From a virus, in the IMG/VR virus record IMGVR_UViG_3300030012_002265, positions 2,617 through 42,183 of that record: DNA of 39,567 nucleotides. The stretch is one strand, 5' to 3'. Position 1 is the first letter of the stretch. Each line of letters opens with the position of its first letter. Below, in pieces: positions 1-39,567 of the stretch. The notes under the pieces are model-generated. The model did no database searches. It saw only the letters and a list, made by a program, of their open reading frames with translations, and was not told the origin of the DNA. The position numbers and the translations under genes are program-made.

Positions 1-2221
1 TGCTTTCTGTCTGTGTTGATACATTGCTAAACTGTGTCAGAGAACTCGTAGGTATTGCAACGGCTGACGTAAAGTTTTGACTAGCAACTCCTGTTTTATC
101 ATAGGCTCTTATCATATATGTTCCTGATCGTGCAGGAACAGTAAACGTTGTAGCAGGTCTAGGCACTTTTTCTGTGTCTGTTGTGCTGTTTGCCCATGTT
201 GCACCAGATAATTCACTTGAAAATCGTATTGCATAGAATGACAGGTCTAAAGCTTCTATGGCATTCCATCCCAACATAACGTTATCGCCAGAAACTATTG
301 CGTCAAAGTTACTTACATCGTCAGGTGGAACACCTTGTCCTGCAATATTAACCGTTTCTTGTGAAAACGTACCTTTTACTCCAAGAGTATTGATTGCTCT
401 TGCTCTGACGTTGAATTGACCGTCCTCAATGTCGAAAACTTCATATATTCCTAGGTCTCCAGTGCCTACAATCTTAAAATCTGTGTCAGATGCTTTCTTG
501 AACTCAACTTCTATAAGGTCAATTCGTGATGCGTCCACTGTACTCATAGATGTTGTAATAATCATAACTTGGGAAACCTTTTCATTGATAACTCGCAACT
601 CACTTGTCACTGATATTCCTACAGATGGTACGCTAAAAGGGTCTAGTAAGGTTGTATTGTCGGTTTCAAAGCTACTTTCCTCTGCATCCCAATCAAAAAC
701 TGAGGAGGATATCTCTTTTAAGGTTAATTGAACTACAAGACCCTGACTTATGTCTGGCTGAAAGTTCCAACTTTGCACTTCAAAGGTCTTTGAGCTAAAT
801 CCTAATCTAGAATTAGTGACCTGTACTATATCTCCTACTTGCACTTGCAAGGCTTTTACCGAAAAGAGTCCAGTAAGTACAATTTGTTGCCTGTTTTTGA
901 ATAATGCAATCTTTGCAATTCTCTGAGCCATAGTGCTTGTGTTCGTAAACGGCAATTCGAGGTCTATTACATTTTCTTCACTATTATCGACAGTAAGAAA
1001 GGTGCTTGAGGTCACTGGCGGATAGTCTGTTGTCTGAAAATTTGTTTCTGAACCCCTAAATTTACCTCTTACAACGTTGAAATTATCTCTTCTGCTTGCC
1101 CTAGTTTGAATAGATAAGTCACTTCGTAAGTCATCTTCTGTAAAGGTTACAACAGGACTCGTATAAGACCCTGCTTTACACCGCCATTTACCTTGTGCGT
1201 ACCATAAAAACCCTGCCATACTGCCTGTAAGCTTCTCTAAGATGGTTCGAGGTGAAGCGTTGGTGGTAAAGTTACCATTTGTTGTATATCGTTTCTGTGT
1301 GCCACCTGCGGAGAGAGTGATATTGTTATCGCATACTGTTTGAGCTGTTGCAAATGCTGTATCATCTATATCGGAAGTTGGAACACCAAGTCCATAATCG
1401 CTTGTTAAGTAGTCTCTTAAAATAAGAGCAGAATTTGAGCTGAAAGCCGTGGTGTTATTATTTACATCAAATACTTTTTTGCCAGATACAAGAGCAGTTA
1501 AATTCGGTTCACCGTTTGGAAAGGCATCAGCGTCAAATTTAAAACGTAAATATAAGTAAGTGACATTCCGCAATTTGTGGTCAGAAGTCCATTTTGAACT
1601 TTCGGACACTAAATCTGTATCGCCAGTTGTCTGATCGCCAAGATGTTTTTTAACCCTGACTAAACCATTGTATTTACTAGGTGATGTTACAAGGTTTGTA
1701 CTGCCATCAATCGTAAGCTGTTCACCATTGAGATATACTTGGTCTATAGCATGACATTCGTGTCCTGCAAGGGCATAAACAACGTGTAAAAACTGATTGT
1801 TGTCGGTTACATCCTTAAAAACGATGACACCACCAACCTTAGTTTGCCCATATATTATTTGATGGTCAGCCGCACTTGATATTCCTGATACGTTATAACC
1901 GCCAGTGCTAGCTGTTCCTTGCGTTGTTGTTTTTCCTGTAGATGAACTCAACCCAGTAAGACTTGGCATACTTGGCTTTGGGGTAAGAGCGTTTAGAACG
2001 AAACCTGCGGTTGCTTGTATAGCAAAACGTGTCATAAATGCTGTAGCGAACCCTGCAAATCCTACTGATGCTGTGGCGATAGCCGCCCCTGCACCTGCTG
2101 AAACAGCAGAGGAAACCAAAATTGTTGTTGTTATGGGGTCTGCCCATCCAGTAGTCGGAACTAAAGCAAATCCTACAAGTGCTGACGTTGAAAGTAAAAA
2201 AGGTTTTAGTCTACCGCCCAA
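1..2221 (-). CDS. Tail tip / hub protein (J-like), 3' end cut by window edge
   Basis: The reading frame is open from 2221 to base 1, giving about 740 residues with no stop, so the C-terminus is missing. The likely start is TTG at 2221, seven bases after a clear AGGAG; no ATG is near. The N-terminus is basic and then strongly hydrophobic (about residues 5-75, rich in Ala, Gly and Val). The middle resembles the J / RcGTA ORFg15 tail-hub family, with short segments such as YLRFKFD, GLGVPTSDIDD, GFLWYAQGKWR and QVGDIVQVTNSRLG. The last 150 residues look like a fibronectin type III domain (MLGWNAIEALDLSFYAIRFS). It overlaps the end of the NlpC-like gene by 16 bases. Gene order DUF2163, NlpC, J matches the distal tail operon of RcGTA. 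Role: the tail tip that contacts the host surface. Confidence 0.8.
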   Translation of the reverse strand, partial: MGGRLKPFLLSTSALVGFALVPTTGWADPITTTILVSSAVSAGAGAAIATASVGFAGFATAFMTRFAIQATAGFVLNALTPKPSMPSLTGLSSSTGKTTTQGTASTGGYNVSGISSAADHQIIYGQTKVGGVIVFKDVTDNNQFLHVVYALAGHECHAIDQVYLNGEQLTIDGSTNLVTSPSKYNGLVRVKKHLGDQTTGDTDLVSESSKWTSDHKLRNVTYLYLRFKFDADAFPNGEPNLTALVSGKKVFDVNNNTTAFSSNSALILRDYLTSDYGLGVPTSDIDDTAFATAQTVCDNNITLSAGGTQKRYTTNGNFTTNASPRTILEKLTGSMAGFLWYAQGKWRCKAGSYTSPVVTFTEDDLRSDLSIQTRASRRDNFNVVRGKFRGSETNFQTTDYPPVTSSTFLTVDNSEENVIDLELPFTNTSTMAQRIAKIALFKNRQQIVLTGLFSVKALQVQVGDIVQVTNSRLGFSSKTFEVQSWNFQPDISQGLVVQLTLKEISSSVFDWDAEESSFETDNTTLLDPFSVPSVGISVTSELRVINEKVSQVMIITTSMSTVDASRIDLIEVEFKKASDTDFKIVGTGDLGIYEVFDIEDGQFNVRARAINTLGVKGTFSQETVNIAGQGVPPDDVSNFDAIVSGDNVMLGWNAIEALDLSFYAIRFSSELSGATWANSTTDTEKVPRPATTFTVPARSGTYMIRAYDKTGVASQNFTSAVAIPTSSLTQFSNVSTQTES

Positions 2222-2640
2222 AATGTATCTCCTACCTCTACTCTTAAAAATACAATACCTTCCCTCGAAATAAACATTACTCTATGGTCTAAAGCAATAC
2301 CGATATTGTATCCAATAGCATATCCATCTGTTTCTTTGTTTTTTCGTGCCACTATACTGCCTTTGGGTGGAACTAAGCCTATAAACCGTTTTAAACGGCT
2401 GTCTAAGGCTTCTCGCATATCTTTGACACCCATATTAGTCATAATAGTTTGATACGTTCTCTTGGCTTGTAAAGCGGTCTCATAGTCTGGCAGATAATCA
2501 TCTAAATAGCCTTTACCTGTCTGCACTTTCATTGCTTGATTACTAAACACTATACAATCGTGGAAACCCCACTGAAATGGCTTTGTGCGAACCTGCTCAA
2601 TGTAATTTTCTAGATTTTTTTCCCACTCATTGAGTTTCAC
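2206..2640 (-). CDS. NlpC/P60-like tail protein (DUF6950-like)
   Basis: This is a 144-residue protein if it starts at GTG 2640, which overlaps the end of the previous gene by 14 bases. Upstream in-frame sequence exists to 2844 but is a shadow of the previous gene. The N-terminal motif W-E-K-N-L followed by FQWGFHDCIVF puts a candidate catalytic Cys at residue 29. A His in ALDHRVMF near the C-terminus could complete a Cys-His pair. This pattern fits the DUF6950 / NlpC-P60-like proteins found just before J-type hub genes, such as RcGTA ORFg14. Such proteins are thought to act on the cell wall during DNA entry or to be structural. Activity cannot be judged from sequence alone. Confidence 0.65.
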   Translation of the reverse strand: MKLNEWEKNLENYIEQVRTKPFQWGFHDCIVFSNQAMKVQTGKGYLDDYLPDYETALQAKRTYQTIMTNMGVKDMREALDSRLKRFIGLVPPKGSIVARKNKETDGYAIGYNIGIALDHRVMFISREGIVFLRVEVGDTFWAVD

Positions 2641-3263
2641 TTCTACCCCATATAAATGTCTGCCCTTGTAATTGGTCAACAAAATCGAACCCTTTATCAC
2701 CTGAATACAACGACTTTTGTATTGCTGATGTATATCTAAGAACTCTTTGTCTCTCCATTTGTAGAAGTTTACTCTCAAGTCGTACTGTAATGCTACTTGT
2801 TTCTGCACCCTCCTGTATATCCATTTGATCGATATAACCCACAAATAAAACAGAAGTTGCGTTTGGATTTACGTCAGAAGCTGTAATATCAATCAAAGCA
2901 CCTAATTGTGTAAGAATAAATGTGCCATCTTCATTACCCAAAAAGGTTCGGTTGGCATCTTTTATACCGAAATGTATGGTTACTTCTCTACCTTGGTAGG
3001 GTGTGCTAAGTGCTAGGGAAAGATTAGAGGACGGTATGCCTGAAAGAGTGATTGATACGCTTTTTGCTCCAATATCAGCACTTTCTTCTACATTTGAGAA
3101 GCTGAGAACGCTTCCAACCCCAGTATAAGTGTTGCCACCAATAACTATATCCTGTGAAAAATCTCAGGGTGGTAGAGCTAAACACCATCTCAAAAGCAAA
3201 GAATGGCTCTATATCGTTTGATTGAATAGCCGTAGTAATTGCATTGTCTAATGTACGGCTCAT
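2627..3263 (-). CDS. DUF2163-like tail protein with a frame break near 3160
   Basis: The ATG at 3263 begins SRTLDNAITTAIQSNDIEP and continues to FFTGY. The frame then shifts by +1 near 3155-3165 and continues as DIVIGGNTYTGVGSVLSF through to the stop at 2627. Together the pieces make one protein of about 212 residues. It resembles the N-terminal part of DUF2163-family tail proteins (RcGTA ORFg13-like), which precede an NlpC-like gene and J. The first frame ends at 3075 with a nonsense tail. The second frame has no start upstream of the break, because a TGA lies just before it. The break looks like lost bases rather than two genes; see the finding on the repeat at this point. Confidence 0.65.
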
Positions 3264-3276
3264 TGAAAAACCCTAA

Positions 3277-3564
3277 TTATTTCTTTTCAGGTACTGCTTC
3301 CCAAGCTTCATTAACATCAGGAGTTGATGGGTCATCTGCTTTGTAATGCCCTGTTTTTGTTCTTGCTCTTTGCTTTTTTGTCTCTGTTGGCTCAACAACT
3401 TTAACGCTGACCGCTAGTTCAGCATCCATAAACTGCTGTGCTAGTGTTTCTTGCCACGGCTCTTTACAATCTATTATTTCGTCTTTTTCGTACATTTTGG
3501 TGGCTGAACCTTGTGCATTAGCTGACCCAACTGCACCAAATAACATCTTTATCTTCATGTTCAA
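3277..3564 (-). CDS. Small structural-region protein, unknown
   Basis: This 95-residue protein is not one I recognise. It starts at ATG 3564 behind a TGAGGA Shine-Dalgarno-like sequence. The N-terminal half mentions no membrane segment. The C-terminal half is charged (KKQRARTKTGHYKADDP) and probably flexible. It sits between the putative decoration protein and the tail genes, where head-completion or tail-completion proteins usually lie, so a structural role is likely by position only. A GC-rich hairpin precedes it. Confidence 0.7.
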   Translation of the reverse strand: MNMKIKMLFGAVGSANAQGSATKMYEKDEIIDCKEPWQETLAQQFMDAELAVSVKVVEPTETKKQRARTKTGHYKADDPSTPDVNEAWEAVPEKK

Positions 3565-3575
3565 TCCTCAAATGA

Positions 3576-3595
3576 GGGAGGGTTTTCACCCTCCC
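3576..3595 (-). terminator. GC-rich intergenic hairpin
   Basis: An 8-bp perfect stem (GGGAGGGT / ACCCTCCC) with a four-base loop lies between the 154-residue gene and the next gene downstream. Read on the minus strand the loop is GAAA. There is no T-run after it, so it may be a weak terminator or an mRNA-end stabiliser that adjusts expression between the head genes and the tail genes. Confidence 0.45.
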
Positions 3596-3609
3596 CCTGC
3601 TAGCTACAA

Positions 3610-4074
3610 TTATGATGCGTGTGCTGTAAAAGCGTTATCACCAGAGTGTCTTGCGTGACTCTTGACGATAAATGCACCTATCGGAGTACCGTTTGAGTGT
3701 GTGCCAGTTTTAGCAAGAACAACTCTAATATATCGCTTGCCACCTCTGTAACCAACTCTAAAAATGTCTCCTGCTGTGTCTGGATTACCACCTGTTGTAC
3801 CGTCTAACTTCAAGAAGATACCACCAGATGAGATTGTTCCATCCACAATATCGGCTTGAGCTACATCAGTAAATGTAGAGTTGTCATCAGAATGCTCTAA
3901 TGATACCTCAAAGTGAACTGAGCTAGAAAGTGTGTCACCTTCTGCTCCAACATCCACCATTACTGTTGCACCCTCATAACCCTGCAAGTCAACTCCTGTA
4001 CCATTCTCAGCCGCCGTTTTCACAGCGTTTTTGATTGATACGGCAGTCGCAATGTTATTAGATAAGTCTTTCAT
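3610..4074 (-). CDS. Putative capsid decoration / structural protein
   Basis: This 154-residue protein is rich in Gly, Thr, Asp and Ala and has a predicted all-beta look (FEVSLEHSDDNSTF, RYIRVVLAKTGTHSNG). A strong GGGGG Shine-Dalgarno precedes ATG 4074. It lies directly downstream of the major capsid gene, 12 bases away, which is the usual place for a head decoration or head-stabilising protein. Similar small proteins occur in HK97-like marine phages, mostly unnamed. The role is inferred from position and composition. Confidence 0.6.
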   Translation of the reverse strand: MKDLSNNIATAVSIKNAVKTAAENGTGVDLQGYEGATVMVDVGAEGDTLSSSVHFEVSLEHSDDNSTFTDVAQADIVDGTISSGGIFLKLDGTTGGNPDTAGDIFRVGYRGGKRYIRVVLAKTGTHSNGTPIGAFIVKSHARHSGDNAFTAHAS

Positions 4075-4086
4075 TATTACCCCCTA

Positions 4087-5304
4087 TTAAGCTGAGATTG
4101 TTTGGATTCTAAGTGCTTCTGGTAGCACAACCTGTCCACCCACTCTTCTTCTGGCAAGATATCGAATATTGCCTGATGAAGCTTGTGTAAATGGGTCACG
4201 CAATACAGAGAGATTTATGCGGTCTACAATCATATATCCTCTGTTGAAGTCACCAAAGATTACTGGCTTTGCTGATGAACCTACATCGGCAAGATCAGGT
4301 GCTTCTACATATGGGTATCCTAAAACACTGTTTGGAACACCTGCTGTTAGCATCATACCTGCTTGAAACACATACTGCCCTGCTGAGTCCTTTAGCTTTC
4401 TTATTGCTCCTAGGGTTGTTCTGTTGAACATAAAAGAAGCATTCTGACCGTAGTCAGACTTGATAGCGTGGACAAGAGAGATAAGACCATCACCAGTTAA
4501 GGCTGTACCACTGCCTGAAACAGTTGTTCCGACACTGGAGTTAGTAATTATTCCCTCTGGCTTACCTATAGCATCACCTACAACGAAAGAATTACCTTCT
4601 GACTTTGCAAACTGTGTAGCAAATTCTGTCTGCATTTCTGCTTCTAGATTGAATGCTGAATCTTCAAGCATAGCATTCGAGATGTCTACAATTGCATATA
4701 GTTCGTGAGTTGGTATTTCCTCAATAGCTGTGGTGTATCCAGTTGTTTCTGACCGTGAGCCTGTCTCCGCTACCCACTGAGCCGAAAATGTAGCTGTTCG
4801 AGAAGGTATCTGCACTGACTTCTGGGCAGTTGTTCGAACTTTTGCCACTGATCTCATTGGTGTGATTTCAGTGATTGTTTTGATAAGTTCTGCAACATAC
4901 TCTGGTGGTGCAAGATAACCTGCTTGAGTGTCATCGGAAACGGTTAACGCTTTTGTTTCCATTTCATCAAGACCCTCAGTACCTTTTCTGACCCACTTGT
5001 CAAAGATTTCCATTTTGGTGTCAATCTCATCGCTAGCGAGTTTGGTTTCTGGTCGTTTTAACATGGTTTCAAAGTTATCAAGTTTTTCAGCCATCTTCTT
5101 TTGATCTTCGTTAGCCAAAGTAAGTTTCTGATTGATATCCTCAAATCTATCCATGTCAGCTTCGATGTTTTTGATTTTCTCTTCTACAAGAACATCAACA
5201 GAGCCTTTTTTCTCAAGCTCTGCAAGCCGTGCATCGTTGGTTGCCTTGAATTCCTCAAAGGCTTTTACCATACCATCTACGGCTTCTTTTACTTCTTCTG
5301 CCAT
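4087..5304 (-). CDS. Major capsid protein, HK97 fold
   Basis: This 405-residue protein has the two-part plan of HK97 gp5. Residues 1-110 are a charged coiled-coil delta/scaffold domain (KAFEEFKATNDARLAELEKK). From about residue 120 the mature fold begins with QAGYLAPPEYVAELIKTITE and runs through ITPMRSVAKV, VAETGSRSETT and a C-terminal domain with VIFGDFNRGYMIVDRINLSV. AGGAG lies eight bases before ATG 5304. The protease gene is immediately upstream, consistent with removal of the delta domain during maturation. About 700 residue-pairs of the shell would be built from this protein in typical family members, but copy number is not readable here. Confidence 0.93.
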   Translation of the reverse strand: MAEEVKEAVDGMVKAFEEFKATNDARLAELEKKGSVDVLVEEKIKNIEADMDRFEDINQKLTLANEDQKKMAEKLDNFETMLKRPETKLASDEIDTKMEIFDKWVRKGTEGLDEMETKALTVSDDTQAGYLAPPEYVAELIKTITEITPMRSVAKVRTTAQKSVQIPSRTATFSAQWVAETGSRSETTGYTTAIEEIPTHELYAIVDISNAMLEDSAFNLEAEMQTEFATQFAKSEGNSFVVGDAIGKPEGIITNSSVGTTVSGSGTALTGDGLISLVHAIKSDYGQNASFMFNRTTLGAIRKLKDSAGQYVFQAGMMLTAGVPNSVLGYPYVEAPDLADVGSSAKPVIFGDFNRGYMIVDRINLSVLRDPFTQASSGNIRYLARRRVGGQVVLPEALRIQTISA

Positions 5305-5313
5305 AATTAGCTC

Positions 5314-6144
5314 CTATTTTCTGAAGATTTCGGTTAAAGCATTTAATTTGCTTAATAAATCAGGGTCTTTCTCAACCTCTCGTTGACCAAGAGCCTTCTG
5401 GACAGCAGATGCCGCCACTTTCGCTTCTGAATGGCTGAGATTACCTACCTCTCGTAGTTTCTTTTCCCATTCCCTCACAGTAAAGTCACTTTTCACGGCT
5501 GATATCCTTGCCCTAGGGTTCATTGGAAAAGTAACTGCTGAGATTTCCATAAGATCGACTTCTTTAAGAACTCGATACTTTCTTTTATCATCGTACTGAT
5601 GCCCTTTTGCATCTACACGGTATCCAACTGACAAACCATCTATCGCACCCATTTTCATAAGTTCATAGACCTCTCTGCCCTTTTGTGTTCCCATCGCCAA
5701 TCGACCTTTTACATAAAGTCCATCAGCATCTTCTTTGACCGTATCAAACACCCCTATAGGTTCTTTTGTATCGTGTTGATACAGCATTTTTATTTTTCTT
5801 GCACCCTTCCTGCGTAAAGACCGCATGAATGCACCTTTTTCTATAACATCGTTTCCTAAGTCTTTATTGCCAAAGACAGATGCGTACCCTTCAAACATCC
5901 CTTTGTCTTTTTCTTTTTCGTCATCATCTTCGTATGCCTTGAGTTCGGCTTCAACTTCAAAATATTCGGTTTCTAAATCTAATGTTTCTGATTCCATTTT
6001 TTCATCCTTATCATCAAAAGAACTAATGCACACTGCTAATCTCTGACCCATGTCAGAATACTCACGTTGCATAATATCAGATGACAAGCAACGACCCATA
6101 AAATCATCTCTGTTTTCACCTGCATTTGGTTTAGGTATGGGCAT
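5314..6144 (-). CDS. Prohead maturation protease (HK97 / S78-type)
   Basis: From ATG 6144 the protein has 276 residues; an in-frame ATG at 6165 would add seven. Residues 1-45 form a short domain (MPIPKPNAGENRDDFMGRCL) often attached to phage prohead proteases. Residues 85-200 are the peptidase: MFEGYASVFGNKD, then LYQHDTKEPIG with candidate catalytic His124, and IDGLSVGYRV with candidate catalytic Ser172. This His-Ser arrangement is typical of the herpesvirus-assemblin-like HK97 protease family. It would cut the delta domain of the capsid protein nine bases downstream. Its upstream side faces the divergent plus-strand cassette. Confidence 0.9.
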   Translation of the reverse strand: MPIPKPNAGENRDDFMGRCLSSDIMQREYSDMGQRLAVCISSFDDKDEKMESETLDLETEYFEVEAELKAYEDDDEKEKDKGMFEGYASVFGNKDLGNDVIEKGAFMRSLRRKGARKIKMLYQHDTKEPIGVFDTVKEDADGLYVKGRLAMGTQKGREVYELMKMGAIDGLSVGYRVDAKGHQYDDKRKYRVLKEVDLMEISAVTFPMNPRARISAVKSDFTVREWEKKLREVGNLSHSEAKVAASAVQKALGQREVEKDPDLLSKLNALTEIFRK

Positions 6145-6211
6145 AATCCAGAATATTATCTGCATCTGCCCAACTTTTCAAGCACAGAAACCCCTCAAAT
6201 CCACAAAAAAA

Positions 6212-6245
6212 CCAATGTTCATTGGGGTATACTCTTTAAAAGAGT
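6212..6245. repeat. Two inverted repeats in the divergent intergenic region
   Basis: A near-gapless palindrome (CCAATG, TT, CATTGG; 6212-6225) is followed by a second inverted repeat (ACTCTT, 3 bases, AAGAGT; 6231-6245) that runs into the -35 element of the rightward promoter. They could be operators or RNA hairpins. No leftward promoter for the protease gene was convincing here. Confidence 0.5.
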
Positions 6246-6273
6246 TGTTTTCTACACCCATATAGTGTACAAT
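6245..6273 (+). promoter_or_regulatory. Promoter of plus-strand cassette with operator in spacer (site A)
   Basis: TTGTTT and TACAAT are separated by exactly 17 bases, a good sigma70-type promoter. The spacer contains the inverted repeat TACAC...GTGTA, which overlaps the -10. The same block of about 45 bases, including the ACTCTTT upstream part, recurs at 36893-36934 before the 290-residue gene. Sequence conservation at two distant sites supports function; that a repressor binds there is inference. Confidence 0.6.
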
Positions 6274-6280
6274 TAATTAT

Positions 6281-6288
6281 GGAAACGA
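6281..6288 (+). promoter_or_regulatory. Leader box GGAAACGA (copy 1)
   Basis: GGAAACGA lies 8 bases downstream of the -10 at site A and upstream of the Shine-Dalgarno TAGGAG. The same octamer occurs in the leaders of the genes at 6948 and 36967. It may be a transcription start-site element or an mRNA target. Confidence 0.4.
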
Positions 6289-6314
6289 TTCGTAACAACA
6301 TAGGAGAAACGAAA

Positions 6315-6857
6315 ATGCTTACATTATTTACAGTAAAAACAAACAGAGTTACTCACTGGAAAGATGGCACTCAAGTAAGAAATACTGATTATCTTAGAGA
6401 GGTAAGAGGGGAAAGAGTTTACACGTTTGTACACCCTGATGTATTTTTTGATACTCAAAAAGAAGCAACTGACTTCATCAAAACACTCACAACTAGAGAA
6501 GATTTTGACAAATACTACGTTACTTACGATTGGTTTGTTGAGCCTATCACTTATACCCACGCTAATCATTATGGGTACAGCGATATACACCCCTTCGAGA
6601 TTGTAAAAGTTATTTCTCAAAAGACTATTGAGGTAAGAGCGATGGATGCTGAGAAAGACCCAACTTGGAAGCCAGAATTTGTTTCAGGTGGGTTTGCAGG
6701 TCACTGTGTAAACAACAACGAACAAAGATGGATATTCAAATCCAACCCAGAAGGTCAGGTCGTAAGAGTTCGTAAAGGTAAGAACGGTTGGAAGTCATCT
6801 TGTGGCAGACATCATTTAGATCAAGAGCCTAACAGAAAGTATGATTACAACTTCTAA
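6315..6857 (+). CDS. Unknown protein, first gene of the plus-strand cassette
   Basis: The protein has 180 residues from ATG 6315, chosen because TAGGAG stands in front of it; an in-frame ATG at 6279 would add 12 residues but has no ribosome site and lies too near the promoter. It is rich in aromatic and charged residues (DKYYVTYDWFVEP, GWKSSCGRHHLD). No known domain is recognised and no membrane segment is visible. The C-terminal part is basic, which may suit nucleic-acid binding. It is transcribed against the surrounding late genes. Confidence 0.75.
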   Translation: MLTLFTVKTNRVTHWKDGTQVRNTDYLREVRGERVYTFVHPDVFFDTQKEATDFIKTLTTREDFDKYYVTYDWFVEPITYTHANHYGYSDIHPFEIVKVISQKTIEVRAMDAEKDPTWKPEFVSGGFAGHCVNNNEQRWIFKSNPEGQVVRVRKGKNGWKSSCGRHHLDQEPNRKYDYNF

Positions 6858-6871
6858 CTCGCACTGATGAT

Positions 6872-6892
6872 GGTGGGGTTTGCTACCCCACC
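6872..6892 (+). terminator. GC-rich hairpin after first cassette gene
   Basis: An 8-bp perfect stem (GGTGGGGT / ACCCCACC) with loop TTGCT starts 14 bases after the stop codon. No T-run follows, so it may be a partial terminator or 3'-end protector. It is followed by the palindrome CCCTAGGG and a TGC-GAAA-GCA mini-hairpin. Confidence 0.45.
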
Positions 6893-6920
6893 GAAACCCT
6901 AGGGTCTGCGAAAGCAAAAT

Positions 6921-6928
6921 GGAAACGA
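6921..6928 (+). promoter_or_regulatory. Leader box GGAAACGA (copy 2)
   Basis: This is the same octamer as at 6281 and 36941, here 12 bases in common with the reverse strand near 38152 (ATGGAAACGAAC). It is followed within ten bases by AGAAGGA, the ribosome site of the gene at 6948. Confidence 0.4.
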
Positions 6929-6947
6929 ACAACAGAAGGAAAACCAT

Positions 6948-7232
6948 ATGAAAAAAATTAGGAAAAACTCCAGACTTATCAAGACACCGTTACCAAACGG
7001 TAGACCCCTTGGTAAGAAATGGGCAAAGGCAACTCTTTTCGAAATGCTTTACTGCCCTGACATATTGGGTGGAGACTACAGACAAATCTGGGCGGTTGTA
7101 GGCAGAAAGCACGTTTACTGCTCCACGATACAAATCTGTAAGTCAGGTGGCAATCGCAAGGCTACCTTACCCAGACAAGCTTGGGAGAAACTTATCTCCT
7201 CAAAAAATAACAGGGTTGCTGTAATAGCATAA
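6948..7232 (+). CDS. Small basic protein, unknown
   Basis: This 94-residue basic protein begins at ATG 6948 after AGAAGGA. It has many Lys/Arg residues in its first 30 positions (KKIRKNSRLIKTPLPNGRP) and two Cys in VYCSTIQICKSGG. No family is recognised. It is the second gene of the plus-strand cassette and is closed by a very strong hairpin that begins four bases after its stop. Confidence 0.7.
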   Translation: MKKIRKNSRLIKTPLPNGRPLGKKWAKATLFEMLYCPDILGGDYRQIWAVVGRKHVYCSTIQICKSGGNRKATLPRQAWEKLISSKNNRVAVIA

Positions 7233-7236
7233 CTCA

Positions 7237-7257
7237 GGGGGGGGAAACCCCCCTTTT
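7237..7257 (+). terminator. Intrinsic terminator: G-run, AAA loop, C-run, T-run
   Basis: Eight G, the loop AAA, six C and then TTTT form a textbook rho-independent terminator just after the stop of the 94-residue gene. Genes continue on the same strand 17 bases later, so it probably acts as an attenuator that lets a fraction of transcripts through. Confidence 0.75.
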
Positions 7258-7273
7258 AATTACAGAGGTAAAA

Positions 7274-7498
7274 ATGAAAATAAGATTATACAAAATTAGA
7301 AAAGCAATCACCCTCGAATGTGGTGATGCTATTTATGGTGATAAGAGAATAGTAAGCCTTATACTAAGAGGTTTTACAAATGAGCAAATAGTTCAATTGG
7401 CTAACGAATGGTTTTACTACTGGGATAGACCTGTTTACTGGCAGAGAAAAAAACAGCAGGGTTTATCTGCATTAGAATTCAATGTGTCTTGGGGTTGA
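7274..7498 (+). CDS. Small unknown protein
   Basis: This 74-residue protein starts at ATG 7274 behind AGAGG. It is rich in Trp and Tyr near its end (WFYYWDRPVYWQRKKQQG). A segment GFTNEQIVQLANEW could be helical. No family is recognised. It follows the terminator-like hairpin, and its stop is four bases before the next start. Confidence 0.65.
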   Translation: MKIRLYKIRKAITLECGDAIYGDKRIVSLILRGFTNEQIVQLANEWFYYWDRPVYWQRKKQQGLSALEFNVSWG

Positions 7499-7502
7499 GC
7501 TT

Positions 7503-7706
7503 ATGAAGATAGCAATCAAATATACTTTAGAAATTAGTGATGAAGATTTGCCGAAATACAAAAATCTTTATGAGGACAGTAAAGCAAACGGTGAGTCCTT
7601 CAGAGACTTTATCATCAATCGTTTCATATCTGATGGTGAGGGATGTTTGGACGAGTCAGTAAACAACTTTAATTTGTGGATAGGTAGACATGGAGAAGAT
7701 CAATGA
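7503..7706 (+). CDS. Small acidic unknown protein
   Basis: From ATG 7503 this gives 67 residues; an ATG at 7482 would lie inside the previous gene without a good ribosome site. It is acidic, with a helical central part (LPKYKNLYEDSKANGESFRD). The end overlaps the next gene by four bases (ATGA), so the two are probably translationally coupled. Function is unknown. Confidence 0.6.
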   Translation: MKIAIKYTLEISDEDLPKYKNLYEDSKANGESFRDFIINRFISDGEGCLDESVNNFNLWIGRHGEDQ

Positions 7707-8248
7707 TTTTTGTTAAAGGTGGTCACTTAGACTATTTAGGCAATGTTGAACTCGTTGATGATTTTGTCGAGGTACGAACAAAGGCTGTCATTGCCTATTT
7801 CAAAGAGAACGGTCTAGAAATCGATTTAGATGAGATTGTAAAAAGCTCTGAGGAAGTAGCCAAGAGAGAACAAGCAGGTCAGGTCTATAAGAATAGCTTG
7901 TTTACAGTAAACGTCTACAGGGGTGAGAGTGCTGATGATATGGTTCATATTGATGACCTAAAAGGCAAGTGTGTCTGGCTGTCCATAAAGAGAAATGATA
8001 AGGGAACTAATATTAAGTGGTCAGATAAGATGGCATTGCAGAGGAGTTTGCTTGGGGATGATTGGCTTGGTATAGAAATATATCCCCCCCAAAAATTCAT
8101 GGTGGACACTGCCAATCAATATCACCTGATCTGCATACCGCCTGAGTACGTTGACAATTTTCCTTTTGGATGGAAACACAGAGAGATAAATGCTACAAAT
8201 GTAAAAGGTGGCTTTAACCAATTAGGTCAGACATATACTGGTGGTTAA
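7703..8248 (+). CDS. DUF7694-like phage protein
   Basis: This 181-residue protein has GGAGAAG upstream of ATG 7703. Residues about 100-150 carry the pattern VWLSIKRNDKG, WSDKMALQRSLLGDD, IEIYPPQKFMVDTANQYHL, which I recognise as the DUF7694-type small phage protein (W..LQ..K..L.G.D.....E.YP......D..N..HL). Its function is not known in the family. Here it carries an extra N-terminal part of about 90 residues. It closes the main set of cassette genes. Confidence 0.65.
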   Translation: MIFVKGGHLDYLGNVELVDDFVEVRTKAVIAYFKENGLEIDLDEIVKSSEEVAKREQAGQVYKNSLFTVNVYRGESADDMVHIDDLKGKCVWLSIKRNDKGTNIKWSDKMALQRSLLGDDWLGIEIYPPQKFMVDTANQYHLICIPPEYVDNFPFGWKHREINATNVKGGFNQLGQTYTGG

Positions 8249-8446
8249 GTGATTGTAAAAACTTCTCATACTCTTCTGCTTATCATTACGCTTGATTTTG
8301 CCGATCTTGAAACGTGTAAGCAGAAGAGCTTAGAGACTTACAAAACAGATAGGTGCTTTGAAAGTTTTAATTATTACGTTAAGACACCTTTACGCAAACC
8401 AAAAAACTTCATACGATTGATCTACACACCGTCTACTGTAAGATGA
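8249..8446 (+). CDS. Possible small protein (GTG start)
   Basis: A 65-residue frame starts at GTG directly after the stop of the DUF7694-like gene. The N-terminus is hydrophobic (TLLLIITL) and the rest is basic. There is only a weak ribosome site (GGTGG), and no family is recognised. It may be real because the strand and spacing fit the cassette, but it could be chance. Confidence 0.4.
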   Translation: MIVKTSHTLLLIITLDFADLETCKQKSLETYKTDRCFESFNYYVKTPLRKPKNFIRLIYTPSTVR

Positions 8447-8449
8447 TAA

Positions 8450-8530
8450 ATGAACAAAGAAGCACTGCTTAGAAACCTTGTAATATTTTTACTTGGCTGT
8501 TTTGCCATGTATATCTTTTACTACTTATAA
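8450..8530 (+). CDS. 26-residue single-TM micro-protein
   Basis: ATG 8450 opens a 26-residue frame: a short polar start (NKEALLRN) followed by a hydrophobic segment (LVIFLLGCFAMYIFYYL) ending at TAA. It is three bases after the previous stop. A lone transmembrane segment of this kind is common in phage early cassettes. It overlaps the end of a minus-strand micro-protein gene by ten bases in a tail-to-tail arrangement. Confidence 0.45.
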   Translation: MNKEALLRNLVIFLLGCFAMYIFYYL

Positions 8531-8652
8531 TCTAAAAACGGTATAAAGATAAGATTATCCCAATCCGTCACGGTAAAAAACAAACAGCATATAAACAATA
8601 GTATAGCCAGAATAAAAATCTCAAATTTATCTGGTCTTTGGTCTTTTCTCAT
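8521..8652 (-). CDS. 43-residue single-TM micro-protein
   Basis: ATG 8652 opens 43 codons ending in TAG at 8521. After a basic, polar start (RKDQRPDKFE) there is one clear membrane segment (IFILAILLFICCLFF), then an aromatic tail. It overlaps the preceding minus-strand gene by 26 bases in another frame. As the last gene after the MuF operon it could be a membrane partner, immunity or lysis factor. No family is recognised. Confidence 0.5.
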   Translation of the reverse strand: MRKDQRPDKFEIFILAILLFICCLFFTVTDWDNLIFIPFLDYK

Positions 8653-8806
8653 TTTTTAGATGCTCTAGTCGTGCCATGCAAATAGCTTCCATAGCATTGT
8701 AATATGCTTGATGACTAAAGTGTTTTTTTCCCAACCAACTGTGAGCTAGAGCTTCTATTTGAGGGATACTAAGTTTTACATTTATCTTTTTATATCTATT
8801 GGTCAT
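8627..8806 (-). CDS. 59-residue unknown protein
   Basis: ATG 8806 overlaps the preceding stop by four bases (ATGA). The product is basic and partly helical (SIPQIEALAHSWLGKKHF, AICMARLEHLKNEKRPK). It is in the chain of coupled genes running from the MuF gene at 10843. It is unknown but well supported by the tight overlaps. Confidence 0.6.
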   Translation of the reverse strand: MTNRYKKINVKLSIPQIEALAHSWLGKKHFSHQAYYNAMEAICMARLEHLKNEKRPKTR

Positions 8807-9069
8807 TTTACTTTTTCGTAAATTTCTGACTTAACCAATTTTTTATTCGCTGATATAGATTTTTCAATTTCTGATACAAATGTTTTTGCCTTTGCTGAAG
8901 TTAATGTGATGTCTTTGAAGTAAAGGTCTTTCCAGTTGTCGAACTTCTGGGCATAATCCTTTATGGCTTCATTGACGGTTTTGTACTTATAAAAATATAT
9001 ACCACTTACTGTACCTTTGATATTTTCGTTTAGATTTCTAATACCGTATGTGTTGTTTGTTAATCTCAC
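8803..9069 (-). CDS. 88-residue unknown protein in MuF operon
   Basis: This start overlaps the previous stop by four bases. The sequence contains ISANKKLVKSEIYEKV and aromatic runs (GIYFYKYKTVNEAIKDYAQK). No family is recognised and no membrane segment is present. By position, two genes after the MuF-metalloprotease fusion, it is one of the candidates for a protease inhibitor or cofactor. That is only inference. Confidence 0.65.
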   Translation of the reverse strand: MRLTNNTYGIRNLNENIKGTVSGIYFYKYKTVNEAIKDYAQKFDNWKDLYFKDITLTSAKAKTFVSEIEKSISANKKLVKSEIYEKVK

Positions 9070-9272
9070 AATCTTACTCCTTTTGGCACTTTCTTTTTTC
9101 TAATTGGTTTACCTGTATAAAGAGCATCCAATACAATCTCCTCATCAATAAACCCAAAGCTATTTGCCACATTGTCTGGCACGTTTTCTCCAAATACTCT
9201 CTTATAGACCTTCAATAGTTCGTCAAATGTGATGTCATCCTCAACTAGTTTTTCAATTTCGCTTGGCTTCAT
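9066..9272 (-). CDS. 68-residue unknown protein directly after MuF
   Basis: ATG 9272 overlaps the MuF stop by four bases, so it is almost surely coupled to it. The first half is acidic (KPSEIEKLVEDDITFDELL) and the end is basic (GKPIRKKKVPKGVRL). The small acidic product next to a putative toxin-like or protease domain makes it a candidate immunity or chaperone protein. No homology is recognised. Confidence 0.65.
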   Translation of the reverse strand: MKPSEIEKLVEDDITFDELLKVYKRVFGENVPDNVANSFGFIDEEIVLDALYTGKPIRKKKVPKGVRL

Positions 9273-10843
9273 TGCTCTGTTACTCCGTTTTCTATTTCAA
9301 TAAGTCTTTTCTCAAATATTTTTATCGTGCTTGGAAATAGCGTTTTCGCAAGGTCATATGCTTCTTTCTTTGCATAAATAGAAAATAAATTTGCAAAAGT
9401 CTCTGAGAGATCGCTATCTCTTCTCCTCCAGTAAGACCGTGAGTGTCCATAAGTTTTATATGATGCCCTAAATTCACCTTTTACCATAGCATCAATAATA
9501 TCGGACAATGAATCTGAGCCAACATTTCGAAAAGCATTATCCGTTTTTGTATAAAAATATTTTCTTTTTTTGTATTTTATTTTTTCTTGAGTGAACAGCA
9601 AGTCTCTTAGTTCTGCTAGTTTTTCGTTAAAAGCTTCCCCTCGTTTATCTAATCCAAGACGTTTTTTATCTTCCTCAAATGCTCTTCTAAACTCCCTATT
9701 GGTTTTGATATTTTCAGACCAAAACTGTCTATCCGTGCCAGTTACATAGTCTATATGATGACCATATTCGTGGAGAAGAAGGTTCTTTTCGAATGTGCTT
9801 CCATTTTGTAATTTACTAGGGTCTAAACTAACGACCAGAAGGTTTCTACGACCCTCGTAATATGCGTCATTTCCTGCTCTATCTATCTCTGGTTGTCGGT
9901 ATTGATTGATAATATTTTTTTGCACATTGTTAGAATCTTCATTGATTCTTTTTGTGTAATCATCTTTGAGGTTTTTACCCCTAAATCTTGCAAAAACATT
10001 TGTTAAGACAATTTGTGAAACTACCGTGGATGGTTTCAAATCATCGACCGTTGGTAAATTTTGCTCTTGAGGTGTATCCTCATCAATTACAAAATCATCT
10101 GGCTCAATATACAGTATAACGCATCTGCAATTTATTAAATTACCTGCACCACCGTTTGGGTCTCCTGCGTGTTGCATCTTATAAACAACACCCTTATACG
10201 TCACAAGAAATGGCTCATCTATATCGACTTCTACACCATTCATATTAGCGTGGTGGCTTCTTGTCCTATCATCTGCTGTAGACACCCAACGCTTTTTCAT
10301 CGGTAACCCAACATTTTTTGCGGAACTATAGTTTGCATAGTTGGCGGCATTATGTGTTTCTGTCCTTGCTATCATAGCTGACCTGTAACGAGTAAACGGC
10401 TCAGACATCTGTTTTCTGATATTACGTCCTATACGCTCCTGCCCTAATCCCTCTATTTGCCCATCCAGAACTATCTTGCGTATCTTACGTCTAGTGTTCT
10501 CCGATATGGACGTTATACGATTGCCACCTACAGAGTTCATCCACGCTCTTACCAAACGTTCAAACTCGACCTCTTGCTTAGTAAATGCAAAGCGATTACT
10601 GAAATTTTCCATCACGGCTCTATAATGTGGCAACAGTATCTGGCTTAATCTTGTTTCTGTATCGACAATATCCATACGACCACTGCCTAATTCTCTAACC
10701 GCCCTGCGTCCTGTCTCTTCAAAGAATGTTACCATTTGACGGTATAAACGTCTTTCATAGGATTTTCTTAGCCGTGTCTGCTCAACTACTGTCTTTCTTA
10801 CTGACAGTACCTTTCCCCTTTGCTTTGTCTGTATCTTCATCAT
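9269..10843 (-). CDS. MuF-type head protein fused to a zincin metalloprotease-like domain
   Basis: This is a 524-residue, two-part protein. Residues 1-145 are helical. Residues 155-247 are the MuF / SPP1 gp7 minor head domain: IARTETHNAANYAN, KKRWVSTADDRTRSHH, GDPNGGAGNLINCRC. From about 330 a second domain begins. It holds LLLHEYGHHIDY (HExxH at 358-362, the two His as metal ligands and Glu359 as catalytic base) and a downstream Glu481 in LSETFANLF, a likely third metal ligand. This fits a zincin peptidase of the kind attached to MuF proteins. MuF proteins sit at the portal and can be ejected with DNA, so the enzyme may enter the host. It overlaps the zinc-ribbon gene by 62 bases. Confidence 0.85.
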   Translation of the reverse strand: MMKIQTKQRGKVLSVRKTVVEQTRLRKSYERRLYRQMVTFFEETGRRAVRELGSGRMDIVDTETRLSQILLPHYRAVMENFSNRFAFTKQEVEFERLVRAWMNSVGGNRITSISENTRRKIRKIVLDGQIEGLGQERIGRNIRKQMSEPFTRYRSAMIARTETHNAANYANYSSAKNVGLPMKKRWVSTADDRTRSHHANMNGVEVDIDEPFLVTYKGVVYKMQHAGDPNGGAGNLINCRCVILYIEPDDFVIDEDTPQEQNLPTVDDLKPSTVVSQIVLTNVFARFRGKNLKDDYTKRINEDSNNVQKNIINQYRQPEIDRAGNDAYYEGRRNLLVVSLDPSKLQNGSTFEKNLLLHEYGHHIDYVTGTDRQFWSENIKTNREFRRAFEEDKKRLGLDKRGEAFNEKLAELRDLLFTQEKIKYKKRKYFYTKTDNAFRNVGSDSLSDIIDAMVKGEFRASYKTYGHSRSYWRRRDSDLSETFANLFSIYAKKEAYDLAKTLFPSTIKIFEKRLIEIENGVTEQ

Positions 10844-10979
10844 CTTTTTCTCTGTCTAGAACATGGTCAATCCATTCTGGGTGCATATCATAGTAATATC
10901 TTTCACAATAGTAGCATCGTAGCATACCATATTTTACCACTTTAGTATGACCGCAGATAGAGCAGATAGTTTTTGACAA
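10782..10979 (-). CDS. Small zinc-ribbon protein
   Basis: This 65-residue protein has two CxxC pairs: CSIC at 6-9 and CYYC at 22-25, spaced as in a zinc ribbon (ICSICGHTKVVKYGMLRCYY). The C-terminal third is highly charged. It is encoded between portal and MuF and overlaps the MuF start. Function is unknown; a small metal-binding structural or nucleic-acid-binding role is possible. Confidence 0.7.
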   Translation of the reverse strand: MSKTICSICGHTKVVKYGMLRCYYCERYYYDMHPEWIDHVLDREKDDEDTDKAKGKGTVSKKDSS

Positions 10980-10988
10980 ATGAGCCTG

Positions 10989-13367
10989 TTAAGGGTCTTT
11001 TCGTAATGGATGGTCTTTGGGTAACAAATCTCTGTCAAACTGCCCTGATCTAAATCTTCCTGTTCGTACCGCATATAAAAAAGCGTTAACCCTTGCAATT
11101 GCCCACTGGTCTGGACCCATAACATTACGTCTTACACTCTCTGGGTTGGTTCTATAAGCACCCACACCTCGTCTAAAGACCGCAGACAGCATTCTTAGCG
11201 TAACTCTTTTGCCTTTTTTATCGCCATGCTTCTCATTATGGTCTTTGACTTTACCCTCAAGCGTTTTTTTTGTTTTTCCTGAAACTTCTTGTTTGAAGTC
11301 TATTTCGATTACCTTACTGCCACAATCATCGCAACAAGGCAGATAATTCTTTTCATAATCATATTGTTTCTCTCTTTCTTTATCGAGTTGATCTACTTTT
11401 CCCCTCGACCATGTAAAACCTGCATCACCACCCCACAATGCCCACGCTATACGTCCTGCACTGGGATACCCATCTTCACCTCTTCTAAATCCCTCTGCTT
11501 CCTTATCAACCTCATGTCTTGAAAAGAAAGAGTACATACGTCTTACGACACTTGGGGAAAGATTTTGACGATTAACTAATTGTCTCGCTCTAGCAACACC
11601 TATTTCTGTGCCACCTCTGTTGAACTCTTTTCGCCATTCAAGTCCTTGCTCCGCTTCCTCTGCCATTGCTTGTGTTGGCTTGGTATCAATATCAGACTCT
11701 GCTTTTTCGATATCTTGATAATCTTTTTTACCTGTTTTACCTAGGTAGATAGCGTGACTAGAACAGGGCATATAGTAGTTTCTATCTGGACCCTTTACTG
11801 TATGGTGTCCACTGCAACCCAATTGCTTTGATCTTGCTCTTGCTTCTGCCACTGACTCAAACACATCTTTTCCCTGCCCATACCTAGGGTCTTGCTTTGG
11901 TGTTTCTAATCTATCGCCTGTGATACGCTCATAATCCATATGGGATGAGCAGGGCATATAGATTATTCCGTCATCGGTAGGATGAGAATGGAAACCATCA
12001 CAGCCAAGCTCATTTGCTCTTTCTCTGGCTTCTTCTTCCGTGGTAAAAATATCTTTGTCTATCTCTCTTTTTTCTTCTTCAGCATAATCAAACTCTTTAT
12101 CGTCCTCTTCTGCTCTTTCACCCTCTGCATCTGCCACCTGTGGAGTGCCTAGTGGAAAAAGATTAGCGGAGATATAAACATCATCGCCACCGCTTATAGG
12201 CTCATATCCTAGCCGTTCTCTTGCTTCATTTCGGCTGATAATACCTTCCCTGACCGCTTGTACAACGTTCTCATAAGTCTTTTTTCTTCTCTCTGCCATC
12301 GCAGGTATAGAGTCAATATCATATCGTATACTGATATCCTCCCCAAATTTAGGTGCTAACCACTCGTTAAGGTCGCTCTCTACTCTGCGTATCAAAGGGA
12401 TAATAGTGTCCTCATACAAGGCTAATCTGGCTTCTGACACGTTGTTATAAGTCTGACTATCTGGCACACCCACTAACTGGGATGGAACGCCAAAACATAA
12501 TGCTATATCTCTGGCACTCATATTTTTTAGCTCAAGAAAATCCATATCTTTTGGACTAAGACCCATTTCTTTCCAGTCAAAGTCTCCTTCCAACAGCATT
12601 GGTCTACCTGCGTTGTGTGTACCGCTAAACCTCATATTTAAGTCTGACATAAGCTGTTGTCTTTGAGAGTCACTTAATTGTATGTTAATACCACTGTCAT
12701 CCGTTGGCTTGAAGATCACTGCTCCACTGGGTCTCGCTCCATTTTGTAATAATCCTAAATTGTGTCGAGCCGCCATATTATGTTGGTCAATATCAAAAGC
12801 GGCGGCTTGGATTGGAGACAACCCATAATAATCATCTGTTGGATGCCACATTTTGAAATGCTTTACCTCTGAGTCACCTGTCTCTGTATCAACATCGTAT
12901 TTTGCAACTGTTCGACCATCTATTTGATATTCGTAAGCGGTAGGTATCTGGGTTTTACTAGGTATAATCTTAATTCTATCAGGTCGTAAGAGGTGCAATT
13001 CTCTTGGCTGACCGCCCACTAAGGAATATACAGCATAAGAGTTGCCAGAAAGCAGTAAGAAGCTGTACAAAGCTTGAAAATACTCGTTTCCTGCGTATTG
13101 TGGGGATGGTCTAGCCAGTAAATCTATCAAAGGATGGCTATCAAGCTTGATATCGCCTTGATAAACACAAAAATCCACGGCTGATGCTCCGTGAGCTATT
13201 TCGTTAACGCATCGAAAAACAATAGCGTTTTCTTGGTATCCTTCTTTTGCAATTTTGTTGTAATCGTAATTTTTACCCTCTACAGAGTAACCATGCTGAT
13301 ACATAACCATAGGTGCATTTTTTTTCTCAATACGAAACCGCTTAGTGATAAAATCAAACATTCCCAT
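10989..13367 (-). CDS. Portal protein with long C-terminal extension
   Basis: This is a 792-residue protein, whereas HK97-type portals are usually 400-450. Residues 1 to about 415 match the portal family: PLIDLLARPSPQYAGNEYF, LHLLRPDRIKIIPS, MSARDIALCFGVPSQLVGVP and SRNEARERLGYEPISGGDDVY. The extension then has an acidic linker, two copies of a Cys/His module (about 437-482 and 497-540), a segment RMYSFFSRHEVDKEAEGF...GYPSAGRIAWALWGG near 610-650, a CxxC pair, and an end module (AVFRRGVGAYRTNPESVRRN ... FRSGQFDRDLLPKDHP) common in phage head genes. The portal ring is the DNA gate and the terminase docking site. Its start overlaps the connector stop by one base. Confidence 0.9.
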   Translation of the reverse strand: MGMFDFITKRFRIEKKNAPMVMYQHGYSVEGKNYDYNKIAKEGYQENAIVFRCVNEIAHGASAVDFCVYQGDIKLDSHPLIDLLARPSPQYAGNEYFQALYSFLLLSGNSYAVYSLVGGQPRELHLLRPDRIKIIPSKTQIPTAYEYQIDGRTVAKYDVDTETGDSEVKHFKMWHPTDDYYGLSPIQAAAFDIDQHNMAARHNLGLLQNGARPSGAVIFKPTDDSGINIQLSDSQRQQLMSDLNMRFSGTHNAGRPMLLEGDFDWKEMGLSPKDMDFLELKNMSARDIALCFGVPSQLVGVPDSQTYNNVSEARLALYEDTIIPLIRRVESDLNEWLAPKFGEDISIRYDIDSIPAMAERRKKTYENVVQAVREGIISRNEARERLGYEPISGGDDVYISANLFPLGTPQVADAEGERAEEDDKEFDYAEEEKREIDKDIFTTEEEARERANELGCDGFHSHPTDDGIIYMPCSSHMDYERITGDRLETPKQDPRYGQGKDVFESVAEARARSKQLGCSGHHTVKGPDRNYYMPCSSHAIYLGKTGKKDYQDIEKAESDIDTKPTQAMAEEAEQGLEWRKEFNRGGTEIGVARARQLVNRQNLSPSVVRRMYSFFSRHEVDKEAEGFRRGEDGYPSAGRIAWALWGGDAGFTWSRGKVDQLDKEREKQYDYEKNYLPCCDDCGSKVIEIDFKQEVSGKTKKTLEGKVKDHNEKHGDKKGKRVTLRMLSAVFRRGVGAYRTNPESVRRNVMGPDQWAIARVNAFLYAVRTGRFRSGQFDRDLLPKDHPLRKDP

Positions 13368-14029
13368 CAGTACATACCTCGCCCAGTGCCAAAAGGGTTA
13401 TTGCTAAAGGACAGCTTTCTATATGGCTGTAACAAGCCTTGCATCATGGCAGGTGGTCTAATAACCCCTTCAAAATCCCCTCTATGCTCATAATTAAACG
13501 CTATTATTTGTAACATTGCCATCTTTATTGCTTCTGGAACGTCCGTTCTGTTTGCACCATACCCTGCAACATAAACCACTTTCATCGCATTTGCTATTCT
13601 AAGTCCTGTAGGAAACGCTTCACCATCCCTTAAATACACTCTGGCAGGTTCTCTTGCATTGTCTAGGTAATACTTGCTTGATGCAAAAGTAGTTTCAGTA
13701 TCCTCATCGTTGAAATACGTTATGGATGACACCGATTGTACTGGGGGAGTAGGTAATTCTATGTATCTTTTTCTAAGCGATATATCGGGTCCTATCTTAA
13801 CCCCTTCCCACAAAGGCATATCTATTTCGTCTATACCGTCTATAAAAAGATTTAAAGTTCTGTTAATTAATGCTCTGCCAGTATATTTCTCTACAAAGTC
13901 TACTGACATTTTCAGCAAGGTAATCAAAAGCTGTTCATCTACTCCATCATCCAACCGCAGGTAATCCCTTATTTCTGCATAGGAAAGTGGGTCTGTTGTT
14001 GCAGACGTTTGTAAGGTTTCTCCTGCCAT
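13367..14029 (-). CDS. Head-tail connector (HK97 gp6 / phiE125 gp8-like)
   Basis: This 220-residue protein has the typical connector N-terminus: LSYAEIRDYLRLDDGVDEQL, followed by MSVDFVEKYTGRAL. These helices form the ring under the portal in HK97 gp6-like adaptors. The second half (MKVVYVAGYGANRTDVPEAI, MLQIIAFNYEHRGDF) matches the phiE125 gp8-like family. Position directly before the portal in the leftward operon agrees. Confidence 0.85.
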   Translation of the reverse strand: MAGETLQTSATTDPLSYAEIRDYLRLDDGVDEQLLITLLKMSVDFVEKYTGRALINRTLNLFIDGIDEIDMPLWEGVKIGPDISLRKRYIELPTPPVQSVSSITYFNDEDTETTFASSKYYLDNAREPARVYLRDGEAFPTGLRIANAMKVVYVAGYGANRTDVPEAIKMAMLQIIAFNYEHRGDFEGVIRPPAMMQGLLQPYRKLSFSNNPFGTGRGMY

Positions 14030-14038
14030 ATTACACTC

Positions 14039-14371
14039 CTAATCTAAATCGTCAGTAATAAGAATACTGATATATTCCACATTTGGGAATGTTTCTATAG
14101 CACCTCCTGAGAATGTCACCTGAAACTCGCCTTGGAAAAGTCCTGCGGTGTCTGTGTCACTGCTTGTAAATGTATAAGAAACTGCTCCACCTGAAGCATT
14201 AGTAATTGATGCACTTGCATTTGTTTTTAAAGTTGTACTGTTTACTGCTCTCATTTTAAATAAGACAGAAGCACCTGTGATATTGATTGCTGTGCCACTG
14301 CTGTCAGCAAGAACTACTGATAGGGTAGGACTTGTGTCATTTTGCTTTATGTTAAAAGAATAACTACTCAT
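14039..14371 (-). CDS. BppU N-terminal-like / Ig-like beta protein
   Basis: This 110-residue beta-rich protein carries SFNIKQNDTSPTLSVVLADS, ITGASVLFKMR and LFQGEFQVTF...VEYISILITDD, the pattern of the BppU N-terminal domain of phage baseplate upper proteins. In phages such domains anchor receptor-binding proteins. ATG 14371 overlaps the preceding stop by four bases. It sits at the end of the fibre array and just before the connector gene. Confidence 0.7.
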   Translation of the reverse strand: MSSYSFNIKQNDTSPTLSVVLADSSGTAINITGASVLFKMRAVNSTTLKTNASASITNASGGAVSYTFTSSDTDTAGLFQGEFQVTFSGGAIETFPNVEYISILITDDLD

Positions 14372-14451
14372 CCTGACCTTTTAATTGTGATTACTGACCT
14401 ATCGTTCTTTATTGTTATCACACTTCTGTCATTTTTAATAGTAATTGCCAT
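14368..14451 (-). CDS. 27-residue repeat peptide
   Basis: ATG 14451 encodes 27 residues made of the unit ITIKNDRSV repeated two and a half times, ending at TGA inside the next ATG. It forms TAATG with the gene before and ATGA with the gene after. Both junctions suggest it is translated. The unit would make a short beta strand. Function is unknown. Confidence 0.5.
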   Translation of the reverse strand: MAITIKNDRSVITIKNDRSVITIKRSG

Positions 14452-14621
14452 TATCCCACCAAAATAAATCCTACAAAACCAGTAAAGGTAACTGTGAAGT
14501 ATGTACCCACAGAATACATCACAAATCTCTCTACTTTAGAAACTCTATTTTCCACATTTTCCATTTTGGTTTTAATAACTGCTAATTCAGTCAAAATCTG
14601 TGTTACATCACTCTTTGTCAT
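14451..14621 (-). CDS. XhlA-like small coiled-coil membrane protein
   Basis: This 56-residue protein starts at ATG 14621, overlapping the previous stop by four bases. The first 35 residues are a coiled coil (ILTELAVIKTKMENVENRVS) and the rest is one membrane segment (VGTYFTVTFTGFVGFILVG). Coiled coil plus C-terminal TM is the plan of hemolysin XhlA-type phage proteins, which help holins or anchor tail parts. The role in lysis is a guess from shape. Confidence 0.55.
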   Translation of the reverse strand: MTKSDVTQILTELAVIKTKMENVENRVSKVERFVMYSVGTYFTVTFTGFVGFILVG

Positions 14622-14794
14622 TCTGCGTCCTTGATTTTCAATTTACCTTCTTCAACTTGTTTTAATATTTCTGCGTAGTGTCTGTTATCAGGGTCTAGTG
14701 GAATGGCTACTTGTTGTCCATCAACAACGGCTATAATAGATGTTATCTCTGCATCTTTATTTATTTTTGCGTATTGTGCTTTCTCTATCTTCAT
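14618..14794 (-). CDS. 58-residue unknown protein
   Basis: ATG 14794 overlaps the fibre gene stop by four bases (TTATGA). The product is KIEKAQYAKINKDAEITSII followed by VDGQQVAIPLDPDNRHYAEI. I have the impression of a family of small proteins found beside tail fibres in marine phages, but it has no name I can support. Likely soluble, perhaps a fibre-assembly factor. Confidence 0.6.
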   Translation of the reverse strand: MKIEKAQYAKINKDAEITSIIAVVDGQQVAIPLDPDNRHYAEILKQVEEGKLKIKDAE

Positions 14795-15849
14795 AACTCA
14801 GCATCCATTGATACCATACTCCCTCTCATTGTGTGGAATTGTGTGCCTCTAGTGGAAGTAATACCTAAGTTTGTAACCCCACCTCTTTTGTCTGTAAAGT
14901 CAGAACCATGAATTTGTGTTAAAAATCTGGTAGCCGCTCCAATATCTACAAATCCTCTATTAGTAGTATCAAAAGCTCCTATTGTTGGAGCTGATCGCAT
15001 TTCTGTCATCATCGTCATTGAAGTCGTAATTTGCGTTGCAACATATGTCTCTCCACCAGTTGCAGTATTAAGTTGAAAATATCTTTCACATTTTGGTAAA
15101 GTTGTTGCAAAAGGCTCATGCTCAAAAAACGTTGGGTTCTGCCCTACCTCTAACTGAACTCCTGTGATGAAAAAGGTTCTTGATGTAGAATCTAAAATTG
15201 AACTTGTGCCAACCACTCTATTTGCATTTGTGTTTGAATTCCATGTCTGATTAAGTGTGCCACTTGTATAAGTACTTCCTGCGTGTAACCATATTGTCAA
15301 ATTCATACTTGTAGCATTATCATCATCTAATACACCAGTCGTATCAGCAGGAAAACTCAATTCAACTCTTGACCATGATGTTGTCACGTTAAATGCTTTT
15401 GAAACTTGTCTACTATTATCTCCATCAAATAACTCTGCAACATATGTAGCATTTGCATTTCCTTTAACATAAAAAGATAGTGCAAAGGGTTTAGCTTCTG
15501 ATGTTCCTTTGGCAAATGTTTGTAAGTTTTGTCCTTCAAATCTTTGTTGCAAAAATAAATATTCTCCAGAAGCAATACTTGTGTCTGCTGTTGTGGTAGA
15601 TAGTTTGAGACTGTTTGAAAATCCTTCTGGTGCAGAAGAATCTTGAGCAGATGTAATTCTGCCAGATGTATTAAAAGCAAGTTTCCATCTATCACAAGTA
15701 AAATACCCATCACTACCACCTAATCCTGTAGCTGATGTTGCCCTCTGTGCCACGTTCATTGCTCCATTGATGATGACATTTCTGTTTGCTCCACCACCCC
15801 CTGCGTTGATGTTTCCTATAAGATTTGCTAATTCCGCACACTTGCTCAT
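14791..15849 (-). CDS. Tail-fibre protein with carbohydrate-binding-like domain
   Basis: This 352-residue protein contains RNVIINGAMNVAQRATSATG near residue 22 and then a jelly-roll-like domain (FALSFYVKGNANATYVAELF, WSRVELSFPADTTG, FFITGVQLEVGQNPTFFEHE, then LPKCERYFQ). This set of motifs is widely seen in marine phage fibre proteins and in carbohydrate-binding modules. It is the last large gene of the fibre array and probably binds surface sugars. The extreme C-terminus (MRGSMVSMDAEL) may form the tip. Confidence 0.75.
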   Translation of the reverse strand: MSKCAELANLIGNINAGGGGANRNVIINGAMNVAQRATSATGLGGSDGYFTCDRWKLAFNTSGRITSAQDSSAPEGFSNSLKLSTTTADTSIASGEYLFLQQRFEGQNLQTFAKGTSEAKPFALSFYVKGNANATYVAELFDGDNSRQVSKAFNVTTSWSRVELSFPADTTGVLDDDNATSMNLTIWLHAGSTYTSGTLNQTWNSNTNANRVVGTSSILDSTSRTFFITGVQLEVGQNPTFFEHEPFATTLPKCERYFQLNTATGGETYVATQITTSMTMMTEMRSAPTIGAFDTTNRGFVDIGAATRFLTQIHGSDFTDKRGGVTNLGITSTRGTQFHTMRGSMVSMDAEL

Positions 15850-15853
15850 GCTG

Positions 15854-16402
15854 TTATCCTATTAAATATCCAGAGAAGTGTGACCAGTCTGTACCACCAT
15901 AGACACCAAAACCATCACCCCCTCCTGCGTAGAATGTTCTTATGTCAAGCAAACTGTTTGCAGATAAAAGAAATGATGCTGATCCTTGCACTGGTAAGTA
16001 ACCACCATATCCCTGATATCCTTGTGCCGCTTCTCCAACTGCTCTGGAGAAATATATTTGATGATTTCCATCAATAAAAAAAGATACATGAATTCCATCA
16101 TCACTATTTCCAATATCTTGTAACAAAATACTAAAATTAAATTGATAAACTCCAGTTACTGGAGCAGTGAATCTTCCAGTAGAAGTATCAAAATGTGAAC
16201 CAACATTTGACCCTACAACATTGAAAGTAATAATTGTAGCATTACTAGTGTTAGTTGCTGTGATTCCAGTTTGGTTTCCACTTTTTCTTACTTCAAAAAA
16301 AGGTCTAGCAGGAGTTGTCACTCGCCCTGCTGTGTCTACAGAAATAGCCGTAGTAGAGTTCGTTGCGTCTTGTATGGTATTTACTTTAAGTATTGATGCC
16401 AT
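15854..16402 (-). CDS. C1q/TNF-like tail-fibre tip protein (copy 1)
   Basis: This 182-residue protein has the start motif ASILKVNTIQDATNSTTAIS, which is shared with the other short fibres here. It continues with a C1q/TNF-like beta domain: FDTSTGRFTAPVTGVYQFNF, then a C-terminal HFSGYLIG. Such domains trimerise and bind ligands. It is homologous in plan to the products of 16406-16916 and 20787-21305. Confidence 0.75.
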   Translation of the reverse strand: MASILKVNTIQDATNSTTAISVDTAGRVTTPARPFFEVRKSGNQTGITATNTSNATIITFNVVGSNVGSHFDTSTGRFTAPVTGVYQFNFSILLQDIGNSDDGIHVSFFIDGNHQIYFSRAVGEAAQGYQGYGGYLPVQGSASFLLSANSLLDIRTFYAGGGDGFGVYGGTDWSHFSGYLIG

Positions 16403-16405
16403 TGT

Positions 16406-16916
16406 TTATCCTATTAAACGCCCAGAAAAATGTGCTAGCCTTTGGTTAATATAAAAGTCTGAACCACTAGAAACATAATAAGTATGAGGTTGAACGTAAT
16501 CATTTACTGCAAGACTCGTTCTAATGAGCATTATCACCATCTCCTTCTCCACCATAAGCAAGACCCCTAACGCTAACATTGCTTCCGTTTTTAAAAAGTG
16601 TTATCTCTCCATAACCTGAGTTTGTATTTAATTTTCGAAAAAGACATTGGACATTAAACTCATAAATTCCTGCAACTGGTGCTGTGAATCTTCCTGTTGA
16701 AGTGCTGTAATGATTTCCATTATTTAAGTCTGTTAAATTAAAAACAATAGCTGTGTTGTTTCCTGATACACTGGTAGTATTAGAATATGCCCAAAAAACA
16801 GGTATTGCAGGGGTAAGAATTTTTTGTGAAACAGTTGTATTCCCACTACTATCTATCGTCAAGGCACTTGTGCCACCAGAATGTTTTATTGCATCTACAT
16901 GAAGTTCACTTGCCAT
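16406..16916 (-). CDS. C1q/TNF-like tail-fibre tip protein (copy 2), frame broken near 16525
   Basis: ATG 16916 opens a C1q-like protein (SALTIDSSGNTTVSQ, HYSTSTGRFTAPVAGIYEFN). Its frame meets a stop at 16521 after GGEGDGDNAH. In the +1 frame, the sequence from there to 16406 reads TSLAVNDYVQPHTYYVSSGS and ends RLAHFSGRLIG, which is exactly the C-terminal strand pair expected for this fold (compare HFSGYLIG in copy 1). The gene is thus about 169 residues with one frame break, or it is truncated to 131 residues and lacks its last strands. Confidence 0.7.
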
Positions 16917-17473
16917 TACTGTGCTACCTCCATCAATACTATTCTTGAAGATGACCTTCCATCGTAATCTGTAGAAGCATTATCACGACTAGATTTATTC
17001 ATAGTAATAGCTGACGTTCCACTGCCACCCATTTGAACTTTAAAATTAACAACAGATGTTGTATTTAAACTTTCTACCGCAACGAAAGATTGTGCATTAG
17101 GACCATTACCTGCATTATTAGCGTCATATTCAAAACCATGAACAAGTGGTCTTGCTCCATCAGCATCGGGTTCTGCTGACATTGAGTAACTACCACCACC
17201 AACATTTTTCATCACTCTAAAATATGCAAATGAACCAATGCTTGAGCCTATACAAATTGAAGCGTTTATCATAATTAAAGAACTTGCAAATTTTGGAGTT
17301 ATAGAACAATTAAGTCCAGTATCCACAAATCCATCATTTACTGATCTATTGTTTGTGGAAAATGTATCAGTCTTTATAGCGTGTGTTACTTGAATAATAG
17401 AACCACTAGGCATCTGCACAGTATTTGCCGTAGTCTTTCCCTCAATCTTATCTACTAATAATCTACTGGTCAT
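16916..17473 (-). CDS. Short tail fibre, LMEIAQ family (copy 1)
   Basis: This 185-residue protein has the N-terminal anchor TSRLLVDKIEGKTTANTVQM and a C-terminal VLMEVAQ. The middle is beta-rich (CSITPKFASSLIMINASICI). The same plan (SITP...SSKI, and ending LMEIAQ) is seen in the proteins at 19804 and 20319. These are typical of marine phage tail arrays, probably trimeric beta-sandwich fibres. Host-binding function is inferred. Confidence 0.7.
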   Translation of the reverse strand: MTSRLLVDKIEGKTTANTVQMPSGSIIQVTHAIKTDTFSTNNRSVNDGFVDTGLNCSITPKFASSLIMINASICIGSSIGSFAYFRVMKNVGGGSYSMSAEPDADGARPLVHGFEYDANNAGNGPNAQSFVAVESLNTTSVVNFKVQMGGSGTSAITMNKSSRDNASTDYDGRSSSRIVLMEVAQ

Positions 17474-17931
17474 ACTATTGTATACACTCCGTTAACTGTG
17501 ATTGTAGCATTTGTAACTGTTATAGGTCCTGCTGACAATCCGTTTGTACCGCTTGGGATTGTAATATCTGTTGTAATTGAGTTTCCATTTGTTCTGATAA
17601 CAGAGTTATTTCCTAAGAATGGGTATCTCTCATCTGATTGAGTTCTTGTAAAGCTGTCTGCGATAGAAAAACTGTCGGATACTATAATCTCAACAATATC
17701 ATTTAGACTTGCTCCTGTTGCCAAAACAATAGATGTTCCTGATGTTGCTGTATAGTCAATTGCTGTGCGTAACTTGACCCCATTCTGCCATACATCAACT
17801 AGATTGGCATCTAAATACGATAAGACAAAAGCGTTACTATCTGACCCTGAGAAGGTTGTTTGTCCTGCTGTAGCCTGATAAATGTACCTATCTCTTATTC
17901 CTTGTCCTGCTGATCTACCTATATATGACAT
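17470..17931 (-). CDS. Fibre adaptor, MSYIG family (copy 1)
   Basis: This 153-residue protein begins MSYIGRSAGQGIRDRYIYQA and is followed by a beta domain (LDANLVDVWQNGVKLRTAID, SIVLATGASLNDIVEIIV) with a C-terminal SITTDITIPSGTNGLSAGPI. It is paralogous to the protein at 21302-21757. Proteins with this plan are found at the N-terminus of larger phage fibres and may link fibre to tail. It overlaps the next gene by four bases. Confidence 0.7.
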   Translation of the reverse strand: MSYIGRSAGQGIRDRYIYQATAGQTTFSGSDSNAFVLSYLDANLVDVWQNGVKLRTAIDYTATSGTSIVLATGASLNDIVEIIVSDSFSIADSFTRTQSDERYPFLGNNSVIRTNGNSITTDITIPSGTNGLSAGPITVTNATITVNGVYTIV

Positions 17932-17934
17932 ATT

Positions 17935-18243
17935 TTATCCTTTTGGCTCATCTGGAAACACAACCTCTTTCATTGATTTGTATTTTTTTGTGATATCTCT
18001 CAAATCTTGTCTATATTTTTTTTGTTCATCTGTCATTTTCAAATCTGTACTTGCCCACCAATCTGTCTTTGCAAGCATATCATTTCTAATTTGTCTGAGT
18101 TGTTCTAACTCCAATATTGGTCTTTGTTTTTCTCTAAAAGCTCGTACACTTGCACAGTGAGTTGATATTGCTTCCTCTCTGGTGCATTCGTGAGCATTCA
18201 TGGTTAATTCAATTTCTTCTTCTGTGTAATCGTGTTCTGCCAT
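17935..18243 (-). CDS. Phage tail/fibre assembly chaperone-like protein (copy 1)
   Basis: This is 102 residues from ATG 18243, which forms TAATG with the previous stop; an earlier in-frame ATG at 18255 lies inside the previous gene. The key motif LEQLRQIRNDMLAKTDWWAS...MTDEQKKYRQDLRDI is the Phage_TAC / DUF4376-like fibre-chaperone signature. It would help fold or trimerise the adjacent fibre tips. A second copy is at 19381-19794. Confidence 0.75.
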   Translation of the reverse strand: MAEHDYTEEEIELTMNAHECTREEAISTHCASVRAFREKQRPILELEQLRQIRNDMLAKTDWWASTDLKMTDEQKKYRQDLRDITKKYKSMKEVVFPDEPKG

Positions 18244-18788
18244 TAAGTACCCCAAGTCGCTTCTCTTTGAACATTAGCACCAGTACCTACTTGATGATAT
18301 GTTCCACCATGCGTATGGTAATTGACTGTTTCGCCTGTTCCTGAGAAAGATATATTTTTTACCTTATGTATTACAACAGTACACCACTGTGACCATAATC
18401 CATCATTATGAAACCAAACTTGTCCATCAGAATCAAATCGAAATCGTGAATTATTTCCGTGGCTGTGTCTTTCTTGACAGAAAAAATTATAAACAGATGA
18501 TTGCTGTGACCAGATATGAATATTTACATCAAGAATAGCGTATTGATTATTATAATTTAAATCTCCTTTTCTATAAATAGTTGCCGCATAAAGTTGTTCT
18601 GTGTTGTTATTAGGTGTGAATTTACAAAGTTTGCACGTCCTTGCGTAGTATAGTCCACCTCCTGCTGAGTAAGTATATAAATTCATAGTGTGGACAAAAG
18701 GAAATCCATGAACAGGATTTGCACTTACTAAATCGCTGTGATCAAAATATCCACCATACTGTCCAACTTTATATTGACTTAGCGACAT
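18243..18788 (-). CDS. Tail-fibre tip protein, His/aromatic-rich
   Basis: This 181-residue protein follows the S74 chaperone-bearing gene (20-base overlap). It is rich in Tyr, Trp, His and Asn (FDHSDLVSANPVHGF, HIWSQQSSVYNFFCQERHSH, NYHTHGGTYHQVGTG). The Cys pair TCKLCKF may be structural. No family is recognised. Its position between a fibre and a fibre chaperone argues that it is a receptor-binding tip. Confidence 0.6.
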   Translation of the reverse strand: MSLSQYKVGQYGGYFDHSDLVSANPVHGFPFVHTMNLYTYSAGGGLYYARTCKLCKFTPNNNTEQLYAATIYRKGDLNYNNQYAILDVNIHIWSQQSSVYNFFCQERHSHGNNSRFRFDSDGQVWFHNDGLWSQWCTVVIHKVKNISFSGTGETVNYHTHGGTYHQVGTGANVQREATWGT

Positions 18789-19371
18789 TTATTTTTTCCT
18801 CTAGTTCTTGTATTCTTTTCATCGCATCTTGTAATGCTGACACAATAATGGGAGTAATTCTACCATAATCCATACCAAGCATATCTTGACCATCTAAAAT
18901 GTTTACTGACTCTGGAGATATATCCTGCATATCTTGTGCAATAAATCCTTGTTGTGTCTTTTTGTCAGGGTCACTTTTCCATGTAAATGTGACAGGGTTC
19001 ATTGCCATAAGTTTTTCCACACCATCATTAATAGGTTCGATATTTTCTTTAAGCCTTGCATCTGATGTAGTGTTGTAGGTGGTGCTACTCGACCCTTGAG
19101 TTATACTTCCTACAGTTGTGCCATCTCGCCTAAACTCGATTAAAGTTCCATCACCATTTTCAAAATTCAATTTTAAAATAGTTCCTGCAAATCCTGCTTG
19201 AATTTCCCCAGTCGCTTTCAATGTTATACCAGAACCACCATCAGCCACTGGACTATTTAAACTACTGTGACCAACCATAATATTTTCAGAGCTATCTATT
19301 GTAATTGCAGAAGCATCACTTGAGTTTGATATCCCTGTGATACCTTCTTTACCTATTTTAGTTAAAGGCAC
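18769..19371 (-). CDS. Tail fibre with C-terminal S74 intramolecular chaperone
   Basis: This 200-residue protein starts like its neighbours (PLTKIGKEGITGISNSSDAS). Its second half is the Peptidase_S74 endosialidase chaperone: TYNTTSDARLKENIEPI with the Ser103/Lys108 pair used for self-cleavage in the family, FTWKSDPDKKTQQGFIAQDM, then a C-terminal coiled coil (ALQDAMKRIQELEEKI). The chaperone helps fibre trimers fold and is then cut off. Confidence 0.88.
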   Translation of the reverse strand: MPLTKIGKEGITGISNSSDASAITIDSSENIMVGHSSLNSPVADGGSGITLKATGEIQAGFAGTILKLNFENGDGTLIEFRRDGTTVGSITQGSSSTTYNTTSDARLKENIEPINDGVEKLMAMNPVTFTWKSDPDKKTQQGFIAQDMQDISPESVNILDGQDMLGMDYGRITPIIVSALQDAMKRIQELEEKINVAKSI

Positions 19372-19380
19372 TTCTTACTC

Positions 19381-19794
19381 CTAGCTTGGTTTAGTTGGAA
19401 ACTTTACACTACTTTGATCTAATCCACCATTTTTATCTAGCTTTGGTTTTGCAGTTTTTGGCATATCTCTTAACTCTTGCCTGTATGTTTTCATCTTATC
19501 TGTCATTGTGACATCTGATAAAGCATAGAAATCTGTTTGTCTCAAAAGGTTGTTTCTCTGCTCTCGTAACAATCTCATTGGTTCTTCATTGATAAGTTTG
19601 GTTTTTTCATCATTAACTTGCTTCCAAGTAAACCCCCAATCCTTAGGGTCTGAACTCTCTATTGCAGAATCATTCTTGTCCTTACCAGTAATCTTTCTGA
19701 ACATTGCTTTAAATTCTGCTTCATCTTGAGGGTCTCCTCTCAGAACCCATTCATCTATTCCTAAACTCGTTAATGCTTGTGTAATTGTTGTCAT
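19381..19794 (-). CDS. Phage tail/fibre assembly chaperone-like protein (copy 2)
   Basis: This 137-residue protein shares LREQRNNLLRQTDFYALSDV and MTDKMKTYRQELRDMPKTAK with copy 1 at 17935-18243. The N-terminal part (SLGIDEWVLRGDPQDEAEFK) differs, so the two may serve different fibre tips. A ribosome site AGGAG stands before the next gene. Two non-identical chaperones in one array is unusual. Confidence 0.75.
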   Translation of the reverse strand: MTTITQALTSLGIDEWVLRGDPQDEAEFKAMFRKITGKDKNDSAIESSDPKDWGFTWKQVNDEKTKLINEEPMRLLREQRNNLLRQTDFYALSDVTMTDKMKTYRQELRDMPKTAKPKLDKNGGLDQSSVKFPTKPS

Positions 19795-19803
19795 TGTTTT
19801 CTC

Positions 19804-20322
19804 CTATTGTGCTATCTCCATTAAGCTAATACTAGATGTACCTCCGTTTGAATTTCCATGATGCCTGTTCAAATTAAATACTGTAGTAACCTTTGCACCA
19901 ACAGTATAAGTGACACTTGTGGAAGAGCTTGGGCTGTCTAAATACTGCCACGATGTGTTGAATAAGTTATAATTTCCTTGAGCTTCATCACTTACTCGAT
20001 CATCGTTAGCAAACCATATATTTGAACCCCCTCTACTCGTATCATTTGACTTCCCTCCTATTCGAGAAGAACCTCTCTTTAAAAATAAACCAAAATCACC
20101 ATTTACGTTGCTAAAACTATACTGAATATTAATAGATATTAGTATCTTTGATGATACATTTGTAGGAGTTATAGAAGCATTGAATAAGTCAAACTCAGCA
20201 TCAGAAGCGTAAGCTTGAGTTCCTGTTTCTTCTACATAAACGAATTGAATCACATGATTTGGAATAGCCACAGTTCCTGCTGTAGTTTTACCCTGTATTG
20301 TATCTACTGATAGCGTACTCAT
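19804..20322 (-). CDS. Short tail fibre, LMEIAQ family (copy 2)
   Basis: This 172-residue protein begins STLSVDTIQGKTTAGTVAIP and ends SSISLMEIAQ. The central beta part has ASITPTNVSSKILISINIQY and TSWQYLDSPSSSTSVTYTVG. It matches copies 1 and 3 of the family. Gene start overlaps the preceding stop by four bases. Confidence 0.7.
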   Translation of the reverse strand: MSTLSVDTIQGKTTAGTVAIPNHVIQFVYVEETGTQAYASDAEFDLFNASITPTNVSSKILISINIQYSFSNVNGDFGLFLKRGSSRIGGKSNDTSRGGSNIWFANDDRVSDEAQGNYNLFNTSWQYLDSPSSSTSVTYTVGAKVTTVFNLNRHHGNSNGGTSSISLMEIAQ

Positions 20323-20783
20323 TGGGAAATCTCCATGAGGGTTAGATTCGTCACTGTTGCACCAAATGACCCTCCACTTCCGTATGTATGTGGACGATGT
20401 GCCATTGTGTAAGAAACAGCACTTGTTGTAGCAGGGGAATCAAGAAAATTATGTGTGTTGTTCATAACCTTTAAAGATGAACCATCTCTGAAATAACCAT
20501 AGCCATTTGTAGCTGTCTGAAATACAACTGTGCCATCTCTTTTAAATTGATAATCCCCTCTTTCTGTAGTGCTACTATGATTTAAATAATGAGCAAAATT
20601 TCCCATAAGAATTATTTTATTATTTGCAGATGTGGGCGTGATGCTTACTGACATTATGTCGTGATTTGAATCATTTGAATAAGATAGCTCTGAACTTAAT
20701 GACCCATAAACAACTTGCACCACATACCTATTTGTGTTATCTGCTGTTTCTCCTCGTAAGTTGTCTACTCTTAATGTACTCAT
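20319..20783 (-). CDS. Short tail fibre, LMEIAQ family (copy 3)
   Basis: This 154-residue protein begins STLRVDNLRGETADNTNRYV and ends TNLTLMEISQ. It shares SVSITPTSANNKIILMGNFA and NFLDSPATTSAVSYTMAHRP with copy 2, including the LDSPxxxSxVxYT core. The array therefore contains three diverged versions of one fibre, consistent with repeated duplication and diversification of receptor-binding parts. Confidence 0.7.
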   Translation of the reverse strand: MSTLRVDNLRGETADNTNRYVVQVVYGSLSSELSYSNDSNHDIMSVSITPTSANNKIILMGNFAHYLNHSSTTERGDYQFKRDGTVVFQTATNGYGYFRDGSSLKVMNNTHNFLDSPATTSAVSYTMAHRPHTYGSGGSFGATVTNLTLMEISQ

Positions 20784-20786
20784 TGT

Positions 20787-21305
20787 TTATCCTAAATAAT
20801 ATATTGACATAGAACTTTCAGCCGCTGAGTGAATTTTTCCTGCTGTAACTTGAAGAGTAATTATATCGTTTTCTGAACAAATTAAAACGCCACCTGCTGA
20901 CATCATTCCTTCGTAAGAAGTCGAACCCCCTGTTGACCTATTATTGTCATAAGCAATATATTTTTCTGTTCCATTTAATCTCCAAGAATATCTACATAAC
21001 AAAGTGTCTGATGCGTCATTATCAACCAAAAAATAAGCCTGCAACAAATAAGCTCCTGCTACTGGGCAAGTAAATTGTCCTTGTCCAGTGGCAGTAGAAT
21101 TAACAAAGTGTCCAGAATTAAAATGTTCTGTATCCATATAAACATTTTGACCAGTAGTAACAACAGCATTGGAGACATCATGTGGTCTTGGTCGATTACC
21201 TGCAAAACCAACACGCACAGGAGTTGAAACTCGTCCACTACTATCAACAGTCATAGCTGTAGTGCCATTCGTATGCTTGATATTCTGTACTAGAAGGTTA
21301 CTCAT
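20787..21305 (-). CDS. C1q/TNF-like tail-fibre tip protein (copy 3)
   Basis: This 172-residue protein starts SNLLVQNIKHTNGTTAMTVD and contains FVNSTATGQGQFTCPVAGAY, the C1q-like signature, and ends SMSIYYLG. It has two Cys (FTCPVAG and LLCRYSW) that the other C1q copies lack. It overlaps the next gene start by four bases. Confidence 0.72.
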   Translation of the reverse strand: MSNLLVQNIKHTNGTTAMTVDSSGRVSTPVRVGFAGNRPRPHDVSNAVVTTGQNVYMDTEHFNSGHFVNSTATGQGQFTCPVAGAYLLQAYFLVDNDASDTLLCRYSWRLNGTEKYIAYDNNRSTGGSTSYEGMMSAGGVLICSENDIITLQVTAGKIHSAAESSMSIYYLG

Positions 21306-21757
21306 ATGATTGCTAAACTCCCACCAGAGTTGACGTTAAGGGTAACCCCAGATGCAATAGTCAATGGACCCGTTGCAGAAGCATTCTCTGTTGCAAGAAT
21401 AGTTGTATCATTACTCAAAGTCTGATTGTTTACCCTGAAGATACCATCTGCTTTAAATCTACCCCTGAATGTTTCTTCTGGCACTACAGAATCATTTGCC
21501 AATGCTAAAAAGTTTACAAAGATGTTGCCTGTTCCTGATGATGGTGCTTCTGAGAATGTAAGCGTAGTACCATCTGATGCAATGGTATAAGCACTGGTAT
21601 CTTGTATAACACCATCAACTGACACCATGATATCCTGAACCAAGCCTATTTTATTTGTCAAAGTGAATGCGGTGGTTGACCCATCACCGTTGAAACGTTG
21701 TACTGATGGTATCGTTTGGAAGTTTGCAGGTACTGTATTGTTTCCTATATATGACAT
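21302..21757 (-). CDS. Fibre adaptor, MSYIG family (copy 2)
   Basis: This 151-residue protein begins MSYIGNNTVPANFQTIPSVQ and has RFNGDGSTTAFTLTN followed by IMVSVDGVIQDTSAYTIASD and LTFSEAPSSGTGNIFVNFLA. It is a paralogue of 17470-17931. The C-terminal part (TGPLTIASGVTLNVNSGGSL) is a short beta-solenoid-like end. Probably links a fibre to the tail or to the next fibre. Confidence 0.72.
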   Translation of the reverse strand: MSYIGNNTVPANFQTIPSVQRFNGDGSTTAFTLTNKIGLVQDIMVSVDGVIQDTSAYTIASDGTTLTFSEAPSSGTGNIFVNFLALANDSVVPEETFRGRFKADGIFRVNNQTLSNDTTILATENASATGPLTIASGVTLNVNSGGSLAII

Positions 21758-21765
21758 TGTGTATC

Positions 21766-22092
21766 CTATGTGCTGATTGAGTCTACAAAGCTTGTCCAGA
21801 CATCGATAGAGCTTGCTGTATTAGATTGTACCTTTAGGGCATCTCCTGTCTGTAAAACCTTCTTACCGCCCTGTGAGATGACTTCTAAAGCCGACCCAGA
21901 GGGAATTGGTGCGTTTTTTATCCAGTAATAATTATTTCCACCTGATGTCACAAAAACATCTGCTGTTATCTGTGATGTTGATACATTTGCTAAACTCATT
22001 CCTACAACCGTATCATCAGAGTTGCTTGTCAATATTGTAACGGCTGATGTGCCTACATTTCGTGCAAATGCTCTCTCAAAATCCTGTGCCAT
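21766..22092 (-). CDS. Small tail-associated beta protein, unknown
   Basis: This 108-residue protein contains ARNVGTSAVTILTSNSDDTV, YYWIKNAPIPSGSALEVISQ and VLQTGDALKVQSNTASSIDV. I recognise the IKNAPIPxGS...GDxLKV pattern as common next to tail fibres in marine phages, but it has no assigned function. All-beta and soluble. Confidence 0.65.
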   Translation of the reverse strand: MAQDFERAFARNVGTSAVTILTSNSDDTVVGMSLANVSTSQITADVFVTSGGNNYYWIKNAPIPSGSALEVISQGGKKVLQTGDALKVQSNTASSIDVWTSFVDSIST

Positions 22093-22101
22093 ATCTTCTC
22101 C

Positions 22102-25098
22102 TTATAAAGCAACCGCCATAGCAATCGCAAATCCTGCTGATGCTCCACTTCCTGTCTGCGAGTCGACATATGTCTTGATAGCTTTAGCCGATGCTAATGT
22201 GTCATCACTTCCAGAAACAGAGCTAATATCTGTATCTAACACCCCAGACTTTAAATTATCAACCTCAATATTAGACAATGTGTTGTTATCAGCGTCTATC
22301 GTCTTGTTTGTAATAGTTTGTGTACCGTTAAGCGTAACTGTACCTGTTACGTTGGCTTGTGCGTCAACATAAGCCTTTATAGCCTTTGCACTAGCTAACG
22401 TATCGTCATTACTCGACACACTGGCTATATCTGTATCGACTACACCAGAAGCAAAGTCAGCTACTTCTAAGTTTGAGATAGAGTTACCTGTGCCATTCGC
22501 ATCGAATGTTTTATTAGTAAATGTACCAGTATTAGAGAAAGTAACTTGTCCAGTACTTATGTAAGTCGATATTTGAGAAGCGTTTACATACTTAGTAGTG
22601 CCGTTATCATCTATTAAAAACTTATCTGTATCGGCAATAGTTATGGACGTACCATCAGTACCGCTATCTATTTGTATTGCACCACCTGCAACCTTATCAG
22701 CCGTTGTTATCTGGCTAAGTTTAGAGTCTGCAATTGACCCTGCAAGCTGTGCATTCGTTATTGTGCCACTCAATGATGATGTCGGATAGTTAGTAGCATC
22801 GCTTAGATCAAAAGCAGGGGTAGCATCTGAAGCACCTAACGCAAGACTAATACCACCAAAACTTACCGATGAGTTAGCCAACATGGTGTTTGACACCGTA
22901 CCACTATCTCCAGAGCCTACAAGTGTACCTGCACTGCTAGGAAGCTGTATAAGCTTACCGCCTTTACTAAACGTGCTAGTTGTGGCTACTGCATGATTTC
23001 CCATATAAGCGTGGGCAGAACACTGATAATACAGGATATTCGGTGTGTTTTCAGATACTTTTATCAGCGTGTAAGCACCAGATGACCCTGCTGTACCATT
23101 GGTGGTTACATCCGTAGTAAATGCTGTTGTCTTTCCTGCATCTAGATAAAATCGTAAAGGATGGTTTGCGTTACTGCTGTCTGATTGGTCAAATTTGTAA
23201 ACATATTCACTATTTGCTGTTGTATCATCCACTCCATTAAACATGATCGCAGGTGCTTCTATACCGTTGATATAGTATCCTAAAGAACTGCCATCCCCAG
23301 TGTAAGGATGTGCTGATGTTTTACTAGCCACTGTCACGGTAAAGGTTACTGGACTCGATGTTGTGCCAAATCGAGGAAATAGTGTTTTGTTGGTCAAGTC
23401 CTGAGTCGCAGTAGGGGTTACAATAGTCGAATCCACTTGGGAGGATGTGATAGTGTTGTTCGCTATTTTACCTGCCGTGACAGCGTTATTGGCTATCTTA
23501 GCCGTTGTAACATTTAAATCTGCAATCTTGGCTGTAGTGACATTACTATCTGTTATGGACGCTGTAACAACCGCATTTGATGCTAATTGGTCTGCTCCTA
23601 CCGCATCATCAGCTATCATAGCCTGTTCGACCGCATCATTTGCTATTGTTAACGCACCACTGTCTGAAACAGTAGCATCCCCAGATATTGCAGAGTTAAT
23701 ATACTTTTTGACCCTAGTAAGTTCTGATTTACGCTCCGTACCGTTTGCACCGTCATCGACAATAATCAAGTCAGCATCTACAAGGTCAGCACCTATGTCA
23801 GTAGCACCATCTATCTCTAAAGCACCAATATCGACCTTACCTGCTGTACTTATGGTATTTAGCTTACTGTCGGCAATACTTCCTGCTAATTTTGCGTTTG
23901 TAACCGCACTGTCGTTTATTTTAGCTGTTGTAACGTTAGCGTCCGTGATTTTTGCAGTAGTTACAGCGTCATCTGCTAATTTTGCTGTGGTCACGTTGCT
24001 GTCTGCAATATGAGCCGTGTCAATAGAGCCATCCACAAAATGCTCACTATCTATGCTGTCATCGGCTATTTTAGAGCCATTTACGGCATCTGCACCTATC
24101 TTTCCAGTGGTTATTGCACCGTTTGCTATCGTAACCGCACCAGAAGCACTGGCTGTCAAGTCAGTGGACAAACCAGTGTAAATTAACTTCTTTACCCTTG
24201 TAAACGTAGCTTTTCTTTCTGTTCCATTAGCACCATCATCAACAATTATTAAGTCTGCATCAGCCAAATCAGCATTAATATCTGTTGCTCCATCTATATC
24301 CAATGCTCCTATGTCTACTTTATTAGCTGTAGATATTGTTGCTAATTTTGTGTCGGATATAGAACCTGCTAACATGGAGTTCTCAACCGCACTAGAGGAC
24401 AATGTTATTGCACCATTAGAAGCCAAAGTAGCGTCACCTGATAGAGCTACTTCTTGATAGCTTGTGCCATCACCTACTAATATCTTACCTGATGTATTGT
24501 CTGGCATCCTTAATTGTGAACCTATCGTAACGTTTGCGTTAAATGAAGCATTACCTGCTTCTGACATATCTAAAGTAAGTGCTGTTATAGCAGACCCACC
24601 ATCGTTGCCCTTGAATATAATATCTTTGTCGGAAGTGGTTGATTTAATTACAAAATCAGTCGATGAATTGGTAAATTCGCCAAAGGTTGTACCTCCATCC
24701 TTGAGGAATACATCACCACCATCAGCATCCAGAACAATATCTCCTGCAACATCAAGAGTAAGATCACCAGAACTAAGATCAATTTCTGTACCGTCTATTG
24801 TGATGTTGTCTACTGTTACACCACCGTTTGCTGTAAGGCTTGTTGCATTCAAGGTAGTAAATGTACCTGCTCCTGCACTAGAGCCACCGATAGTTGTACC
24901 ATCTATCGTACCACCATCAATATTTGCTGTAGTAACGTCAATAGACGCTAGTACATCTTGCTCTATTGCGTTGTTTAGCTCTGCTCTTGTTATCTTCTTT
25001 GTTTCGTTGGTACTGCTGTCAACAACCAGAAATACATCATCTGTGGCTGTATTTGAGCCAGTTATGGCTGTCATATCGGATATTCGTTGTATTGGCAT
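22102..25098 (-). CDS. Large repetitive tail fibre with cupredoxin-like domain
   Basis: This is a 998-residue fibre. The N-terminus (PIQRISDMTAITGSNTATDD) is the usual attachment part of marine phage fibres. Residues about 330-410 and 487-552 consist of 7-8-residue repeats of the type DxxVTTAKIAD. A module of about 90 residues (KVDIGALDIDGATD...DGANGTERK) occurs twice, near 243-333 and 403-493. Residues 604-715 hold a cupredoxin-like domain with NHPLRFY (His646) and YYQCSAHAYMGN (Cys693, His696, Met699). The C-terminal part repeats SGVxDTDIxSVSxxDDTLAS. Its start overlaps TerL by one base. Confidence 0.85.
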   Translation of the reverse strand: MPIQRISDMTAITGSNTATDDVFLVVDSSTNETKKITRAELNNAIEQDVLASIDVTTANIDGGTIDGTTIGGSSAGAGTFTTLNATSLTANGGVTVDNITIDGTEIDLSSGDLTLDVAGDIVLDADGGDVFLKDGGTTFGEFTNSSTDFVIKSTTSDKDIIFKGNDGGSAITALTLDMSEAGNASFNANVTIGSQLRMPDNTSGKILVGDGTSYQEVALSGDATLASNGAITLSSSAVENSMLAGSISDTKLATISTANKVDIGALDIDGATDINADLADADLIIVDDGANGTERKATFTRVKKLIYTGLSTDLTASASGAVTIANGAITTGKIGADAVNGSKIADDSIDSEHFVDGSIDTAHIADSNVTTAKLADDAVTTAKITDANVTTAKINDSAVTNAKLAGSIADSKLNTISTAGKVDIGALEIDGATDIGADLVDADLIIVDDGANGTERKSELTRVKKYINSAISGDATVSDSGALTIANDAVEQAMIADDAVGADQLASNAVVTASITDSNVTTAKIADLNVTTAKIANNAVTAGKIANNTITSSQVDSTIVTPTATQDLTNKTLFPRFGTTSSPVTFTVTVASKTSAHPYTGDGSSLGYYINGIEAPAIMFNGVDDTTANSEYVYKFDQSDSSNANHPLRFYLDAGKTTAFTTDVTTNGTAGSSGAYTLIKVSENTPNILYYQCSAHAYMGNHAVATTSTFSKGGKLIQLPSSAGTLVGSGDSGTVSNTMLANSSVSFGGISLALGASDATPAFDLSDATNYPTSSLSGTITNAQLAGSIADSKLSQITTADKVAGGAIQIDSGTDGTSITIADTDKFLIDDNGTTKYVNASQISTYISTGQVTFSNTGTFTNKTFDANGTGNSISNLEVADFASGVVDTDIASVSSNDDTLASAKAIKAYVDAQANVTGTVTLNGTQTITNKTIDADNNTLSNIEVDNLKSGVLDTDISSVSGSDDTLASAKAIKTYVDSQTGSGASAGFAIAMAVAL

Positions 25099-26390
25099 TA
25101 GCTAACTCTCCACGCCACTTGACCGCTAGAACGGCTTAATTCTGTTAGACCCCACACTAAAGCATCTAGTCTGTCAGGCGATTGGTTTCTTTGCCCTGTA
25201 TAACTTATCATTTGATCTTCAAGTTTGGCGAATGAGCCGACATGATACACCTTTTTCTGTTCGTACAATGCTGATATAGGCTCTGCCCTTACCAATTTAC
25301 CTCTAGTAGCGTGTACAGACTTATAAGGAACTTGTGTGTCTACACTCCGTATTAATCGCTCCACTAGATCACCACCATTATTAGTTTCTGCTACAATGCG
25401 GTCTGCCTGATGCAAGTAAAATAAATCAACTGCTTTCCTTGCCCAATTGTCTGCACTTAACTTACTCGAACTATCTTCTAGCACATAGTATCTATTATTT
25501 TGACATTTGCCAACAACAATTATGCCTGTTTCGTCACTTGTTGCGTTAGCCGTGACCGCAGGGTCTATCGCAACAACTACCCTTTGCATCTCAGGCAAAT
25601 CATTTTTTTCTATCCGACAATCCTCTAACTGGCTATAAGTCCATAACGCACCATCTACATCTGTAAGAACTTCTGCATATAGCTCCTGCCTACCCATTGT
25701 AGTATTTTCGTATCGCTCTTTAAGGCTCTCTAACGCTGTGGATGCAAGGTTGTCTTGATTTTCAAAGGTATTACCCCTTGTAATGTACACATCTTCTCGC
25801 TCTAAAAGATTGCGTATAATTTTAATTGGTCTTGGTGTTGTCGTAATTACGCACTGCGGTCTTTCTCCTAACCGTAATCCAAACATCAGTTGGTCAAAGG
25901 TTTCAGGATATTGCCAAGCCGCCAACTCATCACACCATGCCCTATGGAACTGAGAACCCCTTAATCTATTGGGTTCTGTAGCACTAAACCCAACAATCTT
26001 AGAGCCATTCCATAATTGTATTTCTGAGCGTGATACTGAGTATCCCTCTACCCTGTCACCATCCTTAAAACATTGATCTGGTATGATTGACATCAAACCG
26101 CTTACGCCACCAAAACAAACCCTGCGTAAATCGCCAAACGTAGGTGCAATAACTGCTGTAATAGTATTTGGGTTACGCACGGCAAACTGCATTACATCTT
26201 CTGCACCAGTTCTTGTCTTACCCCACCCTCTACCTGCTAATATAAGCCATATATTGAAATCTACCTCTGGTGTTAGCTGTTTCCAACGTCCTCTAGCGTT
26301 CCAATTAGTGAGTGCTTGTACTACCCTCTGTTCGGATTCTTTCGATTCTAATTTGGTCGATAAGCTCAAGAGCTTCTCTGAATGTTTCAT
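25098..26390 (-). CDS. terL: Terminase large subunit (DNA-packaging motor)
   Basis: This 430-residue packaging ATPase-nuclease has Walker A AGRGWGKT at 52-59, Walker B with the catalytic pair DE at 154-155 (RAWCDELAAW), a motif III-like ITTTPRP, and a RNase H-like nuclease with Asp276 (VVAIDPAVTA), Glu335 (VAETNNGG) and Asp409 (RLDALVWG). It pumps DNA into the prohead through the portal and cuts concatemers. It overlaps the small-subunit gene by 86 bases; the start at 26390 follows AGAG. Confidence 0.95.
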   Translation of the reverse strand: MKHSEKLLSLSTKLESKESEQRVVQALTNWNARGRWKQLTPEVDFNIWLILAGRGWGKTRTGAEDVMQFAVRNPNTITAVIAPTFGDLRRVCFGGVSGLMSIIPDQCFKDGDRVEGYSVSRSEIQLWNGSKIVGFSATEPNRLRGSQFHRAWCDELAAWQYPETFDQLMFGLRLGERPQCVITTTPRPIKIIRNLLEREDVYITRGNTFENQDNLASTALESLKERYENTTMGRQELYAEVLTDVDGALWTYSQLEDCRIEKNDLPEMQRVVVAIDPAVTANATSDETGIIVVGKCQNNRYYVLEDSSSKLSADNWARKAVDLFYLHQADRIVAETNNGGDLVERLIRSVDTQVPYKSVHATRGKLVRAEPISALYEQKKVYHVGSFAKLEDQMISYTGQRNQSPDRLDALVWGLTELSRSSGQVAWRVS

Positions 26391-26856
26391 CTGTTTGCTC
26401 TTTATTTTCTATGCTGACGTTTTCGGTGGACTCGCCTAAAGCAAGTTTTACCATCTTTTGTATTTTAAGAGATGCGGAAGCTATAGAGTCTATCTGGTAT
26501 GGAGACATTTTATCATTATCTCTTACAGTTACCATCACTTTATTAAGTAACGCTTTTGATAAGTTGACAATTCTATCGTCAATATCTACACCCTCTTTAT
26601 TAAGTAATTGCCTTTTCTTTTTACTTCTCTCTTCATTATATCTTTGCAAAAACCTTTCTTGTTTTTCCTTCCAACCACCCCTTTGAGCCAATTTGTACAG
26701 AGTGTTTATGGAAATTTTGTGTTTTTTTGCTACTTCCTCAATAGTTGGAAAGACAAGAACACCTTGCTCTGTGCCGTATCCTTCAACAAAATACAATTCC
26801 ATACGGCTCTTCTCCGCTTGGGTGGTCTTTTTATATTTTTGATTTTTATTAGCCAT
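26305..26856 (-). CDS. terS: Putative terminase small subunit
   Basis: This 183-residue basic protein lies directly upstream of TerL. Residues 35-65 form a helix-turn-helix (TIEEVAKKHKISINTLYKLA followed by QRGGWKEKQ), like DNA-recognising small terminase subunits. The middle and C-terminal helices (LSKALLNKVMVTVRDND, FREALELIDQIRIERIR) would form the oligomer core. The assignment rests on HTH plus position; it is a diverged family. Confidence 0.72.
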   Translation of the reverse strand: MANKNQKYKKTTQAEKSRMELYFVEGYGTEQGVLVFPTIEEVAKKHKISINTLYKLAQRGGWKEKQERFLQRYNEERSKKKRQLLNKEGVDIDDRIVNLSKALLNKVMVTVRDNDKMSPYQIDSIASASLKIQKMVKLALGESTENVSIENKEQTDETFREALELIDQIRIERIRTEGSTSTH

Positions 26857-26867
26857 GTTTTGTATTT

Positions 26868-28097
26868 TTATGTATTTGTAGCACAGTTTTTTATTTCTTC
26901 AAAAGTTTTACCTGTTTTTTTGTGGATTGCCTTTTGTCCTGTATAATTTTGCCATCTGTTAATAATTACATCTACATATTTTGCATCTAATTCCATAATA
27001 AAGCTATTTCTTCCCAACTTTTCACAAGCTATCAGAGTACTACCAGAACCACCAAATAAATCTAGAACGTTTGAGCCTTGTTTAGATGAATTGTAGATGG
27101 CTTCCTCTGGTATAAAAACTGGCTTCTGAGTAGGATGGACATTTTTTGATTTATCATAACCTCCAAAATCCCAAACGGTAGTTTTTGTTCTATCATCTGT
27201 AAAATAGGGAGAGCCTTTACAGCAAAACAAACACGGTTCGTGAGCATATTGATATCTACCTCTTCCTAAAAGCATAGGTTTTTTCCATATTATCTGTTGA
27301 GAGAATTGAAACCCTGCATCTTTACTGGCTTGCAGAAAGTTGTCTGCTTCTCTGTCGGAGTGCCAAATATATGCTGATGAGTCTTTTTTTAAAACGCAAA
27401 ACGCATTTAGGAAACAATTGTAAAGAAAATTAAAAAACTCTTTTTTATCCATAACATCATTTTTTATTTTACCTAAGTCATTTTTGCTTGGGTTTGGTCT
27501 ATCTGCATTTGAATAATCTACGTTATAAGGAGGGTCTGTGTGTAAAAGGTCTGCTTTACTTCCATCCATCAGAATTTCTATAGAGTCTAAATCTTCACTA
27601 CTCCCACACATAACTGTGTGTTTTCCTAAAGACCATACATCACCAAAAGTGCTTATTGATTTTTCTGGAGTTTCTGGAATATCATCTTCATCTGTCTCCC
27701 CAACCACTTCTGCAAGATATTTTTCTGGATTGTCAAAACCTAACAGGTCTAAATTATAATCTAAAGAATGTAGTTCACCAACTTCAATTGCAAGTAACTC
27801 TTCATTCCAACCTGCGTTTAGAGCTAATTGATTATCAGCAATCACGTAAGCTTTTTTTTGTGCTTCAGTCAAATCTGTAAGTAAAACGCACGGTACACTT
27901 TCCAAACCCATTTTTTGCGATGCCAGAACTCTTCCGTGACCTGCAATAATCACATTTTCTTCATCTATTAGAACAGGATTTGTAAAACCAAATTCTTTAA
28001 TAGACGCACAAATCTGACTTATTTGTTCTGGCGAGTGCGTTCTTGCATTTCTTGCATATGGAATGAGTTTGTCTGTTTCTATTTTAGTTATTTGCAT
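26868..28097 (-). CDS. ParB-domain DNA methyltransferase
   Basis: This 409-residue fusion has a ParB-like nuclease/sulfiredoxin-fold domain at 1-110 (LIPYARNARTHSPEQISQIC, NVIIAGHGRVLASQKMG). The methyltransferase follows: DPPY at 188-191 (catalytic, amino-group methylation, N6A or N4C) and, later, the AdoMet motif DLFGGSGS at 346-353. The order catalytic then AdoMet motif is that of beta-class enzymes. Such fusions are frequent in phages and are thought to protect phage DNA from host restriction. A GAGGA ribosome site precedes ATG 28097. Confidence 0.9.
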   Translation of the reverse strand: MQITKIETDKLIPYARNARTHSPEQISQICASIKEFGFTNPVLIDEENVIIAGHGRVLASQKMGLESVPCVLLTDLTEAQKKAYVIADNQLALNAGWNEELLAIEVGELHSLDYNLDLLGFDNPEKYLAEVVGETDEDDIPETPEKSISTFGDVWSLGKHTVMCGSSEDLDSIEILMDGSKADLLHTDPPYNVDYSNADRPNPSKNDLGKIKNDVMDKKEFFNFLYNCFLNAFCVLKKDSSAYIWHSDREADNFLQASKDAGFQFSQQIIWKKPMLLGRGRYQYAHEPCLFCCKGSPYFTDDRTKTTVWDFGGYDKSKNVHPTQKPVFIPEEAIYNSSKQGSNVLDLFGGSGSTLIACEKLGRNSFIMELDAKYVDVIINRWQNYTGQKAIHKKTGKTFEEIKNCATNT

Positions 28098-28104
28098 TTG
28101 ATCC

Positions 28105-28602
28105 TCAAAAAAATAAACTGTCTAATTGAAAATGGTACACATTTATAGGTCTTTTTGATACTTCAAGCCATGTATTCTTGTAGTACTTACCTTTTCTTTC
28201 TCCTATGTGTCTCCACTTCATTGCTTTCCAGAACAAGTTAGATTCTAAATCATTGGCACATCCACAAACGAAATCATCACGACCTCTGCTTCTTCCCCAA
28301 TCAACTCCAACCTCTAACAATGCCTTTCCTCTTTCTATAAGCCGTGCATCATCCTGTATAGCTATCTGATTTACTCTTGCCCATTTTCCAAAGGACATTT
28401 TGAGAAATCCAACTGGGTCTTTATTCTCCTCACATATCCAGAGCTTGTCATTGCAGGTATCTGACCATGCTTTTCCTTTATTCACACCAGTAATAGACGC
28501 TTCATAAGCCATTCTAGGTATAAAACCTAATGCCTTACCTTCCTTTTTTGCTAAATCCAGTACATAGGGAAGATCATCTATTGTTGCTTCTCGTATTATC
28601 AT
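28105..28602 (-). CDS. GNAT-type acetyltransferase-like protein
   Basis: This 165-residue protein has a GNAT N-acetyltransferase plan: MIIREATIDDLPYVLDLAK (strand 1, helix 1), LWICEENKDPVGFLKMSFGK (strands 2-4), VNQIAIQDDARLIERGKALL (acyl-CoA loop region) and LFWKAMKWRHIGERKGKYYK (end). The substrate is unknown. It sits between a methyltransferase and a radical SAM gene and overlaps the latter by four bases. Mu Mom, a base-modifying enzyme, is a distant GNAT, so action on DNA bases is one possibility. Confidence 0.7.
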   Translation of the reverse strand: MIIREATIDDLPYVLDLAKKEGKALGFIPRMAYEASITGVNKGKAWSDTCNDKLWICEENKDPVGFLKMSFGKWARVNQIAIQDDARLIERGKALLEVGVDWGRSRGRDDFVCGCANDLESNLFWKAMKWRHIGERKGKYYKNTWLEVSKRPINVYHFQLDSLFF

Positions 28603-29588
28603 ACCGCCATTTCCATTTGATTGTCGTTTTTGTAAGTGGTCTTTGATGAGTGGTAATACTCTAAGTATTCATCCCATGTTTTGTGCCTATAATATTGCCT
28701 AACAACATATCTTTGGAAATTCTTCAAATCTCTTCTTTGCTGTAGAGGATCATAAACCATAGGGTAAGGCAAGACACCAAAATCAACCATTTTATTAAAC
28801 CTGTACCAAATACGCTCCCATGTTTCTCTCTTGTCATATCCAATCAGCATATAAGCCATAATCTGGTGGGGTTTAATACCGTTATCACATAATAATTTAA
28901 CACCTCTAAAAAATCTCGTTTCATCTCCAATATTATCCCAAGCTGTATAAATTCTTTTTGTCGTAAATGAATCATCTCTGAAATCAAGAGTTGCTAAATT
29001 TTCAGCAACGATTTCGTCTATCAATCTTATGTTAATACCTTGATTAAAACACACTTTAAAACCGCCATCTTGTATCTCTCTTACTCTTTGTTTCCAACTT
29101 TCTTCTGGCTGACCAAAAAAATCATTGTCTAATAAATGGAGCTTTTTGGGATATCCCTCACCCCTCCATATTTCATAAACGCTATTTACTTCATGATTTT
29201 TACCCTCTTTTGTAGGAACAACACAAAATTTACATTTTAATCTGCATCCTCTCTGCGTAAAGCCAAGACTAAATTCATAATTTGGGTAGAAACTGTAATC
29301 AAGTTCTTTACTATCGCCTATATAATCCTCTATTTTGAGTTTCCAGTTTGACGTACCTGTTCCACCTATAATTGCATCTGGATAGTTCAGTAAAAGTTTT
29401 TCTATCCTATGTTTACTAAATTGAAAAATAGAAGAAGCCATGACCATATCAAATTTAGGCTCAAATAAAGAGGGATTTACCGACCTAGTGAAAAAAACAT
29501 CATGCCCTTTACTTTTAAAATATGCACTAAGTTTCATAAGTGCCAAGTTTGGAAGCTTTCCGTCAATTTGCACAAGTTTAATTTTCAT
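28599..29588 (-). CDS. Radical SAM enzyme with B12-binding-like N-terminal domain
   Basis: This 329-residue protein carries the cluster motif GCRLKCKFC (Cys115, Cys119, Cys122) typical of radical SAM enzymes. Residues 1-90 resemble a cobalamin-binding Rossmann fold (MKIKLVQIDGKLPNLALMKL, DMVMASSIFQFSKHRIEKLL, AIIGGTGTS), but the usual DxHxxG motif is absent. Residues 150-250 form the partial TIM barrel (LHLLDNDFFGQPEESWKQRV, VCFNQGINIRLIDEI). The reaction is unknown. It is coupled by four-base overlaps to the GNAT and the MT-A70 genes. Confidence 0.88.
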   Translation of the reverse strand: MKIKLVQIDGKLPNLALMKLSAYFKSKGHDVFFTRSVNPSLFEPKFDMVMASSIFQFSKHRIEKLLLNYPDAIIGGTGTSNWKLKIEDYIGDSKELDYSFYPNYEFSLGFTQRGCRLKCKFCVVPTKEGKNHEVNSVYEIWRGEGYPKKLHLLDNDFFGQPEESWKQRVREIQDGGFKVCFNQGINIRLIDEIVAENLATLDFRDDSFTTKRIYTAWDNIGDETRFFRGVKLLCDNGIKPHQIMAYMLIGYDKRETWERIWYRFNKMVDFGVLPYPMVYDPLQQRRDLKNFQRYVVRQYYRHKTWDEYLEYYHSSKTTYKNDNQMEMAV

Positions 29589-30157
29589 ATTTCATTTCCC
29601 CAAGCATCCCAACCATTGTACCTTTGCCGTGCAAAAAGCTCTATGCGTGGAAGATCACCAACTAATTCTACAATTTTATCTCTGGTGCTATCAGGCTTTC
29701 TTGAATGTTCTCGCACTGGGTCATAAATGAGTTGATGCACAGACTTCGATTGTCTGGATATTGACCCTTTTTTTGCTAACAAACAAAGCTCTGCATTTGA
29801 TCTTGTCCAGTATCCTAAACCCCAAAAGCTTTCAAAACTATCCTCTGGTAAGAACGAACTCTGATTTATTGCATATGTTTTTTTTGTTTTGACCCAAACG
29901 AAAGCACAGGTTTTGTAACTAAAACCCCATCTCTTGATGGTCTCAAACCCTTCCTGAAGTAAGGGAAATGTAACCCAGATAAACAGCATACAATCCTCAT
30001 TCGTTATATCTTTAACAGGAAGATTATAAATATCTTCTATACTCATGCAGTTATAATGCCTGTCAGGTGACTTTTCCTTACCGCTCTCGCTGTAAGTTTC
30101 AAACCGCCAAGGTGGGTCAGCATAGATAATATTATACTTTTTACTGGGTAAAGTCAT
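29585..30157 (-). CDS. MT-A70-family N6-adenine methyltransferase
   Basis: This 190-residue protein has DPPW at 14-17 (YNIIYADPPWRFE), the catalytic motif of MT-A70 enzymes. It continues CMLFIWVTFPLLQEGFETIK, LGYWTRSNAELCLLAKKG, HSRKPDSTRDKIVELVGDLP and IELFARQRYNGWDAWGNEI, which agree along its whole length with the phage members of the family. It would methylate adenine at N6 in phage DNA. The start overlaps the primase-helicase stop by four bases. Confidence 0.92.
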   Translation of the reverse strand: MTLPSKKYNIIYADPPWRFETYSESGKEKSPDRHYNCMSIEDIYNLPVKDITNEDCMLFIWVTFPLLQEGFETIKRWGFSYKTCAFVWVKTKKTYAINQSSFLPEDSFESFWGLGYWTRSNAELCLLAKKGSISRQSKSVHQLIYDPVREHSRKPDSTRDKIVELVGDLPRIELFARQRYNGWDAWGNEI

Positions 30158-31875
30158 TCATAACACCGTGTTTTCATATTAAAAAGAAACTCACATTGCC
30201 CTATATTACCATAAACCCCTTGCTCTCTTATCTTTCGAGTAATTATTTGTGTCGTATTTACTTCAAAATCTCTATGCACAACTAATCCAACATCACAAAG
30301 ATTTGCCCAATGAGCCGACCCAGATACTTGATACAAGTCAGGTGGCGGTATAACCCCACTGTCGTTTCTGTGTAATTTATGAGGATGAGCTACCATCCAG
30401 ACAACCATTTGATGATTTCGTGCAAACTGCTGACATTTTACGATTATATCACGAATATGCTCATCTTCACGCTTATTATTGCTACGCTCTGGACTTATTT
30501 GATTAAAAGGGTCAATAACTAAACCGTTTACTCCGAACCGTTGTTTAGCACTTTTGCACTTCTTTAAAATAAAATCTATTGTGGGTATTTCGTCTGTGTT
30601 TTCTATAAATTTGAAATGATTATCAATAAAATCTATCGCTCCATCAAGTTCGTCCTGCGATATCCGTTCAAACATTCCAATATCAAAAGGTTTACGAACT
30701 CTTTTTTCAGATAATCGCCTTATATGGTTCGGTGTAGAGTGTTCAGGTGAGTAAACTACAAACTTCCACCCATACTTCTCTGCTAAATTCATTAGTATTT
30801 GGTCAAGAAAATTACTTTTTCCGTGATTAGGTATGCCAGTAATCAGGTTAAATGTAGTGGGCATAACCTTATAAATTTGATCTAATTCCTCTAAACCAGT
30901 AGAAAATACCTTCTGTACTTTACCTTCGTAGATATCTTGTATTGCTTGTTTATATTCTTTCGCTCCATGTAACCCTTCAATTGGGAAAGGTTTTGCTCCG
31001 TCAATAAACTCTCTAACCTTCTCCTTGCCTAGCTTTATGAGACATTCATTAGAGTCTTTTATTCCCTGTGGAAAGGAGACTACCTTACAAATATCTTTGC
31101 CAAATCTGTATATTAATTCAAGCTGTAAGGCTTTACCTGCTTCGTCTTGATCGGTACAAATCGTTATTTCTTCAGCATCAAATATGAAATCACTATTTTC
31201 TAAAGCCTTAAATCTTCTGTCATTATCATCATATTTTGCTGTTTTCGATGCTCCGTCTTTTAAAGATACAACGTTTTCATAGCCACACTCATACAAAGCT
31301 ATTACGTCCATTTCCCCTTCAACAAATATCAATTCTTTTGTTTTTTGTGTATCCCAGTGCTTTTTAAGTCTATCTATGTTGTAAATACTCTGTATTGCAC
31401 CCTTCATCTGAGTAAAAACCTTGTCTTTGGTTCTTTCTTTTACGTTAACAACATCGCCATCTAGTAAGTAGGGAAAACACAACTTCTGATTATGAGTGTA
31501 AAGTTCAAAAGCATCTGCGGTTTGCTTACTGATACGTCTTGACGCAAGCCACTCGATTGCTTCATCCGAAAGACCTTTTTTTATAGTAGGTATTTTAGGC
31601 TTGCTTATAGTTTTTGCAATTTGTCCATCATTACTAAATCCTTTTTGACCCTGCGAGTTTGAGAATTGATTATTGAATCCACCTTCCCATTCACAGTGAT
31701 GACATCGCCATTTGATGTGGTCAGTGTCAATATTGACGCTTAAACATCTGTCGAACTTATTTTTTCTATTATGAGAACACTTTGGACACGTTATTTTTTG
31801 CTGTCCAATTGAATAATTTTGTAAGTGTATTCCTTCTTCTCTTGCTTTTGTTATATAATTTTCATTTTGATACAT
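30154..31875 (-). CDS. Primase-helicase (T7 gp4-like)
   Basis: This is a 573-residue, three-domain replication protein. A zinc ribbon has Cys30, Cys33, Cys58 and Cys61 (CPKC, CHHC). A TOPRIM domain holds VEGEMD at 185-190 and TDQDEAG near 242-247. A DnaB-like RecA fold has Walker A GIPNHGKS at 347-354, then YSPEH, INGLVIDP-type Walker B (GVNGLVIDPFNQ) and VWMVAHPHK. It unwinds DNA and primes lagging-strand synthesis in phages. No DNA polymerase is seen in the window, so it likely works with the host polymerase. Confidence 0.92.
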   Translation of the reverse strand: MYQNENYITKAREEGIHLQNYSIGQQKITCPKCSHNRKNKFDRCLSVNIDTDHIKWRCHHCEWEGGFNNQFSNSQGQKGFSNDGQIAKTISKPKIPTIKKGLSDEAIEWLASRRISKQTADAFELYTHNQKLCFPYLLDGDVVNVKERTKDKVFTQMKGAIQSIYNIDRLKKHWDTQKTKELIFVEGEMDVIALYECGYENVVSLKDGASKTAKYDDNDRRFKALENSDFIFDAEEITICTDQDEAGKALQLELIYRFGKDICKVVSFPQGIKDSNECLIKLGKEKVREFIDGAKPFPIEGLHGAKEYKQAIQDIYEGKVQKVFSTGLEELDQIYKVMPTTFNLITGIPNHGKSNFLDQILMNLAEKYGWKFVVYSPEHSTPNHIRRLSEKRVRKPFDIGMFERISQDELDGAIDFIDNHFKFIENTDEIPTIDFILKKCKSAKQRFGVNGLVIDPFNQISPERSNNKREDEHIRDIIVKCQQFARNHQMVVWMVAHPHKLHRNDSGVIPPPDLYQVSGSAHWANLCDVGLVVHRDFEVNTTQIITRKIREQGVYGNIGQCEFLFNMKTRCYE

Positions 31876-32516
31876 TATCCCACCAATTGATTTTTATTGA
31901 ATTCCCTTGTTTTTTCTTTTTCAACAGTTTCCCACCGTTGTTGATTTAGCCAAGTAGTGCAGTGCGGTACAAATTTTACGTCTTTACCTCTATGTATTTT
32001 GCCATACTCCCTGCATAACTTAAACAATTCTTGTTTATCTATTATTTTTTTTGTTACCTTTTTCCAGTTATCATACGCTTTTTTCTTTGAACCATCGTTC
32101 CTTGGATATTCCTTCCAAAACAACTCAAAATCTTCTTCATACATATTAGGTTCTTTATTACTGGTTATATGGGGTGTCACTATGATACTAGGGGGGGTCT
32201 CTGTGTGATACTCATGGGTGTCAGCCTGATACCCCTCTAGTGCTACTTTAAGAAGATAAAGATTACTTGTCTGCCTATTACCACCCTCAAACTGCGTAAA
32301 TCTTTCTTTCCTTTCTATCATTCCACCCTGTTCAAGAACTCTTATACAGCGAATAACCGTGGCTCTGCTTAACTCTGTAAGCTCACAAAGCTTCTTAAAA
32401 CTGGGATAACATTCATTTTTTTCATTGGCAAAGTTAGCCAACATCAATAAAACAAGCTTACTATTACTGCTACCAGTTTTCTGCTTAGATGCCCATGCTA
32501 AAGCCGTCCAACTCAT
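31875..32516 (-). CDS. Replication initiator with helix-turn-helix (O-like)
   Basis: This 213-residue protein has a winged helix in residues 20-75 (SKLVLLMLANFANEKNECYP, KLCELTELSRATVIRCIRVL, GMIERKERFTQFEGG), of the helix_turn_helix_36 / phage O type. The C-terminal part (FELFWKEYPRNDGSKKKAYD...WKKVTKK, then CTTWLNQQRWE) is the module that in similar proteins recruits helicase. Its stop abuts the primase-helicase start by one base. Origin binding is expected but no iteron array was seen in it. Confidence 0.8.
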   Translation of the reverse strand: MSWTALAWASKQKTGSSNSKLVLLMLANFANEKNECYPSFKKLCELTELSRATVIRCIRVLEQGGMIERKERFTQFEGGNRQTSNLYLLKVALEGYQADTHEYHTETPPSIIVTPHITSNKEPNMYEEDFELFWKEYPRNDGSKKKAYDNWKKVTKKIIDKQELFKLCREYGKIHRGKDVKFVPHCTTWLNQQRWETVEKEKTREFNKNQLVG

Positions 32517-32755
32517 TCTACTTTTTCATGGCTATCTTTGAGTTCTTTCTTCTCTCTGTGTTTGACGTTTGCACCGTAAAAATCAGAGATAGTCACTTTA
32601 CCTTCTGTAAAGTCATAAATTTTCTGTATTGCCTTTACATTAGGTATTCTTTCACCCCTGACCCACGTTTCTACATTACGGTGGTTAAGGTTTGCCCTTC
32701 GTGAAAATCCACGAATCGACATACCCTGTTCATAAATATAATCTTTAAGTTGCAT
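32513..32755 (-). CDS. XRE-type transcriptional regulator (Cro/CI-like)
   Basis: This 80-residue protein has a helix-turn-helix at about residues 10-50 (GMSIRGFSRRANLNHRNVET, WVRGERIPNVKAIQKI). AGGAG lies before ATG 32755. It is the first gene of the leftward replication operon and faces the rightward early genes across a 131-base control region. It lacks a CI-like cleavage domain, so it is more Cro-like. It is the best candidate for the protein that binds the repeats in the intergenic region. Confidence 0.8.
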   Translation of the reverse strand: MQLKDYIYEQGMSIRGFSRRANLNHRNVETWVRGERIPNVKAIQKIYDFTEGKVTISDFYGANVKHREKKELKDSHEKVE

Positions 32756-32786
32756 ATCTTTCTCCTGCTTGATTGTGCAACGTTAC

Positions 32787-32814
32787 ATTATATAGCGTTT
32801 ATAATCAAGACAAA
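32787..32814 (-). promoter_or_regulatory. Leftward promoter of the XRE/replication operon
   Basis: On the minus strand TTTGTC, 16 bases, TATAAT (perfect -10) precede the XRE gene by about 30 bases. Its spacer contains the operator-like sequence AGCGTTTATA, also found near the start of the rightward transcript. Confidence 0.6.
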
Positions 32815-32870
32815 AAAAAGTGTTTGACCGCATTACATTCGTGGTGTAAAAGACATACTTAAAGCGTTTA
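32794..32870 (+). repeat. Operator-like direct repeat AGCGTTTAYA in the control region
   Basis: AGCGTTTATAAT at 32794-32805 and AGCGTTTACACT at 32863-32874 match in 10 of 12 bases. One copy lies in the leftward promoter spacer and the other just downstream of the rightward promoter. The arrangement fits a repressor that covers both start regions. An AACGTT-centred near-palindrome lies beside the leftward -10. Confidence 0.5.
32824..32852 (+). promoter_or_regulatory. Rightward early promoter (site C)
   Basis: TTGACC, 17 bases, TAAAAG lie 34 bases before ATG 32887. The spacer ends in GGTG and contains TACA and, across the -10, TGTA (TACA, 7 bases, TGTA), resembling the spacer repeats of sites A and B. 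It would drive the recombination genes. Confidence 0.55.
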
Positions 32871-32886
32871 CACTTATGGAGTACAT

Positions 32887-33210
32887 ATGAAAAAATCTAA
32901 AACTATAAAAATAACAGGTAGGCAAATGGAGCTTGTCTCGTCAAAACATATAGATACAATTATTCAGGATTTATCTTACGAACTGGTGATGAGGGAAAAG
33001 GATGGTCACTTGCTTGACCAATCTTACGATAATGAGTTACCAACCTTTTATTCTCATTTATACAAATACGCTCAAAAGATTGCCATAGTCATATATGGTA
33101 ATAAAGAGCAGGGTCGATGGAAAGCTGACAGAGGTCTCTGGCTGAGTAAAGTCAAAAATGAAATTAGAGACACCGTAGCTAAGTTACATACAATGAAAAC
33201 AGAGGTATAA
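32887..33210 (+). CDS. Unknown early protein
   Basis: This 107-residue basic protein begins at ATG 32887 with GGAG 6 bases upstream. It is largely helical (DTIIQDLSYELVMREKDGHL, SHLYKYAQKIAIVIYGN). No family is recognised. As the first rightward gene before the nuclease and annealing protein it probably belongs to the recombination or host-takeover set. Confidence 0.7.
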   Translation: MKKSKTIKITGRQMELVSSKHIDTIIQDLSYELVMREKDGHLLDQSYDNELPTFYSHLYKYAQKIAIVIYGNKEQGRWKADRGLWLSKVKNEIRDTVAKLHTMKTEV

Positions 33211-33214
33211 GGCT

Positions 33215-33997
33215 ATGAGAGTTTCTACCAATAATCCTTTCAGCATACATGGCATAAATCATTTATCCGCTTCAAGCATAAACCTCTTTGTTGAGGATAA
33301 AGCGATGTGGTGCATGAATTACCTGATGAAATCCCCTAGTACCACTAGTCCAAGTGCTATTAGGGGTACGGCTGTAGAATATGGAATCAATATTATTCAT
33401 AACGCACCACAGCAGTTTTCTTTATCGGATACCGCAAAAGAAGTTGGTTACAAGTATGACCAGTTATTACGAGAAGCGGAGATAGATTTAGATAACGATA
33501 AAGCGGAACAAGAGAGACAATCTCTGAGATGTTATTTAGATACTTATACACAATTTATTCCATCTTCTTGGTTTGAAACCAAGCCTGTTTCCTATCAAGA
33601 GGAGATATTAATCAATTACGGTGAGTTGCCTGTACCACTAAAGGGGTTTATAGATTTTCGATTTGATAAGTATATCGTTGATCTTAAAACAACTACGAAA
33701 ATGCCCAGTAAACTTACAGATGCTCATTGCCGACAGATGGCTGTGTACAGTATGGCATATCCTGATTTAGATATGTATTTGAATTTCGTTACACCAAAAA
33801 AGTTTAGCATTTTTGCTGTCGATGACTTGGATAAATGGAGACAGCAAGTATTCGACATAGCGATGAGCATACAGAGGTTTTTGTCAGCATCAGACGATAA
33901 ACTTGAACTGACATTACAAAACTATCCCAATTTCGATCATTGGAAGTGGGATGAGTTTAAACAAAAACAAGCTAAAGAGATATGGAGTATCAAATGA
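33215..33997 (+). CDS. PD-(D/E)XK nuclease (RecB/Cas4-like)
   Basis: This 260-residue protein starts near LSASSINLFVEDKAMWCMNY, the motif I region of RecB-family nucleases (LSxSxIxxF, then W..Y). GTAVEYG gives the conserved Glu. The catalytic core is GFIDFRFDKYIVDLKTTTKM: Asp in the first strand, then Asp-x-Lys (VDLKT). HCRQMAVYSMAYPDLDMYLN supplies the Q/Y motif. Phage members act as exonucleases that feed single strands to an annealing protein, here the next gene. Confidence 0.82.
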   Translation: MRVSTNNPFSIHGINHLSASSINLFVEDKAMWCMNYLMKSPSTTSPSAIRGTAVEYGINIIHNAPQQFSLSDTAKEVGYKYDQLLREAEIDLDNDKAEQERQSLRCYLDTYTQFIPSSWFETKPVSYQEEILINYGELPVPLKGFIDFRFDKYIVDLKTTTKMPSKLTDAHCRQMAVYSMAYPDLDMYLNFVTPKKFSIFAVDDLDKWRQQVFDIAMSIQRFLSASDDKLELTLQNYPNFDHWKWDEFKQKQAKEIWSIK

Positions 33998-34623
33998 GCG
34001 AGGAAAAAAATAAGAGTGTATGGACAGGAGAAAGTCCAATATATGAAGCACTAGCTAAATTTCAGAAGTTGAATATATCAGCTACGAAAGACGGCAACAA
34101 TCCGTACTTTAGTTCAAAGTATGCTACACTTGATTCTGTGATCAACGCAGTGAATCATGGAGCAGAGTTTGGATTATCATTTTCACAGACGGTCAATTAC
34201 GATTGGTTACGGCTTGAGAGAGAGGTCACAGTGAGTAATAAAGAGGGTGCAACCAAGACTACAAAGGGTGCAGAGCTTGTTAGGGATATTTATGTTGTTA
34301 CTACAATATACCATCATCAGGATGAAAAGACCTTAGTCGGAAGAGTTCCAGTGTTAGTAAACGCTAATGATAAAGATAATCCACAGAAGTTAGGCAGTTC
34401 GATATCGTATGCAAAGAGATATGGTTTACAGGCATTGTATGGACTTGGTAGTGACGATGATGCTAATGAAGCATCTAGAAACGATAAGGGTGAAGTACCA
34501 AATGCAAAAACACCGAATGGCAAGATAAGTACGAAAAAAGAGCAGGTATTTACACCACCACAGCCACCAAAAGATGAAATAGTTTCAGAAGAGGAGTTTG
34601 CCGATGACGATCAGTTCCAATAA
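33994..34623 (+). CDS. erf: ERF-family single-strand annealing protein
   Basis: From ATG 33994 (GGAG upstream, ATGA overlap with the nuclease) this is 209 residues. The ERF fold is shown by IYEALAKFQKLNISATKDGN, YATLDSVINAVNHGAEFGLS, the beta core (VRDIYVVTTIYHHQDEK) and the signature LGSSISYAKRYGLQALYGLG followed by acidic DDDANEA. It anneals complementary single strands in phage recombination. The C-terminal tail is acidic and Pro-rich. Confidence 0.85.
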   Translation: MSEEKNKSVWTGESPIYEALAKFQKLNISATKDGNNPYFSSKYATLDSVINAVNHGAEFGLSFSQTVNYDWLRLEREVTVSNKEGATKTTKGAELVRDIYVVTTIYHHQDEKTLVGRVPVLVNANDKDNPQKLGSSISYAKRYGLQALYGLGSDDDANEASRNDKGEVPNAKTPNGKISTKKEQVFTPPQPPKDEIVSEEEFADDDQFQ

Positions 34624-35005
34624 ATACGACAACACCAACAAAGGTGTTTTATACAAAGTTGACCCACCAAAAAAGGTAGATGGTAAAATGCAATATGATT
34701 ATCTGGTTACAAAATCAGGAAAGATGAATTTTGAGGGTCAGGAAGCTAGAGTGCTTGGTGTTCAGCGTAAAAATAAAGACAACAAAACTATTTTGTCTTT
34801 TTACGTTGAGATTGGTAACATACAGATAAATGAGCAGAAACAAGGCAATGACCGTGACTTTAAAGGACAAGCACAGAACCTTGCTTTGACAGACAGTTTT
34901 TGGGTTAGCGGTTGGAACAACGTGAGTGACAAAGGTACAAAGTATATGTCTCTGCAACTCAAAAAGAAAGTGGAAGAAGAACAGTATGACGAGATACCTA
35001 TCTAA
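34604..35005 (+). CDS. Unknown protein of the recombination module
   Basis: ATG 34604, with GAGGAG eight bases upstream, opens 133 residues; it overlaps the ERF gene by 20 bases. The sequence (NKGVLYKVDPPKKVDGKMQY, ILSFYVEIGNIQINEQKQGN, NLALTDSFWVSGWNNVSDKG) suggests a beta-rich small protein, and an OB-like ssDNA-binding role would suit the place, but no family is recognised. The last residues are acidic (VEEEQYDEIPI), as in ssDNA-binding proteins. Confidence 0.65.
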   Translation: MTISSNKYDNTNKGVLYKVDPPKKVDGKMQYDYLVTKSGKMNFEGQEARVLGVQRKNKDNKTILSFYVEIGNIQINEQKQGNDRDFKGQAQNLALTDSFWVSGWNNVSDKGTKYMSLQLKKKVEEEQYDEIPI

Positions 35006-35316
35006 TGAAGTTTCCCAAGACACATAGGGTTAAAAGCAGAAAGCATCTGGAGTTTGTAGTAAGCTTCAGATGCATTTTAAGGGGTACTGGTGGGTGTTAT
35101 GGGTCTATACAGGCTCATCACTTACTGAGACCTTTTTTTAGCACCAGAGGGGTCGGTATGAGAGCAGGTGACAATGATGCCATACCTTTATGTTTTGGTC
35201 ATCATCAGAGATTACATAGGTACGGCAATGAAGATAAATACTGGGTATCCCACGGTTTATCTGAAGATTTTGGTCGTAATACTGCAAAAACGTTATGGGA
35301 AATGGCAAATGAGTGA
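35005..35316 (+). CDS. HNH/Ref-like nuclease
   Basis: This 103-residue protein has CILRGTGGCYGSIQAHHLLR, then RAGDNDAIPLCFGHHQRLHR, a beta-beta-metal arrangement with Cys, a His-His pair and a further His-His. It matches the RecA-dependent nuclease (P1 Ref-like) / DUF968-like group, in which the segment between is also (x)DAIPLCxxHHxxLH. Such proteins cut DNA near recombination intermediates. It overlaps the previous stop by one base and follows the annealing gene. Confidence 0.7.
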   Translation: MKFPKTHRVKSRKHLEFVVSFRCILRGTGGCYGSIQAHHLLRPFFSTRGVGMRAGDNDAIPLCFGHHQRLHRYGNEDKYWVSHGLSEDFGRNTAKTLWEMANE

Positions 35317-35653
35317 CAGCCATATACAACCTTTAAGCGATGATGAGATAGACAATGCGGTTAGCCATCTTACCGAAACGGCTGAAATATCTGCACGTTA
35401 CAAAGCGGAAAGAGTATATGCTGAAGAATATAAAAAGAGTTTGAAATCAATATTGATGAAAGAATTTGTAAATTTACCCATCTCTGCACAGGAGAGAGAA
35501 GCTTTGGCTCATCCACGTTACATAAAGCACTTACAATCATTGAAAGAAGCGGTTTTCAACGATGAGAATATGAGAGCTTTACGCACTGGAGCAGAAGCTA
35601 AGATAGAAGCATGGAGAACCAAACAAGCAAATTTAAGGGCAATAAAACTATGA
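35309..35653 (+). CDS. Conserved coiled-coil phage protein
   Basis: ATG 35309 (GGGAA upstream) gives 114 residues; longer in-frame versions run through the nuclease gene. It is helical (YKAERVYAEEYKKSLKSILM) with a C-terminal motif MRALRTGAEAKIEAWRTKQA that I have seen in many marine phage proteins of unknown role, located after recombination genes. It may aid recombination or packaging. The stop overlaps the next start (ATGA). Confidence 0.65.
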   Translation: MSDSHIQPLSDDEIDNAVSHLTETAEISARYKAERVYAEEYKKSLKSILMKEFVNLPISAQEREALAHPRYIKHLQSLKEAVFNDENMRALRTGAEAKIEAWRTKQANLRAIKL

Positions 35654-35853
35654 AAATACAGGAAGATTTTGGAATAACAGACATAGGTCAAAAAGTAGAA
35701 TGGTTTAATGATGATTATTACATTCTTAAAGAGGACAACCAGTATTTCGTTTGGGAGCATGGCGAAATTGAAGATTTCAATGCTTCAGCTTTTGAAACCC
35801 TCGACAAAGCAATACGGTGGGTAAATTATAAAGATAAATTAAAGGAGCAGTAA
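35650..35853 (+). CDS. Small acidic unknown protein
   Basis: From ATG 35650 it has 67 residues: KIQEDFGITDIGQKVEWFND, then YYILKEDNQYFVWEHGEIED and a helix (ETLDKAIRWVNYKDKL). The compact mix of strands and an acidic face could be a DNA-mimic or protein-binding domain. An ATG at 35611 lies inside the previous gene. No family is recognised. Confidence 0.6.
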   Translation: MKIQEDFGITDIGQKVEWFNDDYYILKEDNQYFVWEHGEIEDFNASAFETLDKAIRWVNYKDKLKEQ

Positions 35854-35854
35854 T

Positions 35855-36007
35855 ATGAATTTTTTATATGAATACGGTGTTTATATCTTATATGGCATTG
35901 CAATGTTTGCCATCTTGTATGCAGTACAACAAGGTATGTGGTTTATATGTGCCTTAGATGACCAGTGTAGTAGTCAGTACATCCAAATGATTACAGGACG
36001 AGATTGA
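35855..36007 (+). CDS. 50-residue single-TM protein
   Basis: ATG 35855 follows AAGGAG at nine bases. A membrane helix (YILYGIAMFAILYAVQQGMW) is followed by a short polar tail with two Cys (ICALDDQCSSQY). The ribosome site, and the 4-base gap to the next gene, argue it is real although it is short. Confidence 0.55.
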   Translation: MNFLYEYGVYILYGIAMFAILYAVQQGMWFICALDDQCSSQYIQMITGRD

Positions 36008-36011
36008 TCTG

Positions 36012-36530
36012 ATGCACGAAATAAATCTTTATGAATTAGATAAAGATGTAATTAGAGTACCTGCTGACGATGTGTTAACAGGCTCTTATTCAAAAGGTTT
36101 GGTTGTTCGATATAATCGCAGGAAAATGATTGTAGATGCTGATATATGTAAACAACGATTTTTTGATAATGCCAGAAGTACAATCACAACGTCAGCATCA
36201 AAAGGTAGCCAGAAAGTCACTAATTTTTATTTAGATAAACCTATTTGGAACGGTGGAGACTATCAAATAGGTATTGCAACTTTTCGATTACGCACAAATA
36301 GCCTTAAAGTATTTTGCAATTATGTTAATCAAAGTGGCAATAAACTATGGGAAGGTGGCTATCTTGTTACTCAAAAGTTTGCTAAACAGTTTCCAGTAAA
36401 AAAGTTTGGTGCTTTGGAATATTATCAAATTCCATTGAGCGAACTAAGAGAATGTCAGGATACACAAAAAAAATCTGTTAAACCGCAGGAAAAGTACATA
36501 GCTTTTAGATGGAAGCCTGTTGAGGAATGA
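36012..36530 (+). CDS. Unknown 172-residue protein
   Basis: This soluble, basic, beta-rich protein (VIRVPADDVLTGSYSKGLVV, NFYLDKPIWNGGDYQIGIAT) has no recognised family. The end (KYIAFRWKPVEE) and its short distance to neighbours place it in the early operon. The stop overlaps the next start by four bases. Confidence 0.7.
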   Translation: MHEINLYELDKDVIRVPADDVLTGSYSKGLVVRYNRRKMIVDADICKQRFFDNARSTITTSASKGSQKVTNFYLDKPIWNGGDYQIGIATFRLRTNSLKVFCNYVNQSGNKLWEGGYLVTQKFAKQFPVKKFGALEYYQIPLSELRECQDTQKKSVKPQEKYIAFRWKPVEE

Positions 36531-36889
36531 ATATGAAAGAGCTTGATAAGTATGACGATTGGAGTATGTCGATCAAATCGTGGAAGCGTAAACACGATAG
36601 AGGTGAGGACGATACCTTTGACCCACTACCAAAAAGCTCTTTTTATGCCCATGTAATTTGGAATAAACGACATATTGACCATAGAGCCAAGAAAATAAGC
36701 TTTATCTTTAAAGGTGTCGGTGATTTGTACTTCTACAAACACAACAACCAAACGTGGAATTATGAGTTTAGATACCAGACAGATAGCGGAAATACAGAGT
36801 TTAGAACTGGTTGTGTAGATCAAGAAATCGATTGTCGGTCTTTTATGAATTGGTTTGTAGACTTCCAAAATGGAACAAGGGGTGATTAA
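36527..36889 (+). CDS. Unknown 120-residue protein
   Basis: This is coupled to the previous gene (ATGA). It is rich in aromatic and charged residues (DDWSMSIKSWKRKHDRGEDD, FYKHNNQTWNYEFRYQTDSG). No domain is recognised. It is the last gene before the promoter at 36906, so the operon break lies here. Confidence 0.65.
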   Translation: MNMKELDKYDDWSMSIKSWKRKHDRGEDDTFDPLPKSSFYAHVIWNKRHIDHRAKKISFIFKGVGDLYFYKHNNQTWNYEFRYQTDSGNTEFRTGCVDQEIDCRSFMNWFVDFQNGTRGD

Positions 36890-36905
36890 TAACTCTTTTT
36901 AAGGG

Positions 36906-36934
36906 TTGTTTTCTACATCTATATGGTGTAGCCT
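36906..36934 (+). promoter_or_regulatory. Promoter with operator in spacer (site B)
   Basis: TTGTTT, 17 bases and TAGCCT repeat the layout of site A at 6245. The spacer starts TCTACA and carries CTACA...TGTAG across the -10. Upstream ACTCTTT also matches. The -10 is weaker than at site A. The shared block before two otherwise unrelated genes suggests common control. Confidence 0.55.
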
Positions 36935-36940
36935 GAATGA

Positions 36941-36948
36941 GGAAACGA
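36941..36948 (+). promoter_or_regulatory. Leader box GGAAACGA (copy 3)
   Basis: This is the same octamer as at 6281 and 6921, here 19 bases before the ATG at 36967 and just in front of TAGGAG. Confidence 0.4.
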
Positions 36949-36966
36949 ATCATTTAGGAGAATATC

Positions 36967-37839
36967 ATGTGTAACAACTGCGAAAAAATTGAAGCAACAA
37001 GGATAGAAATGAAAAAAGAGCATGGGTCTATGCTTTGGTCTTTTGAATTCAAAGAGTGGAAAGAGAACAACCAAGAGATTATTGATGCTTCGAATGCTTG
37101 TAAACAAGCTGAATCTGAGAAATGGCAAGCCAGATGTGAGAGATTAGCGGAAAAGCATAAGAACGAGTATCTTTCCAACGACTTGTTTTTCATCTGGGAT
37201 GAGTATTGTGAAACCCCACAGAAGATTGCTCTCTGGAGAGATGGCAAACCTTATGGTTATAACGATTGCTACAGATGTGATGGAACTGGTATTTATCGAT
37301 GGGCAACAGAATGGGGTCACAGTGGCGGTGCTTGTTTCAAGTGCAGTGGTGAAGGGAAATCTCAAGCCAGACTTTATCTAAAAAAAGAAATGAAATGGCA
37401 GAAGTCAGCAAAGCTTAGATTAGATGCCAAAAGAAAGCATCATTACGATATTCTTATTGAAGCTAACGCTCTTAAAAGAATAGCTTGGAATTACTCTGAA
37501 AAGGGTGTTGCCCACAGAGCGAAAAGATTATCTTGGAAGAAAGACAAGATACTTACAAAGAACAAGTCAGAATTTGTAGGGCAAGTCAAAGACAGAGGTA
37601 CATTTGACCTGACGCTTACTTTCCGAAAAGATTTTATCAATGACTTTGGTATTACCTACCTTAATACTCTCAAAGATGCTAACGGTAACGTCTTTACTTA
37701 CTGGGGTAAATCCTTTCTTGATGTTGCAGTTGATAGCTCAGTTACTGTTAAGGCTACTGTAAAAGACCACAGAGAGTACCAAGGTACAAAACAGACAGTA
37801 ATTAACAGACCCAAGATAATAGAAAAGGTGGGGTGCTAA
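36967..37839 (+). CDS. Zinc-ribbon (DnaJ-like) and OB-like protein
   Basis: This 290-residue protein has a Cys-rich start (CNNCEK), a helical part, then two DnaJ-type zinc motifs: CYRCDGTG at about 100 and CFKCSGEG at about 122. The C-terminal third (FDLTLTFRKDFINDFGITYL, DVAVDSSVTVKATVKDHREY, GTKQTVINRPKI) has the look of an OB-fold nucleic-acid binder; VKATVKDHREYxGxKQTxxxRP is a pattern I know from phage and plasmid proteins. TAGGAG precedes ATG 36967. It has its own promoter (site B). Confidence 0.7.
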   Translation: MCNNCEKIEATRIEMKKEHGSMLWSFEFKEWKENNQEIIDASNACKQAESEKWQARCERLAEKHKNEYLSNDLFFIWDEYCETPQKIALWRDGKPYGYNDCYRCDGTGIYRWATEWGHSGGACFKCSGEGKSQARLYLKKEMKWQKSAKLRLDAKRKHHYDILIEANALKRIAWNYSEKGVAHRAKRLSWKKDKILTKNKSEFVGQVKDRGTFDLTLTFRKDFINDFGITYLNTLKDANGNVFTYWGKSFLDVAVDSSVTVKATVKDHREYQGTKQTVINRPKIIEKVGC

Positions 37840-37847
37840 AGCACCCC
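37830..37847 (+). terminator. Hairpin overlapping the gene end
   Basis: A 7-bp stem (GGGGTGC / GCACCCC) with loop TAAA contains the stop codon of the zinc-ribbon gene. There is no T-run. It is similar in design to the hairpins at 6872 and 3576, and may limit read-through to the lipoprotein gene. Confidence 0.45.
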
Positions 37848-37865
37848 TAGTTGAAGGAAATTCCA

Positions 37866-38081
37866 ATGAAAAATATAATAGTAATCTTTCTACTTATCAG
37901 TGGATGCTCAAATTATATCATCGACCCTAGGGGTAGTAAAGAACCCAAAGAGATTGTCCGTGATACAATTGAATGTGAGCGTATTGTTGACGATAATCTT
38001 AATTCTTTTCAGAAAGTTTTTGCTAACGATACAATGATGAAGAAATGTCTTAAAGGAAGAGGTCATAGCATATTGAATTGA
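37866..38081 (+). CDS. Small lipoprotein
   Basis: From ATG 37866 (AAGGAA upstream) this is 71 residues with a lipoprotein signal: KNIIVIFLLISGCSNY, lipobox LISG-C at residues 10-14. The mature part (PRGSKEPKEIVRDTIECERI) is soluble, and the end (MMKKCLKGRGHSIL) resembles bacterial envelope lipoproteins. It could be an outer spanin or an exclusion lipoprotein, but no inner partner lies next to it. Confidence 0.7.
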   Translation: MKNIIVIFLLISGCSNYIIDPRGSKEPKEIVRDTIECERIVDDNLNSFQKVFANDTMMKKCLKGRGHSILN

Positions 38082-38098
38082 TTTACAGAGACAGGTTT

Positions 38099-38127
38099 TT
38101 GTTTTAGTATAATCCTAGGTGTACAGG
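38099..38127 (+). promoter_or_regulatory. Possible promoter (site D) of a short RNA
   Basis: TTGTTT, 17 bases ending GGTG, TACAGG give the spacing and GGTGTAC end seen at sites A and B. A perfect TATAAT at 38108-38113 inside it could instead be the -10 of an overlapping promoter. No gene follows on the plus strand. Confidence 0.35.
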
Positions 38128-38225
38128 CAGAAACCTACGGTGGTCTGGCAGGTTCGTTTCCATAAACCTATGTTGTAATACCACGCACCGATGTAGCCAA
38201 AAGCCAGATAAGGCTACATCATTTT
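38116..38225 (+). ncRNA. Candidate small structured RNA with terminator
   Basis: No coding frame of note lies between 38082 and 38218. On the plus strand the segment folds on paper into TAGGT/ACCTA (38116-38120 with 38133-38137), GTGGT/ACCAC (38140-38144 with 38180-38184) enclosing AGGTT/AACCT (38150-38154 with 38165-38169), and then the terminator stem. A promoter-like sequence precedes it. It may be a phage small RNA; alternatively it is only the transcript tail of the early operon. Confidence 0.3.
38190..38225. terminator. Terminator between converging transcripts
   Basis: A 9-bp perfect stem (GATGTAGCC / GGCTACATC) with a 13-base loop is followed by ATTTT. It stands where the rightward early genes and the leftward right-end genes meet, and its arm overlaps the stop codon of the EF-hand gene. 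It probably stops transcripts from both sides. Confidence 0.7.
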
Positions 38226-38563
38226 CCGTTGTTTTCGTTTCTTTTTGCTAGTTGCGTAAATCCAATGAAACTACCGATGATGCCCATATTACTCAATACC
38301 CAAATTTCAGCGATTCCTGAGAGGTGTGAAATTCTATCTATATCAATTAAAGGTGTCATAAGTACTATAATAAAAGCTGTGACGGTAAGGGCAGAAAACC
38401 AAACTAGGTAGCGTTGTTGGTCTCTTTTTGCATTATCGTCAGCTATCCTCATTTCCATTTCTTTTATTTTAAGGTCGTGTAGTTCATTATCTGATAGGAT
38501 GCCATCAGAGTTTAGATCAAGCTTTTCTGCTATCTTAGACCCTTTTTCTGTTACTTTAACCAT
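38219..38563 (-). CDS. EF-hand two-TM protein, holin candidate
   Basis: This 114-residue protein has an EF-hand-like calcium loop at residues 16-27 (DLNSDGILSDNE), then a charged helix (KIKEMEMRIADDNAKRDQQR) and two membrane segments (YLVWFSALTVTAFIIVLMTP; IWVLSNMGIIGSFIGFTQLA). Small phage proteins with this plan occur in marine phages near lysis genes and are thought to be holins. AAGGGAAG stands before ATG 38563. It is the last gene of the leftward right-end block. Confidence 0.72.
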   Translation of the reverse strand: MVKVTEKGSKIAEKLDLNSDGILSDNELHDLKIKEMEMRIADDNAKRDQQRYLVWFSALTVTAFIIVLMTPLIDIDRISHLSGIAEIWVLSNMGIIGSFIGFTQLAKRNENNGK

Positions 38564-38747
38564 CTTCTTCCCTTTCTATAACTTTTGGTTTGCAATAAGC
38601 TGAGTAAGTATTTCTTGTTTGTCTTGAATTATAAAAATTTATCTTTTCGGCATACCAACTACATTTATCAATACTGCCATATTCCATACTTTCATCATAT
38701 ATTCCTGTACCCTCTAAAATTACTAACACAAATACTAACGTTTTCAT
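38556..38747 (-). CDS. Small secreted protein
   Basis: This 63-residue protein begins with a short hydrophobic signal-like part (KTLVFVLVILEGTG) and has two Cys (KCSWYAEK and YCKPKV) that may form a disulphide in the periplasm. It overlaps the EF-hand gene by eight bases and the upstream gene by four bases. Similar small Cys proteins lie beside holins in some marine phages. Function is unknown. Confidence 0.6.
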   Translation of the reverse strand: MKTLVFVLVILEGTGIYDESMEYGSIDKCSWYAEKINFYNSRQTRNTYSAYCKPKVIEREEDG

Positions 38748-39226
38748 TTTTTAAAACTATCATTTAGGCTGTCTAACACTTGGTCAATATTGGGTGGTTT
38801 ACCATTAGGAGCATAGATACAACGGTATTCTGAAGGGCAGTGACCTTCCACAACGAGAGTATAAGTATCGTTTGCACCTTTATAAAGGCACACCTGTTGT
38901 CCATTTTTGGCTGTAACTCTTTTATATCTCCTGCAAGTAATATATTTAGGGTTTTCTCTAATACCTTTTCTTACTTCTTGTTCCCAAGTCCAATCACTAA
39001 ATTTTTTTAAGAAACAGGTAAAGCAGTTCTTGATATTATCTGATTGAGCAATCTTTAGGATACCATCTGGATATGTCAAACATTGCCACTCAAACGTAGT
39101 CTGTCCTACAGCAGATTCATGTACGCGAACACACTTACCATTTTCCTCTGTCAAACTGTATGAGACCGTAAACGAAAGCATAAAGAATACCGCAACCCAC
39201 ACAGAGAACGATTGCCAAAACCACAT
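38744..39226 (-). CDS. Secreted Cys-rich protein, unknown
   Basis: This 160-residue protein begins with a signal anchor (FWQSFSVWVAVFFMLSFTVS). The mature part carries about eight Cys (KCVRVH, WQCLTY, NCFTCFLKKF, ITCRRY, VCLYKG, HCPSEYRCIY), so it probably folds with disulphides in the periplasm. It overlaps the coiled-coil gene by 92 bases in another frame. It may be involved in lysis or superinfection exclusion; no family is recognised. Confidence 0.65.
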   Translation of the reverse strand: MWFWQSFSVWVAVFFMLSFTVSYSLTEENGKCVRVHESAVGQTTFEWQCLTYPDGILKIAQSDNIKNCFTCFLKKFSDWTWEQEVRKGIRENPKYITCRRYKRVTAKNGQQVCLYKGANDTYTLVVEGHCPSEYRCIYAPNGKPPNIDQVLDSLNDSFKK

Positions 39227-39567
39227 ACTGTATTACCTTTTCCTGAAATTGTTGTTTAGCGTAAATTTGCTCTTGCCTTAATTTTCTCAAACGTCCTTCT
39301 TCTTTTAGCAAATCCTCCCAATATTGAGTTCCCATTTTAAAACGCACATAATTCTTAAGTGTCTCTCTTTGGTCAGCAAGAGTTTTTTTACTCTGCACTG
39401 CTTGAAATGCTAAATCTTGAATGTTGTTACCACTCATCAATTTACGAATAAATGTCGGATTTTTTGCTTGTTTTTCCACGTTATCAACGTCAGACACCGC
39501 ACTCATCCATCGGCTGATGTCCTGACTCATTGTTTCTATATCTCTACCTGCTTCAAAAGCACGTTTG
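39135..39567 (-). CDS. Coiled-coil membrane protein, 5' end cut by window edge
   Basis: The frame is open from the right edge. Upstream of an internal ATG at 39530 it reads RAFEAGRDIETMSQDISRWM, and this motif is typical of a family found in marine phages, so the true start is outside the window. Then come VDNVEKQAKNPTFIRKLMSG, a long helix (LLKEEGRLRKLRQEQIYAKQ) and one membrane segment (YVVLAIVLCVGCGILYAFVY). It may be an internal virion or membrane-attached tail protein. The visible part has about 144 residues. Confidence 0.75.
   Translation of the reverse strand, partial: KRAFEAGRDIETMSQDISRWMSAVSDVDNVEKQAKNPTFIRKLMSGNNIQDLAFQAVQSKKTLADQRETLKNYVRFKMGTQYWEDLLKEEGRLRKLRQEQIYAKQQFQEKVIQYVVLAIVLCVGCGILYAFVYGLIQFDRGKW

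Follow-up and report, generated by a model that had tools for sequence, protein, structure and literature searches.

Gene organization of the locus

The window analyzed here, a 39,567 nt stretch of DNA, comes from a virus record of 42,183 bases (IMGVR_UViG_3300030012_002265) that represents a metagenomic tailed phage. Between the replication genes and the terminase genes of this phage, four genes are located on the minus strand, all with ATG start codons and transcribed in the order MT-A70 methyltransferase, radical SAM protein, GNAT-fold acyltransferase, and ParB-fused methyltransferase (Table 1). All four open reading frames were found with the coordinates and classes given in an initial annotation of the sequence, which had proposed that the quartet forms a pathway for the hypermodification of phage DNA. 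The large terminase subunit encoded downstream of the quartet is 47% identical to those of Roseobacter phage CRP-6 and Microcystis phage Mae-JY09. The region 22102–25098 encodes a repeat-rich (TTAKI-type) tail fibre-like protein of 998 aa (PHROG_30742, tail fibre, E-value 2.7e-35), and its gene and the large terminase gene overlap by one base.

Table 1. Genes of the quartet and of the flanking replication and packaging modules
Product	Position	Strand	Basis of assignment
Replication initiation protein	31875..32516	-	PHROG_270 (3.9e-32)
DNA primase/helicase	30154..31875	-	Pfam Toprim and DnaB_C, PHROG_239; 4-base overlap with MT-A70 gene
Predicted MT-A70-type adenine-N6 DNA methyltransferase, 190 aa	29585..30157	-	Pfam MT-A70, PHROG_359, PADLOC, DPPW motif
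Radical SAM protein, PHROG_9298 family, 329 aa	28599..29588	-	PHROG_9298, Radical_SAM, CxxxCxxC motif, AF2 model
GNAT-fold acyltransferase (predicted), 165 aa	28105..28602	-	AF2 model, VIA-align; small family of uncultured phages
ParB N-terminal domain and beta-class N6_N4 DNA methyltransferase, 409 aa	26868..28097	-	Pfam, PHROG_498, PADLOC, motifs
Probable terminase small subunit	26305..26856	-	weak PHROG_6299 match (6e-4) and position
Terminase large subunit	25098..26390	-	Pfam Terminase_6N and 6C

Three of the four genes are connected by 4-base overlaps (GNAT/radical SAM, 28599–28602; radical SAM/MT-A70, 29585–29588), as described in the initial annotation. These overlaps are real but not distinctive of the quartet, because the same overlap is found between the primase/helicase and MT-A70 genes and in three gene pairs at positions 17470, 20319, and 21302, in the region from 16.9 to 21.8 kb. 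Thus, the overlaps are a sign of the generally tight gene packing of this phage and carry little information, and they were rejected as proof of a common pathway. The quartet is probably co-transcribed with its neighbors, which does not require joint action of the encoded proteins.

The two methyltransferases

The two methyltransferases belong to different classes, beta-class N6_N4 and MT-A70, as had been proposed initially and as indicated by both Pfam matches and motifs. The ParB-methyltransferase matches Pfam N6_N4_Mtase with an E-value of 3.8e-33, and its DPPY motif at position 188 precedes a DLFGGSG motif at position 346, which is the order of the beta class. Its N-terminal ParB domain matches the ParB families PHROG_15396 (1e-56) and PHROG_620 (7.7e-54), and scores 26.1 bits against Pfam ParB_N (9e-6), just under the cut-off of 26.3. 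Near its whole length, the protein matches PHROG_498 (9.4e-152), and the PADLOC Type II methyltransferase model PDLC03229 is matched over positions 1–399 (2.1e-122). It resembles the phage ParB-fused DNA methyltransferases represented by these two models near full length, including the ParB domain, with no notable difference. Matches were found in 1,053 phage records, and the relatives in isolated phages are 40–47% identical.

The MT-A70 protein is well above the Pfam cut-off (4.8e-26; 92 bits versus 23.9), carries a DPPW motif at residue 14, and matches PHROG_359 (3.2e-80) and a PADLOC Type II methyltransferase model (4.7e-64), so that both methyltransferases of the window have full-length matches to Type II methyltransferase models. 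By sequence, it also matches METTL3 and MT-A70 protein structures. At least 592 relatives are present in IMG/VR, and gp32 of Methylophilales phage Venkman is 59% identical over the full length, although the genes next to it in Venkman differ. With their DPPY and DPPW motifs, both enzymes are expected to yield N6-methyladenine. The MT-A70 protein and the ParB-fused enzyme would each act alone as an adenine-N6 DNA methyltransferase, with m6A as the predicted product.

The GNAT-fold protein

The GNAT-fold protein does not match any Pfam family at cut-off, the match to Acetyltransf_1 (0.0039) falling below it. Its AF2 model (pLDDT 81) has a clear GNAT fold, for which VIA-align yielded Z scores of 18 to CBU0801 and Ard1 and of 16–18 to ordinary protein N-acetyltransferases, with the protein N-terminal acetyltransferases being closest. 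The CoA-binding motif R/QxxGxG/A is typical of GNATs, although not universal among them. In the corresponding region, R87-L-I-E90-R-G92, the central glycine is replaced family-wide and the last glycine is kept. Four cysteines (C50, C57, C113, and C115) are invariant in all 15 aligned relatives (alignment A3). The modeled fold suggests an ordinary CoA-dependent N-acyltransferase that would act on an amine, and a host protein or a small molecule is a more likely target than DNA.

The Mom protein of phage Mu is likewise a GNAT-superfamily enzyme of a phage and modifies adenine in DNA (PMC7824862). The candidate assignment of the window GNAT as a Mom homologue was rejected: Mu Mom (PDB 8bv8) scores 2.4e-75 against PF25680, whereas the window GNAT has no match to this family, and the profile comparison gave a probability of 0.4%. 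In addition, the family of the window GNAT was not seen in modification operons. The absence of structure 8bv8 from the best 50 matches of the fold searches carries no weight.

Relatives of the GNAT were found in 17 phage loci with varied settings, beside terminase, replication, or lysis genes. A ParB gene is located near the GNAT gene only in L036 (with its duplicate L197) and in L196, so that a conserved GNAT-ParB pair is not general. Neither the window GNAT nor its relative L190 has a match among 50,697 phage records.

The radical SAM protein

The radical SAM protein is a member of PHROG_9298 (1.5e-52). Its match to Pfam Radical_SAM (8.9e-5) is below the cut-off, and 25 of the 26 family members analyzed matched this family. 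The CxxxCxxC motif at positions 115–122 (C115, C119, C122) is invariant in the 26 sequences and is present in every relative examined. With a 4Fe-4S cluster and SAM as predicted ligands, the protein would perform 5'-deoxyadenosyl-radical chemistry.

The AF2 model (pLDDT 79, pTM 0.66) consists of an N-terminal Rossmann domain and a radical SAM core. A Foldseek comparison of this model with the PDB returned only TIM-barrel noise, but VIA-align of the same candidates was informative: the highest Z scores were obtained for the B12-binding-domain radical SAM enzymes MgmA (11.5), AprD4 (11.3), TsrM (10.4), and OxsB (within 10–11.5), followed by RimO and MiaB. Residues 1–91 align with a corrinoid protein at a Z score of 7.6. 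The B12-binding-like domain assumed in the initial annotation is therefore supported by the fold of the model, whereas neither motifs nor Pfam matches point to it: the DxHxxG motif is absent from the window protein, and the Pfam B12-binding domain was matched by none of the 26 family members. Many class B radical SAM enzymes lack DxHxxG. The domain layout is common to the window protein and MgmA, TsrM, OxsB, and AprD4 (Z 10–11.5 over 275–288 residues), but the window protein is shorter and only 8–16% identical, in addition to the missing motif and Pfam match.

Methylthiotransferase activity, as in MiaB and RimO, was rejected as a candidate because the three N-terminal cysteines of the second cluster are missing; C115 is the first cysteine of the protein, followed by those at positions 119, 122, 180, and 234, and the lack of any cysteine before C115 makes this activity unlikely. 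The family profile also matched designer PPR proteins (1e-13), which was taken as helical-repeat noise because the matches are confined to about positions 222–298.

The family is widespread, with at least 545 confirmed IMG/VR stretches and 473 members in bacterial and archaeal genomes. The PHROG_9298 proteins of Bacteroides phage LoVEphage, archaeal virus vir215, and Oscillospiraceae phage NatCom_21982 are 27–32% identical to the window protein near full length and carry the same CxxxCxxC motif. In NatCom_21982 the radical SAM gene overlaps a ParB-methyltransferase gene. Unlike in the window, no MT-A70 gene or related GNAT gene was found alongside in these three viruses.

Distribution of the four genes among relatives

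The initial annotation had suggested looking for the quartet, or for pairs of its genes, in other phages. This search did not reveal a second quartet among the radical SAM loci, the GNAT loci, the annotated phage loci, 45 ParB-methyltransferase loci, and 80 MT-A70 loci. Neither the radical SAM gene nor the GNAT gene was found around the 80 MT-A70 relatives, and only one of the 45 ParB-methyltransferase relatives (L066, on the same contig as L003) is accompanied by a radical SAM gene. Among about 35 close radical SAM relatives, the GNAT was not found, an MT-A70 gene was found once, at a distance of 6 kb, and ParB-methyltransferase-like genes were found in six cases. The GNAT and the radical SAM gene never occur together in the profile searches, with the radical SAM gene in 0 of 20 GNAT loci and the GNAT in 0 of 135 radical SAM loci, and the order of no pair of the four genes is kept in any relative found; most of these relatives are on metagenome fragments, on which absence is weak evidence, and the GNAT relatives are few.

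At the DNA level, similarity to relatives ends at the borders of single genes. The radical SAM gene is 84% identical to L001–L003 from position 28612 to 29597, that is, over the gene only, and the corresponding regions are about 29580–30158 for the MT-A70 gene, 28108–28556 for the GNAT gene, and 26889–28043 for the ParB-methyltransferase gene. This pattern indicates gene-by-gene mosaicism. The settings of radical SAM relatives with 85–91% identity are unrelated: in L005–L006 the gene follows a 627-aa primase/helicase-like protein, and in L002 and L003 it precedes other terminases. Each of the four genes thus appears to move between phages alone, and the four probably do not form one DNA-hypermodification pathway. 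The arrangement was also not described in the mainly open-access literature searched on radical SAM proteins with ParB, GNAT, and MT-A70 or on phage hypermodification.

Interpretation of the quartet

The explanation that we consider probable is a mosaic of accessory genes, in which two plain m6A methyltransferases are accompanied by a GNAT and a radical SAM enzyme that are each independent. Located between the replication and packaging modules, this stretch would have been assembled gene by gene. Each methyltransferase would mark its own target sequences in the phage DNA and so counter host restriction, and the ParB-like domain would probably be an accessory, DNA-contacting part. The anti-restriction function proposed in the initial annotation is plausible in view of the two methyltransferases, but the route via a hypermodified base did not find support. 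The GNAT would acylate an amine with a CoA donor, and the radical SAM protein would perform radical chemistry independently of its neighbors. More generally, neighboring accessory genes of phages are easily mistaken for a pathway.

In a narrower form of the mosaic, which is possible but rather unlikely, the two enzymes would serve host takeover or counter-defence, the radical SAM protein modifying host or phage RNA or a peptide and the GNAT acetylating a host protein, for example RNA polymerase. A phage GNAT acting on host RNA polymerase has been reported, namely Rac of phiKMV (PMC7824862), and the protein N-terminal acetyltransferases are closest to the GNAT model. Radical SAM enzymes with a layout like that of the window protein include enzymes for RNA, peptides, and natural products. 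However, a shared fold is no proof of a shared substrate, and this proposal leaves unexplained the association between radical SAM and methyltransferase genes described below.

Radical SAM genes beside methyltransferase genes

The mosaic explanation is challenged by the finding that the radical SAM family occurs near methyltransferase genes beyond chance. In 15 of 135 radical SAM loci (dereplicated at 90%), a methyltransferase gene is directly adjacent, compared to about 6 (6.1) expected for random neighboring genes (p about 0.0004), figures that are indicative because the sample consists of best-scoring rather than random matches, open reading frames were assigned by an automatic procedure, and some of the tested loci also contributed to the methyltransferase profiles. 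The ratio was 11 of 90 versus 4.1 expected upon dereplication at 70% (p 0.0005). The signal fades at strong dereplication (50%; 3 of 22 loci versus 1.2 expected, p 0.1), and for the IMG/VR subset alone p was 0.05. The density of methyltransferase genes decreases from 6.4% of the adjacent slots to 1.5% at a distance of 4–8 genes, and no comparable excess was observed for two control families, SNF2 helicase and Gp37. The 17 adjacent methyltransferase ORFs without exception share the strand of the radical SAM gene, some with a 4-base overlap (L257, L287, L341), and the ParB-methyltransferase is the most common of them. Furthermore, 10 of 20 phage records searched for four methyltransferase families contain one, in six cases less than 1 kb from the radical SAM gene (1.4–1.8 expected, p 0.0007–0.003). 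In L003 (111–2497), close relatives of the radical SAM gene (91%) and the ParB-methyltransferase gene (66%) are only 210 bases apart, in reversed order compared to the window, which likewise speaks against full independence of the two.

These observations are consistent with a radical SAM protein that acts as a DNA-modification partner of methyltransferases, often ParB-fused ones, for example on the target or the methylated base, with the GNAT as a passenger. Moreover, a weakly ParB-like protein was found in three further loci, in all of which its gene immediately precedes the radical SAM gene (L222, 4243–5370; L224, 6265–7347; L325, 5012–6004); the two members scanned matched PHROG_4715 at 0.0026 and 2.6e-4, and the L222 member has no Pfam match. 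We nevertheless consider such a partnership unlikely. Most loci do not have a methyltransferase gene nearby, four phage records of 40–68 kb contain none of the four families searched, and hotspots of accessory genes could cause the same pattern. The methyltransferase partners belong to at least four classes, which does not point to one pathway. The association is real, but modest and loose. Likewise unlikely is the general form of this idea, in which the widespread phage family, with its B12-binding-like domain, would modify DNA beside methyltransferases, especially ParB-fused ones, and make adenine or cytosine modifications by radical chemistry.

The initially proposed pathway of all four genes to a hypermodified base would be a new route, and it could draw on the adjacency and overlaps in the window, on the precedent of Mu Mom (PMC7824862), and on the radical SAM-methyltransferase link, but it is highly improbable given a quartet seen once, a GNAT that is unlike Mom and whose relatives are unlinked to methyltransferases, and overlaps that are general in this phage.

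The lead that remains is the radical SAM family itself, which is represented by hundreds of loci in phages and bacteria and is adjacent to methyltransferase genes at about 2.5 times the rate of nearby genes. A weak excess beside the radical SAM gene was also observed for PAPS-reductase-like (PP-loop) genes, in L263, L284, L044, and other loci.
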